64,000 nt of DNA from Sideroxydans sp. CL21 (GTDB taxonomy: Bacteria; Pseudomonadota; Gammaproteobacteria; Burkholderiales; Gallionellaceae): positions 3,174,501 to 3,238,500 of the forward strand of contig NZ_LR699166.1 of NCBI RefSeq assembly GCF_902459525.1, written 5' to 3'. Under the pieces are notes generated by a model. That model worked only from the letters and a program-made list of their open reading frames with translations, was not told the DNA's origin and ran no database searches. Position numbers and translations under genes: made by a program. Position 1 is the first letter of the stretch. Every line of letters starts with the position of its first letter. Of this stretch, positions 1 to 64,000 are shown piece by piece.

Positions 1-2
1 AG

Positions 3-233
3 TGCCATATCCGCATCCGCGATTTCGGCCCCGGAATACCGCCCGAACTGCTGGAAACCGTATTCACCCCCTTCTACCGCATCGAACACTCCCGTTCGCG
101 CGAGTCGGGCGGCACCGGTCTGGGCCTGAGCATCGCCCGCAGCATCGTACAACGTCACAACGGTGAGCTGGTACTGACAAACCATCCGTCGGGTGGGCTG
201 GAAGCGTCTGTCGTATTGCCCTTAAGCGCATAA
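3..233 (+). CDS. Sensor histidine kinase, C-terminal end (truncated by window edge)
   Basis: Only the last 76 codons are present; the gene enters from the left edge. The visible part is the end of a HATPase_c domain. It has the G1-box-like DFGPGIP, an F-box region (FTPFYRIEHSRS) and the G2 box GGTGLGLSIA, which form the ATP lid of histidine autokinases. The stop codon lies 55 bases before the aroE start. The partner response regulator would be expected upstream, outside the window. The sensed signal cannot be inferred from this fragment. Confidence 0.85.
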   Translation, partial: CHIRIRDFGPGIPPELLETVFTPFYRIEHSRSRESGGTGLGLSIARSIVQRHNGELVLTNHPSGGLEASVVLPLSA

Positions 234-288
234 ATTGGGGGGATGCTTCCGATATAATCCGCTTCTCGATTCTGACGCCCGAACCAGC

Positions 289-1095
289 ATGACCGACCGT
301 TACGCCGTCATCGGCAACCCCATCTCGCATAGCAAGTCTCCCCTGATCCACCAATTGTTCGCGCAGCAGACAGGACAGGACATGAGTTACGAAGCCATCG
401 AAGCGCCGCTCGACGGCTTCGCCGCGACCATCCGGCGACTGCGCGCAGAAGATTACAAAGGCTGCAACGTGACCGTGCCGTTCAAACTGGAGGCATACCA
501 GCTATGCGACAGACTCGGCGAACGCGCGCGCGATGCGAAGGCGGTCAACACCCTGATATTCCAGGACGGCAAGATACTCGGCGCGAATACGGACGGTGCG
601 GGCCTGCTCAACGACATCGAACAGAACCTCGGTTTCAAATTGATGTGGAAGAATGCCCTCCTGCTGGGTGCCGGCGGCGCGGCATCGGGCGTGCTGTGGC
701 CGCTGTTCAACGCCGGGGTCGGGGTGGACATCGCCAACCGCAACATCGAAAAGGCACAGATCCTGGCCAAGGAATTCACCGGTTCCGGCACGGTCTACGC
801 TCGCCGCTATGAAGAACTGGCCGGAAGACAATACGACCTCGTCATCAACGCCACCTCCAGCAGTCTGTCGGACGAGTTGCCGCCGTTGCCGGACGGTTTG
901 TTCAAACCCGGCGCACTCGCCTATGACATGATGTACGGACGCGAGACGCCGTTCATGGCATTTGCCCGCAGGCAAGGTGCAACAACTGTCTCGGACGGGC
1001 TAGGCATGCTGGTGGAGCAAGCCGCCGAAGCCTTTTACCTGTGGCGCAATGTGCGCCCTAACACTCAAGCTGTGCTCGGCCAATTGCGCAAATGA
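289..1095 (+). CDS. aroE: Shikimate dehydrogenase (NADP+)
   Basis: AroE reduces 3-dehydroshikimate to shikimate with NADPH in the cytosolic pathway to aromatic amino acids. The 268-residue product has the expected length. It shows the shikimate-binding SKSP (15-18), the catalytic-lysine segment VTVPFK (61-66), NTDG (100-103) and the nucleotide-binding GAGGAASG (127-134). The ATG at 289 was chosen because the product then starts MTDRYAVIGNP, as in the family; an in-frame start further upstream would add 18 residues without family similarity. The stop overlaps the mtgA start by 4 bases, so the two are translationally coupled. Confidence 0.97.
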   Translation: MTDRYAVIGNPISHSKSPLIHQLFAQQTGQDMSYEAIEAPLDGFAATIRRLRAEDYKGCNVTVPFKLEAYQLCDRLGERARDAKAVNTLIFQDGKILGANTDGAGLLNDIEQNLGFKLMWKNALLLGAGGAASGVLWPLFNAGVGVDIANRNIEKAQILAKEFTGSGTVYARRYEELAGRQYDLVINATSSSLSDELPPLPDGLFKPGALAYDMMYGRETPFMAFARRQGATTVSDGLGMLVEQAAEAFYLWRNVRPNTQAVLGQLRK

Positions 1096-1787
1096 AAAAG
1101 ACAAAAAGTCTTTTTTGGCGCATTCTGCTGGCGATTTTTCTGCTATTGGTCTTGTATCAGTTGTGGCTGTTTGCGCATGTCTGCTGGTGGATCAAGTTCA
1201 ATCCTGCCACAAGCGCCTTCATGGAAGACCGCCTGGAAGTGATGCAGGACAAGAATCCAAAAGCGGAGCTGCAGTACAAGTGGGTGCCTTACGACCGGAT
1301 ATCCGACAATCTGAAGCGTGCACTAATCGCCTCCGAGGATGCAAAATTCGTGGATCACGAAGGCTTCGATTGGGAAGGTATCGCCAAGGCCTACGAGAAG
1401 AACAGGAAGAAGGGCAGGATCGTTGCGGGCGGTTCCACCATCAGCCAGCAACTGGCGAAGAATCTGTTCCTTTCCACCAAGCGCACGCCGTGGCGCAAAG
1501 CGGAAGAAGCGATCATCACCCTGATGCTGGAGGCAGTGATGGATAAACAGCGCATCCTGGAGATATACCTGAACGTGATCGAGTGGGGAGAAGGTGTATT
1601 TGGCGCTGAAGCGGCGGCTCGGCATTATTTCGGCGTCAGCGCCGCGCAACTGAGCCCCGAGCAAGCGGCGAAACTCGCCGCCATGGTGCCCAACCCGCGC
1701 TACTACGACAGGCACCGCGAAGCTCGCGGCATGCTGGCCAAGACCATTGTCATCCTGGATCGCATGCCGGATGCCGATATTCCCTGA
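1092..1787 (+). CDS. mtgA: Monofunctional biosynthetic peptidoglycan transglycosylase
   Basis: MtgA polymerises lipid II into glycan strands on the periplasmic face of the inner membrane. The 231-residue protein has one N-terminal membrane anchor (about 9-33) followed by a GT51 domain. The catalytic glutamate lies in IASEDAKF (Glu82), and the signature GGSTISQQLAKN is at 113-124. No penicillin-binding transpeptidase domain follows, which separates it from class A PBPs. It overlaps aroE by ATGA; aroE-mtgA neighbourhood is common in betaproteobacteria. Confidence 0.96.
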   Translation: MKKTKSLFWRILLAIFLLLVLYQLWLFAHVCWWIKFNPATSAFMEDRLEVMQDKNPKAELQYKWVPYDRISDNLKRALIASEDAKFVDHEGFDWEGIAKAYEKNRKKGRIVAGGSTISQQLAKNLFLSTKRTPWRKAEEAIITLMLEAVMDKQRILEIYLNVIEWGEGVFGAEAAARHYFGVSAAQLSPEQAAKLAAMVPNPRYYDRHREARGMLAKTIVILDRMPDADIP

Positions 1788-1856
1788 GCGGGAAATCCGG
1801 AGCCATACCCGGTTGTTTGATTTTAGAGCGGCACCTACTTCTTTGGAGGAGTATCC

Positions 1857-2198
1857 ATGATCGTTCCAATACCGTATGTCCACTGCGGAATCGGGTTGCT
1901 GACGGCCCTGACTTCCATTCCGCTGATCCTGAAGAAAGTCCCGATGAACCGGGTATATGGAATCCGCATCAGGAAGGCGTGCGCCTCGCAGCACAACTGG
2001 TACGAAATCAACGCGTATGGAGGCAAGCTGCTTTTCGCGTTCGGCATTTTTCTGCTTGCTTACGGATGGTTCAGCCTGGACTTCGTACCACCGCCGACCA
2101 GCCCCTGGACACCCGTGTTTCTGGTCTTGCCTCTGTTGGTCCTTGTACCTGTTCTTGCAATGCTCAACGCCTTTGCACGTCGCCTGCCGGACCAGTAA
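1857..2198 (+). CDS. SdpI-family small membrane protein
   Basis: This 113-residue protein has three predicted membrane segments (about 7-24, 55-74 and 84-105). Between the first two lies the sequence NRVYGIRIRKA, matching the conserved loop of the SdpI/YhfL family. Bacillus SdpI gives immunity to a killing factor; single-domain proteobacterial relatives mostly have no assigned role. The ATG is preceded by a good ribosome site (GGAGGA). The downstream genes face the opposite way, so it ends a transcription unit. Family membership is fairly sure, function unknown. Confidence 0.75.
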   Translation: MIVPIPYVHCGIGLLTALTSIPLILKKVPMNRVYGIRIRKACASQHNWYEINAYGGKLLFAFGIFLLAYGWFSLDFVPPPTSPWTPVFLVLPLLVLVPVLAMLNAFARRLPDQ

Positions 2199-2270
2199 CT
2201 TTCATGCAGGTATAAATTCTCAATGCAATGAATGCAACACCAAGGAATAACTTCTTCAGTTTCGTATTGA

Positions 2271-3086
2271 TTAAAACATGCTGGAGACCATGCATCCGAA
2301 GCCGGAATCAGGGCTTCCCGCTGCGTACCCCTTCAGCAGGTAACCGCGCAGATAGACACTCGTGCCGATTTGGCGGCTGGCGTAGAGCGTGGCCTGCCGT
2401 TGTTCCGAAAGGATGGCCGAGGGCTTCTGAACATATTTATATTCCACCCCCATGCTCGTCTTGGTGTTGAAATTGTAGCTGCTCCCCACTGCCCCATAGT
2501 ACACATTATTCAACACCAGTTGAGGCGAGCTTCCCAACACCTCATAACCGAACATCACGTTGGGAACAAAATCACCTATCCCCCGATAAGCGAACATTTG
2601 AACTGCATAGTCATTTTGACCGGTGCCCAATGCCGTGCTTGCCGTCCCAAATTTCACCCTTCCGGACAGGTCGATGCCGGAAACTTGCTCTTCCCCGGAA
2701 TAAAGATTGTAGGTCAGCATGCTCACCACATCACCCAGGCCGGACTGGGTTGTGCGCCGTCTGCTAACCGTTGTGGTTGTTGAGGAATTTGCACCCTTCC
2801 CTCTGTAACCGCCGCTGGCGATTACCTCGCCGTCACCGGTGACTTGCAGATACGGCACTGTCAATTTCAATGACCACGGTCCGGTCGTGTAAAACGCCGT
2901 GACGGGAATCGTGACGATGTCGGTCGTCGAAGCGGTACCATACGTTCCCGACGTATGTTCGTAACCGGCAATTAGTCCGGCATACCGGTCTTCTTCTGCA
3001 TGAGTTGCGCCAGCGGCAAGCTCTATCGTTGCCGCCAGCATGCATGCTATCCATTTGGTTTGGCATTTCATGCTATACCCCTTCAT
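2271..3086 (-). CDS. Predicted outer-membrane beta-barrel protein
   Basis: The 271-residue product has a signal peptide ending near THAEE (about 26-31). The rest consists of alternating hydrophobic and polar strands rich in Gly, Ser, Tyr and Thr, and it ends in a C-terminal Phe (SSMF), as outer-membrane barrels often do. The middle carries a Ser/Thr/Arg-rich loop. It resembles the loosely defined transporter/MetA-pathway barrel group seen next to secreted cytochrome or metal genes, but I cannot name a substrate. The start overlaps the stop of the upstream gene by one base (TAATG), and an alternative ATG at 3071 gives a cleaner signal peptide. It is the third gene of a three-gene unit transcribed away from the two-component system. 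Confidence 0.65.
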   Translation of the reverse strand: MKGYSMKCQTKWIACMLAATIELAAGATHAEEDRYAGLIAGYEHTSGTYGTASTTDIVTIPVTAFYTTGPWSLKLTVPYLQVTGDGEVIASGGYRGKGANSSTTTTVSRRRTTQSGLGDVVSMLTYNLYSGEEQVSGIDLSGRVKFGTASTALGTGQNDYAVQMFAYRGIGDFVPNVMFGYEVLGSSPQLVLNNVYYGAVGSSYNFNTKTSMGVEYKYVQKPSAILSEQRQATLYASRQIGTSVYLRGYLLKGYAAGSPDSGFGCMVSSMF

Positions 3087-3463
3087 TATCGATTGCGTCC
3101 GCCGCCCCGGTTCATCGGGTCGCCTCGAAAACCAGCGGCACCGCCACCCGTACTTCCATCATGCTCCATGCGTGCGCGATATCCTTTTCCGTAGCCGCTA
3201 TCGGCAGGTTTGATTTCCTTCTGATCAGCCTCGCTTTTTTCCGTCCCGTCACCTGTTACAGCGCCCTGCTTCTGCGCGCCGGATGTGGCATCTTTCACTT
3301 CTTGATCGAGTTGCAGACGATATTGTTCATATTCTGCCGGACTCATGGATTTCATCTGCTTATGATTGGCACCATACGCTTCTTCTGCCGCAGCCACCGC
3401 GGCGTACAGACCACAATACAGTGACATCGTCACGCTCAATATAATCATTCTGGTTTTTTTCAT
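3086..3463 (-). CDS. Secreted small Gly-rich protein, unknown function
   Basis: The 125-residue product starts with a clear signal peptide (MKKTRMIILSVTMSLYCG onward, cleavage near AAAEE). It has a charged helical segment containing MSPAEYEQYRLQ, then an acidic/polar stretch and a Gly/Arg-rich tail. The ATG at 3463 was chosen because it begins the signal peptide; an upstream in-frame start gives a non-signal leader. The helical motif recalls MTQQEREEYRAQ in the next upstream gene, so the two may be diverged relatives. The gene is coupled to the downstream barrel gene. No known domain recognised. Confidence 0.7.
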   Translation of the reverse strand: MKKTRMIILSVTMSLYCGLYAAVAAAEEAYGANHKQMKSMSPAEYEQYRLQLDQEVKDATSGAQKQGAVTGDGTEKSEADQKEIKPADSGYGKGYRARMEHDGSTGGGAAGFRGDPMNRGGGRNR

Positions 3464-3575
3464 CTCTGCTGCCTTAATCTCGCGGCAGACCAACAATCTT
3501 GCGCGAATTGAAACCTGCGAATGGCCCGAGATCCCCAAGACGATGTCGCTCCATTCGCAGCTTCAATCCATCTGA

Positions 3576-3926
3576 TCAGCGCCCCATACCCTGCCCGCCA
3601 CCTGCCCCCTGCGGGCCATTTCCGCCGCCCTGGGAACCAGCTCCGGATCCGTCGCGCGCTTTCAGTCCGTTACCGTTTCCTGCCCCTTTTTCTTTGGAGG
3701 CTCGCACTGCAGCTCGCTGCTCTGTGGTCATTTCAGTCCGCTTCTGGGCCCGGTATTCTTCCCGCTCCTGTTGCGTCATGTCTTTGGTTTCTTCACGGTG
3801 CTGCGCGCGGACCGTTTCGCGATCCTGTACCTGATTGGCAACTGGCTCATCCGCAGCAAAACCCGATCCGGTTACGACCAGCCCTAAAGCCAGTGCAATA
3901 CGGGGCAATATCTTCTTCGTGTTCAT
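3576..3926 (-). CDS. Secreted small protein with LTxxQ-like motifs, Gly-rich tail
   Basis: This is a 116-residue exported protein with a signal peptide cleaved near GFAAD (about 25). A charged helix contains DMTQQEREEYRAQ and EMTTEQRAAVRA, which resemble the LTxxQ motifs of the CpxP/Spy periplasmic chaperones. A low-complexity tail of Gly, Asn and Gln follows. It is the first gene of a three-gene unit divergent from a response regulator/kinase pair, the same geometry as cpxP opposite cpxRA. The CpxP comparison is an inference from motif and layout; the overall sequence is not clearly homologous. Confidence 0.65.
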   Translation of the reverse strand: MNTKKILPRIALALGLVVTGSGFAADEPVANQVQDRETVRAQHREETKDMTQQEREEYRAQKRTEMTTEQRAAVRASKEKGAGNGNGLKARDGSGAGSQGGGNGPQGAGGGQGMGR

Positions 3927-4030
3927 GATGATCTCCTGTCGATTGTTTTATTTCGTCAAAATCAGGCGTGTCCTGATGGATGCATGGTGCGACAAGGCTG
4001 TTGCCAAACGATTTCCGTTTTGCAGCAAGT

Positions 4031-4047
4031 TGTAACGATGTGTTACA
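4031..4047. promoter_or_regulatory. Palindromic operator candidate in divergent promoter region
   Basis: TGTAAC-N5-GTTACA is a perfect inverted repeat with 17-bp span. It lies between the divergent secreted-protein genes (start 3926) and the response regulator (start 4100). The position fits autoregulation by the adjacent two-component system. No experimental site is known to me. Confidence 0.4.
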
Positions 4048-4099
4048 GGAAAGCTTCCGCCTGTGACAGAGCAAATCCACCTCATGTATAGTGGACTGC

Positions 4100-4816
4100 A
4101 TGGATACCAAACATATTCTGGTAGTGGATGACGATGCAGGCTTGCGCGAACTTCTGCAGGAATATCTCACCGCGCAAGGTTATCAGGTGGCAACCGTCGC
4201 CGACGGCATGGCAATGGATGCGCATCTTGCCGCTCATGTTGCGGATCTCGTCATTCTCGATCTGATGTTGCCGGGTGAGGACGGCTTGGCACTGGCCCGA
4301 AAATTGCGGGCGCAGGGTGATATGCCCATCATCATGCTTTCGGCACGCGGGGAAGATGTGGATCGTATCGTGGGCCTGGAAGTGGGTGCGGACGATTATC
4401 TCGCCAAACCCTTCAATCCGCGCGAACTGCTGGCTCGCATTCGCGCCTTGCTGCGCCGCAGCGACAGTACTCCGCGTGCCAGTCTTGAAACAACAAAACA
4501 GAGCACCTACCGGTTCGGCGACTTCCTGTTGAACGTCGACACGCATGATTTGCACAGGAACGGAATGAACGTTCCGTTGACCGCGGGGGAATTCAACCTG
4601 TTGCACGTATTTGTCGAGCATCCCAATCGCGTTTTGAGCCGTGACATTATTATGGATCTGCTCAAGGGTTATGAACGCTCTCCTTTCGATCGCAGCATCG
4701 ACGTGCAAGTCACCCGGTTGCGCCGCAAGATCGAGGATGATCCAAACTCGCCCATGTATATCCGTACCGTTTGGGGGACCGGGTATCTGTTTGCACCCGG
4801 CGGCAACAGTCAATAA
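4100..4816 (+). CDS. OmpR-family response regulator
   Basis: The 238-residue protein has a receiver domain (about 4-118) with acidic pocket DDD (10-12), phosphoacceptor Asp54 in VILDLMLP and the conserved lysine in KPF. A winged-helix DNA-binding domain follows (about 140-235), ending RTVWGTGYLF. I chose the ATG at 4100, which gives MDTKHILVVDDD; an in-frame GTG nine bases upstream is possible. The stop overlaps the start of the kinase gene by one base. It resembles the OmpR side of OmpR/EnvZ, but the target is unknown; the divergent secreted-protein genes are the obvious candidates. Confidence 0.9.
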   Translation: MDTKHILVVDDDAGLRELLQEYLTAQGYQVATVADGMAMDAHLAAHVADLVILDLMLPGEDGLALARKLRAQGDMPIIMLSARGEDVDRIVGLEVGADDYLAKPFNPRELLARIRALLRRSDSTPRASLETTKQSTYRFGDFLLNVDTHDLHRNGMNVPLTAGEFNLLHVFVEHPNRVLSRDIIMDLLKGYERSPFDRSIDVQVTRLRRKIEDDPNSPMYIRTVWGTGYLFAPGGNSQ

Positions 4817-6129
4817 TGATAAGCGCGCACCGTTCCCGTTCGTTGTTTCGCAGCATTGCATCCACGATAGCGTCCGCGCTTCTGATATTTCAGTTGATCC
4901 TGATCGCTGCCACTCTGAATTACGTGATGCTGCCGATGGCAAAGCGGTCTGCGGACGATCTGGCTGCACTACTGGTGTTGTCGGCACAAACCTGGGTCGA
5001 GCTTCCGCCCGAGACACGCAAAGACTTCGAACTTGAGTTGGCCAACAAACACCAGTTCATGCTGTTTGAAGATGCCGCCATATTGCCGCCCCGAAAGGGC
5101 TTTTACCCCTATTTGGCACTGCTGGACAATGCGCTGACATCTCGAACCGGCGAACCGGTATCAATCAAGGTGACCCATATTGATACCACCTGGTTTTGGG
5201 CCGAGATACATACGGGCGGCAAACTGATCCGTATCGGTTTTCCAAAGGATCGCCTCAATATGGATCCACCTTCGATGTTGTTGTTGGCACTGGTTGCAAC
5301 AGTTGCGTTTACCCTGCTCACCGCGCTGGTACTTGCACGGCGGGTCACCAAGCCCCTGACGCATTTTTATGCCGCGGCCCAACGCATCGGGGAAGGGAGC
5401 ATTCCCGAGTCGTTTCCGGAGACGGGTATTAGTGAACTTTCGGGTCTGGCCTCCACATTCAATAAACTGGCGCTGCAGGTGCGCGAGCTGCTCGCCAACC
5501 GCACCACGATGCTGGCCGGCATCTCGCATGATCTGCGCACGCCGCTGGCGCGTATGCGCCTGGCGATTGAATTGCTGCCTGAAAGCACCGATCCTAAGCT
5601 GGTGGCCCGCTTACAGCATGATGTGGAAGAAATGAATCAGCTCATCGGTCAGTTTCTCGTTCTGAGCCGTGAATTGCATAAAGAACCCGCGCAACAGGTT
5701 GATGTCAGCCTGCTGCTGGGAGAATTGGCAGACAATGCCAGGAATGAGGGTGCAGACGTGAAATTTCGCACGCGCGACAATGCTGTTTTATCTGCAGGCC
5801 CCATGGCATTGCGCAGGATACTGAACAATCTCCTCAGCAATGCCGTTCATTACGGCGCCAACAAGCCGGTGGAAATCGATCTTTCCCTGAAGGACAATCT
5901 TGCGGTAATTCGTATACTGGACAGGGGCAACGGCATTCCGGCGCAGGAACTCGAAAATGTTTTTCATCCCTTTTACCGCGTGGAATCCTCGCGTAGCAAT
6001 TCCACTGGCGGAAGCGGACTGGGACTTGCCATTGCCCGCCAATTGGCGGATGCCAACGGCTGGAAGATTGAGCTCCTTCCCCGCCCCCTCGGTGGCACCG
6101 AGGCAAAGCTGTCCATCCCCCGCGATTAG
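4816..6129 (+). CDS. EnvZ-like membrane sensor histidine kinase
   Basis: This 437-residue inner-membrane kinase has two membrane helices (about 17-38 and 153-174) bounding a periplasmic sensor of roughly 115 residues. A HAMP segment follows, then the dimerisation/phosphoacceptor helix with His238 in ISHDLRTPLAR. The ATPase domain has an N box near NNLLSNAVHYG, a G1 box DRGNGIP and a G2 box GGSGLGLAIA. The ATG at 4816 overlaps the regulator stop, so the pair is co-translated. The layout matches EnvZ; the signal is unknown. Confidence 0.9.
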   Translation: MISAHRSRSLFRSIASTIASALLIFQLILIAATLNYVMLPMAKRSADDLAALLVLSAQTWVELPPETRKDFELELANKHQFMLFEDAAILPPRKGFYPYLALLDNALTSRTGEPVSIKVTHIDTTWFWAEIHTGGKLIRIGFPKDRLNMDPPSMLLLALVATVAFTLLTALVLARRVTKPLTHFYAAAQRIGEGSIPESFPETGISELSGLASTFNKLALQVRELLANRTTMLAGISHDLRTPLARMRLAIELLPESTDPKLVARLQHDVEEMNQLIGQFLVLSRELHKEPAQQVDVSLLLGELADNARNEGADVKFRTRDNAVLSAGPMALRRILNNLLSNAVHYGANKPVEIDLSLKDNLAVIRILDRGNGIPAQELENVFHPFYRVESSRSNSTGGSGLGLAIARQLADANGWKIELLPRPLGGTEAKLSIPRD

Positions 6130-6281
6130 TTATCGTGCCAACTGCCGATCCGGACGGCATTGCTGACACTCAGGGCGTATCGGATGGGAAGGGAGGCTGC
6201 CATACGAATGGCGAGTTCAGAGCGTGTACTGCAGTTCCATCGCACAATGTGCCATACGGCCCAACACGTCATCCACAAGGG

Positions 6282-7610
6282 TTATTTGTTCAGCCGAAGT
6301 TTCTCGCGCTTCTCGGCAAGGCGCAGCAATTCGAATGTGATCCACGCGACGATCACCATGCCGACGGCAAACGCGGCATAGGAGATCGGCCAGGGTATGC
6401 CCTGTGTCATCATGGAAAATTCGGACATACCGCCGATGCCGGCAATCACGTTGAGCGGCATGAACACGACGCTGAGCACCGTCAGCCGCTTGATGACCTT
6501 GTTCTGGTTAATATTGATGAAGCCGACGGTGGCATCCATCAGGAAGTTGATCTTGCCGAACAGGAAGGTGGTATGCCCGTCCAGCGATTCGATGTCGCGC
6601 AGGATCTGCTGCGCGTCGTCCAGCTGGTGGCGCTCGATGACCCGGCTACGCATCAGGAAGGAAACCGCGCGGCGGGTATCCAGCACGTTGCGGCGGATGC
6701 GCCCGTTCAGGTCTTCCTCCTGGCCGATATCCGCCAGCATCCTGGCCGCCTCTTCGTCGGTCATCTGTTTGCTCAGCACATGGCTGCCGACTCTCTCCAA
6801 CCCCTGATAGACATCTTCGAGCGCATCAGCCGAGTATTCGACATCCGCCGCATAGAGATCAAGCAGCACATCGCGCGCGTCGGAAACATAGTTCGGCTGG
6901 GAGAAGGCGCGCAGGCGCTGCAAGCGGAACACGGGCAACTCTTCCTTGCGCACCGAGAACAGGATGTCCTGATGCAGGATGAAGTTCACTCCCACGTTGC
7001 GCGACACATCTTCCTTGTCGAGCAGGAAGTCGGAACGCAGATGTATCTCGCCGTTCTCTTCCACATAAAAACGCGCACTGGATTCGAGATCGCTCACCCG
7101 GTCCGGATCGGGCAGTTCGATGCCATAAGCCTCGCCGACCCAGGCGCGCTCCTCGAAAGACGGGTCGACCATGTCTATCCAGATCGGTTTGGCGCTAATC
7201 AGATCTTCCTGAGTACTGACGAGTATCTCGCGCATGCGGCCTTCGAACAGTTCGAAGGCCTTGATACGGGAACGATCATTCTTGAACGCCCGTTTACCCA
7301 GGGAATGGAGAATGGAAGCCGAGACATCCGGCAGCACCTGTTCCTTGCGCCGCTCGTCGATCTGGTCCCAGATGAACAGCTGGTCTGCATCCGGCAGGAT
7401 TTCCAGCAATTCGGCGATCTCGGCGGGTGCCATCTCGCTCAGCAGCAACTGGATGCGCGCCAGATTCTGTTTCCGCACCAGTGTTTCAACCAGATCATGG
7501 TGGGGCATGTCCTGTTTATGCACCATTTCTTCGGTCACTCTGCGCTTCTCCAATAGAGTCAGCACAGCCTGACGATGGTTCTGGTTCTGAATGTTAGGCT
7601 CGTTCGGCAT
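6282..7610 (-). CDS. CorA-family divalent cation transporter with MgtE_N-like N-terminal domain
   Basis: The 442-residue protein is about 120 residues longer than typical CorA. Its C-terminal half has the CorA cytoplasmic helices and two membrane helices (about 366-390 and 404-428). The pore-loop signature normally reading GMN is GMS here (394-396, in GIGGMSEFSMM). The extra N-terminal part (about 30-100) contains amphipathic repeats such as MAPAEIAELLEILPDADQ, which look like the MgtE intracellular N domain. The ATG at 7610 was chosen; a longer upstream reading has no family support. It probably moves Mg2+ or another divalent metal across the inner membrane, but the altered signature makes selectivity uncertain. 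Confidence 0.8.
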   Translation of the reverse strand: MPNEPNIQNQNHRQAVLTLLEKRRVTEEMVHKQDMPHHDLVETLVRKQNLARIQLLLSEMAPAEIAELLEILPDADQLFIWDQIDERRKEQVLPDVSASILHSLGKRAFKNDRSRIKAFELFEGRMREILVSTQEDLISAKPIWIDMVDPSFEERAWVGEAYGIELPDPDRVSDLESSARFYVEENGEIHLRSDFLLDKEDVSRNVGVNFILHQDILFSVRKEELPVFRLQRLRAFSQPNYVSDARDVLLDLYAADVEYSADALEDVYQGLERVGSHVLSKQMTDEEAARMLADIGQEEDLNGRIRRNVLDTRRAVSFLMRSRVIERHQLDDAQQILRDIESLDGHTTFLFGKINFLMDATVGFININQNKVIKRLTVLSVVFMPLNVIAGIGGMSEFSMMTQGIPWPISYAAFAVGMVIVAWITFELLRLAEKREKLRLNK

Positions 7611-7802
7611 GGGGTAAATTATAGCCTTACAACTGTTGAAGGATCGGACACATTTCGTCGGAGGATTGAACTGGTCGATGCCCCGCATTAATCCCTCAAG
7701 TTCAATCGATGTGTAAGAAATCGGACGGGTGGTAAGCGGTGCAAGGATCTTATATTCCCCGGGTTTGGCAACGAGCTTCCTGATCCGTCAGGCTTTCACC
7801 AC

Positions 7803-10052
7803 TCAGCTGAACGGTTCGCTGTTCCACTTTTCCAGCCAGGCGGGCAACGCGCTGGCTCGCATGGGCCGGGCAATTCCATAGCCTTGCCCGTATTCGCAAC
7901 CCATTTCCACCAACTCGCGGAACAGTTCTTCCGATTCCACGCCCTCGGCCACGATCCTGCGGTCGAACGCTTTGGCCAGTGCGATGACCCCTTGCACGAT
8001 CGCCCTGTCTCCCTTGTCGTGCATCATGTCGCGAATGAAGGATTGGTCGATCTTGAGCGTATCAACCGGCAAGCGTCCCAGATAAGACAGCGAGGAATAG
8101 CCGGTGCCAAAATCATCCAGAGCGAAACTGATGCCCAGCTTGCGACAACGCTCAATGGTGTCGCTGACTCTGGGAATATCCTCCAGTGCGGCCGTCTCCA
8201 GCACTTCGATCTGCAGGCAGCCTCTCGGCAGATCCGGATAACGCAGCATTTTGCGCTTCATCTTCCAGGCGAAATCCTTCGCTTGCAGATGGCGCGCCGA
8301 GATGTTGATGCTCAGCTCCATCGGTAACCCGGCAAAATGCCATCGCTCCAGTTGAGTGAGTGCCGTCGCGACAACCCAGTCGCCCAACTCAACCTCCAGG
8401 GTAGTCCCCTCGATTTCGTGCAGGAATTCGGAAGGCGCGAGCATTCCGCGCTCCGGATCGTGCCAGCGGATCAGGGCTTCAGCCCCGACCGGATGCAACG
8501 AACGCATGTCGACTTTGGGCTGGTAATACAGTTCGAATTCGTTTCTCTCCAGTGCAAGTTTGAGCCTCCGCAACAATTCGTGATGAGTGCGCGCCCGCTG
8601 GTCGTTCTCTGCATCGTAGAGATAGTAGCGGTTCTTGCCGGACTGTTTGGCGGTGTACATGGCCTGATCCGCATGCCGCAACAGGGTATCCGCATCGTGA
8701 TCGTCGCCAGGGTAGGTCGCAACACCGATGCTGGCGCTCACCTCGAACAGCTTATTCCTGATCTCGATCGGTTGGCTGATCGCTTCCAGCAAGCGGTTCA
8801 GGCTGGCCGAACACTCTTCCGCCGCGTGCAGTCCAAGCAGCAGCACGGCAAACTCGTCACCGCCCAGACGCGCTACCGTATCGTCTTCCCTGATCGATCC
8901 CTTGATACGCTTGGTCACCTCGATCAACACCTTGTCGCCCGCCTCATGACCCATCGTGTCGTTGACGAATTTGAACCCATCCAGATCAAGATAACAGACA
9001 GCAAGAATAGATCCTTCCCGTTTGCTGTGCGCCAATGCCTGTTGCAACCGGTCAGCCAACAACAGACGGTTGGGTATGCCTGTCAGCGCATCAAAATGCG
9101 CGATGTGCTCCAGTTGTTTCTCGTGCTGCTTGATCAGCGTGATATCGGTAAATGTGCCTACCATGCGCAGGTGGGCTGCAGCGTGCCGTATGGCAGTACC
9201 CCGGCAGAGCAGCCATTTCCAGCTACCATCCTTGCATGCCACGCGCATTTCCGAAACGTAATGCCCGCCATTGCGCTTGAGATAGTCCTGCAGTTCGTCA
9301 CTGACCCTGAGTTCGTCGTCGGGATGGATGATCCTGAAAAATTGCTCGGCATGTTCCCCGAACTCTCCGTCGTCATACCCCAATATCTCGGCGAAACGCC
9401 TGGAGTAGTGAAACTCTCCCGTTTCCGGCGTCCAGTCCCACACCGCATCTCCGGAACCTTCCAGCGCATGGCGCCAGCGCTGCTCTGTCAGGCGCTGCAC
9501 TTCCTGTTCACCTTCACTCGTGGTCTTGGATTCCTTGAATGTCTGGTAATTCTCGAGCACAAAGGACAGCGCGATCAGATAGAGACAAGTAGAGAATATG
9601 TCGAAGCGGGAATAACCCGTGTCGACATACGGCAATACATGGACAGCCACGATACTCAGCAGGATGATGCTCAGCCAGATGCGTCCGGCATTGCGCCCTT
9701 TAAGAAAGAACGCCCCGGACAACAGCAGGAAAAAGAGCGACAGTCGCATAGTGTTGTAGGGCGCCAATAGATAGACGGCCATGAACAGAACGAACGAAAG
9801 CACCAGCACGGTGGAGCTCACCTGTTCGACCTTGCCCGGGTAGCGGTACAGATAAACCAGAAAAGCCAGACAAAGCCCGGCAAAACCGAAATCGATCATC
9901 CCCATCGTCGCACTGGCTTGCCAGCGTATGAAGCCCATCAGGAAAGCGGCCGTTCCATTGAGGAAGAGCACGCTGTTCAGGAATTTCAGCTTGTATCTGT
10001 GATTCCGTTCCATATCGGACGCATCCGAATTGAACGTTTCGAATTTTTTCAT
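7803..10052 (-). CDS. Membrane-bound PAS-GGDEF-EAL cyclic-di-GMP enzyme
   Basis: The 749-residue protein has an N-terminal membrane domain of about six helices (25-170) and a PAS_3 domain (about 190-310; WRHALEGSGDAVWDW to FTDIT). A GGDEF domain with intact RLGGDEF (about 320-480) and an EAL domain (about 490-745) follow. The EAL domain has EALIRW, DDFGTGYSS and AEGVE all intact. Both diguanylate cyclase and phosphodiesterase activity are therefore possible. The gene is divergent from the HDOD gene across a 200-bp gap, and a GGAG ribosome site lies upstream of the start. Confidence 0.93.
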   Translation of the reverse strand: MKKFETFNSDASDMERNHRYKLKFLNSVLFLNGTAAFLMGFIRWQASATMGMIDFGFAGLCLAFLVYLYRYPGKVEQVSSTVLVLSFVLFMAVYLLAPYNTMRLSLFFLLLSGAFFLKGRNAGRIWLSIILLSIVAVHVLPYVDTGYSRFDIFSTCLYLIALSFVLENYQTFKESKTTSEGEQEVQRLTEQRWRHALEGSGDAVWDWTPETGEFHYSRRFAEILGYDDGEFGEHAEQFFRIIHPDDELRVSDELQDYLKRNGGHYVSEMRVACKDGSWKWLLCRGTAIRHAAAHLRMVGTFTDITLIKQHEKQLEHIAHFDALTGIPNRLLLADRLQQALAHSKREGSILAVCYLDLDGFKFVNDTMGHEAGDKVLIEVTKRIKGSIREDDTVARLGGDEFAVLLLGLHAAEECSASLNRLLEAISQPIEIRNKLFEVSASIGVATYPGDDHDADTLLRHADQAMYTAKQSGKNRYYLYDAENDQRARTHHELLRRLKLALERNEFELYYQPKVDMRSLHPVGAEALIRWHDPERGMLAPSEFLHEIEGTTLEVELGDWVVATALTQLERWHFAGLPMELSINISARHLQAKDFAWKMKRKMLRYPDLPRGCLQIEVLETAALEDIPRVSDTIERCRKLGISFALDDFGTGYSSLSYLGRLPVDTLKIDQSFIRDMMHDKGDRAIVQGVIALAKAFDRRIVAEGVESEELFRELVEMGCEYGQGYGIARPMRASALPAWLEKWNSEPFS

Positions 10053-10253
10053 CGAAGCGAATCTCTCCTGCCCGGACCATACCGGACTTAGATTATTTTT
10101 TTCCGCCCGAAAGCGTGTGGATATTGCACTTGTCGGACAGAATTCGTCTTCGATGCTGAAAACTCATAGCCAGCGAAACGGGACGTGTGCTATTTTCCGA
10201 CCTTGTTGATTTACATATCATCGCAGTAATATTACCACGCACCCGACACGGAA

Positions 10254-11114
10254 ATGACCGATAGCTCATCCACACCGGATCCACTGCTTGAACACGCACT
10301 ACTGGATATCGGCATCCCCCCTTGCCCGGAGATCCTTGTTCGAATCATGGCGGAGATGGATAAAGAAGAACCCGATTACCATCGCCTGAGCCATATCATC
10401 AGCGCCGATGTCGCCCTTGCAGCAGGACTCATCAAAACGACCAACTCGCCTTTTTTTGCACGCTCGCAACGTGCGCGCTCCGTGCACGATGCACTGACAA
10501 TTCTCGGTCTCAGGGCCTCCAGCCACACTATCGCCGGTATTATTCTGCGCAACATTTTTCCCAGCACGCCGAACCTGACACGCTTCTGGGATGCCTCGGC
10601 ACGCAAGGCACGGCTTTGCGCCTGGTTGGCCCACAAGCTGGATATCCACGGATTCAATGCGGACGATGCCTACACTTTCGGTCTGTTCCACGATTGCGGT
10701 ATCCCGATTCTGATGTCCCGCTTTCCAAGTTATAGGGACGTATTGGGGCAGGCGAACCGCGACAGCCTGCATGAATTCACGGCTTCGGAAGATTCACTGA
10801 TCAAAACCAACCATGCCGAAGTCGGCAGTGCACTGGCACAAAGCTGGTGGCTTGATGCAGACATGTGCCTGTCCATCCGCAACCATCACAGCCTGAAGGC
10901 ATTAGCCCCGGATTCGACTTTATCGAAACCCAACCGGCTGTTCATCGCGACCGTGCATTTCGCTGAACACTTCTCCCAACAGCAACTGGGTCTGGATATG
11001 ACGCAGGAATGGTCAAAATTCGGCGTAGCTTGCCTGGAAACACTCCAGATCGACGAAGACGATATGGAATTTTTGTATTCCGAGGCAAAGCAGGTAGTCG
11101 CTCTGCTGGATTAA
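10254..11114 (+). CDS. HDOD-domain signalling protein
   Basis: The 286-residue product is almost entirely an HDOD domain (about 20-220), a degenerate HD fold common in bacterial signalling. Typical features are the PPCPEIL start, SADVALAAGLIKTTNSPFF, VHDALTILGLRA and the HD-like segment GLFHDCGIPIL. HDOD proteins generally lack phosphohydrolase activity. It sits opposite a GGDEF/EAL gene, and such pairs are common, so a link to second-messenger control is plausible but unproven. Confidence 0.88.
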   Translation: MTDSSSTPDPLLEHALLDIGIPPCPEILVRIMAEMDKEEPDYHRLSHIISADVALAAGLIKTTNSPFFARSQRARSVHDALTILGLRASSHTIAGIILRNIFPSTPNLTRFWDASARKARLCAWLAHKLDIHGFNADDAYTFGLFHDCGIPILMSRFPSYRDVLGQANRDSLHEFTASEDSLIKTNHAEVGSALAQSWWLDADMCLSIRNHHSLKALAPDSTLSKPNRLFIATVHFAEHFSQQQLGLDMTQEWSKFGVACLETLQIDEDDMEFLYSEAKQVVALLD

Positions 11115-11377
11115 CCCGGACCATCGCAACTCCTTCAATACCCCGATCCACTTTCGATCGGCGAATCGCCGACGCCATGCCATAAAAAATTAATAACAAT
11201 AGAGAGATAGCTTATACGCGCCGCTTTCAAAGCATGCGTAATAAAGGGAGGTAAGCGGGCACGGTTCGCTGAAGAGGCTCAACAAACACTAAATGAAACG
11301 CACTGCACTCCGTACAAAACGGAGTCCGCAGAAAGGGCGAAACGCAACGACCCGGCGCCCGCCCCAATCTACGAAGC

Positions 11378-11803
11378 TTAGGCGCCGAGGATGCCTTTTC
11401 CTGCAGCAGGAGCGGATTTCTTCGCTACGGCTTTCTTGGCAGGTTTTTTCGCTGCTGCTTTTTTCGCTGCCGGTTTCTTGGCGGCTACTTTTTTAGCGGC
11501 TGGCTTCTTTGCTGCCACTTTTTTCGCTGCCGGTTTCTTGGCGGCTACTTTCTTGGCGGCTGGCTTCTTTGCTGCCACTTTTTTCGCTGCCGGTTTCTTG
11601 GCGGCTACTTTTTTAGCGGCTGGCTTCTTTGCTGCCACTTTTTTCGCTGCCGGTTTCTTGGCGGCTACTTTCTTGGCGGCTGGCTTCTTTGCTGCGGCTT
11701 TCTTGGCGGCCGGTTTTTTAGCTGCTGCGACTTTTTTAACAGCTGGCTTCTTTGCGGCAGCCTTCTTGGTAGTGGTGCTTTTTGCTTTGGTTGTTGCAGC
11801 CAT
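11378..11803 (-). CDS. Histone H1-like Lys/Ala-rich repeat DNA-binding protein (AlgP/HctB-like)
   Basis: The 141-residue protein is almost wholly Ala, Lys, Pro and Val in repeated [10 protein letters not shown] units. This is the pattern of bacterial histone H1-like proteins such as AlgP and HctB, which bind DNA nonspecifically. A short unique N-terminus ([16 protein letters not shown]) and C-terminus ([12 protein letters not shown]) flank the repeats. The ATG at 11803 was chosen over one six bases upstream because AAGGA is then correctly spaced. The repeats are also nearly perfect at DNA level, so the length may vary between strains. Confidence 0.85.
11461..11700 (-). repeat. 60-bp tandem repeats inside the H1-like gene
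   Basis: Four consecutive 60-bp units (20 codons each) begin at 11461, 11521, 11581 and 11641. They differ at only a few positions; two variants alternate, TTTTTAGC and TTCTTGGC. The first and third units are essentially identical, as are the second and fourth, which implies a 120-bp higher-order unit. Shorter 30-bp sub-repeats are visible within them. Confidence 0.9.
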
Positions 11804-11974
11804 TTTCATTCCTTATAAAAATTGATGGACTAACCAGTTAAAATTTTCGTGCACCAACTGCACTCCCGATGCGCCTTTCTACAGCTTGAAATCTCCCAAC
11901 ACGCACGGTGGCTGCATTCTATGCGCGATTAAAAAAAATGCGCAACACTTTTATGCATATTTCGCGAAATAATT

Positions 11975-13222
11975 TCACGCGATGATTTTCTCTGCAGCGT
12001 AGAGCTGGCTTACTGTTTCGCGTTCCCGAACCAGGTGCACGACCGAGCCGTCAACCATCACTTCGGCTGCCCGAGGACGGGAATTGTAGTTGGAACTCAT
12101 GCTCATTCCGTATGCGCCAGCCGACATCACAGCAAGCGCATCTCCTTTATCCACGGCCATCTCGCGGGCATGACCAAAAAAATCCCCGGTCTCGCAGATC
12201 GGCCCGACCACGTCGTATTGCTGTGTCTCACCCTCTCTTTTTCGAACCGGCAGGATGGCGTGCCAGGCATCGTAAAGTGCCGGACGCATGAGGTCGTTCA
12301 TCGCAGCATCGACGATCGCGAAGTTCTTTTCTTCTCCATGCTTGAGGTACTCGATGCGCGTAAGCAGTACCCCGGCATTGCCGACCAGCACCCGGCCAGG
12401 TTCGACGATGATCTTCTCGGAACGCCCTTGTAGCGCGCCCAGCAGGGCTTTTGCATACTCGGCGATAGAGGGAGGAGTCTCGTCGTCGTAGCGGATACCG
12501 AGACCGCCTCCCAGGTCGAGATGCTCCAAAACAATGCCGGAGGCAGCCAGCAGATCCACCAGTGCCAGCACTTTTTCCGCCGCCGCGATGAACGGGCTGG
12601 TCTCGGTGAGTTGCGAACCGATGTGGCAATCCATGCCGGTTACTCGCAAATGCGGCATGGCAGCAGCCTTGCGATATAGTGCCAGCGCTTCGGTGTAGGC
12701 CACACCGAACTTGTTCTGCTTGAGCCCGGTCGAGATGTAGGGATGGGTCTTGGCATCCACATCGGGGTTCACGCGCAAACTGATCGGCGCGACCTTGCCC
12801 ATGCTGCCCGCAACCATATTCAGGCTATCCAGCTCTGACGAAGATTCAACATTGAAACAAAGTATTCCGGCCTCAAGTGCCTGCCGCATCTCGGCTTCGC
12901 TCTTGCCTACGCCGGAGAAAACCACTTTGTTCGCGGTACCTCCCGCCGCCAGCACACGCTGCAATTCTCCGCCGGAAACGATATCGAAGCCGGCGCCCAG
13001 ACGCGCAAACAGATTGAGGATGGCAAGGTTGGAATTGGCCTTCACCGCATAGCAAATGAGATGCTCGCGGCTCTTGAACGCTTTGGCGAACTGGCGATAG
13101 CCGTCGGTCAGGGCGGCCCGCGAATAGACGTAGCACGGTGTTCCGAAACGCCGGGCGATGTCTTCCAGTGGCACGTTTTCGGCGAACAGGCGGTCTTGCT
13201 GATAGCTAAAATATTCGTTCAT
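11975..13222 (-). CDS. lysA: Diaminopimelate decarboxylase
   Basis: LysA decarboxylates meso-diaminopimelate to lysine using pyridoxal phosphate. The 415-residue product has a PLP-binding lysine (Lys61) in CYAVKANSN, the HIGSQL segment, the phosphate-binding GGGLGIRY, the EPGRVLVG loop and the C-terminal GAYGMSMSSNYNSRPR. The ATG at 13222 gives MNEYFSY; an ATG at 13228 would overlap the lptM stop as ATGA and is equally possible. The lptM-lysA order is standard in proteobacteria. Confidence 0.97.
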   Translation of the reverse strand: MNEYFSYQQDRLFAENVPLEDIARRFGTPCYVYSRAALTDGYRQFAKAFKSREHLICYAVKANSNLAILNLFARLGAGFDIVSGGELQRVLAAGGTANKVVFSGVGKSEAEMRQALEAGILCFNVESSSELDSLNMVAGSMGKVAPISLRVNPDVDAKTHPYISTGLKQNKFGVAYTEALALYRKAAAMPHLRVTGMDCHIGSQLTETSPFIAAAEKVLALVDLLAASGIVLEHLDLGGGLGIRYDDETPPSIAEYAKALLGALQGRSEKIIVEPGRVLVGNAGVLLTRIEYLKHGEEKNFAIVDAAMNDLMRPALYDAWHAILPVRKREGETQQYDVVGPICETGDFFGHAREMAVDKGDALAVMSAGAYGMSMSSNYNSRPRAAEVMVDGSVVHLVRERETVSQLYAAEKIIA

Positions 13223-13224
13223 GA

Positions 13225-13410
13225 TCATTTTTTGGTTTCGGGATTTTCGGCAGAGGGTTGCGCCGGAACAACTTGAGAAGCAGCCTGTGGAGCAGTTTGG
13301 GGGGCGATTTTCGGCGGCGGCAAGAACAGCGGAGCTTTGCGCCCGCAGCCTTGCAGCATGAGTACCAACAGCAACATAATGCCAAGGATGCGCATGACTT
13401 TATCTTTCAT
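13225..13410 (-). CDS. lptM: LptM-like small lipoprotein
   Basis: This 61-residue lipoprotein has a short signal peptide and lipobox LMLQGC, followed by GRKAPLFLPPP and a Pro/Ala/Gln-rich tail. The GxKGPLxxP-like motif right after the lipid-modified cysteine, and the position directly before lysA, match LptM (formerly YifL), which assists LptD/LptE maturation in enterics. The start could be five codons later (MRILGIML). The stop overlaps the possible upstream lysA start. Confidence 0.85.
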   Translation of the reverse strand: MKDKVMRILGIMLLLVLMLQGCGRKAPLFLPPPKIAPQTAPQAASQVVPAQPSAENPETKK

Positions 13411-13440
13411 AATGTTTGGAATCGGAACGGGCGGGATTAT

Positions 13441-14739
13441 ATGATGGAAAGTCCAGGCAACGAACCGGACAGCGCGCTGTTCGCTCGTATCCGGAAGTTA
13501 GTAAACGAACGCGGGGTGGACATTCGCCAGAATCTGAACGGCAATGCACTGCACCTGGATTTCGCCGATGGCCAGCGCATCCTCGTCAACATCGACGCGC
13601 AAACGAATAACGTATGGCTGGCGGCACGTTCCGGTGGCATTGAATTCATCCATTGCGACAGCACCTGGCGCGCTCATGACCAGAGCGAACTGTTCGCCAG
13701 ACTGCGCGAGCTCATTGAACAGGCTATTGTCAGCAATCCGATCAATGCTCGCGCACCTGCCCAACAGACCCTACGCCCTGCTCCCGTCTATCTTTATGAA
13801 GCCAGGAAGAATCACAGCCTGCGCAATGTGCTTATCATCCTGCTGGCAGTTACTGCCGGCTTCTGGGCAGCACAAAGATTCAACCGCCCGCAAGTTTCGG
13901 CCGATACCGGATCAAGCAAGCAAACACAGTCCCGGAGCAAATTGGACTATCCGTGCGAAAGCAGCTTCCCTGCCAATGGCAGCATCGCCCTGTTTGCCGA
14001 AGGTGGCCTGCGCGCCGACAATCCGAACGATCCCGAGATCACCCTAAGAAACGATCATGCCCATCCCGCGCTTCTGATCTTCTCTGCACCGAATACCGCC
14101 ATTCCCCTCTTGTCGGTGCTGGTTCATGCAGGGCAGAGTACCTCACTGCACCTGCCACCCGGACTGTACGACATGATGTTCAGCGTCGGCACCACATGGT
14201 GCAATCCGCATAGCGGTTTCTCGGAGGGGCGCTTGCTTAAGTTCGACAAACCCCTGGCTGTGCAGACGGACAAACCGGTACAGCTCGCCATACAGTCGTC
14301 CGGAACAGGGATGGAGGATTTTCAGTTGTTCGTCAAAACAACCAGTCCCGAGGTGATCGCGCCAGCGCCGACTTTCAACGGCGACGGCAGCATGGAGGTA
14401 CAACGTCGGGCGAACGGGCATTTCTACCTGCCCGGCACCATAGACGCGATACCGGTCACCTTCATGGTGGATACGGGCGCTTCGGTCACTTCCATCTCCG
14501 GCGAGCTCGCGCGCCGGGCCGGTATCCGCAACTGCAAGAAAGTGCAGTTCCAGACTGCAAACGGTGCAGCGAACGGATGTATCGCACTTGTGCCTCACAT
14601 GACCGTCGGTAACTTTACAATGGAGAACATCACCGTGGCCGTGATGAACAACCTGGAAACCAACCTGCTCGGCGCCAACGTGCTGCGCAATTTTCAAATC
14701 AGCCAGAACGACAGCAGCATGCTGATCGGACGGCGTTAA
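13441..14739 (+). CDS. Frataxin-like domain - membrane anchor - retropepsin-like aspartic protease fusion
   Basis: This 432-residue protein has an unusual architecture. Residues about 10-95 align with CyaY/frataxin: LDFADGQRILVN, NNVWLAARSGG and SELFARLRELI match the corresponding strands and helix of the CyaY encoded next door. A single membrane helix follows (about 127-146), then a beta-rich linker domain (about 165-300). The C-terminal clan AA single-domain aspartic protease (about 325-432) has the active-site VDTGAS (Asp344) and the late motif NLLGANVLRNF. The frataxin part should face the cytosol and the protease the periplasm, if the helix inserts N-in. The start is the ATG at 13441 (a second ATG follows at once), preceded by GGCGGGA. 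The gap to cyaY is 13 bases, so both are probably co-transcribed. Function unknown. Confidence 0.85.
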   Translation: MMESPGNEPDSALFARIRKLVNERGVDIRQNLNGNALHLDFADGQRILVNIDAQTNNVWLAARSGGIEFIHCDSTWRAHDQSELFARLRELIEQAIVSNPINARAPAQQTLRPAPVYLYEARKNHSLRNVLIILLAVTAGFWAAQRFNRPQVSADTGSSKQTQSRSKLDYPCESSFPANGSIALFAEGGLRADNPNDPEITLRNDHAHPALLIFSAPNTAIPLLSVLVHAGQSTSLHLPPGLYDMMFSVGTTWCNPHSGFSEGRLLKFDKPLAVQTDKPVQLAIQSSGTGMEDFQLFVKTTSPEVIAPAPTFNGDGSMEVQRRANGHFYLPGTIDAIPVTFMVDTGASVTSISGELARRAGIRNCKKVQFQTANGAANGCIALVPHMTVGNFTMENITVAVMNNLETNLLGANVLRNFQISQNDSSMLIGRR

Positions 14740-14752
14740 CCAAGGACTACAC

Positions 14753-15064
14753 ATGACTGAGAGTGAATTCAACGAACTGGCCGATGCCGTATTCCAGCGC
14801 ATCGAACTGGCAATAGACGATGCAGATGCGGATATCGATTACGACAGCAACGGCACGGTACTGGAAATGGAATTTGCGGACGGCAGCAAGCTTATCGTCA
14901 ACCGCCATGTGCCGAACAGGGAGATCTGGCTGGCCGCAAAATCCGGCGGATTCCATTACGCACTGGAAAACGAGCGCTGGTTCAGCCAGCGCGACGGCAG
15001 CGAACTTTTCGCCAAATTAAGCGAACTGGTAAAACTGGGAACAGGGCAACATCTGGATTTCTAG
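14753..15064 (+). CDS. cyaY: Iron-sulfur cluster assembly protein CyaY (bacterial frataxin)
   Basis: CyaY is a cytosolic iron-binding regulator of the IscS/IscU cluster assembly machinery. The 103-residue product has the expected length. It shows an acidic first helix and edge (IDDADADIDYD), the core strands LEMEFADGSKLIVN and REIWLAAKSGG, and a final helix ELFAKLSELV. CyaY divergent from lysA is a known proteobacterial arrangement; here the frataxin-protease fusion gene is inserted between them. Confidence 0.95.
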   Translation: MTESEFNELADAVFQRIELAIDDADADIDYDSNGTVLEMEFADGSKLIVNRHVPNREIWLAAKSGGFHYALENERWFSQRDGSELFAKLSELVKLGTGQHLDF

Positions 15065-15276
15065 CTAAAGCGCCGGTTTGGCGAACAACGCTGAACGAGT
15101 TATTGGTAATAGATGAAGTGCCAAGCGAAAGGGATTCGGTGTGTCGAAACTTCAGTCATCTGGGGGAGGAGACTACTGTGTATCGCTTCCTCTCCGCTTG
15201 GCAAGACGGACTCTAAAGCCATTTTAGTCATTTTGGAATGCGTCATATTGTCGCAGGCAACATGCGCCCTGTTTTG

Positions 15277-16017
15277 CTACTCCGCCACCCCGTAGCTGCG
15301 CAATTCCGCTCGGCACTGTTTGTAGTCCGGACATGCGCTTTCCACAACGCGCCAGAACGCAGGCGAGTGGTTCATCTCGATCAGGTGCGCCAGCTCATGC
15401 ACCACCACGTAGTCGATCAGGTGCAACGGCATCTTCACCAGTTGCCAGTTCAGCCGCACCACGCCCTGCACGGTGCAACTGCCCCATTGGGTGCGTGCCG
15501 CCGTCAGCTTGATCTCCCGCGGCGACACTTGCAGCAATGGCGCGAAATGCGCCACGCACTCTTCGAATACCCGCAACGCTTCGTTGCGATACCAGAGCGT
15601 CACTGCCTTTTCAATTTGCGCCGCCTCCGCCTCCACGCCGACCGGTACGTGCAATACCTCGCCGTGCAATTGCGGCGCGGCCCCGCGCGATCTGGGTGTC
15701 AGCGTTACAAGGAATTCTTCGCCGCGGAACGGGATGCGCGCGCCTTCTGCCCAGAATATTGGCGGGGCCTTCTTGGATTGCCAGCCGTCGAGTTTTTCGA
15801 CTACCCATTCTGCCTTGTCCTGCAGCACGCTGTGCAGCCATTTTTCGGAAGCACGCAAGGGCGCGTTGACGGTCAGGCCGCGGTCGTCGATACGCAGGCT
15901 GATGCTGCTGCGGTAGCCGCTGCGCTTGAGGGTGAAACTGATTTCTTTACCGGACAGGTGGATGTTGCGTTGTTCAACGACAGGTGGAGGACCTTTTCGA
16001 CGTAATGCTTTGAACAT
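15277..16017 (-). CDS. YgjP-like (DUF45) zinc metallopeptidase-fold protein
   Basis: The 246-residue protein has a beta-rich N-terminal half and a C-terminal metallopeptidase motif HELAHLIEMNHSPAFW (HExxH with third ligand His). ARTQWGSC, typical of the YgjP/SprT-like family, precedes it. The role in the cell is poorly known. It is the last gene of the glyQ-glyS-gmhB-plsC run, and its start overlaps the plsC stop by one base. Confidence 0.9.
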   Translation of the reverse strand: MFKALRRKGPPPVVEQRNIHLSGKEISFTLKRSGYRSSISLRIDDRGLTVNAPLRASEKWLHSVLQDKAEWVVEKLDGWQSKKAPPIFWAEGARIPFRGEEFLVTLTPRSRGAAPQLHGEVLHVPVGVEAEAAQIEKAVTLWYRNEALRVFEECVAHFAPLLQVSPREIKLTAARTQWGSCTVQGVVRLNWQLVKMPLHLIDYVVVHELAHLIEMNHSPAFWRVVESACPDYKQCRAELRSYGVAE

Positions 16018-16721
16018 CAGTCGAGCCTGATCATTTCAGCCTCTATCCAGTCCTCCACGCGGCGGTTGATCTCTTCCGCCTTGAGGCCCGCCGGATCGAT
16101 GGGCTGTCCGATACTCATGACGATGGTGCCGGGATGTTTCAGGAAGGAGTTGCGCCCCCAGAACTTGCCTGCATTGTGGGCCACCGGCACCACGGGGGCG
16201 CCGGAGCTTACCCCCAGCATCGCGCCGCCGATCTTGTACTTGCCGCGCACCCCATAGGGCATACGCGTGCCTTCGGGAAAGATGACCACGCAGAAGCCGC
16301 TCGCCAGCCTGGCCTTGCCCTGTTCCAGCAATTGCCGCATGGCCTGCTTGCCTTTGCTGCGGTCGATTGCGATCGGGCTGGTCAGCGCCAATCCCCAACC
16401 GAAGAACGGCAACCAAAGCAATTCTCGCTTGAGTACCCACACCTGGTCGGGAAATACCGTCTGCAGGGAAAAAGTCTCCCAAGCAGACTGGTGTTTGCAC
16501 ATCACGATACACGGCTGCTGCGGGATGTTCTCCGCACCGCGCACTTCCATGCGGATACCGCAGATCGCGCGCAACAGCCATATCGTGCTGTAGGCCAGAC
16601 CGGTGGCGACGCGATAGCGCGTGTGCGGTTTGAGCGGGAAGGTGAGGAAAAACAACGATGCATAGATCGGCGTCCAGACCAGTTGCACCAGGAAAAATAT
16701 CAGCGAACGTATGAACGTCAT
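16017..16721 (-). CDS. plsC: 1-acyl-sn-glycerol-3-phosphate acyltransferase
   Basis: PlsC transfers an acyl chain to lysophosphatidic acid at the inner membrane to make phosphatidic acid. The 234-residue protein has an N-terminal membrane segment (about 5-27), the acyltransferase motif KHQSAWE (the usual acidic residue of NHxxxxD is Glu here) and the substrate motif FPEGTR. The start overlaps the gmhB stop by 4 bases. The last gene of this lipid/cell-envelope pair, gmhB, feeds lipopolysaccharide synthesis. Confidence 0.93.
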   Translation of the reverse strand: MTFIRSLIFFLVQLVWTPIYASLFFLTFPLKPHTRYRVATGLAYSTIWLLRAICGIRMEVRGAENIPQQPCIVMCKHQSAWETFSLQTVFPDQVWVLKRELLWLPFFGWGLALTSPIAIDRSKGKQAMRQLLEQGKARLASGFCVVIFPEGTRMPYGVRGKYKIGGAMLGVSSGAPVVPVAHNAGKFWGRNSFLKHPGTIVMSIGQPIDPAGLKAEEINRRVEDWIEAEMIRLD

Positions 16722-17251
16722 ACCAGTGTCGCCACCACGGCCGCCAGATCGGGGTAGATCAAAGTACCCTCGGGCAAACAGCCTTTGGCCTGTGTCTTGC
16801 CGCCCTTGCCCGTGAGCACGAGAATAGGCTGCGCTTCGATGCGCGCCGCCGCTTCCAGATCACGCAACGAATCGCCCACCGCGGGTACACCTTTCAGGCT
16901 GACACCGTAACGCGCGGCGATCTCTTCGAGCATGCCGCTCTTGGGCTTGCGGCAACCGCAATTTGCATCATTGGTATGTGGGCAAAAAAACACCGCATCG
17001 ATGCGTCCGCCCAATTGCGCGCACGCCTTGTGCATCTTGTCGTGGATGGCGTTCAGCGTCGGCATGTCGAACAGACCGCGCCCGATGCCGGACTGGTTGG
17101 TCGCCACCACCACGCGATAATCGGCCTGGGTCAGGCGCGCGATCGCTTCCAGGCTGCCGGGAATGGGCTTCCATTCGTCCGGATTCTTGATGAACTGGTC
17201 GGAGTCGAAATTGATGACGCCGTCGCGGTCGAGAATGATGAGTTTGCTCAT
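16718..17251 (-). CDS. gmhB: D-glycero-beta-D-manno-heptose 1,7-bisphosphate 7-phosphatase
   Basis: GmhB removes the 7-phosphate in ADP-heptose synthesis for the lipopolysaccharide core. The 177-residue HAD-family protein has the nucleophile motif ILDRDGVIN (Asp8, Asp10) and TNQSGIGRG. The zinc-binding loop FFCPHTNDANCGCRKP and the KP.SGM substrate region follow, with VGDSLRDLEAA at motif IV. It overlaps glyS and plsC by 4 bases each. Confidence 0.95.
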   Translation of the reverse strand: MSKLIILDRDGVINFDSDQFIKNPDEWKPIPGSLEAIARLTQADYRVVVATNQSGIGRGLFDMPTLNAIHDKMHKACAQLGGRIDAVFFCPHTNDANCGCRKPKSGMLEEIAARYGVSLKGVPAVGDSLRDLEAAARIEAQPILVLTGKGGKTQAKGCLPEGTLIYPDLAAVVATLV

Positions 17252-19398
17252 GCTGCCAGTTTCGAGATATCCGCAACCTGATTCATCAGGCCGCCGAGTT
17301 GCTTGAGCAGCAACGCGCGGTTGATACGCAACTTCTGGTCTTCAGCCATGACCATCACCTGATCGAAGAAATCGTCGACAAACGACTTGAGCGTCACCAG
17401 CGCCTTCAGATTCTGCCCGTATTCGCCGCGGATAAAATAGCCCTGCACGAACGGCGCGATATCCGTCATCGCCTGGTGCAGGTTGCGTTCGGCATCATCC
17501 GTCATCAGACCCGCATCGAATGTCGCGCTCGCCATCGTCGCGCCAAGCTCCTCGTGGTTCTTGCGCATGATGTTCTGCACGCGCTTGTTCGCTGCCGCCA
17601 GGTCCTTCGCCACATCCATCGCAGCGAAGCCGCGCACGGCCTGCAAGCGCGGCATCACCTCGTGCAGACGGCCGTTCAACACGGCCAGCACGGCCTCGAT
17701 ATGCGATATGTCGAAACTGCGATCACGCAGATAGCCGCGCAGGCGATCCATCATGAAACCTTCCACATCCGCCGCGACTGTCGTGCTCAACATCCCCTTG
17801 GGGAAATTTTCCGCCGTCGCGTTGAGCAGAGCCGGCAATGGCAGGTCGAGCGGCGTCTCGATCAGGATGCGCAGGATACCCAGGGCCTGGCGCCGCAAAC
17901 CGAACGGGTCCTTGTCGCCGGTCGGGACTTGTCCGATTCCATAGATACCGACTATCGTTTCCAGTTTGTCCGCCAGCGCCACCGAGCATGACACCGCCCC
18001 CATGGGTAACGAGTCTCCGGCGAAACGCGGGTGGTAATGTGCCTCGATGGCGTTCGCCACTTCCAGCTCTTCGCCGTCGTGAAAGGCGTAGTAGCGCCCG
18101 ATGATGCCCTGCAGCTCGGGAAACTCGCCGACCATGTCGGTGATCAGGTCGGCTTTGCACAAGCGCGCCGCCAGTTCCGCATTGGCTTTATCCGCCTGCA
18201 ACAGACGAGCGATAATCCCGGCCAGCGTGGTGATGCGTTCGACGCGCTGCAACTGCGAACCCAGTTTGTTGTGATAAACGACTTTGCCAAGTTTCTCGAC
18301 GCGCGATTCCAGCTTCTGTTTGCGATCCTGATTGAAGAAGAAGCGCGCATCGGACAAACGCGGGCGCACCACGCGCTGGTTGCCTTCGATGATGTGATGC
18401 GGATCGCTCACCTGCATGTTAGACACGATGAGAAACTTGTTCAGTAGCTTACCGGTGCCTGCGTCCAGCAGCGGGAAATATTTCTGGTTCTGCTGCATGG
18501 TGAGGATCAGGCATTCCTGCGGAACGTCGAGGTATTCCTTCTCGAACTCGCCGACATACACCTCCGGCCATTCAACCAGCCCTGTCACCTCGTCCAGCAA
18601 CGTGCTCAGCACACCGCGCTCTTCGTTGGACATGGAGAGCAGTTTTTCCAGGTCGAAATTGGCGTGCCCTACCCAGATCGCCGCGTTCTGCTCGGACAGG
18701 TCGTCCAGGCGCGCCACGATGCTTTCGCGACGTCGCGCAAAACTGGCGATTACGCGCCCGTCACGCGCAAGGATTGCTTCGTAGTCGTCCGCATTGTCGA
18801 TCGTGACCCGTTCGCTGCACATGAAACGGTGGCCGCTGGTGACGTTACCGCTGGTCAGCCCCAGAACCTCCACCGGTACGATACGTTTGCCGTGCAGCAC
18901 CACAAAGCCATGCACCGGACGCACGAACTGATGCTCCGAATCGCCCCAGCGCATCAGTTTGGGCACCGGCAGCTTCTTCAGCGCCTGGGCAACCATCTCC
19001 GGCAGGTGCTCTTCCAGCGACTTGCCCTTCTGTTCAACACGAGCGATGAAGTATTCCGTCTTGCCGTCGCCCAAGCGCTGCAACTGCGCCAGCGTGACAT
19101 TGGCCGAGCGCATGAACCCTTCCAGTGCCTTGGTCGGCGTGCCAGCGGCATCCAGTCCGGCACTGACCGCCGGACCTTTGCGTTCGATGACGCGGTCGGC
19201 CTGCTGCGATTCGACTTCGGTGATGCTGATCGCGAGGCGGCGCGGCGTGGCATAGGGCGTGCACACGCTGTTTTCGCTCAGCAAGGCCTGCTCTTTCAGG
19301 GCAGCAAACACTTCGTTCGCAAAAGTGGTGGAGAGTTTTTCCAGCACCTTCGGCGGCAACTCTTCCGTGAGCAGTTCGATCAGTAACGTCGCTTTCAT
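17248..19398 (-). CDS. glyS: Glycine-tRNA ligase beta subunit
   Basis: GlyS is the large subunit of the alpha2beta2 glycyl-tRNA synthetase. The 716-residue product begins [17 protein letters not shown], the typical GlyS start, and has the expected length. It contains FLIVSNMQ, the HD-like segment [20 protein letters not shown] and the C-terminal anticodon-binding region (DFFDQVMVM). The ATG at 19398 overlaps the glyQ stop as ATGA. Confidence 0.97.
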
Positions 19399-20456
19399 TT
19401 CTTGCCCCCGATCCTTGCCATCGGGAAACCCAATGCTTCGCGCGAATCGTAATATGCCTGGGCCACTTGCCGCGCCAGAGCGCGCACTTTGCCGATGTAG
19501 GCCGCGCGTTCGGTCACCGAGATCGCACCGCGCGCATCCAGCAAGTTGAAGGTATGCGAGCACTTCATCACCATCTCGAAACCGGGCAGCGGCAGCCCTG
19601 CATCCATCAGGCGCTTCGCCTCGGATTCGTATTCATTGAAATGACGGAACAGCATCTCGACGTTGGAATGCTCGAAGTTGTATTTGGACTGCTCGACTTC
19701 GTTCTGGTGATACACGTCGCCGTAGGTGATGACCGTGTCGCCGTTCTTCGTCCACACCAGGTCGAACACGTTCTCCACGCCCTGCAGGTACATGGCCAGA
19801 CGCTCCAAACCGTAAGTGATCTCACCGAGTACCGGCTTGCAGATCAGCGAACCGACTTCCTGGAAATAGGTGAACTGCGTCACCTCCATGCCGTCCAGCC
19901 ACACTTCCCAGCCCAGCCCCCAGGCGCCCAGCGTCGGCGATTCCCAATCGTCCTCGACGAAGCGGATATCGTGCTCGCCGGTGTTAATGCCCAGCGCGCG
20001 CAGGCTATCGAGATAGAGTTCCTGGATATTGTCGGGAGAAGGTTTCAGTACCACCTGGTACTGGTAGTAATGCTGCAAGCGGTTGGGGTTCTCTCCGTAA
20101 CGACCGTCTTTCGGGCGGCGCGAAGGTTGCACGTAGGCAGCGCGCCAAGGCTCGGGTCCGATCGCGCGCAGGAAGGTTGCCGTATGGAACGTGCCTGCGC
20201 CGACCTCGATATCGTAGGGCTGCAACAACGCGCAGCCCTGCTTGTCCCAGAATTGCTGCAGCGTCAGGATGACTTGCTGAAAAGTCGGCCCTTGGCCGAC
20301 TTTCGGTGAAGACTCATGCGCAGGGCGCGTGATGTCGGAACCAAAACTCCGTTGGGGTGAAGACTCATGCGCAGAGCGCGTGATGTCGGAACCAAAACCC
20401 CGTTGGGGTGAAGACTCATGCGCAGCGCGCGTGACGTCGGAACCAAAGGTTTGCAT
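19395..20456 (-). CDS. glyQ: Glycine-tRNA ligase alpha subunit with repeat-encoded N-terminal extension
   Basis: GlyQ is the catalytic alpha subunit. The conserved domain starts at about residue 58 ([15 protein letters not shown]) and includes [39 protein letters not shown] and [10 protein letters not shown]. Its C-terminus is normal. Between the initial MQTF, which resembles the ordinary GlyQ start MQKF, and PTFQQ there are about 54 extra residues encoded by three 51-bp tandem repeats and a hairpin. No ATG, GTG or TTG in frame exists between the repeats and the conserved domain, so the extension must be translated unless a non-standard start is used. It heads the glyQ-glyS-gmhB-plsC-ygjP operon. 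Confidence 0.95.
20281..20303. repeat. Perfect 10-bp hairpin inside glyQ coding region
   Basis: AAAGTCGGCC and its exact complement GGCCGACTTT are separated by three bases. The hairpin lies at the junction between the 51-bp repeats and the conserved glyQ domain, in the translated region. Confidence 0.85.
20305..20450 (-). repeat. Three 51-bp in-frame tandem repeats at the glyQ start
   Basis: Copies begin at 20305, 20356 and 20407, with a period of exactly 51 bp (17 codons). The encoded unit is close to [16 protein letters not shown] with variable x (A, S, P). The copies differ by only a few substitutions, so the array is recent. A period divisible by three keeps glyQ in frame. Confidence 0.95.
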
Positions 20457-20663
20457 ATGCTCGATAACCGCCAGTATTTGCGAAAGGCCGCATTTTACGG
20501 GTTCCCGCGTGTTACGTCACGCCGCAATATCCCCGTGGCGGGCGCCGGGAACGTAATTCGTACCTGTTAAGTAACGTTGCCCCAAGCAAGCAGGCGATAC
20601 AGCATGGCAGCGCCCGGCCCCTTGGAAAAAATAGCCGGAATCGCCCCGGTATTCAAGCGCCGC

Positions 20664-20701
20664 AAAAAACAAGCGGTTCCTCGCTCCAAAGGAACCGCTT
20701 G
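20664..20701 (-). terminator. Rho-independent terminator (minus strand)
   Basis: CAAGCGGTTCCT (20670-20681) pairs perfectly with AGGAACCGCTTG (20690-20701) across an 8-base loop. On the minus strand the hairpin is followed by a run of T (plus-strand A run 20664-20669). It lies just after the outer-membrane protein gene ending at 20713. Confidence 0.88.
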
Positions 20702-20712
20702 CCGTTGCGTGT

Positions 20713-21255
20713 TTAGAACTGATAAACAGCAGAAGCAAGTGCGCTCAGGTTGTTGTAGCCTGCATCGTATGGATATGCACCCCCACCAAAATTGACCGTG
20801 GTGTTGACCGTGACCGTCGAAAGCCGTGCTTCAGCACGGAACAGCAGGTTCTTCACCCACGGTGTCTGCCACTGCACACCGCCGAATATTTCCAAGCCGG
20901 AGCCCTTGCTTTGTGAGCTCGCGCCACCCACAGAATAGGTCGGGCCACTAATGGAAATAAAGCCGGCGCCAACGTAAGGAAGCGCCGGATAGCGGGCGAT
21001 ATCGAACGGTTTGTCGATCAGATATGTGCCGCGAATTTCGGTTATGGTGAAGCTATTACCGCTGCTCAAGCCGATCGATGCGCCAACGTTATCGCTAAAC
21101 CAGTGCCCAAGCGACGCCCCGATCGTGGAATTGTTCACGTCGACCGTAGCCGCGACTTCGTTCGTATCGGCCACGTGCCTAACCTCTGCGTGCGCCGATG
21201 CTGCCGCCAACAATGCACCCGCCAGAGCAACGGAAACCACCAAATTTTTTTTCAT
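20713..21255 (-). CDS. Small outer-membrane beta-barrel protein (OmpA/OmpW-like porin fold)
   Basis: The 180-residue protein has a signal peptide (cleavage near AHAEV, about 23). About eight amphipathic strands follow, rich in Gly, Ser, Tyr and Asn, and it ends with the aromatic C-terminus YQF typical of barrel assembly. Repeated GASLGHWFSDNVGASIGLSS-like patterns fit an eight-stranded barrel. GGAG precedes the ATG at good spacing and a strong terminator follows, so it is a single-gene unit. The exact family and role are unknown. Confidence 0.75.
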   Translation of the reverse strand: MKKNLVVSVALAGALLAAASAHAEVRHVADTNEVAATVDVNNSTIGASLGHWFSDNVGASIGLSSGNSFTITEIRGTYLIDKPFDIARYPALPYVGAGFISISGPTYSVGGASSQSKGSGLEIFGGVQWQTPWVKNLLFRAEARLSTVTVNTTVNFGGGAYPYDAGYNNLSALASAVYQF

Positions 21256-21506
21256 GCAAACTCCTCATTGTTTGAAATAACCAGGGATGCGCCGAACCAG
21301 TTTGTCCTTTTCCGACGGAAAAGAAAATCGTCCGGAACCTCCCTTAAATCAGTCTACTCCCATCCTGTTGGTTGCGATGGGTGTTTGATTCTTCCAGAAG
21401 TGACCGGAAAGTTGAAGAAAAACGATATGGTGCGGCCTTTACGCAACAGAGCTGGCAACCCGGTCGGCTCACGGCATCTATTGCGAGTCAAGATTAAGGC
21501 TATGCA

Positions 21507-21761
21507 TCAGCAAAACAGCGCAAGCTTGTCCGCGCGCGGCAAGGACTTGATCTCCCGCTCGCGCTTCAACGCGGAGGACTTGTCGGCGCAGGGCTCCTGG
21601 TAAACCAAAGTGACCGGGGTGCGGCCGCGGGTATATTTGGCGCCTTCGCCAGAGTTATGGGCGGCGAGGCGTTTGCTTAGGTCGTTGGTTATACCGCAGT
21701 AGAGGGTGTTGTCGGTGCATTGGAGGAGATAGCAGACCCAGGTGTTGTTCTTTGGTTTCAT
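21507..21761 (-). CDS. GIY-YIG nuclease superfamily protein (UPF0213/YhbQ-like)
   Basis: The 84-residue protein is a minimal GIY-YIG domain. It has YLLQCTDNTLYCGITNDLSKRLAAHN (GIY and YIG elements plus the conserved Arg), a central TRGRTPVTLVY and a C-terminal Glu-containing helix (ALKREREIKSL). Such stand-alone domains (YhbQ group) are common, with suspected DNA-repair or mobile-DNA roles. It sits at the edge of a repeat-rich region. Confidence 0.9.
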   Translation of the reverse strand: MKPKNNTWVCYLLQCTDNTLYCGITNDLSKRLAAHNSGEGAKYTRGRTPVTLVYQEPCADKSSALKREREIKSLPRADKLALFC

Positions 21762-21780
21762 TTTTTAAGTACCTGATGAC

Positions 21781-22151
21781 CGTTCGCCCTGAGCTTGTCG
21801 AAGGGTGGGCGAAGCCCGCTGGTTACAGCCGTTCGTGCTGAGCCTGTCGAAGCATGAACCTTCCTCTAAACCAACACCGTCGGGAGTAGCCCGACAGCTA
21901 GTCACTTTTTCTTGCTTCGCCAAAGAAAAAGTAACCAAAAAGAAGGCGACCCCGGTTTGCCGCCCCTTCGGGGTTCCCTGCGTTGCTCGACTGGTCAGGC
22001 TTCCTCATAAACTCGCACGATCCGCTGCGCGTCCACGTGCTCAAACATATTCGTCAGAATTCCCTGACCAGCCTGCGCTACTCGGCGGCGCACAGGGGAA
22101 GGAAAAGCAAAAATTCAAAACCACCGCGTGGGCACTGCGTGCCCACCCTAC
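21781..22151. repeat. Left half of nested inverted-repeat block
   Basis: This gene-free stretch holds several dispersed-repeat units. Two copies of a GTTCG..CTGAGC.TGTCGAAG motif (about 21781-21805 and 21831-21852) come first. A segment of about 95 bp follows, with self-complementary ACTTTTTCTTGCTTCGCC and its reverse partner (21868-21963). An inner segment at 22085-22151 contains GTGGGCACTGCGTGCCCAC. The two latter segments recur inverted at 22801-22970 and 22613-22679. Such elements are common between betaproteobacterial genes. Confidence 0.8.
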
Positions 22152-22155
22152 TTGG

Positions 22156-22569
22156 CTAATGTCTCACCCCAATAAGCACAGCTTCTAAATCCTTGAGTAC
22201 GACATCTTGCTTGCTTCCAGAGTCGCTACGCATGATGGCTACCATGCGTGTGAACGTAGCACGCTGTTCAGCAGTGTTCATGGTGGCACCAAGTCTCTCG
22301 AATTCAGCGAACGCTGCAATTGCAGCAACTGATCCATACAAACAGATACGAGCTTTTGCATCGGCTGTCTTGGCAAACATTTCACGAGCTTCCGGCGATT
22401 TGGGCTGAATTCCTAGATTCGCCAGATCGCAGACACTTTTCAAGTAGTCAGTGTAGGACTTTGTTCGCAGATCTCGGTGATACTTCTGACTGTCGAGGTG
22501 ACGCGTAAAAAAGTACTGAAGCGATCCACCTGCAACGATACCAATCAATGAAAATATAGCTGCACTCAT
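22156..22569 (-). CDS. Hypothetical membrane-anchored protein inside inverted repeats
   Basis: The 137-residue product has one N-terminal membrane helix (about 3-22, FSLIGIVAGGSLQYFFTRHL). A cytosolic, mostly helical, charged domain follows (DSQKYHRDLRTKSYTDYL and beyond). The ATG at 22569 is preceded by GGAGGTGGG. The gene fills the space between two inner inverted repeats almost exactly: its stop is 4 bp from the left copy and its start about 44 bp from the right copy. I do not recognise a named family; similar small anchored proteins occur as passengers in gene cassettes. Function unknown. Confidence 0.65.
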   Translation of the reverse strand: MSAAIFSLIGIVAGGSLQYFFTRHLDSQKYHRDLRTKSYTDYLKSVCDLANLGIQPKSPEAREMFAKTADAKARICLYGSVAAIAAFAEFERLGATMNTAEQRATFTRMVAIMRSDSGSKQDVVLKDLEAVLIGVRH

Positions 22570-22612
22570 GCCCACCTCCGATAAGAGAACCAATTATAGA
22601 CGTAGCAGTCGA

Positions 22613-22970
22613 GTAGGGTGGGCACGCAGTGCCCACGCGGTGTTTTAGATTTTGCTTTTCTATCCCCTGTGCGCCGCCTCGATATTTCACCAGCAAGCGG
22701 AGGTTTAGGCGAGCACTGTTTGAGCTCCGCAGTGGGGCACGGTTTGTGTGCCCCGCCAGGGCGAGTTGCGCAGCCCCGCTTGTTGGTGAAATATCGAGGC
22801 GGCGCACCGGGGTCGCCTTTTCTTTGGTTACTTTCTTTTGGCGAAGCAAAAGAAAGTAACTTGCCGCAGGGCAACCCCCGGCAAACTATGCGTCCAGTCA
22901 TGCATGGTTCGACAAGCTCACCACGAACAGCTTCAGCTGTAGGGCTACTCCCAACGTTGTTGGGTTTAAA
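22613..22970. repeat. Right half of nested inverted-repeat block
   Basis: 22613-22679 is an inverted copy of 22085-22151, and 22801-22861 plus 22938-22970 form an inverted, interrupted copy of 21868-21963. Between them, 22671-22698 and 22780-22807 form a 28-bp inverted repeat (one mismatch) around GCCGCCTCGATATTTCACCA. The piece at 22862-22937 carries a TTCGACAAGCTCACCACGAAC unit of the same type seen at 21781 and 21831. No gene is evident in this stretch. Confidence 0.8.
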
Positions 22971-23031
22971 AGTAAAAGGGGATGTGCGGCAATGCATCAA
23001 CCATGCAGTCGAGTAGTGTGAGGGTGAAAAT

Positions 23032-23799
23032 TTAACGAGTTATCTCTTGAGCTTTTCCGGCGCGCTGCCGGAAAAGCAGGATACAGGCAATCATTATCGC
23101 CATGAGCACTGCCGAGGCTGAATACCGGTCCAGTGCAAGGCCGCCCGCATTCAGCGGTTTGTCGAGAAAATCGCCCACGACAGCCCCCAGCGGCCGGGTA
23201 AGAATGAACGCAGCCCAGAACAGCACAGTCCTGGAAATACTTGTCCAGTAGTAGGCTGCGGCCACCACTCCCAGCAGGATGCTGAAGATCATCGTCCCGC
23301 CGCCGTATCCAAGCCCTGCGGTGTCGGCCGTCCAGTCTCCCAGTGCGGTCCCCAGGGTCTGGGAAAACATGATCGTTATCCAATAAAACATTTCAACTTT
23401 CGGGGTGCTCACTGTCTCAACCGAAACAGAGCCCAGCGATCTGTGCCAGACAACCAGTGAGCCCATCAAGAGGGCAAACAGCAAAGTCGTTCCTCCGGCA
23501 TAGCCGATACCCAGCGAACGGTCTGCGAAATCGGCCAGGGTCGTCCCGACGGTTGTCGTGGCAATGATGGTTGCCCAGTACAGAAACGGATGAAAGCCTT
23601 TCGCCCGGATCTGTGCGATCACGGCAACAATAAACACTGCCGCGAAAATTGCTGTACCGACAAGGTAGCCCAGGTTCATCGACATGGATACTGCATCGCC
23701 GCCGGTCTCGCCCAATGTGGTGGCAGCGATCTTGATGATCCAGAATATCAAGGTGACTTCCGGAACCTTGCTCAAGGTGTGTTCAGCGGAATTATTCAT
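23032..23799 (-). CDS. DUF347 (COG4705) repeat membrane protein
   Basis: The 255-residue inner-membrane protein has about eight helices arranged as four repeats. Each repeat carries a version of TxGxxxGD: TTLGETGGD, TTVGTTLADF, QTLGTALGDW and RPLGAVVGDF. This is the DUF347 pattern. The family has no settled function; small-molecule or metal transport is a guess from its repeat-built, Asp-containing helices. It is the last gene of the TonB-receptor locus, 34 bp after the beta-propeller gene. Confidence 0.82.
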   Translation of the reverse strand: MNNSAEHTLSKVPEVTLIFWIIKIAATTLGETGGDAVSMSMNLGYLVGTAIFAAVFIVAVIAQIRAKGFHPFLYWATIIATTTVGTTLADFADRSLGIGYAGGTTLLFALLMGSLVVWHRSLGSVSVETVSTPKVEMFYWITIMFSQTLGTALGDWTADTAGLGYGGGTMIFSILLGVVAAAYYWTSISRTVLFWAAFILTRPLGAVVGDFLDKPLNAGGLALDRYSASAVLMAIMIACILLFRQRAGKAQEITR

Positions 23800-23833
23800 T
23801 GGGATTCAACACAGTTTATTGATTTTCGATACA

Positions 23834-24883
23834 TCAAGGATACGATGAAATGACCAGCACAACGAAACTGCGCGGAATGATTGCCGGCCTCGGTTTCGGC
23901 TGCTCTGCCGATGCTGGCGGAGTCTTGCCAAATGAAGCCGTCACAAGATAGGCACGATGCTTGACCGCATCATAAGCCATGGTCCGCGCCCCCTTTTGCG
24001 TCTTGATATTTTTCAATACGGAAAAATGGTCCGGGTCATCTTCCTTGACTGCGGTCAATGTTCCGTCTCCGTTCGAGCTGAAAGCGATTCCCAGGTCTTG
24101 GTCAAAGGCCGCCGAGTCAGGACCTTCGCCAATGGCGACTTCGGAAATAATTTTTCCGGTGACAGAATCCAGTATGACCATTTTCCTGTTGGCGCAGACC
24201 GAGAACAGCCGGTCATGCTGGCGATCGATTGCCAATCCGGTGGGCTCAACTCCATTGCCCAACGAGTAACTTCCGAGAACCTTGTTGGAGACACCATCAA
24301 TCACAGCGATTTCATTTTTATCTTCGATATTCACAAATACCTTGCCCGCATTGTCGCTGACTGCCAGTTCCGGCTTCCCGGGCAAAGCAATCGTATCGAT
24401 TTCCTTGAGCGATAGCGCATCAATTACTGTGGCGTTGGCCGAGCGGCCATTGAAAGTGAATATATGTTTTGACTTCGGTTCGTACAGAATCACATCCGGA
24501 TTCAAACCGGAAATATTGATGGTTGCAATGACCTTCAGCGTGGCCAGATCGAATGCCGTGACTGAGTTGCTTTTGCCGTTACTGGTAAACCCGGTATTCA
24601 AATCATCCGCGAGTGCGATGCCATGCACGCCGTCCGTACCGGGAATTTCTCCAATGACTTTTCCTGAGTCGGTATCAACAACCTGAACATGGGTAAACCT
24701 GCTGATAAACAGGCGATGACGCTGTGCATCAAAAGCGAGCAGATCCCATTTTTCATCGCCGCCAACGTGGTAGCGATTGGCCAGTTTGAATTCGACATTT
24801 GCAGCGGGTTGAGCCGACTGGGCTGCAAGACTGCCCAAAAGGCAAACAAAGAAAATAGCTCGAATCAGTGTTTTGATATGCAT
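23834..24883 (-). CDS. Periplasmic YVTN/YncE-type beta-propeller protein
   Basis: The 349-residue protein has a signal peptide (cleavage near QSAQPAAN). About seven blade-like repeats follow, with phrases such as VQVVDTDSGKVIGEIPGTDG, VIDALSLKEIDTIALPG and VILDSVTGKIISEVAIGEG. This is the pattern of YVTN-family propellers, which are usually exported binding or scaffold proteins. The ATG at 24883 is preceded by GGAAAA; an upstream TTG is possible. It lies between the phosphoesterase and DUF347 genes and probably serves the same uptake system. Confidence 0.85.
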   Translation of the reverse strand: MHIKTLIRAIFFVCLLGSLAAQSAQPAANVEFKLANRYHVGGDEKWDLLAFDAQRHRLFISRFTHVQVVDTDSGKVIGEIPGTDGVHGIALADDLNTGFTSNGKSNSVTAFDLATLKVIATINISGLNPDVILYEPKSKHIFTFNGRSANATVIDALSLKEIDTIALPGKPELAVSDNAGKVFVNIEDKNEIAVIDGVSNKVLGSYSLGNGVEPTGLAIDRQHDRLFSVCANRKMVILDSVTGKIISEVAIGEGPDSAAFDQDLGIAFSSNGDGTLTAVKEDDPDHFSVLKNIKTQKGARTMAYDAVKHRAYLVTASFGKTPPASAEQPKPRPAIIPRSFVVLVISSYP

Positions 24884-24921
24884 ATTGTTTTCCAAAAAAT
24901 TATCGCCAGAAGATCGGATTG

Positions 24922-26343
24922 CTATTTGACCTGCACCAGTTCACAGGCTGAATGGCTGCCATTCATGCTGCAGGAATTGACTTGATGTCCTGTGGTATCC
25001 CACACCTTGGCCTCCCACTGGTTGGTGCCTGTGCGTTCCATCGTCATGAAGCCGAAACCGCCGACCCATGAACTGTGGTGTTCAACCACGGCACCCGGTG
25101 CCGGTGTGGCGCCGCGCGGAAGCTCGACCGGCAGCGGAACCACGTCTTCCATGGTTCCGGAAAAGCCGGCCACAAACTGTGTGGGGTGCGGACTGGAAAA
25201 GCTGACTTCCTGCCACATATGAACATGGCCAGAAAGCAGCGCGTTGATGCGTGGCGGCATGATCAGCGGATTGATGGCGCCGAATACGGATTGCACACCC
25301 TGGTTGCCCGGCCACACCGTCACTTTACCCTGCTTGTCCCGGCTGGCAAAAAACCCAAGTATCGGATGGTGATTGGCCACAATGTTGTAAGACGCTTGCT
25401 GCGACAGCTTCTCAAGCTTGCCATACATATCGCGATATTTGATCTGGCGGATGTCTCCTTCGGGGATCACACCCGAAGAAGTATTTGAAGTATCCAGCAC
25501 GATCAATTGCGCATCGCCGCCGAGTGAAACCGCATAGGGATCGCTGTAGTCACCCGTCTCGTCGTTGGCCGTATCGTTGCAATCGCGTCCCGGCAGCAGG
25601 GGACGCGGATCGATCATGCGCCGCCAGCCCTGCCCTGCACGCACGCAGGATTCGTGATTGCCGCGGACCATCACCCAGGGCGCCGCTTTCAACAAGGCTG
25701 CTGCGGGCTCGAAGAAATCGGCACGCCATGCATCCCAGCCGTAACCCCAAGGGCTGCCCGCGCAGCCCGGATTGTCTGCGGGACACTGATTTTCGCGATA
25801 GAGAAAATCTCCCACATGGATCACCAGGTCGGGTTTCCAGTTTGCTGCCGCCGCTGCCACCCTGGCGAATGGATATTGATCGCTATCGTTGCAGGCCTGA
25901 TATGCCGCCTCGCCTTTCTTCAGGCGACAACCCGTGTCTCCGATCACGACAATGCGTTTGATCTCGGCTGCGGGCAGCGGCAGTGAAATATCGCCGATGG
26001 TTGCCTTCTGAGCATCGGTGGGAATTGATTTCTCGCAAACGCGAATCGGAAACTCGGACGGTTTGGAATCGGCGGCCGCCGATATCGTGGTACGCAATGG
26101 CATGGAACCCGGTACTGCGCGCGGCTCCATCCGTACCTCGCGAGTATCGAATCGAATGACGGGACATTGCGCATCTGTGGTCAGCAGCCGCGCAACCGCT
26201 GTTCCGTTTTCTCCCATCACGACATAGGCAGTGCGTGTAGCGGCAGGCAGTTGCTTGTTCGGTGTGGCGCAACCGAACAGAAGGCTCGCAACCGCAATCA
26301 TGAATAACGGACGACGAAACGGAACGCCGAATTGCATTTGCAT
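24922..26343 (-). CDS. Lipoprotein calcineurin-like metallophosphoesterase
   Basis: The 473-residue product has a lipoprotein signal with lipobox LLFGC (about Cys23). An N-terminal region of about 110 residues precedes the catalytic domain. All metallophosphoesterase motifs are present: GDTGCR, HVGDFLYR, RGNHES, NHHP and GHVHMW. Two metal ions, usually Fe/Mn/Zn, would be bound and phosphate esters hydrolysed in the periplasm or at the outer membrane. The ATG at 26343 begins the lipoprotein signal; longer readings run into the tonB gene. Its place in a TonB-ExbBD operon suggests it processes the imported or surface substrate. Confidence 0.88.
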   Translation of the reverse strand: MQMQFGVPFRRPLFMIAVASLLFGCATPNKQLPAATRTAYVVMGENGTAVARLLTTDAQCPVIRFDTREVRMEPRAVPGSMPLRTTISAAADSKPSEFPIRVCEKSIPTDAQKATIGDISLPLPAAEIKRIVVIGDTGCRLKKGEAAYQACNDSDQYPFARVAAAAANWKPDLVIHVGDFLYRENQCPADNPGCAGSPWGYGWDAWRADFFEPAAALLKAAPWVMVRGNHESCVRAGQGWRRMIDPRPLLPGRDCNDTANDETGDYSDPYAVSLGGDAQLIVLDTSNTSSGVIPEGDIRQIKYRDMYGKLEKLSQQASYNIVANHHPILGFFASRDKQGKVTVWPGNQGVQSVFGAINPLIMPPRINALLSGHVHMWQEVSFSSPHPTQFVAGFSGTMEDVVPLPVELPRGATPAPGAVVEHHSSWVGGFGFMTMERTGTNQWEAKVWDTTGHQVNSCSMNGSHSACELVQVK

Positions 26344-26380
26344 GGAATGCTTCCGATGAATATGAGTTGCCGATTGTCTG

Positions 26381-26998
26381 CTATTCGCGACGGAACTCAA
26401 CCCAAACCTGATAAACATGATCGCTGCCCTGAATTTCGGGTGGCGGCTCGGGATACTTCGCATTTTGCACGGACTGCAACGCGACCCGGTCTATCATGCC
26501 CATACCGCTGCCAACCAGCACGCGGACTGCACTGGGCACTTTATCGCGCATGTGGAACTCCACCTTCACGCGTCCTGTGTAATGCAGGCTGTACGCTGCC
26601 GGAGGTAGGAATTGCGCCGCCTGCACCGCAGCCCGGACTTTCGCCGCATATTCTGCGCTGGGTTCGGCATTGCCTGCCACAGCAACAGGCGGGGGCGGAG
26701 TGGGTTCGGTAAATGCATTTGCCTGCGCTTCCGCTACTTGCGGCAATTCCGGCTTGGGCTCTTCGGGAGCCACTTGCGGTTTCGGCTGCGCCTTGGGTTG
26801 TGGCTGCAATTGCGGCTTCGGCTTCGGAACAGGCGTCTGCGGGTCTTCATTCACGAGCGAGATGGTCTCGGAACCGGATAGCACCGGCTTCGTCGAGGAC
26901 GTGCTGGCCAAGGCGATCGCCGCCCCCGCCAGCAGACCGAATTCAATCAGGGCCGCCAGCCCAACGGCCTGAAATTGATAACGACTATTCCCGGCCAT
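26381..26998 (-). CDS. tonB: TonB-family energy transducer
   Basis: The 205-residue protein has an N-terminal membrane anchor (about 12-32) and a Pro/Lys-rich spacer (PKPKPQLQPQPKAQPKPQ). The C-terminal TonB domain has YTGRVKVEFHMRDKVPSAVRV and the final VYQVWVEFRRE. It links the ExbB-ExbD proton motor to the outer-membrane receptor. It starts 3 bp after exbD, in the order exbB-exbD-tonB, with its receptor gene upstream in the same unit. Confidence 0.92.
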   Translation of the reverse strand: MAGNSRYQFQAVGLAALIEFGLLAGAAIALASTSSTKPVLSGSETISLVNEDPQTPVPKPKPQLQPQPKAQPKPQVAPEEPKPELPQVAEAQANAFTEPTPPPPVAVAGNAEPSAEYAAKVRAAVQAAQFLPPAAYSLHYTGRVKVEFHMRDKVPSAVRVLVGSGMGMIDRVALQSVQNAKYPEPPPEIQGSDHVYQVWVEFRRE

Positions 26999-27001
26999 GA
27001 T

Positions 27002-27400
27002 TTATTTGCCCGCAGCAGTGCGGGTAGCAAGCCCGACTTCGGTTGCGCCACCCGCCTTGATTGCATCGATGACAGTCATGACCTGTTGCAGCGAAGAAGT
27101 ATCGCTGCCGGCGATCGTCACTGCGGTTTTGCTGCTGTCGCGCTGGTGCAGCAGTTCCGTCAATTGCGCGGGAGTCAGGGTATGGTTTTCCACCTGCAGG
27201 GAACCGTCCGGATTGATTTCAACCAGCAACTTCGGGTGCGGGATCGCAACGGCAGTGGAGCTTGTCGGCAGCTTGGTCACATGACCGGAACTCGGAATCA
27301 TGCGCAACGTGAGCATCGCAAAAAAGACCAGCAGAAAAAGCATGATGTCGATCATCGGAATGATCTCGATCCTGGCCTTGCGTGTTTCCAGATACCTCAT
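27002..27400 (-). CDS. exbD: ExbD/TolR-family proton-channel component
   Basis: The 132-residue protein has a single N-terminal membrane helix with the conserved aspartate (Asp18) in IIPMIDIMLFLLVFF, followed by a periplasmic domain. The Asp is the proton-carrying residue of this family. The ATG at 27400 gives MRYLETRKARIEI, as in ExbD; an upstream start would add residues with no family match. One base separates it from exbB. Confidence 0.93.
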   Translation of the reverse strand: MRYLETRKARIEIIPMIDIMLFLLVFFAMLTLRMIPSSGHVTKLPTSSTAVAIPHPKLLVEINPDGSLQVENHTLTPAQLTELLHQRDSSKTAVTIAGSDTSSLQQVMTVIDAIKAGGATEVGLATRTAAGK

Positions 27401-27401
27401 C

Positions 27402-28073
27402 TCATGCCCTCGCCTGGGTATGAAGCACTTCAACTGCACAGCGAGCCGGTGCTGCCTGGGTCCTGAATTGGTCGTGACGGTTCAACATCATGATCTTGAT
27501 CGTTTCGAGCTGGTGCAAGATGATGCGTACACGGGTATGCAGGGCATTGAAGAACACCAGGCCGACCATGGCGATGAACAAGCCGGATGCCGTGGCGATC
27601 AGCGCCTCGGCGATGCCGCCCGTCACCTGCGTTGCATCGTTCTGGACATCGCCCAGCGCATGAAACGCGTTGAACATGCCGATGATCGTGCCGAACAATC
27701 CCAGCAGTGGCGCCAGCGTGATCACCGTATCCAGCATCCAGAGCGAACGGTCCAACGTGGGCACCTCGTGCATGATCACCTCTTCCAGATGTCCATCTAG
27801 CGTGGCGCGGTCCGCATTGCTGACAGGCTCGTTTTGCAGGGTGGTGAACAGATTCGCATGCGGGAGTTGCGCGAGCTTTTCCGGCAAAGCCAGGGTTGCT
27901 TTCTGCGCTCCTTCTTTCAGCATTGCGATCAGTTGTTCGCCGCCATGCTGCATGTTGGATAGATAGCGGGTGCGTTCGATGATCACGGTGAGCGCGACCA
28001 GCAACAGCAGCAGCATCAAATAAAGTGTGCCGCCCGAAGCGTTTGCAAGTTCAAGTATGTGTGAAATATTCAT
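27402..28073 (-). CDS. exbB: ExbB/TolQ/MotA-family proton-channel protein
   Basis: The 223-residue protein has three membrane helices: one near the N-terminus (about 13-32), and two in the conserved C-terminal part with PLLGLFGTIIGMFNAF and EALIATASGLFIAMVGLVFFN, the MotA/TolQ/ExbB signature. It assembles with ExbD to drive TonB. It lies 60 bp downstream of the receptor gene, behind a hairpin. Confidence 0.93.
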   Translation of the reverse strand: MNISHILELANASGGTLYLMLLLLLVALTVIIERTRYLSNMQHGGEQLIAMLKEGAQKATLALPEKLAQLPHANLFTTLQNEPVSNADRATLDGHLEEVIMHEVPTLDRSLWMLDTVITLAPLLGLFGTIIGMFNAFHALGDVQNDATQVTGGIAEALIATASGLFIAMVGLVFFNALHTRVRIILHQLETIKIMMLNRHDQFRTQAAPARCAVEVLHTQARA

Positions 28074-28088
28074 GATCTCTAATTGGTA

Positions 28089-28109
28089 ATGGGGGAGACG
28101 AGCTCCCCC
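28089..28109 (-). terminator. Intra-operon hairpin between receptor and exbB
   Basis: TGGGGGAG pairs perfectly with CTCCCCCA across 5 bases, in the 60-bp gap between the receptor stop and the exbB start. There is no clear T run on the minus strand, so it may stabilise the receptor mRNA or partly attenuate transcription rather than terminate fully. Confidence 0.5.
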
Positions 28110-28133
28110 ACAGGTTGGTTGGCCGGAAAGTAA

Positions 28134-30323
28134 TTACATATCAGCCGACAGCGACACCATGAAGCTGCGTGTCGGTATTGTGTAGAACATCGGATTCTGT
28201 GCGGCGCTTGCGTCATTGGCGAACGATGCAAAGATGCTGTTCTTGTTGAGCAGGTTATTGATCTGGAAACCGACCTTTGTGTTCTTGCCCAAACCGTCAT
28301 CCTTACTAAATGTATAGCTTGAGGCAAAGTTCACGATGGTGTAGCTCCCCATAGAGATGGGATTGCCATTTGGATTCACGCTGTAATCCGTGCCGCTATA
28401 ACGCTGCCCAACCTCCTTGGCAATCAGGGATGCGTAAGCCGGCCCCTGGTTGTAGATCAGTCCTGCGGTTGCCGTGTTCTTGGGCACATTTTGCAATGTT
28501 CCGCCGGCTGTACTCATGGAGTAGTTGTTGATGGCATAGTTGCCGTACAGGCTCATCCCCTGCCCCAGAACGTAGGTGCCTTCGCTTTCGACACCGTTGT
28601 ACTTCACGCCACCTGTATTGTTGAAACAGGTATAGATACCGCAAGGCGTGCCGGTGTTCTGGTTGGAGAAGTCGACCATGTAGACATCGCCGGAAAGGGT
28701 CAGGCGCTTGCTGGCCCAGGTCGTGCCGAGCTGGTAGTTCGTCGATTGTTCGGGAGCGAGTTGCGAGGGAAGCGTCGCAGTCGTTCCTCCTTTAGGATAG
28801 AACGCGTTGATGTTCGGTGCCAGCATGCCTTGCGCATACTGTGCATAAGCCGACCATTCCGGCTGGATCATGTAGTGAGCAGTCAACGTCGGCAAGGCCT
28901 TGGTCCAAGTCTGTGAAGTGTTCAGCGGAGCGCCGGTTGCACCCTGATTCACGGTCGCATCCATCATGCGGTTAAACGACACATACTTCAGGCCTGGCGT
29001 CACGGTCAACGCTTCGGATGCTTTCCACTCGTACTGCACATAGGGCTGGATGGTAGTCAAGCTATCCCTCATATTCCGGTCTACGCCGTTCACGCCGCCG
29101 CCTGCCGGATTGATTGCCTGTCCCAGCGAGAAATCGACTTCCTTCTGCCAGCGGTTGTTGGTCTGGTAATCGACCCACGCGCCGAAGTCCAGTTTGCCTG
29201 CCCCCATGGCCTCGGACATGCGCAGCATGTCGCCGACTGACCTGTAGTTCATGGTCATCATCTGTCCCGGAACATTGTTTGCACCGTAACTTGTGCCGTT
29301 CGCCTGGCCAAGGCCGGGGTCAACGCCGTTGAATCCGTTATGGTAGTAGGCATAGGTGTAAAGCTTGTTGTCCACCGTCAGGTCGCCCTGCTGGGATTTC
29401 AGATCGAGGTATTCGAAGTCGGAGGTAATGTCGTCGTAGTTATATCCAGCGTAGTCCTGGCTGGTCGGATCGTTGTTAAGCCCGAAATTCGCTCCGTATT
29501 TTTGAATATTGGCTGCGGTCGTACCCAAAGCCACGTTCTGATGCAGCTTGTTCTGCATCGTTACAAAGGTCAGCACGGTATTGTCCGAGATTGGCTTGGA
29601 CAATTTGAAGAAGACGTTTTCGCGGCGCTGGCCGGCGTTGGTCAGGTAGCCGTCCGAGGTCAGATTCTTGTAATCGACGAACGCGCTCGCGTCGCCGTCG
29701 TTCTTCAAGACACCGGTATCCAATTGCGCGCCGAACAGGCGCGTGTTGAAGCTGCCGAGGGATGCATAGAGGTTGGTATTCGCTTCCTGCATCGGATCCT
29801 TGGAATTGACGGCGATCGTACCGCCGAAGGTGGCATTGCCGATATTGCTGGCATCGCCGGGACCGCGATCGACGACGACATTGCCGATATCCTGCTGCAT
29901 GAAATAGGACGTGGTGTGTTGTGTGAAGTCGTTAGAGTCGCCCCAGGGGATCCCGTCGAAGGTGACGTTGTATTGTCCGTTCTGGAAGCCGCGCATGGTC
30001 AGGCTCTGGGTTTCCATCAGGCCTGGGCCGTTGGGGTCGACGCTGAACACGCTGGGAGCGATATTCACGATGTCGGAAAAATTGGACGCGGCGGACGCGT
30101 TTTCCTGAATGTAATGCTGGCTGATCACGGACTGTGGCTGGGTCGCAATCAGGGAACCTTTGGTTGGTGCCTGATAGGCCGCAGTATCTTTGGCTTTTGC
30201 TGCAGAGTCATCGGCGGCTGCGGTGTTTTGTACTGTACCCAGATCGACGACGTCATCGGCGAACGATCCTTGCGCGGCAGTTACCAGTGCTGCGCACAAT
30301 ATCAATTGCGTAAGGTGTTTCAT
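28134..30323 (-). CDS. TonB-dependent outer-membrane receptor
   Basis: The 729-residue protein has a signal peptide (MKHLTQLILCAALVTAAQG, cleavage near SFADD). A plug domain follows (about 50-170; LTMRGFQNGQYNVTFDGIPWGD, VVVDRGPGDASNIGNATFGG), then a 22-strand-type barrel ending RSFMVSLSADM. No N-terminal signalling (FecA-type) domain is present. The substrate is not evident. The ATG at 30323 starts the signal peptide; another start at 30350 adds nine residues. It is the first gene of the receptor-exbB-exbD-tonB-phosphoesterase-propeller-DUF347 unit, next to a two-component system. Confidence 0.92.
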   Translation of the reverse strand: MKHLTQLILCAALVTAAQGSFADDVVDLGTVQNTAAADDSAAKAKDTAAYQAPTKGSLIATQPQSVISQHYIQENASAASNFSDIVNIAPSVFSVDPNGPGLMETQSLTMRGFQNGQYNVTFDGIPWGDSNDFTQHTTSYFMQQDIGNVVVDRGPGDASNIGNATFGGTIAVNSKDPMQEANTNLYASLGSFNTRLFGAQLDTGVLKNDGDASAFVDYKNLTSDGYLTNAGQRRENVFFKLSKPISDNTVLTFVTMQNKLHQNVALGTTAANIQKYGANFGLNNDPTSQDYAGYNYDDITSDFEYLDLKSQQGDLTVDNKLYTYAYYHNGFNGVDPGLGQANGTSYGANNVPGQMMTMNYRSVGDMLRMSEAMGAGKLDFGAWVDYQTNNRWQKEVDFSLGQAINPAGGGVNGVDRNMRDSLTTIQPYVQYEWKASEALTVTPGLKYVSFNRMMDATVNQGATGAPLNTSQTWTKALPTLTAHYMIQPEWSAYAQYAQGMLAPNINAFYPKGGTTATLPSQLAPEQSTNYQLGTTWASKRLTLSGDVYMVDFSNQNTGTPCGIYTCFNNTGGVKYNGVESEGTYVLGQGMSLYGNYAINNYSMSTAGGTLQNVPKNTATAGLIYNQGPAYASLIAKEVGQRYSGTDYSVNPNGNPISMGSYTIVNFASSYTFSKDDGLGKNTKVGFQINNLLNKNSIFASFANDASAAQNPMFYTIPTRSFMVSLSADM

Positions 30324-30460
30324 TTTGAAATCAAAGCTGACTTGCATCACTTCCTCCTGAAGAATGGTATTAAATCGGCGCTAACATCATGCAGTTGCTC
30401 GATGGCTGAACTTAGCGAGGACGCAAAGTACGCAGGCAGACTTAAACCAAAGTGAAATAT

Positions 30461-30478
30461 TTATTACATTTTCATTAC
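30461..30478 (-). promoter_or_regulatory. Direct-repeat candidate site upstream of the receptor gene
   Basis: ATTAC at 30463-30467 and again at 30474-30478 are spaced 11 bp apart, one helical turn, as in tandem binding sites of OmpR/PhoB-type regulators. The site is about 110-140 bp upstream of the receptor start. A related TTATTACA occurs upstream of the neighbouring response regulator gene. Confidence 0.3.
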
Positions 30479-30548
30479 CAACTTGAAATTGAGATGAGAT
30501 CTTCCGCGGAAGCTGCTGAAGGGTTTCATTTTTATGGGATCCGCTCAT

Positions 30549-31871
30549 TCAGGCGGGTGACATCGATAGATTGAATGAGACCGCCGCAAGCAGGCCGCTC
30601 CCATCCTGTCTGTTGCTCAAGCTGATTTCGGCAGATTCCTGGGTTGCAATCGCAGTCACGATGGCAAGCCCGATACCGCTTCCTTCGATTTCATGGCCAC
30701 CTACCCGGAAGAATCGATCGAATACGCGCGGGAGTAGTGCCTCCGGAATTCCCGGGCCGTTATCCAGGATTTCAACCCTGGCCTTCTGGCCCGAAACCAC
30801 AATGCTGACATCGATCCGCCCGCCTTCCGGTGTATAGCGAATGGCATTATCAAGAAGGTTATTGAACAGGATGCGCAGGTCGCCCGCATTGGCCCGGATA
30901 AGTGCAGGCTCATCGTGAATCATGCCGAGATCAATGCGGCGCTTTTCGGCGATGGGTATGAAATCACCGATGCAGGATTTCACAAGTTTGCCCAAATCCA
31001 GGTCGGTCCGGATCGTCTGCTTTTCAGCCCCGTATCGGGCCATGTGCAACAATTGCCCGACAAGATGCGACGCACGCTGTATGCCTGATTTCAATTCCGC
31101 GATCCGTGCTTCAAGGTCTTCCTGCGAGCGCCTTTGCGACAGGTTCTCGATCTGCAATTGCAGTGCGGCAAGCGGGGTGCGCAATTCATGCGCTGCATCC
31201 AGCATGAAATGCCGTTGCGTATCTATCGTTTCCCGCACACGCAAAATCAGGCCGTTCATTTCGGTAACCAGGGGCGCGATTTCTGTCGGGAGGTGTTCTG
31301 TGGGAAGCGGGTCCAGGCTGGAAGCGTCACGTTGCGTTGCCGCTTTGGTCACTATGGCCAATGGCTTCAGAATGTGTCCGACCCCGAACACAACAAGCAC
31401 CCATGACAGGGGATACAGCCCGGCTATGGGAATCAATGCGCGCAACGCCGCATTGGTGGCGATCTTGCGACGCACCTCATGCGATTGGGAAACCTGCACT
31501 GTACGGTCCGGGTACACGATGGTGTACGCTCTCCATTTTTGCCCGTGCAGCGACACATTCAAATACCCCGTGGCATTTCCCTTCAGCAGTTCGAAGTCCG
31601 GGTGCGATGAACGCACTTTCTCATTTTCGTACCAGACCTGAATCACGAAATCGGACTCCTGCTCTTCCTTGCTTTCACCCAGATATTTGGCCTGCATTGC
31701 AGGCAACTGCGAACCCTCGTCGATACTTCCGGCAACCAGAAGCAACTGATGATCGAGAAGGACATTGGCATCCTGAAGTGCGAGCAAATAGGAAATTCCG
31801 CCCGCAAGCAGCCCCACTACGGTGAAAAGCCCGAGCGCCCAGACGATAAGTTGCCGTTTCAGTGAGATCAT
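30549..31871 (-). CDS. QseC/PmrB-like sensor histidine kinase
   Basis: The 440-residue kinase has two membrane helices (about 9-31 and 150-170) around a periplasmic sensor of roughly 115 residues. A HAMP-like segment comes next, then the phosphoacceptor His230 in DAAHELRTPLAAL. The ATPase domain has NNLLDNAIRYTP, LDNGPGIP and GSGIGLAIV. It overlaps the response-regulator stop by 4 bases. The architecture matches the QseC/PmrB branch. The receptor operon downstream on the same strand is the likely target. Confidence 0.9.
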   Translation of the reverse strand: MISLKRQLIVWALGLFTVVGLLAGGISYLLALQDANVLLDHQLLLVAGSIDEGSQLPAMQAKYLGESKEEQESDFVIQVWYENEKVRSSHPDFELLKGNATGYLNVSLHGQKWRAYTIVYPDRTVQVSQSHEVRRKIATNAALRALIPIAGLYPLSWVLVVFGVGHILKPLAIVTKAATQRDASSLDPLPTEHLPTEIAPLVTEMNGLILRVRETIDTQRHFMLDAAHELRTPLAALQLQIENLSQRRSQEDLEARIAELKSGIQRASHLVGQLLHMARYGAEKQTIRTDLDLGKLVKSCIGDFIPIAEKRRIDLGMIHDEPALIRANAGDLRILFNNLLDNAIRYTPEGGRIDVSIVVSGQKARVEILDNGPGIPEALLPRVFDRFFRVGGHEIEGSGIGLAIVTAIATQESAEISLSNRQDGSGLLAAVSFNLSMSPA

Positions 31872-32575
31872 GAGGAGTGTTTGGTCACCATCCAGCCGAT
31901 GCCGCGCACGTTGCGGATAATTTCGTTGTCGAATTTTTTCCGCACAGCATGGATCAACACTTCAACGACATTGCTTTCGACTTCCTCGTTCCAGCCATAC
32001 AGGCGTTCCTCAATCTGGCTGCGCGAAAGGATCATTCCCGGATATTCGATGAGCGCATGCAGCAGGGTAAATTCTCTTGCGGACAGCACATGGGTTTTTC
32101 CGCGGTAAGTCGCTTCTTTGGTCATCGTATCTATTGTGATCTCGGCGCTGCCAAGCAATGTCTGGGGGTTGCTGCTGTTGCGTCTCAGGGCACCGATAAT
32201 CCTGGCTACCAGTTCCTTAATCCCGAACGGCTTGACCAGATAATCGTCCGCGCCCTCATCCAGCCCGATCACCCGATCATCAATTTCATCTCTTGCAGTA
32301 ATAATGAACAAAGGAGTCTGATCTCCATGAGCCCGCATTGCTTTCAATACATCCATGCCGGATTTTCCGGGCAGTCCAAGGTCGAGCAAAACCAGGTCAT
32401 ACCCCCCCGTTTCAATTGATGTCTGCCCATTGATACCGTCCCGAACCCAGTCGACCTTCATGCCGATGTCATTCAGCGCCCGAGTCAAACTCTGGCCTAT
32501 CATTGGGTCGTCTTCAATCAGCAGGATCGATTTGGCGGCATTCGTGCCTGAATAGCCGCTTGCATGTTGTAGCAT
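31868..32575 (-). CDS. QseB/PmrA-like OmpR-family response regulator
   Basis: The 235-residue protein has a receiver domain with EDD (21-23), phosphoacceptor Asp65 in LVLLDLGLPG, and the KPF lysine. A winged-helix DNA-binding domain (about 140-232) ends in IRNVRGIGWMV. A short N-terminal leader of about 12 residues precedes the receiver, and a start further in (near TNAAKSILLIED) cannot be excluded. It is the first gene of the minus-strand locus that continues through the kinase to the TonB-dependent receptor genes. Confidence 0.9.
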   Translation of the reverse strand: MLQHASGYSGTNAAKSILLIEDDPMIGQSLTRALNDIGMKVDWVRDGINGQTSIETGGYDLVLLDLGLPGKSGMDVLKAMRAHGDQTPLFIITARDEIDDRVIGLDEGADDYLVKPFGIKELVARIIGALRRNSSNPQTLLGSAEITIDTMTKEATYRGKTHVLSAREFTLLHALIEYPGMILSRSQIEERLYGWNEEVESNVVEVLIHAVRKKFDNEIIRNVRGIGWMVTKHSS

Positions 32576-32680
32576 TTTGTCTTGAATTCAGTGGGCTATT
32601 AGCCGATTGCTATATTTGGCGGAAACGCCGGGGAGATGACTTGCCGATCTAGATTCAAAGCAAAAAGCCAGCCCCGGAAA

Positions 32681-32693
32681 TTATTACAGTAAT
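32681..32693. promoter_or_regulatory. Palindrome upstream of the response regulator gene
   Basis: TTATTACAGTAAT contains the perfect palindrome ATTAC-A-GTAAT, about 105 bp upstream of the regulator start. It shares TTATTACA with the region before the receptor gene, suggesting a common regulator. The rest of the 309-bp gap (32576-32884) shows no gene. Confidence 0.3.
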
Positions 32694-32884
32694 GTTAAGC
32701 GCGGAATGTTGCTGAAATATGACAAGCGGGCGAAAGAGGTAAACGAGCAGTGAACTGAACAATTGCAGTCGCCTGCCGAAAATCATGCGAGATTTCGTTT
32801 TGCGGACGGTCTTCCGGATAATTGAGCTGACTGGCGGCTGTAGCAGAGTGCCTGCAATGCGGTCATGCGCCTCGAAAGGAAATC

Positions 32885-33187
32885 ATGAACATAGAACTCT
32901 ATATCGCAATTATGGCCGGTTTCGTCCTGGCGTTTTTCCTGATGGTCAGCGAGATCATGTTGATGCGCAAGCAGGTAGTTGCTTTCCTGACCCGCCTGAA
33001 GAATTATTATCGATCCGGAAAATTCGTACGCCTTTTCCTTTTCACCTTTGCCATGCTTGGGCTCATTCTCGTTCAGCCGTTGATAGTCGGATTTCTGGTC
33101 GTGATGGCGCTTGATAAGGTTGACCCTCATTTTTCAACATCGGTCATTCGGGAAATACTGCAGGGGTTGACCGGAATCCTCGGTTAG
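32885..33187 (+). CDS. Hypothetical small two-helix membrane protein
   Basis: The 100-residue protein has two clear membrane helices (about 5-25 and 50-75) around a basic cytosolic loop (RKQVVAFLTRLKNYYRSGKFVR), then a short amphipathic tail. AAAGGAAATC precedes the ATG as ribosome site. It stands alone between a divergent two-component system and a converging aminopeptidase gene. No family recognised. Confidence 0.6.
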   Translation: MNIELYIAIMAGFVLAFFLMVSEIMLMRKQVVAFLTRLKNYYRSGKFVRLFLFTFAMLGLILVQPLIVGFLVVMALDKVDPHFSTSVIREILQGLTGILG

Positions 33188-33235
33188 GTCGAAGCAGCAC
33201 GGACTTCGCATGCCACAACCCGGCTGATCGCTGCT

Positions 33236-34540
33236 TTAGCTTCCAAAAGCCGCAGACAGCGCCGCAATCATGTAGGCGTGATCATGAACCCCGGCGCTTT
33301 CGCGCGCGCTATGCATCGCCCACATCGGCGAACCAACGTCCACACTCGCGACGCCCAGCTGTGCCGCAATCATGGGACCGATGGTACTGCCGCAACCCAG
33401 GTCGCTACGATGCGAATATTGCTGGTACGGCACACCTGCCTTTTCGCAAAGGGTCATGAAACGTGCCGCAGTCTCGGCATTGGTAGTGTAGCGCTGGTTC
33501 ACGTTGGTTTTGATGACCGGGCCGCCATTCACCACCACTTTGTGCCCGGGCTCGTAGGCTCCCGGGAAGTTCGGATTGTAGGCATGTGCCATGTCGGCGC
33601 TGATGAAGAAACTGCGCGCAATGGCGCGTCGCCTGTCCTCCTCGTCCAGTCCTGCCTGAAGGCTGATGCGGTGCAGCACATCGATGACGAAACTGCCGCC
33701 TGCCCCGGTAGCGCTCTCGCTACCCACTTCCTCGTGATCGAAAAAGGCTGCCACGCAGGTGGCGGCAGGCTGCTTCGTCGCAATCAGCGCGGAGAGTGCG
33801 GCGTGAGTGGATGCCAGATTGTCCAACTGGCTATCGGCGATGAACTCCTGATTCGCTCCCCACAGGCAACCCTTCTGCACGTCATAGACTGATAATTCCC
33901 AGCTCAGCAGATCCGCCGCATCGGCCTGCACCGCGTCAGCCAGGAGCTTGCGCAATTGCGCTTCGGCATTATCACCTTCGCACATCAAGCCCAGGATCAG
34001 GGGCAATTCCGTTTGCTTGTTGAGCTTCAAGCCTTGCTCATTTACCTCACGGTTCATATGAATGGCCAGATTGGGAAGCCGCACCAGCGGCTGCGCGAAG
34101 CGCAGCAATCGCGTTTCCTGACCAGTTGCCGTGCGCAGCACGACACGACCGGCCAGACTCAGATCCCGGTCGGTGAACGTGGCCAATATTGGTCCGCCAT
34201 ATACTTCAACCGCCAGTCGCGAGATGCCATCTCCGCTCATGGCGGCCTTCGGCTTGAGCCTGAGACCCGGTGAATCGGTATGCGCGCCGACGATGCGCAA
34301 GCCCGCTTCGGCCATGGGCTGGCTGCCCAGCACGAATGCAATCGTCGACGCACCGCCACGCACGACGTAATAGCGTCCATTCGCCGCAAGTTGCCATCGA
34401 TCACCTTCTTCAAGCCTGGTGAACCCATGCGCCCGCAGCAGTACCTCGGCACTCGCCACGGCGTGCCATGGGCTGGGGCTTGCATCAATGAAGTCGATCA
34501 GTTCATGAGCGGCAGTTCGGAATTGGGTGATCGCGGACAT
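33236..34540 (-). CDS. apeB: M18-family aminopeptidase
   Basis: The 434-residue protein is a zinc aminopeptidase of the aspartyl aminopeptidase type. It has the metal-binding HTDSPGLRLKP, the FDHEEVGSESATGA segment with the catalytic Glu pair, SADMAHAYNPNF, and the C-terminal SDLGCGSTIGP, all typical of M18. The ATG at 34540 gives MSAITQFRTAAHELIDFI, a normal start. It removes N-terminal residues from peptides in the cytosol. It stands alone. Confidence 0.95.
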   Translation of the reverse strand: MSAITQFRTAAHELIDFIDASPSPWHAVASAEVLLRAHGFTRLEEGDRWQLAANGRYYVVRGGASTIAFVLGSQPMAEAGLRIVGAHTDSPGLRLKPKAAMSGDGISRLAVEVYGGPILATFTDRDLSLAGRVVLRTATGQETRLLRFAQPLVRLPNLAIHMNREVNEQGLKLNKQTELPLILGLMCEGDNAEAQLRKLLADAVQADAADLLSWELSVYDVQKGCLWGANQEFIADSQLDNLASTHAALSALIATKQPAATCVAAFFDHEEVGSESATGAGGSFVIDVLHRISLQAGLDEEDRRRAIARSFFISADMAHAYNPNFPGAYEPGHKVVVNGGPVIKTNVNQRYTTNAETAARFMTLCEKAGVPYQQYSHRSDLGCGSTIGPMIAAQLGVASVDVGSPMWAMHSARESAGVHDHAYMIAALSAAFGS

Positions 34541-34953
34541 GGGGAGTAACAATGAGATTGATGGAATGGGAAGTATACAAGATGTACTCGTCCTCTCCGA
34601 ACTATGAGATTGATCAGCGAGAACGGCGCCAACTTGGTAAACATCTGAACATGGAAGTCAAAGAGTGCGCCAAATTTTTCAAAGAATAAGTGGACTGTGG
34701 CGGTTTACTGAAAAGGCTGTCGGCCCATCCTTTTGCAATGTCCGGCTTAGAATTTTTCGAACAATCACTTTCAGCCGTTTCGGTAATTCAAACTTAGCAG
34801 TTCAATTTCTCCAGATAAGCATTAACGTTGCGTTCAATATTCCTCCATCGTTAAATTTCTCCGAATTCACACAATCAATGTCGATTTGAGAACTGCCTGT
34901 TCGACTACTTGTTGAGTAGCTATCTACTCATTAATTGAATACGACATTACAGA
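34541..34953. other. Gene-free, AT-richer interval
   Basis: I see no convincing gene. A 45-codon frame beginning with ATG at 34552 and ending at 34689 has an unremarkable charged product and no clear ribosome site. The base composition is more AT-rich than the flanks, which would fit acquired DNA at the left border of the ECF locus. Confidence 0.4.
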
Positions 34954-34980
34954 TGTCGAATTCGCGTTGAACTGTTCGAC
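34954..34980 (+). promoter_or_regulatory. ECF42-type promoter before the NmrA-like gene
   Basis: TGTCGA (34954-34959), a 17-base spacer and CGAC (34977-34980) match the promoter form I remember for ECF42 sigma factors (TGTCGA at -35, CG[A/T]C at -10). The gene starts 30 bp further on, with GAAAGGAG as ribosome site. A near-copy lies before the YCII gene. Confidence 0.65.
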
Positions 34981-35010
34981 CAGGAATATATATTGAAAGG
35001 AGTACTGAAA

Positions 35011-35886
35011 ATGAACGGGAAGACATATGCAGTAGTCGGCGCGACCGGGCACGTCGGGTCAGTGGTGGCTGAAGAGCTTAAGGCTCAGGGCCGTAATGTA
35101 CGGTTGGTTTCTCGCAGATCGGGCGTATCCATCGATGACATTGGTGCCTTAACTGACGCATTTTCTGGAACCGATGGCGTGTTTCTGATGATTCCTGCGG
35201 AGACGAATGCACCGGATTTGCGCGCACGGCAAAATGAGATTGGCGGTAAATTGGTAGATGCGTTGAAAAAAGCCCATGCGAAACGTGTAGTTTTTCTCAG
35301 CAGTCTCAATGCCCAGTATGAAACAGGAACCGGCCCGGTCTTGGGACTCCACGACATGGAAAATCGGCTAAATGCGCTGGACATTGATGAAGTGATTCAC
35401 CTGCGCCCTGCCTACTTCATGGAGAACCACCTTTGGGGTTTGGGGCTTGTCAGGCAAGCTGGATTCTATGGAACCTCGTTCAAGTCGGACGCCGCGCTAC
35501 CGATGATTGCGTCGAGAGATATCGGGAAAATGGCAGCGAACCTGCTTATCGATAGGCCATCCCGGCATATACAGATCAGAGAATTGCTGGGCCCGCGCAA
35601 TTACACTATGGAAGAAGCAACCCATATTCTTGGCGTGGCAATAGGAAAGCCCGACTTGAAATACATTCAGTTTTCATATGAAGATGCGCGAAAGGCAATG
35701 CTCAATTTGGGAATGTCGGCAAGTTATGCCGATGCTGCGGCGGAGATTAGCCGCAGTTTCAACGAAGAAAAGGTAAAGGGAACTGAGGAACGGTCCGCTC
35801 GGAACACGACAACCACCACGTTGGATTGCTTTGCCGCTGAAGTGTATCGACCGGCTTATGAATCATTTTCCGACAACATCAGTTGA
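35011..35886 (+). CDS. NmrA-like NAD(P)-binding oxidoreductase
   Basis: The 291-residue protein starts with a Rossmann motif VVGATGHVGS (about 7-16) and has the NmrA/atypical short-chain dehydrogenase layout: LVSRRSGV, RVVFLSSLNAQYETGTGP, a HLRPAYFMEN segment and a final helical part. Relatives act as NAD(P)-dependent quinone or flavin reductases or as redox-sensing regulators. The ATG at 35011 has a good ribosome site. The ECF42-like promoter in front and the sigma-factor locus behind suggest it is a target of that sigma factor. Confidence 0.85.
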   Translation: MNGKTYAVVGATGHVGSVVAEELKAQGRNVRLVSRRSGVSIDDIGALTDAFSGTDGVFLMIPAETNAPDLRARQNEIGGKLVDALKKAHAKRVVFLSSLNAQYETGTGPVLGLHDMENRLNALDIDEVIHLRPAYFMENHLWGLGLVRQAGFYGTSFKSDAALPMIASRDIGKMAANLLIDRPSRHIQIRELLGPRNYTMEEATHILGVAIGKPDLKYIQFSYEDARKAMLNLGMSASYADAAAEISRSFNEEKVKGTEERSARNTTTTTLDCFAAEVYRPAYESFSDNIS

Positions 35887-35913
35887 TGTCGATTTCGCGT
35901 TGCACCATTCGAC
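35887..35913 (+). promoter_or_regulatory. ECF42-type promoter before the YCII/sigma operon
   Basis: TGTCGA (35887-35892), a 17-base spacer and CGAC (35910-35913). It begins at the base after the NmrA-like stop codon. The whole block repeats the sequence at 34954-34980 with only a few changes, mostly in the spacer. It would drive the YCII-sigma pair, implying autoregulation. Confidence 0.65.
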
Positions 35914-36008
35914 TAAGGACTGAAAGAGGCGGTCCTGCGCTGAAATCTAATGGTTTGTCGGGTGGGTTCGCTGCTTTCATTATTCACTAACTTTCACAAG
36001 GAGAAATC

Positions 36009-36359
36009 ATGAAATACCTGTGCATAATTTATGAAGACGAAACCATGTATCAAAAGATGCCGGAAGCCGAGATGCACAACATCATGGGTGAATACTTTGT
36101 CTTCAGTGAGAATCTCAAAAAGTCGGGGCGCTATATCGGTGGCAACGCATTGCAGCCGACCAGTACGGCGACAACCGTTCGCGTGCGCAAGGGCAAAGTC
36201 TCAACGACAGACGGCCCTTTTGCGGAAACCAAGGAACAACTGGGAGGCTACTATCTGATTGAGGCCAAGGACCTCAATGACGCTATACAGGTAGCTTCAC
36301 AGATTCCGGGGGCTCGCTTTGGGTGTATCGAAGTGCGCCCTATCATGGAATTTGACTAG
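36009..36359 (+). CDS. DGPF/YCII-domain protein, ECF42 accessory protein
   Basis: The 116-residue protein is a YCII-related domain with the hallmark TTDGPFAETKEQLGGYYLIE and a start MKYLCIIYEDE. Genes of this type sit next to ECF42 sigma factors in many genomes and are part of their regulon. The fold resembles muconolactone-isomerase-like YciI, but the reaction is unknown. The gap to the sigma gene is 9 bp, so they form one operon. AAGGAG precedes the ATG. Confidence 0.9.
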   Translation: MKYLCIIYEDETMYQKMPEAEMHNIMGEYFVFSENLKKSGRYIGGNALQPTSTATTVRVRKGKVSTTDGPFAETKEQLGGYYLIEAKDLNDAIQVASQIPGARFGCIEVRPIMEFD

Positions 36360-36368
36360 CATAGCATC

Positions 36369-37616
36369 GTGGCAGGCGTGGACAAAACGACAGGCATGGT
36401 CGAAACAGTTAATACAGTATATAGAACTGAGTCACGTCGCGTCCTCGCCACCCTGATCCGATTGCTCGGCGACTTCAACGTTGCCGAGGAAGCATTGCAT
36501 GAAGCCTTTCACGCGGCGCTGGAACAATGGCCAAGCGAAGGTCTCCCTGCAAATCCCCGTGCGTGGCTGGTGTCATGCGGCCGCTTCAAGGCAATCGACA
36601 ACATGCGCCGCATGCGGCGATTCGTTGCACTGGATGATGTATATGAGCAAGTCGAAGCTATCATAGATGAGCGTGCCGAGAAGGGTGATGAGAACATTGA
36701 AGACGACCGGTTACGCCTGATCTTCACCTGCTGCCATCCTTCCCTGTCACCTGACGCACAGATCGCGCTTACGTTGCGGGAAGTGTGCGATCTTGCTACT
36801 GAAGAGATCGCCAACGCTTTCTTTATTCCTGCACCGACACTAGCGCAACGTATCGTCCGTGCCAAAACCAAGATCCGCGACGCCCGGATTCCCTATGAAG
36901 TGCCGGCACAGGCTGAACTTCCGCAACGTCTGGAGTCAGTGCTGCACGTTATTTATCTGATCTTCAACGAAGGGTACTTTGCCTCCGCAGGTTTGGCGTT
37001 GTTTCGTCCCGACTTGTCCGTTGAGGCGATACGTCTGGGACGGTTACTGGTCGAGTTGCTCCCCGATTCAGAAACGTTCGGCCTGCTTGCCTTAATGCTG
37101 CTGACCGAGGCGCGGCGCGCGGCGCGTGTGACTCAGGATGACGATATCGTGCTGCTGGAAGACCAGGATCGTTCATTGTGGGATTTGGCGATGATCGCCG
37201 AAGGACTTACCCTTGTCGAACAGGCACTTTCTCTGCGCCGCTTCGGTGTATACACCTTACAAGCCGCGATCGCTGCCGTGCATGCCGAGGCCAAGCACTC
37301 GGTTGACACTGACTGGGAACAAATAGTAGGTCTCTATGACGTGATGATGAGGATTGAACCTTCGGCAATCGTCGAGTTGAATCGTGCAGTTGCTATCGCG
37401 ATGCGAGATGACGCAGCCAAAGGGCTTGCACTGATAGAGTCTATATTGTCACGCGGCGAACTGCTCGATTATCATTTTGCTCATTCGGCAAGGGCCGAGC
37501 TGTACAAGCGAACCGGAAACATGGAGGCAGCACGTATCGCCTTTGAACGGGCCTTACAGCTTGCCCAGACGGAACCGGCAAGGCGATTCCTACGCCGCAA
37601 ACTGGAAGAACTTTGA
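36369..37616 (+). CDS. ECF42-group RNA polymerase sigma factor
   Basis: The 415-residue protein has a sigma-70 region 2 (about 20-85; [36 protein letters not shown]) and region 4 (about 115-175; [34 protein letters not shown]). A long C-terminal extension of about 220 residues with TPR-like helices and [13 protein letters not shown] completes it. This extension and the DGPF neighbour define ECF42, which uses no membrane anti-sigma factor; the extension is thought to control activity. The start may be GTG at 36369 or ATG at 36396. Two promoter-like copies upstream suggest autoregulation. Confidence 0.9.
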
Positions 37617-37697
37617 GAGTTTGACTTATCGTTTCACGAATAAAAGGTGAACCGATAGCCATTTCAGAGAACTACCGTAGTTCGCTAAGGCCGATGA

Positions 37698-38098
37698 CTA
37701 GCCCGGATATTTCATAAGGAAGGTATCGGCACAAGCTTGAAACCCGCATAGAATCAGGTTGCGAAGAAGATCATGTGAGAGGTTGTGCCGCCACCCTTCG
37801 TGTCAGGCTGCTCAAGATCGGGGCTGCCATCGTTCGCAATGCCCGCCGCGTACGCATCATGCTGGCTTCGCACCATCCATCGCACAAGGTCTATCTGATC
37901 GCCGCTCGCGCACTGGCTCCATAACGCTCTCCGAGTGCTGCCCCGGCACAATGATAAACAGCGGGGGTAAGGGGGAATTCGTCCGCAATTCGCCAAATTG
38001 ATCAATTCTTGTGCATCCAACAATCAGATGATGCTTGATGTCGGTTGCGATGCTTCAAAATCGGTTTGGGGTGCGGGGTGGTGAAATATGCGGGCTAG
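37698..38098. mobile_element. Decayed IS element (IS1380-like), internally deleted, with terminal inverted repeats
   Basis: CTAGCCCGGATATTTCA at 37698-37714 and TGAAATATGCGGGCTAG at 38082-38098 are inverted repeats matching at 16 of 17 positions. The outermost CTAG on each side could be the target duplication. Only the transposase C-terminus survives inside. At 401 bp the element is far below the roughly 1.6 kb of intact IS1380 members, so it is a deletion derivative that could be moved only by a transposase in trans. Confidence 0.7.
37787..37924 (+). pseudogene. Transposase C-terminal remnant (IS1380-like)
   Basis: An open frame ending at TAA 37924 encodes LRVRLLKIGAAIVRN followed by ARRVRIMLASHHPSHKV and LIAARALAP. 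This resembles the C-terminal end of IS1380-type DDE transposases. The catalytic domain is missing. It lies between the inverted repeats at 37698 and 38082, in the expected orientation near the right end. Confidence 0.6.
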
Positions 38099-38178
38099 CC
38101 AAAGCACCACAAAGCAGGCGTCCGTTATTACTGGAATTTACCGCGTAACTGTCAGCTTAGGTTTAATTGGATCCACAG

Positions 38179-38213
38179 AAAAAAGCGCCGCAGCTTCAGG
38201 AACTGCGGCGCTT
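38179..38213 (-). terminator. Rho-independent terminator of the secreted phosphoesterase gene
   Basis: AAGCGCCGCAG (38183-38193) pairs perfectly with CTGCGGCGCTT (38203-38213) around a 9-base loop. On the minus strand a T run follows (plus-strand A run 38179-38184). It lies about 50 bp after the phosphoesterase stop. Confidence 0.88.
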
Positions 38214-38264
38214 GTAACAACGATGCTGGTGGCGGTGACGTTATGCATAACCACCAATCACCGG

Positions 38265-40217
38265 TTACTCCTCATGTTGCTGATGAAAATTAAACAGATG
38301 GAACAAATCTCCAATCGCCGGCGAATTCACCGGAACGTAAGGATTGTTCGGAAGCTGCATTGGATTAGGCAGATTGTCGCGGCTGCGTTTAGTTATGGGT
38401 TCCAAGTCCCAGTTGCGTTCGATAAACTTTGCGATGGACGCGTGATCATTGTACGTGTGATCAATTCGCCCTCCTTTGGAATATGGCGATACGACAATCA
38501 TGGGGATACGCGGGCCGTCACCGAAGAAGTCTACCGGCTGGATATAGCCGGAATCATAGTAACCGCCACCTTCGTCGAACGTGATCAAAATGGCCGTACT
38601 CGCCCATAGTTCAGGGTTGGCCTGTACCGCATCAATCAGCTTCTTTGAGAAACCTTCAAATAGGCCGAGTTTCGAAGAAGCCGGATGCCCATCAAGCAGG
38701 CCACCTGGTTTGACGATGGATACTGCAGGGAGGTTGCCATTGGAGATATCGGTATAAAGATCGGTCGTATCCTTCAAGTGCTCGGAAACAAGAGCCGGGT
38801 TCGTCATGATCGATGTTTCATACAGGAAGGGATTGCAGATGTTGCAATAGACGCTAATTGGCGATTTAGCAACGTAGCTGTTCCAGCCCTCTCCGTAGTA
38901 CTTCCATGATATCTGCTTGGCGAGGAGCGAATCACCTATAGTTGGCACCGAAGTAGGAGGAATTGTGAACGCACTGCTGGTGTTCACGCTGCCGTCGCCG
39001 TTGTAGCCAGGGTTGTAATTATTGAGCAGATAATACGCACCGGGAGCGCAGTTCGGGTTTGGGTGGTTCGGCAGCGATTTCAGATAGCCTACTACCGCAC
39101 CAACTCCTGGCTGTGTGGTATCGGAACATTCACTGTATGAGCCGCCAGAGTAGCCATCCTGCGTGTAATAGTTATTGGTGCCCGGTTGTGGGTTCGGGTT
39201 TTCGATCTGGTTTGCAGGAGGAGTGGCAGGGTGACCATTGCCGTCAGAGTAATAAAACGCATCGGCCGAACCAAGCATGATGTGATTTGCCCCGGTACCG
39301 CCCTGAACACCTTGGTGGTAGTTATCACTCATGGAGTAGGTCCGGGCGAGCTGCGTAAAGTATGGCGCATCGCCTTTGTTTACGTTATAGAACCCCATGG
39401 AGGTGGAGCCTTCACCCGTGCTTTGTTCGTTAAACCCGACTGGCTGGGCCTTGCCGTTGCTTCCAGCGCCTACGCTTACTTCGACCCATGGGTACAGGTC
39501 TGACAGGCAGCCGCTCGGATTGATCCGCGTGGCATGAGTCACATTACAGTCAGATTGTTGCCAACCTTGATAGAAACGATGCACCGGACTGGCGGCATAA
39601 GCGTCATACGAAACACCTGGAGTAAGCGGAAAAGGGCCACTGGGCAGTTTCGCGACATTGGCAATCCGGGTGTCTGCGCTGTACTGGGGCAGGCCAGTAG
39701 CACCGGTTGTGAGGAGCGGAAGATCCGCGGGAAGAAGTGCGCCGCTCTCCAAATAGCTTGCTAGTGCAAGGGAAGCTAAAGGCGGTGGATTCGTATCGCT
39801 CGCCGAGGTGTGCGCGCTTCCGGTCAGTGGTGTGGGAAGTACTTGATAAGCCGTTTTCGCGGGTGGGCTGATAGTAAATTTCAGCGGCCCCGACAAAGTG
39901 GCCTGATATTGCGCGGCAAGCGCGAAGTTGGGGCCCGGAGATCCATCCGCTTTAATGATGCCCTTGGACAAAAGATTCGATACGGTCTGGTCGTTGGAAG
40001 GGCGAAAAGCGCCGAAGACGTGATCAAAAGTCCTGTTCTCGCCAATGATCACGATAACGTGCTTGATGGGAGAGGTAGTCGGGATATCTGCGGCCAACTG
40101 TGTTGTTGCTGCGGCAAGCGTCGGGATACCCAGCGACGAGAAACCGAAGCATGCTAGGCTAACGCCAGCCACAATGCGCTTGACTTTCCGGCTCAGTAAA
40201 ACTTGGTGTTGTTTCAT
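38265..40217 (-). CDS. Secreted phosphoesterase (phospholipase C / acid phosphatase family)
   Basis: The 650-residue protein has an N-terminal export signal (about 1-38). A PF04185-type phosphoesterase domain follows, with the family start HVIVIIGENRTFDHVFGAF, a FTQLARTYSMSDNYHQ segment, STAILITFDEGGG and RIPMIVVSPYSKGG. The Asn/Thr of ENRTFD is the usual active-site region. Relatives are phospholipases C and the acid phosphatase AcpA. It ends in an unusual His/Gln/Glu tail (HQQHEE). AAGGAG precedes the ATG. It is a single-gene unit with its own terminator. Confidence 0.9.
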   Translation of the reverse strand: MKQHQVLLSRKVKRIVAGVSLACFGFSSLGIPTLAAATTQLAADIPTTSPIKHVIVIIGENRTFDHVFGAFRPSNDQTVSNLLSKGIIKADGSPGPNFALAAQYQATLSGPLKFTISPPAKTAYQVLPTPLTGSAHTSASDTNPPPLASLALASYLESGALLPADLPLLTTGATGLPQYSADTRIANVAKLPSGPFPLTPGVSYDAYAASPVHRFYQGWQQSDCNVTHATRINPSGCLSDLYPWVEVSVGAGSNGKAQPVGFNEQSTGEGSTSMGFYNVNKGDAPYFTQLARTYSMSDNYHQGVQGGTGANHIMLGSADAFYYSDGNGHPATPPANQIENPNPQPGTNNYYTQDGYSGGSYSECSDTTQPGVGAVVGYLKSLPNHPNPNCAPGAYYLLNNYNPGYNGDGSVNTSSAFTIPPTSVPTIGDSLLAKQISWKYYGEGWNSYVAKSPISVYCNICNPFLYETSIMTNPALVSEHLKDTTDLYTDISNGNLPAVSIVKPGGLLDGHPASSKLGLFEGFSKKLIDAVQANPELWASTAILITFDEGGGYYDSGYIQPVDFFGDGPRIPMIVVSPYSKGGRIDHTYNDHASIAKFIERNWDLEPITKRSRDNLPNPMQLPNNPYVPVNSPAIGDLFHLFNFHQQHEE

Positions 40218-40264
40218 GGTTGCTCCTTATAACGGCTTAGTGGTTAAGGGCTGTTGACTGGTTT

Positions 40265-40292
40265 CCATGTGACATGCGTCCATGACACATGG
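40265..40292. promoter_or_regulatory. Inverted repeat upstream of the phosphoesterase gene
   Basis: CCATGTG and CACATGG form a 7-bp perfect inverted repeat spanning 28 bp, 50-75 bp before the phosphoesterase start. Several TGTCAT or TGTCAC half-sites lie around it, reminiscent of a PhoB box, but their spacing is not the usual 11 bp. Operator or leader hairpin are both possible. Confidence 0.25.
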
Positions 40293-40540
40293 ACCATCGT
40301 TACACTTCACCATGACAGAATAATGTTGAGTTAAGGCTGTTCGGGTAGTCCGATTGGCTCATTAATCAGCGGGAGTAGGGATTCGCAGATGCTCGTCTAA
40401 ATTTGGCATAGCACTGGTTTTGCGGCGTGCAACAATTGAAGGATTGTTTTTTAATTCGAATTTCCAGAATGTCTCGAAAGTGCCGGTTCAAGAAACTTGA
40501 AGGGGATATCCAAACTGGCTACATCAAGAGCCATTTCAGC

Positions 40541-40860
40541 GTGCGACCTGAAAGTCGCACGTGTTTCTGTTTCACAGGAGGTGGTATGAACTGATGAAAC
40601 CGGTCGTTCCATCAACATTCTCTACCTGGACATGCGAAGCTGGTAATCGCTTGGTGTGAAGCTCCAGGACAATGTAACCGCCGATTAATTCGGTACTTCA
40701 ACCCGCGAGGGGAAACGGAATCTGCCGGCAATGAGGCGGAGAGGTGCTAGAGATGAGCGGGTAATTATATCCAGAAGCATATTACTGTGCGAACAAGTGG
40801 GCGTCAGCTTTTGACCGACTGCCGAAGTCTACCCATATCAATTCACTGCCGCAAAGCCGC
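40541..40860 (+). other. Possible 5' remnant of a group II intron
   Basis: This stretch has no gene but looks like structured RNA. It starts with GTGCGAC-CTGAAA-GTCGCAC, a perfect 7-bp hairpin whose first bases fit the group II intron 5' consensus GTGYG. GGAAACGGAATCTGCCGGC and GGCGGAGAGGTGCTAGAGA, which I associate with domain I of bacterial group II introns, come after it. No reverse transcriptase gene or domain V is present. The rest of the 779-bp gap (40218-40996) shows no gene. Identification is tentative. Confidence 0.35.
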
Positions 40861-40996
40861 CGTTCAGAACCACTTCTTGGGCATATTTGAAAGTTAGGTT
40901 CAGACACTGTCTGTCAGATTAAGTCTGCGCTAATGCCATTAAGGCGATGTGCTTGCCCAATTTTGTATAAGCATTGTGCCGACAGATTGAAGTGCA

Positions 40997-41509
40997 TTAT
41001 TTCTTCGCGCTGATGGCGGTCAGTATGCCTTGCAGGATGGCAGTGGGCGTGGGCGGGCATCCGCTTACCACCACGTCCACGGGGATGACGTTGGAGATCT
41101 TGCCGCGGGTGGCATAGCTCTCGCCGAATATGCCGCCGTCGCAGGCGCAATCGCCGATCGCCACCACCAGCTTGGGTTCCGGCGTGGCGTCGTAAGTGCG
41201 CTTCAGCGCGATCTCCATGTGGCGCGACACCGGGCCGGTGACGAGGAGCAGGTCGGCGTGGCGCGGGCTGGCAACGAACCTGATGCCCAGTCCTTCGAGG
41301 TTGTAATAGGCGTTGCTGACGGCGTGGATCTCCAGCTCGCAGCCGTTGCACGAACCGGCATCGACTTGCCGGATCGCGAGCGCGCCGCCGAAGGCATCCA
41401 GGATCTCCTGCTGCAAACGCTGTTCGACATGGCGCATCGCCTCGTCCGTTTGCGGCGGCGTTTCGGTCTTGATGCCCGTCTTGATGATCTGTTTGAGTAT
41501 CTGGTACAT
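40997..41509 (-). CDS. Hydrogenase-4-like small subunit (HyfI/NuoB family)
   Basis: The 170-residue protein is the iron-sulfur small subunit of a complex-I-like membrane complex. The four N2-cluster cysteines are present: SCNGC, then GDCAC and SGCPPTP. NuoB/HyfI proteins pass electrons to the quinone or catalytic site. It is the last gene of the six-gene run and starts 10 bp after the large-subunit stop. Confidence 0.9.
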   Translation of the reverse strand: MYQILKQIIKTGIKTETPPQTDEAMRHVEQRLQQEILDAFGGALAIRQVDAGSCNGCELEIHAVSNAYYNLEGLGIRFVASPRHADLLLVTGPVSRHMEIALKRTYDATPEPKLVVAIGDCACDGGIFGESYATRGKISNVIPVDVVVSGCPPTPTAILQGILTAISAKK

Positions 41510-41519
41510 CTGCTCGCCC

Positions 41520-43079
41520 CTACAGGTCCTGCCCCGAGTAGCTCAGGTTGAACGATTTATTGATGAGCGGAAAATCCGGCACGATGTTGTCGATGACCGC
41601 GTGTTCCAGCAACGGCCAGTTCTGCCAGGAAGGGTCGTGCGGATGCACGCGCGCCAAGTTCCCCCCGGCATCGGTATGGATCGCCACCAGCACTTCCCCG
41701 CGCCAGCCTTCCACCATGCCGATACCAAACCCATTGCCGGGCAGCTTTTCCAGCAGCGGCGGTTTCTCTTCCTCATTGATCAGCTGGGCCAATATCTCGC
41801 CCTGCAAACGCAACGACTCGAACAGTTCATCGAAGCGCACGATGACGCGCGCCGCGACATCGCCGTTGCGATAGGTCGCCATCTGCACATTCAGCTTGTC
41901 ATACGGCGCGCAGGCAAACTGTACGCGTGCATCCCAGGCCTGGGCGCTGGCGCGTCCGGCAAGCCCGCACAGGCCGAGCTGGGCCGCCAGTTTCGGCTCT
42001 ACCCTGCCGGTGCCGATGAACCGGTCCTGCATGCCTGCATGCTCGTCGTATATGCCCCGCAGGAGCCGCACCTGCTGCTCCAGCAAGTCGCATTCCTGCT
42101 CGATGATGCGCTTGCCTTCGATATCGAGGTTTACCGTGACACCGCCCGGCACGATCTTGTCCATCAGGTAGCGATGGCCGAACACTGTTGCGTTGTTGCG
42201 CAGCACCTGCTCCTTGAGGATCCAGAACTGGGAAAGACCGAACGACAGCGCGACATCGTTGCCCAGATAGCCGAGATCGCCCAGATGATTGGCGACACGT
42301 TCGCGTTCCAGCAGCAATGCGCGCAGCCACAGCGCGCGGTCCGACGGCGTCACGCCGGCAATGCTTTCCGCCGCCATCGCATAGGCCCAGGCATAGGCAA
42401 CGGTGCTGTCGCCGCTCACGCGCCCCGCCAGCTTTGCGCCCTGCTGCAGGCTCATGCTCTCGAAGCGTTTCTCGATGCCCTTGTGCACATAGCCGAGACG
42501 TTCTTCCAGGCGTAGCACGCGCTCGCCGATGATGGAGAAGCGGAAGTGCCCCGGCTCGATGATGCCCGCATGCACCGGGCCTACCGGTATCTCATGCACG
42601 CCCTGCCCTTCCACTCGCACGAAGGCGTAGTCGTCGGGCTCTTCGGTGCGGCTCGCCGCGGCATCGAAATCCTTGCGCAGAGGGAAACTGCCGCTGTGCC
42701 AAGCGCCGTGGCGCAACCATTTGCGATGATCGTGGCCTTCCTGTGCATAGATGCCGAGCAGGTCGTACGTCGCTCGCTGCATGCGATTCGCCGCCGGGAA
42801 TATCTGGCTGATGTCCGGATACACGGATTGCTCGGCCGACAGATGCACGTTCAGACAGACCATGCCGGTCTCATTGATCAGCACCACATGCAGCATAAAG
42901 CCGCCATCGGCCCGCTCTGCTTTTCGTGCATCGCTGCCCCATAGCGCCACCAACCTGCCGCCACCGTCATGCACCTGCCGGCAAATTTCATGAAGATCGT
43001 CCGGCGAAATATCGCCCGTCCAGGCCGGCAGCGCGTCGCTCAGTCGGCTCAATTTCAGGTTGGGATGTTTGATCGGCAT
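41520..43079 (-). CDS. Hydrogenase-4-like large subunit (HyfG/NuoCD type) lacking NiFe ligands
   Basis: The 519-residue protein fuses a NuoC-like N-terminal domain (about 1-160; ANRMQRATYDLLGIYAQEGHDHRKWL) with a NuoD/HycE-like domain (about 165-519). In true group 4 [NiFe] hydrogenases two CxxC pairs bind the metal centre. Here the first position reads LAGRVSGDSTVAYA (about 217-230) and the end reads SFNLSYSGQDL, so no cysteine pair remains at either site. The protein cannot host a standard NiFe centre. It matches the energy-converting hydrogenase-related (Ehr) idea: a complex-I-like module with unknown electron partner. Confidence 0.9.
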   Translation of the reverse strand: MPIKHPNLKLSRLSDALPAWTGDISPDDLHEICRQVHDGGGRLVALWGSDARKAERADGGFMLHVVLINETGMVCLNVHLSAEQSVYPDISQIFPAANRMQRATYDLLGIYAQEGHDHRKWLRHGAWHSGSFPLRKDFDAAASRTEEPDDYAFVRVEGQGVHEIPVGPVHAGIIEPGHFRFSIIGERVLRLEERLGYVHKGIEKRFESMSLQQGAKLAGRVSGDSTVAYAWAYAMAAESIAGVTPSDRALWLRALLLERERVANHLGDLGYLGNDVALSFGLSQFWILKEQVLRNNATVFGHRYLMDKIVPGGVTVNLDIEGKRIIEQECDLLEQQVRLLRGIYDEHAGMQDRFIGTGRVEPKLAAQLGLCGLAGRASAQAWDARVQFACAPYDKLNVQMATYRNGDVAARVIVRFDELFESLRLQGEILAQLINEEEKPPLLEKLPGNGFGIGMVEGWRGEVLVAIHTDAGGNLARVHPHDPSWQNWPLLEHAVIDNIVPDFPLINKSFNLSYSGQDL

Positions 43080-43085
43080 GGTCGT

Positions 43086-44543
43086 TTACCCCAGCAGAGC
43101 GGCCGCCTGGCGATACCAATCGGCCAGATAGGGCGGCATATACAGTCCGAGCATCAGCACCAGCAGCAGATGCGCGAACACCGGAATGAGCGCGGGCGGA
43201 TGGGGCAATCGAATCGCCGTCGTCTCGCCGAACACGACGGGCTGTATCTTGCCGAAGATGGCAGCAAACGCGATGCCCAGCGCGATCAACAAAATCGGGG
43301 TGGTCCAGGGATACTCGTGCATGGCAGTAGTGATGATGAGGAACTCGCTGGCGAACACCCCGAACGGCGGCATGCCGAGGATGGCAAAGGTGCCGATGGC
43401 CAATCCCCATCCCACTGTCGGACTGACTTGCAGCAGGCCGCGGATATTCTCCATCACCTGGGTTCCGGTCTTTTGTACCGCATGGCCGACCGCGAAGAAG
43501 ATCGCCGATTTGGTCAGCGAGTGCACCGTCATGTGCAGCAAGCCAGCGAAGGTCGCGACCGGGCCGCCCATGCCGAAGGCAAAGGTGATCAAGCCCATGT
43601 GCTCGATGGAGGAATAGGCGAACATGCGCTTGATGTCTTTTTGCCGGAACAGCGAGAGCGAAGCGACCACCACCGAGAGCAGGCCGAAACCCATCATCAG
43701 GTTGCCGGCGAAATGCGTCCCGAGCGAACCGTCCACCAGCACCTTGCTGCGCACCACCGCACACAGCGCGACGTTGAGCAGCAATCCGGAAAGCACGGCA
43801 GAAACCGGCGTCGGGCCTTCCGCATGCGCGTCGGGCAGCCAGCTGTGCAACGGCACCAGGCCGACCTTGGTCCCGTAACCCACCAGCAGAAACACGAAGG
43901 CCAGTTTGAGCACGGTCGGCTCCAGCCCGGATTTGACCTGGTTCAGGTGCGTCCACAGCAGCGCGGTGCCGCCTTCGCCGAGCAGGCGTTCGGCCGCGAA
44001 GTACAACAGGATGGTGCCGAACAACGCCAGCGCGATGCCCACGCCGCACAGGATGAAATATTTCCACGCCGCTTCCAGGCTGGCCGGCGTGCGATACAGG
44101 CTGACCAGCAGGACCGTGGTCAGCGTCGCCGCTTCCATCGCCACCCAGACGATGCCCATGTTGTTGGTAGTCAGCGCCACCAGCATTGCGAAAGTGAACA
44201 TCTGGTACATGCTGTAGTACAAGTGCAGCATGCCGACGGAAAGCTTGCCGTGATGCTGCTCGATGCGCATGTAAGGCCGCGAGAACAGCGACGTCGTGAA
44301 GGCGACGAACGCCGTCAGCGCGACCAGGAAGACATTGAACTGGTCGATAAAGAACTCTTCGCCGAAGGCGACCTGCGGCCCCGAATCGATGATGCGCATG
44401 GTCAGGATCACCGATGCGACAAAAGTGCCGAAGCTCATCAGCGAATTGAGCTCTGCTGCCCAGCTGCGCGAGCCGAACACGGCCAGCAACAGGCCGCCCG
44501 ACAGCGGGATGAGCAGCAGCGCCAGGAGTTGCGAGTCAATCAT
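43086..44543 (-). CDS. Hydrogenase-4-like antiporter subunit (HyfF/NuoN-like)
   Basis: The 485-residue protein has about 13-14 membrane helices and the proton-channel motifs of Mrp/NuoLMN subunits: VAMEAATLTTVLLVSLYR, GYGTKVGLVPLHSWLPDAHAE, and GLLHMTVHSLTKSAIFF with its lysine. It should move protons or sodium ions in the membrane arm. The start lies within the end of the hyfE-like gene (8-bp overlap). Confidence 0.9.
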   Translation of the reverse strand: MIDSQLLALLLIPLSGGLLLAVFGSRSWAAELNSLMSFGTFVASVILTMRIIDSGPQVAFGEEFFIDQFNVFLVALTAFVAFTTSLFSRPYMRIEQHHGKLSVGMLHLYYSMYQMFTFAMLVALTTNNMGIVWVAMEAATLTTVLLVSLYRTPASLEAAWKYFILCGVGIALALFGTILLYFAAERLLGEGGTALLWTHLNQVKSGLEPTVLKLAFVFLLVGYGTKVGLVPLHSWLPDAHAEGPTPVSAVLSGLLLNVALCAVVRSKVLVDGSLGTHFAGNLMMGFGLLSVVVASLSLFRQKDIKRMFAYSSIEHMGLITFAFGMGGPVATFAGLLHMTVHSLTKSAIFFAVGHAVQKTGTQVMENIRGLLQVSPTVGWGLAIGTFAILGMPPFGVFASEFLIITTAMHEYPWTTPILLIALGIAFAAIFGKIQPVVFGETTAIRLPHPPALIPVFAHLLLVLMLGLYMPPYLADWYRQAAALLG

Positions 44544-45198
44544 CCTTGAGCTTCTCCATGTGGGTGATGTCCAGGCTGTCGAACGTCTCGCGGATCTGGA
44601 AGAAGAAGATACCGAAGATGAAGGTGGCCACCAGCACGTCCAGCGCGATGCCCAGTTCCACCACCAGCGGCATGCCTTGCGTGGCGCTGGTGGCGGCGAA
44701 GAACAAACCGTTCTCCAGCGACAGGAAGGCGACCACCTGGGAAACTGCCTTGCGCCGCGTCAGCATCATCAGCAGCGACAGCAGCACACTGGCCAGCGCG
44801 ATGCCAATCAGGCCGCGCGTAATGCCCTCGGACAATTGCGAGATCGGTGCGGCCAGGTTGAAGGAGAAGATCACCAGCGCGATGCCCACCAGCATGGTGG
44901 TGGGAATATTGATCATCGTCTCTACGTCCCAGCGCACATTCAGTTTGCGGATCAGGCGATGCAGCAGCCAGGGCAGCACCAGCACTTTCAGCAACAAGGT
45001 GAGTCCGGCCGAGTAATACAAATGGTGCTGCGAAGTGGAATAGGCCACCACAAAGGTGCTGAGCGCCAGCACGAAGCCCTGCAACGCAAACAGGTTGATC
45101 AGCGACAGAATGCGCCGCTGTGTAAGCATGGCGAACGCGATCAGCAGCAGCAACGCGGCCAGCAGGTTGATGAACTGGAGGGTGAGCGGAATCTGCAT
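44536..45198 (-). CDS. Hydrogenase-4-like membrane subunit (HyfE-like)
   Basis: The 220-residue protein has about seven membrane helices. It matches HyfE (related to NuoK): start MQIPLTLQFINLLAALLLLI, a middle LVLPWLLHRLIRKLNV, and a C-terminal FLSLENGLFFAATSATQGMP with EIGIALD-like VELGIALDVLVATFIFGIFF. It belongs to the membrane arm and lies one base after the hyfC-like stop. Confidence 0.88.
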   Translation of the reverse strand: MQIPLTLQFINLLAALLLLIAFAMLTQRRILSLINLFALQGFVLALSTFVVAYSTSQHHLYYSAGLTLLLKVLVLPWLLHRLIRKLNVRWDVETMINIPTTMLVGIALVIFSFNLAAPISQLSEGITRGLIGIALASVLLSLLMMLTRRKAVSQVVAFLSLENGLFFAATSATQGMPLVVELGIALDVLVATFIFGIFFFQIRETFDSLDITHMEKLKDD

Positions 45199-45199
45199 C

Positions 45200-46159
45200 T
45201 CAGGCCCCGAGCAGGAAGTGGATCAACAGGCCCAGCACGGCGAGCAGGAACGCCGTGCCCAGAAACTCCGGTGCGCGGAAGATGCGCAGCTTGGCCGATA
45301 TAGCCTCAAACACGGCGAGCCCCGCACCCGCCGCGAGCAACTTCAGCAGCAGCAAAGCAATGGCCAGCGGCAAGCCCGCCCAGTTGCCCACCTCGATGAT
45401 GCCCTGCGGCAGGAACAACGCGATGCCGATGGAGATGTAAGCGAACAATTTCAGGCTGCTTGCCCATTCGATCAGCGCCAGATGCCGTGCCGAATATTCG
45501 AGGATCATCGCCTCATGGATCATGGTCAGCTCCAGGTGAGTGCTGGGATTGTCCACCGGGATGCGTGCATTCTCGGCGAGCAGCACGATCACGAAGGCCA
45601 GCGCCGCAAAGGCCAGACTCGGATACAACATGAAATGATGATGCGCCAACGCATCGACGATGCGCGGCAACTGGGTGGAATGACTGATCATCGATGCGGT
45701 GAAGAACACCATCAGCAGGGCCGGCTCGGCAAGAAAGGACACCAGCATCTCGCGCCTGGCACCGAGCGAGCCGAATGCCGTGCCGATATCCATCGCGGCC
45801 AGCGCGAGGAACACCCTGGCCACCGCGAACACCCCGACCAGAGCAATCACATCGGCGGCCTGCGAGAACGGCAGGTCCACCGCGATGATCGGAATGATGG
45901 CGGCCGCCAGCCACATGCAGCCGAACACGATGTAGGGCGTGACGCGGAACAACGGCGACGCATTGTGCGCGATCACCGCATCCTTCTGGAACAGCTTGCG
46001 CAGCACGCGATACGGCTGCAGCACGCCCGCACCGGAACGGTTCTGCAGCCACGCCTGACATTGGTTGACCCAGCCGGTCAGCAGCGGCGCAAGCAATACC
46101 ACCAGCAGCAATTGCGCGAGCTGGAACAGGATGGCGAAGATCAGGTTCTGGAATTCCAT
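45200..46159 (-). CDS. Hydrogenase-4-like membrane subunit (HyfC/NuoH-like)
   Basis: The 319-residue protein is the NuoH/HycD-type subunit joining the soluble and membrane arms. It has about eight helices, with GVLQPYRVLRKLFQKD, AFGSLGARREMLVSFLAEPAL, and NARIPVDNPSTHLELTMIHEA, all family hallmarks. The ATG at 46159 (MEFQNLIFAILFQL) overlaps the preceding stop as TGATG. A longer upstream reading is out of family. Confidence 0.92.
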   Translation of the reverse strand: MEFQNLIFAILFQLAQLLLVVLLAPLLTGWVNQCQAWLQNRSGAGVLQPYRVLRKLFQKDAVIAHNASPLFRVTPYIVFGCMWLAAAIIPIIAVDLPFSQAADVIALVGVFAVARVFLALAAMDIGTAFGSLGARREMLVSFLAEPALLMVFFTASMISHSTQLPRIVDALAHHHFMLYPSLAFAALAFVIVLLAENARIPVDNPSTHLELTMIHEAMILEYSARHLALIEWASSLKLFAYISIGIALFLPQGIIEVGNWAGLPLAIALLLLKLLAAGAGLAVFEAISAKLRIFRAPEFLGTAFLLAVLGLLIHFLLGA

Positions 46160-48164
46160 CACACGAACACCAGCAGCACGACCAGCGTGACGAAGGTATA
46201 GGCCAGGTACAAATGGATGCGCCCATGCTGCAATAGCGAAGCCAGGGAAGAGAGCTTTTCGGTGAGCAGCTTGATCGGCAGATACAGGATGTACCACAGA
46301 CGGTCTTCGGTTTGCCCGTGGTAACGGGGATGCGTATCGAACGGGCTCGGCACTTCCCTCTCTATCTTGAAGAACGGTTCGAAGATGCGCCGGATCGGTT
46401 GCCCGAAACCTTCCGCGGTGTCCTGCATGCGCGCAGTCTGCGCCGGGAAGCCGCAGTCCCAGGCTGCACTGCGGCGCAACCGGCCGTGATACATACGCCT
46501 CACCAGTACGGTGGTCAGCAACATCACACCGAGCACGGCCAGCAGGAAATACAACGGACTATAGCTCGCGCGTTCGGTATCCACCGGCGCCAGGAATACC
46601 CAGTTGGCAGCATTGCCCAGACCGGAGCCGATCAACGCATGCGAGACCAAATCAATCTGTTGCACCACAAACACCGGTGCGAGCCCCAACACCACACAGC
46701 CTAGTGCCAGCCAGATCATCCCGCTGCGTTCCCACAAATCCGCGTCATGCGCATGTTCCAGTGCTTTTTCGCGCGGTTGGCCGAGGAAAATGACGCCGTA
46801 AAATTTCACCATCACATACGCAGCCAGCGCGGCTGCAAGGGCGATCACCGCCGCGGCCACCGGCACCAGCATGTTGATGTAACTGTTCGGCAAGCCCGGC
46901 GACAGCAGAAACGCCTGCAGCAGCAGCCATTCGGACACGAAGCCGTTGAGCGGGGGCAACCCGGCAATCGCCAGCACGCCGACCAGCATCAGCACTGCCG
47001 CCCAGGGCATGTGGTGGATCAATCCCCCCAACCGTCCCATGTTGCGCTCGCCGGTGGCATGCAAAATAGCGCCAGTGCCGATGAATAACAGGCTCTTGAA
47101 AAAAGCATGGTTCAGGCTGTGATACAGCGTCGCGGTGAGAGACAGCGCTGCCAGGGTGTTCTTGCCGTAAACATGAAAAATGATGGTCAACCCGATGCCG
47201 ACCAGCAACAGGCCGATGTTCTCGATCGAGGAATAGGCAAGCAGCCGCTTCATGTCGCCCTGCACGGCGGCGAACATCACGCCGAACACTGCAGTGATCA
47301 AACCCAGCGCCAAGGCCAGCACGCCCCACCACCAGAGCTGTGTGCCCAGCAAGTCGAAGGTGACGCGCAGGATGCCGTAGATCGCCGTCTTGAGCATCAC
47401 GCCGCTCATCAGCGCGGATACCGGCGACGGCGCGGCGGGGTGTGCCTCGGGCAGCCACACATGCAGCGGCACGACACCGGCTTTCGCACCGAAACCGAAC
47501 AGGGCCAGCAGGAATGCCACCGACGACCAGAATGAACTCAGGTGCGCGGCGCGCATCGCATCGAAAGTGTAGGCAGCGATGCCGTTCCCTCCCTGCATCA
47601 CACCGAAGCTGAGCAGGATCGCAATCGCCCCGACATGCGCGATCAGCAGATAGAGATAGCCCGCCTTGCGGATTTCGGGAATATTGTGATCGGTGGTGAC
47701 CAGGAAATAGGAAGACAGCGCCATGGTTTCCCACGCCACCATGAACATATAGGCATCGTCCGCCAGCAGCACCAGCGTCATGCCGACGAGGAACAAGTGA
47801 TACTCCAGGCATACCAGACCGAGTGTGCCCCCGCCATGGTTTTGAAATAACCCGCGCTATAAAGGGACACGCCCATGGATGCGCCGCCCAGCAGGATCAG
47901 GAAGAAGGCAGACAGCGGATCAAGGCGGAGATGAAATGGAAGATCGGGCAGGCCCAGCGGCAGCACCATGATGTTGGGTGCCGCGGCCAGGGCCCACAGC
48001 CCCGTAAGCGCCATCAGCAGCGATGTCAGCGCGCTGAGCGGAAAGATTACGCGATTGATCAACCGCGGCGTGCGTTGCAATGCAAGCCCTGCCACTCCGA
48101 GAGCTATCCAGAACTGGACCAGCCAGCCAATTACATCTAGAGGCAATATTCCAACGGCGTCCAT
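46159..48164 (-). pseudogene. Hydrogenase-4-like antiporter subunit (HyfB/NuoL-like), frameshifted
   Basis: Codons from 48164 encode a HyfB-like N-terminus (MDAVGILPLDVIGWLVQFW, LPFHLRLDPLSAFFLILLGG, SLYSAGYFKTMAG). They then run out of frame and stop at 47778. The rest of HyfB, from LEYHLFLVGMTLVLLADD to the end at 46159, continues in another frame. One extra C in the five-C run at 47828-47832 (minus-strand G) would restore a single 668-residue protein of normal length. The downstream part has the typical GFGAKAGVVPLHVWLPEAHP and LYHSLNHAFFKSLLF motifs. It is either a true frameshift or a sequencing error in a homopolymer. Confidence 0.85.
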
Positions 48165-48379
48165 CTGGTATTACTTGTACACCCCTCGATTGAATGCGCA
48201 GCTTGCAGGCGTGCGATTCTACTCCTGCGCTTGGAGGCTGTTCAAGAAACGAATCACTGTTTCGGACCATTCACCCCAACTGTGTAACCCGCAGGGGCTA
48301 TCAAGATCGGCGCACACCTCGATTGGCCGGCCCGGTTTCGGGTTGTCACAAACTGCACGCATCATTGCTCGCGCCCCGG

Positions 48380-49000
48380 TCAGTGTAGTCCGGAGCCCGC
48401 GTCCGTTGAAGCATTTCCTGTTTTCTGTTTTGCAATTTCTGCAGCCAGCTCATCCAGATTCTTTTTGGTCTTGAATTGCTTCCAGATAGCCTGATCATTG
48501 CTCATGCCGGCCTTGATTGCAGTTTCGACGACGTTCTGAATTCCCGCTTCATCCAAGCCCACCAGCACGAACATCTCCCCGTCAGTCGCCACGATGCTTT
48601 TGAATATCCGGGAACCATACAGCGTTTGATCGGTGATCTGCCTGGCGACCGAAGCACACACGCGCCCAATCATTTCCTTGCTTCCGGCACCGCTTGCTTC
48701 GGCATATTGTTCGACCATGTTTTGCGCCTGCACTTTCAACTTCTGCGCGAGTTCGACACGCGCGTCATTCGCGGCGATTTGTTTCATGAAGGCAGTACCC
48801 GCATCCGATCTGGCTGCCGAGCCAACCGCCCCGGTTGCCATACCTTCAACAGGAGCGCCGCACACCCACAGAGGAGCCGCGTCGTCGGAATCGGGAAACA
48901 TGCACACGGGCATTTTTTCCACTTTGGCGGGTGGTGTGGAACATGCGGCGAAGCCCAGCCCGATCACAATCACGAACAACGCTTTGGTGATTTTGGACAT
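48380..49000 (-). CDS. LPP20-family lipoprotein
   Basis: The 206-residue lipoprotein has a signal peptide with lipobox GFAAC (about Cys20). An LPP20-type domain follows, with PLWVCGAP, AANDARVELAQKLKVQAQNM, SRIFKSIVATDGEMFVLVGLD and a helical tail. Named for a Helicobacter lipoprotein, the family is widespread and of unclear role at the outer membrane. CAGGAG precedes the ATG. It is a single-gene unit. Confidence 0.85.
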   Translation of the reverse strand: MSKITKALFVIVIGLGFAACSTPPAKVEKMPVCMFPDSDDAAPLWVCGAPVEGMATGAVGSAARSDAGTAFMKQIAANDARVELAQKLKVQAQNMVEQYAEASGAGSKEMIGRVCASVARQITDQTLYGSRIFKSIVATDGEMFVLVGLDEAGIQNVVETAIKAGMSNDQAIWKQFKTKKNLDELAAEIAKQKTGNASTDAGSGLH

Positions 49001-49186
49001 TTGAGGACACTCCTGATCTGAATTGGCAAATTCAAGCCGTGCAAAGATTCAATGACAACATGCCGGGGCGGCCTTTAGTCAGTTCGAAACCGTGACAGGT
49101 TGTTGCCCCGTTTTTCGTTGAACCTGGCAAGAATCTTGACAGATATTATGTGAAATTTAGAAAGATGGTTGAAAAAGGCGCGCGGC

Positions 49187-52100
49187 TTAACGATTTCCGT
49201 ACCAGGCAAAAAATTCATTTGCGGGCATCGGCGAGGCGAGGCCATAGCCCTGCGCATACCCGCAACCCATTTCAGCGAGCACTCCCACCAGTTGCGGATC
49301 CTCCAAACCTTTGGCGACGGTCAGCCGACTGAATGCCTTTGCCAGCGCGATCACGCCTTGCACGAGGACTCTGTCACCGTCATTCCTGGTCATGCCCTGT
49401 ATGAAAGCCTGATCAATTTTTAGCATCTCGGCACCGAGTTTGCGCAGATAGGCCAGCGAGGAATAGCCTGTGCCGAAGTCATCCAGGGCAAAGCTGACGC
49501 CCAGTTTGCGGCAGGCTTCGAAAATTTCGGCGGACTGGCCGATGTCTTCCAATGCAGCCGTTTCCGGCACTTCGATCTGCAGTCTGCCGTGCGGCAATTC
49601 CGGATACTGCCGCAGCTTGCGTTGCAGTTTGCCGACAAAATCCGGGGAATGCAAATGACCTGCGGAGATGTTGATGCTGACTTTCAAATTCACTCCGGCC
49701 TGCCCCCAGGCCTGGATTTGCGCCAGTGCGGTTTCCATCACCCAATCGCCCAGTTTGATCCCAATCTCGGAATTCTCGATGCCAGGCAGGAACGCCGCCG
49801 GATGCAATACCCCCCGATCCGGGTGATTCCAGCGGATTAGCGCTTCCACGCCCGTTACCTTGCTGCTAGCCAACTCCAGTATGGGCTGGTAATACAGCTC
49901 GAATTCACCCGCCCCCAGACCGTACGAAATACGCTGACTGTTTTCACGCAGCAGACGCATGCGCTGGTCGTAAACGGCATCATAGAGATGGTAACGGTTC
50001 TTGCCGCTCTGTTTGGCGATGTACATGGCCTGATCGGCATGGCGCAGCAGGGTATCGCCATCTTCATCGTCGGCGGGGTAAAAGGTGACGCCGATGCTGG
50101 CCGACACGGCGACCTGGATCCCGCCGATTTGTATGGGGATCGCGATCGTCTGCGTGATCCGGTCCAGCACCTGGAAGCACTCGGACTCCTGGGACAGCTC
50201 GTTGAACAACACCACGAATTCATCCCCGCCGAGGCGCGCCAGGGTATCGCCCTCGCGCAAGATCTCCTGCAGCCGCCGCGTGATATCCACCAACAGCCGG
50301 TCCCCGGTCTCGTGACCGTGATGATCGTTGACGACCTTGAAACCGTCTAGATCGATGTAGCAGATGGCCAGCATCCTGCCGCTGCGCCGTGCATGAGCAA
50401 TAGACTGCCCCAGACGATCCACAAGCAAGCGACGGTTGGGAATCCCGGTGAGCGCGTCGTAATTGGCGACGCGGCTCAGCTCGGCCTCATGCGCCTTGAA
50501 ATAGGTGATGTCGGAAAACACCGCCACATGGCGTTGTACCTTGCCAGCATCGTCCCGGATGACCGAAATGGAAAGCAGTTCGGCATAGATCTCGCCGTTC
50601 TTGCGCCGGTTCCATATCTCGCCGCGCCATGCGCTCTTGTCTTTCAACGATGTCCACATGTCGGTATAGAACGCACTGTCCTGGTGGCCGGAACTCAGTA
50701 TCCTCGGGTTTCGACCCAGCACCTCTTGGCGATCGTAGCCGGTGATGTGCGTGAATGCCGGATTGACATTCACGATGAAATTTTCCGCATCGGTGATGAC
50801 AATCGCCTCCCGGCTGTTATCGAACACGCTCGCGGTGATGCGCAATCCCGCCTCGGCCCGTTTCAGTTCGGTGATATCGCGCCCGATGATGACCAGCCCC
50901 TTGCGCCCGCCTGCCTGATGGAACAGGGGCTTTTTGATGACATCGAATGTCAGCTCATCGCCATCCGGCTGCGGGATGGTCTCTTCAATGCGCAGGACAT
51001 CGTCCTTGTGCCAGGCATTTTCGTCTGTCTCATGGCAATGAAGCAGCACCTCCCCGAAATTCGGGTCGGCGGTCTCCGCAAGCTCCCGATCAGTCTTGCC
51101 TTGCCAGTCCAGCCCTTCCAGGCCGAACGCATGGCGAGCGGAACGATTGGATTCCAGCCAGCGTCCCTCACCATCCTTGAACTGGATGGGATCGGGAATC
51201 GCCTCGATCAGCGTGCGCAGCAGTTCTTCGCTCTGGTGCAATTTGGCCGACTTTTCCTCCACCAAGCGCCTGAGCTCTTCCTTGCTGCGCCGCATCTCGG
51301 TGATGTCCACCAGCGTCCCGATGACGGCAGGCCGTCCCTGATATTCGATACGGCGTCCATGTGCATCCACGACCATCGCGGTGCCATTGCGCTTGTACGC
51401 GGTAAAGCTGTACCGCATTGCAGCCACCTCGCCATCGAGGCGGCGCCGGAGGTTCGTCTCGACCAGCGCCCTGTCCTCGGCCTTGACGAACTGAATGGCG
51501 GGAATCACATCCACAAGTTCATCCGCCGAGTCGTAGCCGAACATATCGAGCAAGCCGGGGTTGGCATAGCGGAAAAACCCGTCCTGAATGATGTAGATGC
51601 CGACCAGCGATTGTTCCACCAGTGCGCGGAACTTGGTCGATTCTTCCACGACCAGTCCTTCCAGGCGTTGCCGATAGTTATCCAGTTGCTGCGCGGTCTG
51701 TTTGCGGCGGGTGATGTCGCGCGATACGCCCAGCACCCCGATCAACTGTCCCTGACTGTCACGCATCGGCGTCTTGATGGTCTCGAACAATCCGCGATAT
51801 CCATCAGCCGCGAAGGTCAGCCATTCTTCGTTGAAGATCGTCCGGTCCTCCTGCATCGCCTTCAGGTCGTTTTTGCGAAAGGCTTCGGCGGTATCCTGGT
51901 CCACGAAATCCCGGTCGGACTTGCCGACGATGTCTTTCTCTTCCGCACCGTACAGGAGCTGGAATCGGCGGTTGCATGCGAGATAGACACCGTCGATATC
52001 TTTCAGCCAGACCATGTCGGGGATGGTATCGACGAAAGTCCGCAGAAACATTTCGTCCACCTGGAGCTTTTCGTCCAGCAGCCCGGACGCCATGGTCCGG

Positions 52101-52852
52101 GTCAGGTCGTGCTCGTCGGCCAGGCCGACCATGCGGCCCGTGTCGTCGACCAACGCCAGGTGCCGCACTTTCTTTTCCAGCATCTGCTCGGCGGCATGGT
52201 TGATGGTGGCATCGCTGGAGATCGTCAGCACCGGCGATGTCATCACGTCCGCGAGCCGGACGGCGAGCCGCTCCGGCTCGCTCGCATAGAAACGCACCAC
52301 ATCCCTTTCGGTAACGATGCCAACCGGCCTCTCGTTTTCGACTACCACCACGCAGCTCGCGCGCACTGCCTGCATCAGATTGAGTCCCTGCATCAGGCTG
52401 CTGTGGGGCGGCAGGCTCGGAACGGCGCGTTGCGCAACCGAGATGAGCTGCCGCCGCCCTGCCAGCGCGCTAAGATTCAGGTGCAGGCGAAAATCCGTTT
52501 CGTTGACCACGCCGGCAACCGCACCGTCGTCACCCACCAGCACCAGATGACGTATCCCTTCGCGCAGGCAGACCTGATAAGCATCCAGGCAGTCCATCGT
52601 GCAGGGGACGACAACGACCGGCGCAGACATGCTGGTACGCAACGGAGTTTCAAGCGGAGAGGAAGCACGCATGGCGTGCAGGATGTTGCGCTCGGTGACG
52701 ATACCCACCGGATGTGCGTCCTTGTCGGTCACCACGACGGAAGAGAAACGGCGCCGCGCCATGAGGAGCGCAGCTTCGCCGAGGTTGGAATCGACCGGAA
52801 GGCAGGTGACGTCGCGTGTGGCAATGTCGATCAATCGTTGTTGTGTGTTCAT
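49187..52852 (-). CDS. Large CBS4-PAS4-GGDEF-EAL signalling protein
   Basis: The 1221-residue protein starts with four CBS modules (about 1-275; SSVVVTDKDAHPVGIVTERN, CVVVVENERPVGIVTERDV). PAS domains follow near 285-400, 425-535, 555-670 and 690-800. A GGDEF domain with intact RLGGDEF (about 805-970) and an EAL domain (about 985-1221) complete it. The EAL motif and DDFGTGYSS are intact, but the late motif usually AEGVE reads AKGLE (Lys1181), so phosphodiesterase activity may be lost. The ATG at 52852 gives MNTQQRLIDI. CBS input suggests adenine-nucleotide sensing; PAS suggests redox or small ligands. It starts 49 bp after the Crp/Fnr gene on the same strand. Confidence 0.93.
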   Translation of the reverse strand: MNTQQRLIDIATRDVTCLPVDSNLGEAALLMARRRFSSVVVTDKDAHPVGIVTERNILHAMRASSPLETPLRTSMSAPVVVVPCTMDCLDAYQVCLREGIRHLVLVGDDGAVAGVVNETDFRLHLNLSALAGRRQLISVAQRAVPSLPPHSSLMQGLNLMQAVRASCVVVVENERPVGIVTERDVVRFYASEPERLAVRLADVMTSPVLTISSDATINHAAEQMLEKKVRHLALVDDTGRMVGLADEHDLTRTMASGLLDEKLQVDEMFLRTFVDTIPDMVWLKDIDGVYLACNRRFQLLYGAEEKDIVGKSDRDFVDQDTAEAFRKNDLKAMQEDRTIFNEEWLTFAADGYRGLFETIKTPMRDSQGQLIGVLGVSRDITRRKQTAQQLDNYRQRLEGLVVEESTKFRALVEQSLVGIYIIQDGFFRYANPGLLDMFGYDSADELVDVIPAIQFVKAEDRALVETNLRRRLDGEVAAMRYSFTAYKRNGTAMVVDAHGRRIEYQGRPAVIGTLVDITEMRRSKEELRRLVEEKSAKLHQSEELLRTLIEAIPDPIQFKDGEGRWLESNRSARHAFGLEGLDWQGKTDRELAETADPNFGEVLLHCHETDENAWHKDDVLRIEETIPQPDGDELTFDVIKKPLFHQAGGRKGLVIIGRDITELKRAEAGLRITASVFDNSREAIVITDAENFIVNVNPAFTHITGYDRQEVLGRNPRILSSGHQDSAFYTDMWTSLKDKSAWRGEIWNRRKNGEIYAELLSISVIRDDAGKVQRHVAVFSDITYFKAHEAELSRVANYDALTGIPNRRLLVDRLGQSIAHARRSGRMLAICYIDLDGFKVVNDHHGHETGDRLLVDITRRLQEILREGDTLARLGGDEFVVLFNELSQESECFQVLDRITQTIAIPIQIGGIQVAVSASIGVTFYPADDEDGDTLLRHADQAMYIAKQSGKNRYHLYDAVYDQRMRLLRENSQRISYGLGAGEFELYYQPILELASSKVTGVEALIRWNHPDRGVLHPAAFLPGIENSEIGIKLGDWVMETALAQIQAWGQAGVNLKVSINISAGHLHSPDFVGKLQRKLRQYPELPHGRLQIEVPETAALEDIGQSAEIFEACRKLGVSFALDDFGTGYSSLAYLRKLGAEMLKIDQAFIQGMTRNDGDRVLVQGVIALAKAFSRLTVAKGLEDPQLVGVLAEMGCGYAQGYGLASPMPANEFFAWYGNR

Positions 52853-52901
52853 TGTTATGTACAGCCCGCCCGGCAAAGCGTTGTTTCGCAGCACGGGAAC
52901 G

Positions 52902-53615
52902 CTATCGCATTCCACCCAATAGTCGCGTGAACTCGTCCCGCACCACGGCGTAACATTCGCAACACATCTTTTCCAGCCGGGGACGGTTCAATACCTTGAT
53001 GTGGCCCCGGTTGTAGTCGATCAATCCCTGATCGCGCAATTCGCCTGCCGCCTCGGTAATGCTCTCCCGGCGCACACCCAGCATGTTGGCGATCGCCTCA
53101 TGCGTGAGCCGGAAATCGTCGGAAAGCGACTTGTCGTTGATCAGCAGCAAATGCTGGCACAGCTGCTGAGTCAGAGAGTGGTGCTTTTCACAGACCACCG
53201 TCTGCGATATCTGGGTCAGCGAGGCTTGCGCATAAAGCAGCAAAGTATCGCGCAAACTTGCCATGCGCCCATTCATCTCGCTCAGTGTGTCCGACGTTAC
53301 CTGAAACACATGCCCGGAAGTTTCCACGGTCGCCCAATATGGCATTGCCGCGCCGCCCAAAACTTCGGCGACGCTGAACATACCCTCGTTCCCGACAACG
53401 GCAACACCCGCCGACTCTCCGCTTTCCAGCCGGTAGAACAGCGCTATCGCGCTATCGATCGGAAAGTACACATTGCTCAGCCGTTCGCCCGACCTGGCAA
53501 TCTGCTCGCCAGCCTTGAGGTGGACGACCTGCATATGCGGAAGCAATTCCTGAAGTTCGTCCGGACGCAACGCGGCCAGCAGACGATTCTGGTTGGGGTT
53601 ATGGTGGTGCGACAT
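52902..53615 (-). CDS. Crp/Fnr-family transcriptional regulator
   Basis: The 237-residue protein has an N-terminal cyclic-nucleotide-binding-fold domain (about 15-120) and a C-terminal HTH_Crp domain (about 150-220; LTHEAIANMLGVRRESITEAAGELRDQGL). The FNR-type N-terminal cysteine cluster is missing, so oxygen sensing by a 4Fe-4S cluster is unlikely. A CCEC motif near the C-terminus (about 219-222) is unusual and its role unknown. It probably forms a unit with the downstream c-di-GMP gene. Confidence 0.9.
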   Translation of the reverse strand: MSHHHNPNQNRLLAALRPDELQELLPHMQVVHLKAGEQIARSGERLSNVYFPIDSAIALFYRLESGESAGVAVVGNEGMFSVAEVLGGAAMPYWATVETSGHVFQVTSDTLSEMNGRMASLRDTLLLYAQASLTQISQTVVCEKHHSLTQQLCQHLLLINDKSLSDDFRLTHEAIANMLGVRRESITEAAGELRDQGLIDYNRGHIKVLNRPRLEKMCCECYAVVRDEFTRLLGGMR

Positions 53616-53833
53616 CAGAGTCCCTGTTTATTATTTGACTCGCGCCTCTGCGCTCAACGACGCATTGTTTCAGCTGACCCCTAAACCTCTTGGTGGAGAA
53701 ACGACCTCTTATGGAGAAACGCGAACTCCCACAAACCCATCGGGCCACAAGAGTAACAAGGTAGGCCTGAAACAGTCTGTACGGTAGCACACACTAATGG
53801 AGATATCAGGCATTAACAGAGCAAAAAACAGGG

Positions 53834-56800
53834 TTATGCGTAGACGACCTGCACGTTCTGCGCACCACACATCGCACGCAATCCGTCGAGCAATTCATCC
53901 GGCAAGGTGACCTGCCATGGATCACCGAGCCGCAGAGGAGCGCTGCCGATCAGGTTGCGATAGTTGATCTGTACCGGACATTTTCCGCCGCAATAGGGCT
54001 TGAGCAGTTCAGCCAGTTGCGGAACGCGCACTTTGTCGTCGATTGAGCAGGTGATGTCCAGCCGTTTGGCGAAGGTCGCGCGCGCCTCGGCAAATGGGAA
54101 CAGCTCTTCTGCCGTAACGCGCATATTGCCCGAGTAATCGTCCAGATTCGCCTTGCCACTCACCACCAGCAGCTCGTCGTCGCGCATCCAGACACGGTTC
54201 ATGTCATAGAGTTCGTTAAACACCGTCACTTCAAGTTGTGCACTGCCATCGTCCAGCGTCACCACCGCCATTTTGCCGCGGCGCGTCTGCAGGATGCGCA
54301 CACCGCTGACCATGCCTGCCAGTACCAGCGATTTCGCGTTATTGCGACGTCCGCCGCCACCATTGCCATAACCGCCGTTCCCGCTTGCGGGTGCAACGAT
54401 GTCCGGCGTGATATCAGCCAATTTGATTTTTACAAAGTTGGACAACTCTTCCGCAAACTCCTGGTACGGGTGCCCGCTCAGGTAAAACCCCAGCGCGGTC
54501 TTTTCCTGCGCCAATTGCTCGCGCATCTTCCAGCGCGGCACATCCGCCATCCGTACCGGCATGGCGTGCGCCTCGTCGTCGCCGAACAGGCTGTTCTGGT
54601 TCGCCGCACGCGCTTTCTGTTCCGCGCTGCCCAGTGCCGCATCCAGCGATGCAATCAGTTGATAGCGATGATCGTTGATCTTGTCGAACGCGCCGGCCCT
54701 GATCAGCGCCTCAATGGAGCGGCGGTTCACGATGCGTTTGTCCACGCGGTGGCAAAAATCGAACAAATCTCTGAACGGCCCTGCCTTGCGCGCTGCCACG
54801 ATGTTCTCCACCGCAGCCTCGCCCGTGCCTTTTACTGCGCCCAATCCATAGGCGATGGTCTTCGCATCCACCGGCTGGAAACGGAAGCACGAGGAATTGA
54901 TGTCCGGCGCCAGGATGGTCAGCCCCTGCTGTACCGTATCCTGGTAGAAGAAACTGACTTTGTCGGTGTTCACCATTTCCGAGGTCATGGTCGACGCCAT
55001 GAACGCGGCAGGGTAGTGGCATTTAAGATATGCGGTCTGGTACGCCACGAGCGAATAAGCTGCGGCGTGCGATTTGTTGAAGCCGTACCCCGCGAACTTC
55101 TCCATCGTGTCGAAGATCTCGTTCGCCTTTTTTTCTTCGATACCGTTTTTCCCCGCACCCGCAACGAAAATGCTGCGCTGCTCGGCCATCTCCTCGGCCT
55201 TTTTCTTGCCCATCGCGCGGCGCAGCATGTCCGCACCGCCCAGCGTGTAACCCGCCACCACCTGCGCCGACTGCATCACCTGTTCCTGGTAGACCATGAT
55301 GCCGTAAGTATTGCCGACCACCTTCTCCAGCAGAGGATGCGGAAGAATCACCTGCTGGCGACCGTGTTTACAGTTGATGTAATCGGGAATGAAATCCATC
55401 GGGCCCGGCCGGTACAGGGCGTTCAAAGCAATGAGGTCTTCCAGGCAGTCCGGCTTCGCCTTTACCAGCGTGTCCTTCATACCGCGCGATTCGAACTGGA
55501 ACACGGCGGTGGTGTTCGCTGTCTTGAAAATGCGGTCGTAGGTTTCCTTGTCGTCGAGGGGAATGTTTTCAATTGCAAAGGATTCAGGATCCTGGATACG
55601 GGATACAGTAGAACCCGCTGCCCCCTGCGCGCCGCTACCCTCCCCCTGTATCCTGTATCCAGGATCCTGTATCCCGAGCCCTTTGATGTATCGCACCGCC
55701 CAATCAATAATCGTCAGCGTGCGCAAGCCCAGAAAGTCGAACTTGACCAAGCCGACGGACTCCACATCATCCTTGTCGTACTGGCTTACCGTGCTTTCGC
55801 TGCCCTCGGCGCAATACAGCGGACAAAAGTCGGTGAGCTTGCCCGGAGCGATCAAAACACCGCCCGCGTGCATGCCGACGTTGCGCGTCAGGTCTTCCAG
55901 ACGCTCGCCCAGCTCCATCAATTCTTCCACACCCTCTTCACTGGCGATGACGGCATTAAACTCCGGTTCCATCTCGCGCGCCTTTCTCAGCGACACCGGC
56001 TTCACGCCTTCTACCGGCACCAGCTTGGAGAGTCTGTCGCACAAACCATAAGGAAAATCCAGTACGCGACCGACATCGCGAATAACGCCCTTGGAAGCCA
56101 TGGTGCCGAAGGTGGCGATCTGCGACACGTTCTGCACGCCGTACTTGTGGCGCACATATTCGATCACACGCTCGCGCCCATCCTGGCAGAAGTCCACGTC
56201 GAAGTCGGGCATGGAGACGCGTTCGGGATTGAGGAAACGCTCGAACAGCAGTTCGTAGCGCAGCGGGTCGAGATCAGTGATGCCCAGCGAATACGCCACC
56301 AGCGAGCCCGCGCCGGAACCGCGCCCCGGCCCCACCGGCACACCGTTGGGAAACTTCTCGTCGCGGAAGGATTTTGCCCAGCGGATGAAGTCGGCCACGA
56401 TCAGGAAGTAGCCGGGGAACTTCATGTTGATGATGGTGTTGACCTCGAATTCCAGGCGCGCCTGATACTCCGGCATTTTGGCCGCGCGCTGCACCGCATC
56501 GGGATACAGATGCAGCATGCGCTCCTGCAGTCCGCGCTGCGATTCGCTGCGCAGGAAGTCGTCCAGCGTCTCGCCGTTGGGCGTGGGAAAATCCGGCAGG
56601 TGCGGCTTGCCCAGTTTCAGCGTGAGGTTGCAGCGTTTGGCGATCTCCACGCTGTTCTGCAAAGCCTCCGGCAGGTCGGCGAACAGCTTCGCCATCTCGG
56701 CCTGCGTCTTGAAATATTGCTGCGCGGTAAATTGCTTCACTCGGCGCTTGTCGTTCAGCACATAGCCTTCGGCGATGCATACGCGCGCCTCGTGCGCCTT

Positions 56801-57427
56801 GAAATCGTCAACGGTCATGAACTGCACAGGGTGAGTGGCCACTACCGGCAGCCCGAGTTCTGCGGCCAGCTTCACCGTATCGCGCAGATGCACCTCTTCG
56901 CGCGGCGCACCATAGCGCTGAACTTCCAGATAGAAACGGTTGGGGAACAGCCCCGCATATTCCTGCGCGACGACTTTCGCACTCGCCGCATTGCCGTTCA
57001 TCAGCGTCGCCCCGACTTCGCCCAAGTGCGCACCGGACAAGGCGATCAATCCATCCGTTCCGGCGCGGAGCCACTCCTTGCGTATCTCGGGACGGCCGCG
57101 ATACTGATTCTCCAGATAAGCCTGCGTGAGCAGTTCGCACAAGCGCAGATAACCCGCATGGGATTGGCACAACAGCAACAAACGGTATGGCTGATCGCGC
57201 ACTGCGTCATTGGTCACGAACACGTCGCAGCCAACGATGGGTTTGATGCCCGCGCCGCGCGTTTCCTTGTAAAACTTCACCAACCCGAACACGTTGGACA
57301 AGTCGGTAAGCGCTAACGCCGGCATGCTGTCTGCCTTCGCTGCCGCTACCGCTTCGCCAATGCGCACGATCCCGTCGGCGATGGAATATTCGCTATGCAG
57401 ACGAAGGTGAACGAAGGAAGGGTGCAT
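53834..57427 (-). CDS. dnaE: DNA polymerase III alpha subunit, with an in-frame palindromic insert
   Basis: DnaE is the replicative polymerase subunit. The 1197-residue protein has an N-terminal PHP domain (FVHLRLHSEYSIADG), the catalytic PDFDVDFCQDGRERVIEY, GSGAGSLVAYSLGITDLDP, AGGVLIAPGKLTDFCPLY, and the helix-hairpin and OB-fold C-terminal parts. Between RTLTIIDWAVRYIKGL and IPLDDKETYDRI it carries about 30-35 extra residues (near 585-617) with near-repeats IQDPGYRIQG and SRIQDPESF, encoded by a palindromic DNA insert. It is slightly longer than E. coli DnaE (1160). Confidence 0.97.
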   Translation of the reverse strand: MHPSFVHLRLHSEYSIADGIVRIGEAVAAAKADSMPALALTDLSNVFGLVKFYKETRGAGIKPIVGCDVFVTNDAVRDQPYRLLLLCQSHAGYLRLCELLTQAYLENQYRGRPEIRKEWLRAGTDGLIALSGAHLGEVGATLMNGNAASAKVVAQEYAGLFPNRFYLEVQRYGAPREEVHLRDTVKLAAELGLPVVATHPVQFMTVDDFKAHEARVCIAEGYVLNDKRRVKQFTAQQYFKTQAEMAKLFADLPEALQNSVEIAKRCNLTLKLGKPHLPDFPTPNGETLDDFLRSESQRGLQERMLHLYPDAVQRAAKMPEYQARLEFEVNTIINMKFPGYFLIVADFIRWAKSFRDEKFPNGVPVGPGRGSGAGSLVAYSLGITDLDPLRYELLFERFLNPERVSMPDFDVDFCQDGRERVIEYVRHKYGVQNVSQIATFGTMASKGVIRDVGRVLDFPYGLCDRLSKLVPVEGVKPVSLRKAREMEPEFNAVIASEEGVEELMELGERLEDLTRNVGMHAGGVLIAPGKLTDFCPLYCAEGSESTVSQYDKDDVESVGLVKFDFLGLRTLTIIDWAVRYIKGLGIQDPGYRIQGEGSGAQGAAGSTVSRIQDPESFAIENIPLDDKETYDRIFKTANTTAVFQFESRGMKDTLVKAKPDCLEDLIALNALYRPGPMDFIPDYINCKHGRQQVILPHPLLEKVVGNTYGIMVYQEQVMQSAQVVAGYTLGGADMLRRAMGKKKAEEMAEQRSIFVAGAGKNGIEEKKANEIFDTMEKFAGYGFNKSHAAAYSLVAYQTAYLKCHYPAAFMASTMTSEMVNTDKVSFFYQDTVQQGLTILAPDINSSCFRFQPVDAKTIAYGLGAVKGTGEAAVENIVAARKAGPFRDLFDFCHRVDKRIVNRRSIEALIRAGAFDKINDHRYQLIASLDAALGSAEQKARAANQNSLFGDDEAHAMPVRMADVPRWKMREQLAQEKTALGFYLSGHPYQEFAEELSNFVKIKLADITPDIVAPASGNGGYGNGGGGRRNNAKSLVLAGMVSGVRILQTRRGKMAVVTLDDGSAQLEVTVFNELYDMNRVWMRDDELLVVSGKANLDDYSGNMRVTAEELFPFAEARATFAKRLDITCSIDDKVRVPQLAELLKPYCGGKCPVQINYRNLIGSAPLRLGDPWQVTLPDELLDGLRAMCGAQNVQVVYA
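55585..55669. repeat. Palindromic insert inside dnaE
   Basis: Arms of 24 bp (55585-55608 and 55646-55669) match as an inverted repeat with one mismatch, around a 37-base loop. Short GGATAC/GGATCC-like sub-repeats run through both arms. The insert keeps the reading frame and adds about 30 residues between conserved segments of DnaE. It looks like a mobile palindromic element that landed in a tolerant loop. Confidence 0.85.
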
Positions 57428-57734
57428 GGTCGGCGGCTAAAATTTCAGGCGCCGATTTTACCACCGCAGCTGCGTTTTACCGACGGAAATAACCGGCAAC
57501 GCATAACATGAAATGCCCTGCATTGGCGTATTCATTGGCATTGCGGCCCGACATGCAAGCAGGACGCGCATTTTATCGAGACTCCCGATGAACAATGGTT
57601 TGTGGTGCATATCCTGTAAGCAGCATGCAATAAAAAGAGCGGGGAGACCTGGAAGATAAGTTCGGCTTGGGGGTAGAATGCACGGCGATAGAATCAACGG
57701 CCTTTAAATCAATCGTTACTCAAGGAGAACAAGC
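57428..57734. other. Gene-free divergent promoter region of dnaE and the cytochrome gene
   Basis: No convincing gene. TAGAAT near 57673-57678 could be a -10 element for the cytochrome gene. CAAGGAGAACAAGC right before 57735 is a good ribosome site. The dnaE promoter must lie at the left part but shows no clear consensus. Confidence 0.4.
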
Positions 57735-58151
57735 ATGAAGCGGGTAGCAGCACTATTGCTGGTGTTTGGAATGAATCTGGCGCACGCGGAGGCCGGCAGG
57801 TTGACGGCTCCCAACAATCCCAAATGGAAAGAAGAGTGCGGCAGCTGCCATACCCCCTACCCTCCGCAGCTGCTGTCGGCAGACAACTGGCGAAGCCTGA
57901 TGGGCGGCCTGGATAAGCACTTCGGAACAAATGCAACACTCGACGCCAAAGACAACAAGAAAATTCTCGCTTTTCTGGAACAGAATGCCGGCAGCGGTGA
58001 AAGGTATAGTGCAGCCAGCTTGCGCATTAGCGATACGCCGTGGTTCAAGCATGAACATCACGTAATCAACGAAAAGGAATGGGTCAATCCCGAAGTGAAA
58101 AGCCGCTCCAACTGCTCGGCCTGCCATGGCAGGGTTGTACTCGGCGAATGA
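57735..58151 (+). CDS. Diheme cytochrome c (DHC type)
   Basis: The 138-residue periplasmic protein has a signal peptide (cleavage near AHAEA, about 18) and two heme-binding motifs, CGSCH (35-39) and CSACH (127-131). In between lie NNPKWKEECGSCHTPYPPQLL and DTPWFKHEHHVI, typical of the DHC family first known from Rhodobacter. DHC is often found with SHP or membrane b-type cytochromes; here it stands alone. It probably transfers electrons in the periplasm. Confidence 0.93.
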   Translation: MKRVAALLLVFGMNLAHAEAGRLTAPNNPKWKEECGSCHTPYPPQLLSADNWRSLMGGLDKHFGTNATLDAKDNKKILAFLEQNAGSGERYSAASLRISDTPWFKHEHHVINEKEWVNPEVKSRSNCSACHGRVVLGE

Positions 58152-58184
58152 TCGAAAAACACGCGGTTGTGCCGAACAATGCGC

Positions 58185-58457
58185 TTATTGACTCGCTGTC
58201 TTGCTCCGCTCCCTGAAAACGCGCTCGATTGAGACAGACAGAATGGCGATGTCTTGCGGATGAAGATCCGGAAATGAATCGTGCAGAACAACTCTCAGAA
58301 AATGCGCCGATCCGGCATTGCTGAGGGCTTGGCCGGAATCAAGCAAAGGATAGGCAACCCGGTAGGCGTTTTCGAACAAGTCGCGCAAATGCAGGTTTGT
58401 GCGGCGTTCCAGGCCTTCATTCCAGGCTGCCGCATCCTTGCCGTTCGATCCAGCCAT
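58185..58457 (-). CDS. Hypothetical small helical protein
   Basis: The 90-residue product is probably cytosolic and mostly helical (RRTNLHLRDLFENAYRVAYPL; HPQDIAILSVSIERVFRER). GGAGG lies before the ATG, which supports translation. No signal peptide and no known domain. It faces the DHC gene tail to tail. Confidence 0.55.
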   Translation of the reverse strand: MAGSNGKDAAAWNEGLERRTNLHLRDLFENAYRVAYPLLDSGQALSNAGSAHFLRVVLHDSFPDLHPQDIAILSVSIERVFRERSKTASQ

Positions 58458-58833
58458 GCAATAACCTCCTCAACGAGTATTACTTTACCGCATATAACCG
58501 GTGCACATACTAAAACCAAGGAAGCGCTGATCAAGTCTGCTTTCCCCTCTTCCAAAAGAGAGGTGGTTTGTTCGGCGTTTCCCTATATCAAGATCGGCTT
58601 TATTCCAGCCCGGCAATAAGTTCCGCGAGGCATTTGGCTCATCCTCCAGCCGATTTCGCCGCCCTTGATTATGCTTGCTGCCATCTCGCTTGATTCATTG
58701 ACTCAAAGCACGGCAAATATGCCGTCACGCATGTCACGCTTTCAATCCCCGAGAAAAGCGGTTTACAAAATGAGTTGAAGGTTATTGTCGGGTAGTTTAG
58801 CCGGAAGCAAGGGGGTACTACACGATCATCAGT
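58458..58833. other. Gene-free interval
   Basis: I see no gene or clear repeat here. It should contain the promoter of the gene starting at 58457, and possibly the end of transcripts from the right. Confidence 0.4.
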
Positions 58834-59106
58834 TCACTTGGGGATTTGGTCCGCAGCCTTCATCGATTGCGATGGCCCAACCGAAGCTTGCGTAACCGGT
58901 TGCTGTCCTTCCATTTTTTCTTTTGTCCAATCTGCCGCATCTCCTGCTCCCCAGGATAGTAATGAGGCAAGCCCCAGCACCCACAAGTTACGCTTTCTAC
59001 CTTCCGGAATTCCACGATCATGCAGATGGTTGCGGATGTATTTGGCCGCTATTGAAAACACGATAGTGGAGATAATCAGATTCCAAATGGATGGCAGTGA
59101 AAACAT
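58834..59106 (-). CDS. Hypothetical small membrane protein
   Basis: The 90-residue protein has two hydrophobic segments (about 5-22 and 42-57) separated by a basic loop (RNHLHDRGIPEGRKRN), and a polar C-terminal tail. The ATG at 59106 was chosen; a TTG two codons upstream is possible. The ribosome site is weak. No family recognised. It lies after the radical SAM gene on the same strand with a 178-bp gap. Confidence 0.5.
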   Translation of the reverse strand: MFSLPSIWNLIISTIVFSIAAKYIRNHLHDRGIPEGRKRNLWVLGLASLLSWGAGDAADWTKEKMEGQQPVTQASVGPSQSMKAADQIPK

Positions 59107-59283
59107 GGGCAATTAAAATGGTAAATGCTGCATTTGGTCAGAACGGCTCATGCTGGCCATGCTGTTTCTTTGTGAAGGTTGATTTTACTCCGTTCTACCG
59201 CATGCGGGAGAGGGGATGCCACCAATTCACTATTGATTGAGAAGTGGAATCAATCTTAAGGAGACTGCCGCCCCCGCGCATCT

Positions 59284-60462
59284 TTATGGCATGATCTCAA
59301 CGTACTCGTAAATCTCCGCATCGATCAGTTCCTTTCTCACCGGCAGAGCAGCCTCGGCGAACCATGCATGGGGATCATGTCTGTCGATCTCGCGCCCCAT
59401 AAAACGGACCAATTCACAAATCGGCTCGACTACATTGATACGGTAGCGTTCGTCCTTCTTCACGTACCCCAAGTAGAGATTCTTCATGCAGTTACCTCGA
59501 CACCAAGAATAGGCTTCGCAGGCGGCGCATGGCATATCGGGATGCAATTGCAACGGGCTTTTGTTAAGCCAGTTACCCTGTATCTCACCCATCTGCATAC
59601 TCGGCACGTATGTCATGTCGGGACAGGGAAATATCTTGCCGTCCGGCATGACGTTGATGATGTGCGTCGAGACGCGGCACTGTGTTTGTCCGGCGTAGAG
59701 CTCCTTGGCGCGATTCGGCAACACCTTGTTGCGCACGATGCCCATGATCGGGATCAATGGGTAAAGCTTGTCCGTGCGAAGAAAGAATTTGTCGATAAGC
59801 TGAATCAGTACTGCTTTGCGCTTGTCCAGCGAATCGCCGAAATATTGTTCGTCGGCGACGAACTGCCAATACAAGTAATCGAACGATTCCGCGAGATCGT
59901 CGAGTTCCCCGAAGCTGGTATCGGAGCTCCCCCAAGTCACGCGTGCGGTGACACTGCCACCCAGCCGGTCACGCACATGGTTCACGTTTTTGTGCACTTG
60001 ACGCCAGACACCCCTGCCCCGGTAACCGTCCGTGGTTTGCTCCCCGCCATCGACAGAGACAAGAACATTGGACAACTTGTGCAGCATCCAGTCAGGCAAG
60101 TTATCCAGAAGCGTACCGTTTGTCTGCAACTGGTAGCGGAAGGACGGGAAACGGCGCATCACCGTTTCCATCATCTCCCGGTTGAGCGTTGGTTCGCCAC
60201 CATAGAATGTGACATAGATTTCCTTGCCGCCGAGGTTCCGTTCAATGAAGGCGGCGAGTTGTTCGATGCCGTATTTCAGCTCGGTTTGCGAGCCCAGCAC
60301 TTCACCCACGCTCATTGAACAGTAGCTGCATTTCAGATTGCACTTGAGCGTGGTGAGAAGTTGCAGCTCGACGCGACCACCAACGATGGGATGTTCAGCA
60401 TCGGTCATGTGTAACTGTGTTGTCGCAGGAGACAGGGAAATGGTGCGGGCGGTCATGTTCAT
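59284..60462 (-). CDS. Radical SAM/SPASM-domain protein
   Basis: The 392-residue protein has the radical SAM cluster motif CNLKCSYC (Cys41, Cys45, Cys48), GGEP for SAM binding, and a C-terminal SPASM domain. The SPASM domain carries a full set of cysteines: CRVSTHIINVMPDGKIFPC, CAACEAYSWCRGNC, and a last one in EPICEL. SPASM proteins carry two extra Fe-S clusters and usually modify peptides or mature enzymes. No candidate precursor peptide or partner enzyme is evident nearby. It is preceded by a 509-bp gap without a gene. Confidence 0.88.
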   Translation of the reverse strand: MNMTARTISLSPATTQLHMTDAEHPIVGGRVELQLLTTLKCNLKCSYCSMSVGEVLGSQTELKYGIEQLAAFIERNLGGKEIYVTFYGGEPTLNREMMETVMRRFPSFRYQLQTNGTLLDNLPDWMLHKLSNVLVSVDGGEQTTDGYRGRGVWRQVHKNVNHVRDRLGGSVTARVTWGSSDTSFGELDDLAESFDYLYWQFVADEQYFGDSLDKRKAVLIQLIDKFFLRTDKLYPLIPIMGIVRNKVLPNRAKELYAGQTQCRVSTHIINVMPDGKIFPCPDMTYVPSMQMGEIQGNWLNKSPLQLHPDMPCAACEAYSWCRGNCMKNLYLGYVKKDERYRINVVEPICELVRFMGREIDRHDPHAWFAEAALPVRKELIDAEIYEYVEIMP

Positions 60463-60574
60463 TCTTTATCTTTGAGATGGATGGAACAGTCGCCGTAATT
60501 CAGCTCAGAAAATAGAATGAGTGTTGAATTGCATTACTGATTGGGCCACTTTACCCAAAGTAATCCATTTAACT

Positions 60575-60588
60575 TTGATCCTCGTCAA
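60575..60588 (-). promoter_or_regulatory. FNR/Crp-like site upstream of the radical SAM gene
   Basis: TTGATCCTCGTCAA resembles the FNR consensus TTGAT-N4-ATCAA with one mismatch, about 115 bp before the radical SAM start. Oxygen-dependent control would suit an Fe-S enzyme. The rest of the gap (60463-60899) shows no gene. Confidence 0.3.
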
Positions 60589-60899
60589 TTAAAACAAAAC
60601 ACCAATAGAACTTTTCCTTGAAAGAAAGACGAAAGGTCATCCAGAACCGCAAGGGGGAGTTACCGTTAATTTAATCGACGTGTTGTCTTAAATCTGCTCC
60701 CTGCAGCTTTTGTATTCTTCGAAAAATGCCAAGGCGATGGAGTGACGTGGAGAACGGGTTCGCAGCGAACTTTGCGATCTATTCCGTGACCGTCTTGAGG
60801 CTATCGAGTCCGTATTTTATGGGCTGGATTTGAGTGCTCATTCAAAGGCTCTGACAGTGGGGTAAAAATACACTTGGGACTAACGCTAAGTGTACCTTG

Positions 60900-60932
60900 A
60901 AAAAACAAAGACCCGCGTGTGGCGGGCCTTTG
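60900..60932 (-). terminator. Rho-independent terminator of tRNA-Ser
   Basis: AAAG-A-CCCGC (60908-60917) pairs with GCGGG-C-CTTT (60923-60932) with one mismatch and a 5-base loop. On the minus strand a T run follows (plus-strand A run 60900-60906). It lies 40 bp after the tRNA. Confidence 0.8.
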
Positions 60933-60971
60933 CGAGACAGATGCACAATGCCTTGTGCGTATGACATATAT

Positions 60972-61061
<90 letters not shown>

Positions 61062-61152
61062 GGATACTACCCCGCAACCTGCGCCGATAATGCTTGGCAT
61101 CGCGAGGGCGCGCATTTTACCAGCAACATTTGATTTTCGGGCAGAATGTTGG

Positions 61153-61522
61153 GGAACCTCCAATTGAGTCCACCATGAACCGCGTTGCTAACAAAAATGG
61201 GATGATCGCAAGGCGCGCGACGCCGGTAGCGCCTGCGACACGTTACTGGCAAAGCCAGCCGTTTGCGGGAGCAGTCGCATGCCGCCACTCCCGCACTCAC
61301 CGCTTCACGCACCGTGTCATGGCGGCAGTGTTACTACGATGCCAAGGAGCGCAACGCCGCGAGCGCCCATTTTTGTTGGCAACCCTTCGGGCACACGGTT
61401 TTGCGGGCGGTTTGCGTCGTCAAACTCCTAGCGAATGGAATAACCATTCGCGTTGTCGTTTTCCTTGCATCCCATCCCGCAAAACCGTGTGCGCGGTCAT
61501 GGGGGACTCAATTGAAGGTTCC
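61153..61522. mobile_element. MITE-like palindromic mosaic element upstream of mltF
   Basis: Terminal inverted repeats of about 31 bp, built around CAATTGAGTCC, lie at 61153-61184 and 61492-61522 and match at about 28 positions with one gap. Internal inverted pairs are GCACACGGTTTTGCGGG (61391-61407) with its exact complement at 61475-61491, a TTGCTAACAAAAATGGG-type segment (61186-61202 with 61366-61382), and the hairpin GCGAATGG-N5-CCATTCGC (61433-61453). No gene is inside. The right end lies 3 bp from the mltF ATG and supplies its GAAGG ribosome site. Confidence 0.6.
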
Positions 61523-61525
61523 TGA

Positions 61526-62902
61526 ATGCGCAGCTTGCTCCCTCTACAACTCGCGGTCGTCCTTGCGCTGTGCGCATGGCTCTGGATGAAGACCACCGCC
61601 ATCGATCCCTTGCCAGACTGGCATCAGGGCGAACTGGTGGTCATCGTTCCGCCTGCAGAAATGGAAGCAGAAAACGCTTTTGAAACCGAACTCGCCGAAC
61701 AGTTTGCCCAACAGTTGCAGGTAAAACTGAAGATTGTTCCGCTTCCGGTCGGCCAGGCCCTTCCTGCATTGACCGCGCACAAGGCCCATCTGGCAACCGG
61801 CGTCCGCAACACAAGCGATTACGCGGTGCGCTTCGGCAAGGCTTATCAATCGCTTGAAGAACTGCTGATCTGTCACGGCAAGACGCCGGATGATCTGGAC
61901 GACCTTGAAGGCCGTGAACTCGCCGTCGCCGCCGGATCGCCGCAAGAGGCGGCTTTGCGCGAAGTGCGTCACGAGCATGACAAGCTGGGCTGGAGATCGC
62001 AGCGCAATACCTCGTCCGCCGAACTGCTGGAAGAAGTCGCCTACGGAAAACTGGACTGCACGGTTGCTAACGAGGAGCAGCTCGCAACCGCACGAAATTA
62101 CTACCCGGAACTGGGGGTCGCCCTGGATATCGATTCGCCTTCAGATATGTCCTGGGCTTTTGCCGTCGATGGCGATCCAAAACTGTTTGACGAAGCGCAG
62201 CAATTCTTCGCCCGCATCAAACAGGACGGTTCCTTGCGCCAACTGATCGACCGCTATTACGGCCACAATGACCGTCTCGATGCGATGGATGCCGAAGCCT
62301 TCATCGCCCAGACGCGTACCCTGCTGCCGCATTTCAAGCACTGGTTCCAGGAAGCCGCCGATCTCACCGGCATCGATTGGCAATTGCTTGCCGCGCTTTC
62401 ATACCAGGAATCGCACTGGAATCCCAATGCCACCTCATACACCAATGTGCGCGGCATGATGATGCTGACCGACGAGACTGCAGACCGCATGAATGTGGAG
62501 AACCGCCTGGACGCGCATTCCAGCATCCTTGCCGGTGCCCGTTACCTGCAATTGCTCAAGGAACAGCTGCCGCTGCGCATCAGCGAAGAAGATCGGCTGT
62601 GGATGGCGCTCGCTGCCTACAATCAGGGCATGGGGCATCTGGAGGATGCACGCGTCCTGGCAAGCCAGTCCGGATTGAACCCGGACGTGTGGGCCGACGT
62701 AAAACGCATGATGCCTTTGCTGTCGCGCCCTTCGTTTTACAACAATGCCAAGCACGGCAAGGCGCGCGGCGGTGAAGCAGTGATCCTCGTCGAGACCGTG
62801 CGCTTATACCAGGACATGCTGAAACGCCTTGATGCCCAGGAAAATCTGTATCAATTGCCGCCAACTCTGAAAAACAGTTTCGTGGGCAGTCTCATCAATT
62901 AG
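61526..62902 (+). CDS. mltF: Membrane-bound lytic murein transglycosylase F
   Basis: MltF cleaves peptidoglycan glycan strands in the periplasm. The 458-residue protein has an N-terminal anchor or signal (about 3-21). A periplasmic-binding-protein-like domain (about 35-240) and a GT23/SLT domain (about 270-430) follow. The catalytic Glu lies in LSYQESHWNPNA, with GMMMLT, AGARYL and ALAAYNQGMGHLEDAR as SLT motifs. The length fits the family (E. coli 518). Confidence 0.93.
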   Translation: MRSLLPLQLAVVLALCAWLWMKTTAIDPLPDWHQGELVVIVPPAEMEAENAFETELAEQFAQQLQVKLKIVPLPVGQALPALTAHKAHLATGVRNTSDYAVRFGKAYQSLEELLICHGKTPDDLDDLEGRELAVAAGSPQEAALREVRHEHDKLGWRSQRNTSSAELLEEVAYGKLDCTVANEEQLATARNYYPELGVALDIDSPSDMSWAFAVDGDPKLFDEAQQFFARIKQDGSLRQLIDRYYGHNDRLDAMDAEAFIAQTRTLLPHFKHWFQEAADLTGIDWQLLAALSYQESHWNPNATSYTNVRGMMMLTDETADRMNVENRLDAHSSILAGARYLQLLKEQLPLRISEEDRLWMALAAYNQGMGHLEDARVLASQSGLNPDVWADVKRMMPLLSRPSFYNNAKHGKARGGEAVILVETVRLYQDMLKRLDAQENLYQLPPTLKNSFVGSLIN

Positions 62903-63020
62903 GTTTACCGTCGCGCCGACAACAGGAACCGGTTGATCCACAGTGCGAGGCTGACGGAGCAAGTTCCGATCCGACCGCGAGGAACTTTTAACGAGGTCAG
63001 GCTGCCTTCCCCAACTCACG

Positions 63021-63332
63021 TCACGAGCGCAGAATCGCCATCAAGGCTTTGCCTGGCCATTCGAGCAGAAACCAAAAACCGGAGAATGCAAAGATATACA
63101 GCAAGGGATTGGCCTGTTGCTTACGCACGGCATCGGCGCACACCACGAGGGCGAGCATGCACATGATCCCGCCAACAACGATGGAGATCTTCATGCCGAA
63201 CGAGTACTTCATTCCCTCTTCCAGATGCGCTTGCATGAGGAAAGCAACACTGACTACGCCGACCAGGAGCCACGGGATGGCGACCAATAGCATGACCAGC
63301 ACCGTTTTACGGAAGGGTGTCAGCTCCATCAT
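63021..63332 (-). CDS. Hypothetical small membrane protein
   Basis: The 103-residue product has three hydrophobic segments (about 10-32, 45-66 and 77-97). Its start could be either of two adjacent ATGs (63332 or 63329). No family recognised. It lies between mltF, tail to tail, and the stray serS tail. Confidence 0.55.
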   Translation of the reverse strand: MMELTPFRKTVLVMLLVAIPWLLVGVVSVAFLMQAHLEEGMKYSFGMKISIVVGGIMCMLALVVCADAVRKQQANPLLYIFAFSGFWFLLEWPGKALMAILRS

Positions 63333-63350
63333 GCTGGCCCCACCCGGAAA

Positions 63351-63440
63351 TCAGATCGCGTTGATGGAGGTCAGTCCGCCCATGCAAGGGCGCAACACTT
63401 CCGGCACCAGCACGCTGCCGTCGGCCTGCTGGTAGTTTTG
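63351..63440 (-). pseudogene. Stray 3' tail of a second serS
   Basis: Minus-strand codons ending in TGA at 63351-63353 read [19 protein letters not shown] followed by [10 protein letters not shown]. This is the C-terminal end of seryl-tRNA synthetase. The intact serS 200 bp to the right ends with the similar [19 protein letters not shown] followed by GGIESIRAS. Similarity starts abruptly near 63440. It is a leftover of a different serS allele. Confidence 0.8.
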
Positions 63441-63521
63441 GCTACGGCCACTCGCTATCGCTCGTTTAACATTCGCTGCGCTCATATTAGCCTCCGCCAC
63501 AAGTATTCTTGCTGTGTAGGC

Positions 63522-63539
63522 TAACCCGCATTCGGGTTA
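63522..63539 (-). terminator. Short hairpin after serS
   Basis: TAACCCG and CGGGTTA pair perfectly across 4 bases, 18 bp after the serS stop. No clear T run, so termination strength is uncertain. Confidence 0.4.
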
Positions 63540-63556
63540 CGCCGGAACTAAAACAA

Positions 63557-64000
<444 letters not shown>

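Follow-up and report, generated by a model that had tools for sequence, protein, structure and literature searches.

A single gene in the window (the whole 64,000-nt stretch of DNA that was analysed) joins a frataxin-like domain, a membrane helix, a beta-rich domain and a retropepsin-like aspartic protease in one chain of 432 residues. The fused gene is real, old and kept, and is no artefact. It is a conserved new domain architecture, both component families of which are known. Frataxins are small single-domain proteins of Fe–S assembly, and no description of a frataxin–protease architecture was found in open-access papers searched by title and the start of the abstract. The fused domain probably serves for docking, attached to a periplasmic protease. 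The fuller reading, in which the frataxin fold serves docking or oligomerisation on a periplasmic retropepsin and no longer donates iron or regulates IscS in the classic manner, is given a probability of roughly 40%.

The fused gene occupies positions 13441..14739 of the forward strand, as defined by the open reading frame, profile matches and predicted fold. It starts with an ATG at 13441 and reads through 432 codons. The stand-alone frataxin gene cyaY (14753..15064, forward strand, 103 aa; PF01491 at 95.5 bits, TIGR03421 at 116.3 bits) begins 13 nt beyond the stop of the fusion, and the interval 13441–15064 of the original finding takes in these two genes. Both the 432-residue frame and the adjoining cyaY, as described in the first-pass annotation, are present in the sequence. 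On the reverse strand, 30 nt from the start of the fusion, lies a divergent lptM-like lipoprotein gene (13225..13410; PF13627 at 25.1 bits, just below the cut-off of 27.3). The gene at 11975..13228, also on the reverse strand (PF02784 at 239.3 bits), was identified by its Pfam pair and neighbourhood as what we take to be lysA, encoding diaminopimelate decarboxylase, the conserved neighbour of cyaY. The reverse strand at 11378–11809 also encodes a 143-residue lysine/alanine-rich repeat protein with a histone H1-like HC2 match of 58.7 bits.

Frataxin family searches gave matches in 104 of 158 genomes of the family, 247 of 399 of the order, 52 of 369 of the class and 104 of 398 of the phylum, these sets overlapping. 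The full fusion is present in 26 of the 34 genomes of the window's genus. In all 26 of these copies, cyaY follows directly, at a gap of 8–15 nt in 24 of them and of 105 nt in one, and with a 14 nt overlap in one. In genomes G001, G019 and G024, the contig ends within the fusion, of which the last 29–68 residues are seen immediately ahead of cyaY. Two genomes of the genus (G012 and G002) have the order lysA-lptM-cyaY with no fusion between, and three that are 63–73% complete (G008, G010 and G029) gave no frataxin match, which is uninformative at this completeness.

The fusion was also found in 3 of 19 genomes of a second Gallionellaceae genus (G161, G169 and G163). In G161 and G169, it adjoins a HAD-hydrolase-type gene, away from any cyaY locus, and these genomes (85% and 100% complete, respectively) have no frataxin match besides the fusion. 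The G163 locus runs from lysA and lptM through the fusion and a DUF4139 gene to cyaY. This DUF4139 gene (L145:2502-3926, 51.8 bits), in the deepest-branching genome with a fusion, may record an older gene order. No fusion was found outside the two genera among the order matches listed or in the class and phylum samples; a weak-scoring one could be hidden in the order sample, where the matches considered are those listed. Long-frame matches outside the family were considered as further frataxin fusions and rejected as looking like plain CyaY: in the 13 listed matches with open frames of at least 263 aa, CyaY lies at the C-terminal end in every case, and lysA is found nearby on the opposite strand in 12, with none found beside G804.

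Selection was estimated in 16 hand-chosen pairs, in 15 of which the linker and helix were computable. The dN/dS values were 0.07–0.31 for the frataxin domain, 0.05–0.32 for the beta-rich domain, 0.03–0.35 for the protease and 0.21–0.69 for the linker and helix; CyaY gave 0.03–0.16 in the same 16 chosen pairs. Every domain is below 1 in the chosen pairs, including the sisters G004 and G023 with their degenerate active sites, and the G161/G169 pair shows 0.136 in the frataxin domain and 0.23–0.29 in the other parts. The frame is uninterrupted in 29 genomes, which argues against a sequencing error or two separate genes. The chance that a frame error, or two genes read as one, produced the fusion is negligible in view of these intact frames and of the values for the linker and helix; nothing was found in its favour.

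The frataxin-like domain comprises residues 15–96 (13483..13728, forward strand), with a predicted fold over residues 9–98. In the profile search, residues 15–96 match Frataxin_Cyay (PF01491) at 33.1 bits against a cut-off of 21.3. Residues 1–100 searched alone, the check suggested earlier, reach 37.5 bits, and the cut-off is exceeded by all 29 fusions in the family genomes. In alignment A2, which holds 27 proteins (25 fusions and two unfused homologues from Nitrosomonas), 25 match Frataxin_Cyay at E ≤ 0.1, a count tabulated without the names of the matching members. The CyaY equivalog TIGR03421 gives 46.4 bits for the window's fused domain, under its cut-off of 53.25, compared with 116.3 bits for the adjoining CyaY; the two sequences share 40% identity over residues 1–93.

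The structure was predicted with AlphaFold2 on the 27 aligned sequences. The whole model has a mean pLDDT of 74.2 and a pTM of 0.36, at which the arrangement of the domains is unreliable; the frataxin part is well modelled, with block-mean pLDDT values of 86–93 over residues 11–100. Its predicted elements are a helix at residues 9–24, six strands up to residue 77 and a helix at 84–98, corresponding to the alpha–beta sheet–alpha fold of frataxins. Foldseek matched it to CyaY structures 4lp1, 4hs5, 4jpd and 1ew4 at target TM 0.64–0.77, the value for 4lp1 being 0.77 with an rmsd of 1.2. The CyaY-like N-terminus claimed in the first-pass annotation is thus upheld by the family match and by the predicted fold.

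The surface of the fused domain differs from that of CyaY. In E. coli CyaY, NMR mapping places the contacts with IscS and iron on alpha1/beta1, and those with IscU include Trp61–Ala63, Gly68 and His70 (PMC5346568). The mean net charge of the alpha1–beta1 edge is −1.2 in the 29 fusions (range −5 to +1), compared with −8.5 in 18 CyaY proteins of the genus, −5.7 in 25 from other genera of the family and −7.8 in five outgroup proteins. The acidic alpha1/beta1 edge that marks frataxins is thus strongly reduced in the fusions, in agreement with the earlier remark that it is mostly lost in the fused copy. Trp59 and Ala61 are kept in 29 of 29 fusions, Asn50 and Gly65 in 28 and Gly66 in 27; the E. coli counterpart of Trp59 is a mapped IscU contact in the same source. 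The position of His68 is Glu in 29/29 fusions, and Arg51 is mostly replaced among them. Across the 26 fusions of the genus, with identities to the window's protein down to about 51%, 17 columns of the frataxin domain (residues 13–76) are invariant, Trp59 among them. Given this reduction, the classic edge is unlikely to handle iron, although some of the sheet face may have retained the ability to bind.

Hence, the "iron-sulfur assembly sensing" that had been ascribed to the protein finds no support: the iron/IscS surface is strongly reduced in all 29 fusions, the protease site is degenerate in three genomes, and in two genomes nothing but the fusion matches frataxin. Iron sensing by the fused domain is likewise not supported. 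It is unlikely that the domain is a working second frataxin, delivering iron or tuning Fe–S assembly at the inner membrane and replacing CyaY where the latter is lost. Such a role would suit G161 and G169, where the fused copy is the sole frataxin match, Trp59 is kept and dN/dS between the two domains is 0.136. However, the acidic edge is strongly reduced across the 29 fusions, the Gly66 position is Ser in these two genomes, and the absence of CyaY seems to be tolerated, since no frataxin match occurs in 54 of 158 family genomes, or in 29 of the 94 good ones. Losses of CyaY may thus have been frequent in Gallionellaceae.

The charge change relative to CyaY, together with the position next to cyaY in every full copy of the genus, would also fit a membrane tether for CyaY, in which the less acidic fused edge pairs with the acidic edge of the protein encoded by the adjoining gene. 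This arrangement is quite improbable, since the fused edge is near neutral and not basic, and the fusion persists in G161 and G169, where no other frataxin was matched.

A single membrane helix, the number given in the first-pass annotation, is placed at residues 126–147 (13816..13881, forward strand) by both AlphaFold2 and hydropathy. Its Arg128 is kept in 27 of 27 rows of A2, the two unfused Nitrosomonas homologues included. A second helix near residues 210–228, a hydrophobic segment with a helix-like score in most fusions, was considered and rejected: strands are predicted there, and none of the seven unfused homologues has such a peak, one of them, G051, having a peak elsewhere. The beta-rich domain (residues 171–309; 13951..14367, forward strand) was delimited by cysteines, hydropathy and a separate model, and ends at about residue 300 in the whole-protein model. 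Modelled alone, it reaches a pLDDT of 84.4 and a pTM of 0.78. No Pfam family matches it in more than two of the 27 A2 proteins, and no solved structure was found by sequence at E < 0.021. A Foldseek search of the PDB gave nothing at E 0.001, the best match being weak (E = 2.3e-03); the weak matches are the PepT extracellular domain, AlgF and transthyretin.

Four cysteines, Cys172 and Cys254 of the beta-rich domain and Cys365 and Cys380 of the protease, are invariant among the 36 homologues compared (29 fused and seven unfused), and all of them are C-terminal to the helix. In addition, the G407 homologue shows, by eye, a signal-peptide-like N-terminus directly ahead of its beta-domain/protease part. 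From these two features, we strongly infer that the frataxin domain is cytosolic and that the beta-rich domain and protease are periplasmic, consistent with the extracytoplasmic protease envisaged earlier. The G407 protein (L168:1288-2181), a beta-domain retropepsin with such a start, would be a useful soluble model for activity work.

The retropepsin-like aspartic protease domain covers residues 318–428 (14392..14724, forward strand), as indicated by profile matches, fold and cysteines. TIGR02281 matches residues 318–428 at 74.1 bits (cut-off 57.95) and PF13975 matches residues 331–417 at 70.1 bits (cut-off 28.2). Foldseek aligned the domain with the Rickettsia retropepsin 5c9f at target TM 0.81 and rmsd 1.4. 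Both the comparison with clan AA families and the predicted fold thus bear out the C-terminal retropepsin recognised at first pass. The active-site triplet Asp344-Thr-Gly, located by sequence and alignment at 14470..14478 (forward strand), lies in the motif VDTGAS in the window, and the catalytic DTG is present in 26 of the 29 fusions. The site is degenerate in G028 (VDPDTP) and in G004 and G023 (LDTDSP), which form one clade (100/93). Judging by the motif, these three proteases are presumably inactive. Given the broken DTG and the dN/dS values for G004/G023 of 0.095 in the frataxin domain and 0.166 in the protease, one lineage has probably lost cutting yet keeps the protein.

Retropepsins of the TIGR02281 type were also met elsewhere. 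Stretches with identical match values (40% identity to the window's protein, residues 295–429) occur in several Betaproteobacteria (L060-L066, L071) and on plasmids, e.g., CP000540.1 (L183); 14 plasmid records gave some match, and 13 of these are typed conjugative. One such stretch is near a Tn3-family transposase gene. This retropepsin is apparently mobile.

In the frataxin tree, the domains of all 29 fusions are united in a single clade (100/99). In the protease tree, the membrane–protease parts of the fusions lie on one side of a 100/98 branch separating them from seven unfused homologues. G163 branches first among the fusions in both trees. The G161 and G169 copies group beside those of G026 and G031 (100/98 in the frataxin tree, rows L019 and L018; 87/70 in the protease tree), which hints at transfer of the fusion between the two genera. 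All 25 cyaY loci read from other Gallionellaceae genera have lysA facing cyaY and no intervening fusion, and in 19 of them the lptM query matched between the two genes; in the window's genus, the fusion thus stands in the place of cyaY, with cyaY behind it. A tandem cyaY copy, the first of which was joined to a retropepsin gene, explains the locus.

The frataxin tree is based on 103 alignment columns and includes 49 CyaY rows (18 from the genus, 25 from other genera, one from G163 and five from the outgroup), not all of those found. In the best tree, the fusions group with CyaY proteins from the other genera of Gallionellaceae and not with the neighbour CyaY. The AU test rejects none of the alternatives, with p values of 0.247 for grouping with CyaY of the genus, 0.229 for a position outside all CyaY of the family and 0.406 for grouping with the whole family. 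With 103 columns and p values of 0.23–0.41, the parent CyaY cannot be fixed, and the tree neither demonstrates nor rules out descent of the fused domain from the adjoining CyaY. Thus, the tandem duplication followed by fusion proposed at first pass fits the gene order of the locus, whereas parentage from the adjoining CyaY is not established.

Unfused membrane proteases of the fusion type, with the helix, the four-cysteine beta-rich domain and a TIGR02281 protease, occur in named Nitrosomonas records (L056, L057), and further homologues were found in one genus of the order (G051, G336, G424, G480), in G407 and on an Azonexus plasmid, the last near an integrase gene. The order search at E 1e-24 matched nine of 399 genomes, with four fusions and five unfused proteins, the latter in two other genera. 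A mobile source of the retropepsin part is possible. These proteins lend themselves to a different explanation of the fused domain, tentative and still nearly as likely as docking, namely that a retropepsin gene came to lie downstream of a second copy of cyaY and through the fusion acquired a promoter, a start site and a soluble N-terminus. The frataxin domain would then be an accidental cytosolic cap, conserved merely because it has to fold, and the work of the protein would be wholly periplasmic. The short, unrelated N-termini of the unfused homologues, including the plasmid-borne one, agree with this, as do the reduced iron/IscS surface, the changed IscU face and the faster evolution of the frataxin domain relative to CyaY in the 16 chosen pairs. 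It is countered by the 17 domain columns that stay invariant, Trp59 included, despite identities of about 51%, and by a dN/dS range like that of the beta-rich domain.

Comparison with known systems sets the fusion apart from each of them. It resembles CyaY/frataxin (PF01491; TIGR03421) in predicted fold, core residues, a Pfam score above the cut-off and identity to the adjoining CyaY, and differs in its score under the equivalog cut-off, the reduced acidic edge, the replacement of His68 by Glu, the membrane anchor and 330 extra C-terminal residues. It shares the domain score, the DTG motif and the 5c9f fold with clan AA retropepsins (TIGR02281/PF13975), and differs from them in the putative cytosolic frataxin domain, the beta-rich domain between helix and protease and the three members with a broken DTG. 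The unfused homologues have the beta-rich domain and protease in common with it (27–37% identity), and the four cysteines in the seven compared, the Azonexus protein being outside that comparison. They are without the frataxin domain, and no cyaY was seen in the stretches read around them.

APRc/RC1339 of Rickettsia is a membrane-anchored dimeric retropepsin whose N-terminus is predicted inside and C-terminus outside; like the fusion, it is anchored in the membrane, but with three predicted helices ahead of the protease, and the part of the source consulted mentions no frataxin domain (PMC4140852). The RloA retropepsins of Pseudomonas are exported, dimeric and related to RimB, and cleave polyglutamate in vitro; they differ from the fusion in having a signal peptide, and no fusion is mentioned in the part of the report consulted (PMC12239564).

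Docking is the simplest reading that uses all parts of the protein. The frataxin domain, having given up the classic tasks of donating iron and regulating IscS, would mediate docking or oligomerisation on the cytosolic side, and would keep part of the beta-sheet face that touches IscU in E. coli CyaY (Trp59, Ala61, Gly65-Gly66 and also Asn50). The extent to which the periplasmic retropepsin can pair and cut or bind its substrate would then depend on how the frataxin domain tethers or gathers the membrane chains; by analogy with the studied kin APRc and RloA, the retropepsin would work as a dimer. In one sub-clade, a non-catalytic binding role alone may be left, and the degenerate sites of that clade suggest that catalysis is not always needed. 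This reading is favoured by the family and fold scores, the 29 kept copies in one clade, the cysteines placed after the helix, the reduction of the acidic edge while Trp59, Ala61, Asn50, Gly65 and Gly66 are kept, dN/dS below 1 in all domains and the short gap to cyaY in 24 of 26 genus copies. It is weakened by the changes at His68 and Arg51, through which the IscU-facing surface is also altered, by the locus without a fusion in two genomes of the same genus, by the clade with degenerate protease sites and by the uncertain domain arrangement of the model. The position beside cyaY favours a link to Fe–S assembly; G161 and G169, with the fusion off the cyaY locus and no other frataxin match, disfavour an obligate one and indicate that CyaY is not an obligate partner.

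Gallionellaceae are best known for iron oxidation. A bolder and rather unlikely extension of the docking module is a transmembrane device, in which the cytosolic frataxin fold would read the state of Fe–S assembly, not iron, through its IscU-like face, and the pairing of chains would switch the periplasmic retropepsin on or off, linking cytosolic Fe–S status to the processing of periplasmic or outer-membrane proteins. Carried by a transmembrane protease, the frataxin domain would exemplify a fold that nature has recruited for another task. With the iron/IscS edge erased and the other face partly kept, the fusions amount to a naturally occurring experiment for assigning roles to the individual frataxin surfaces, and they show how a membrane retropepsin gained a cytosolic domain.
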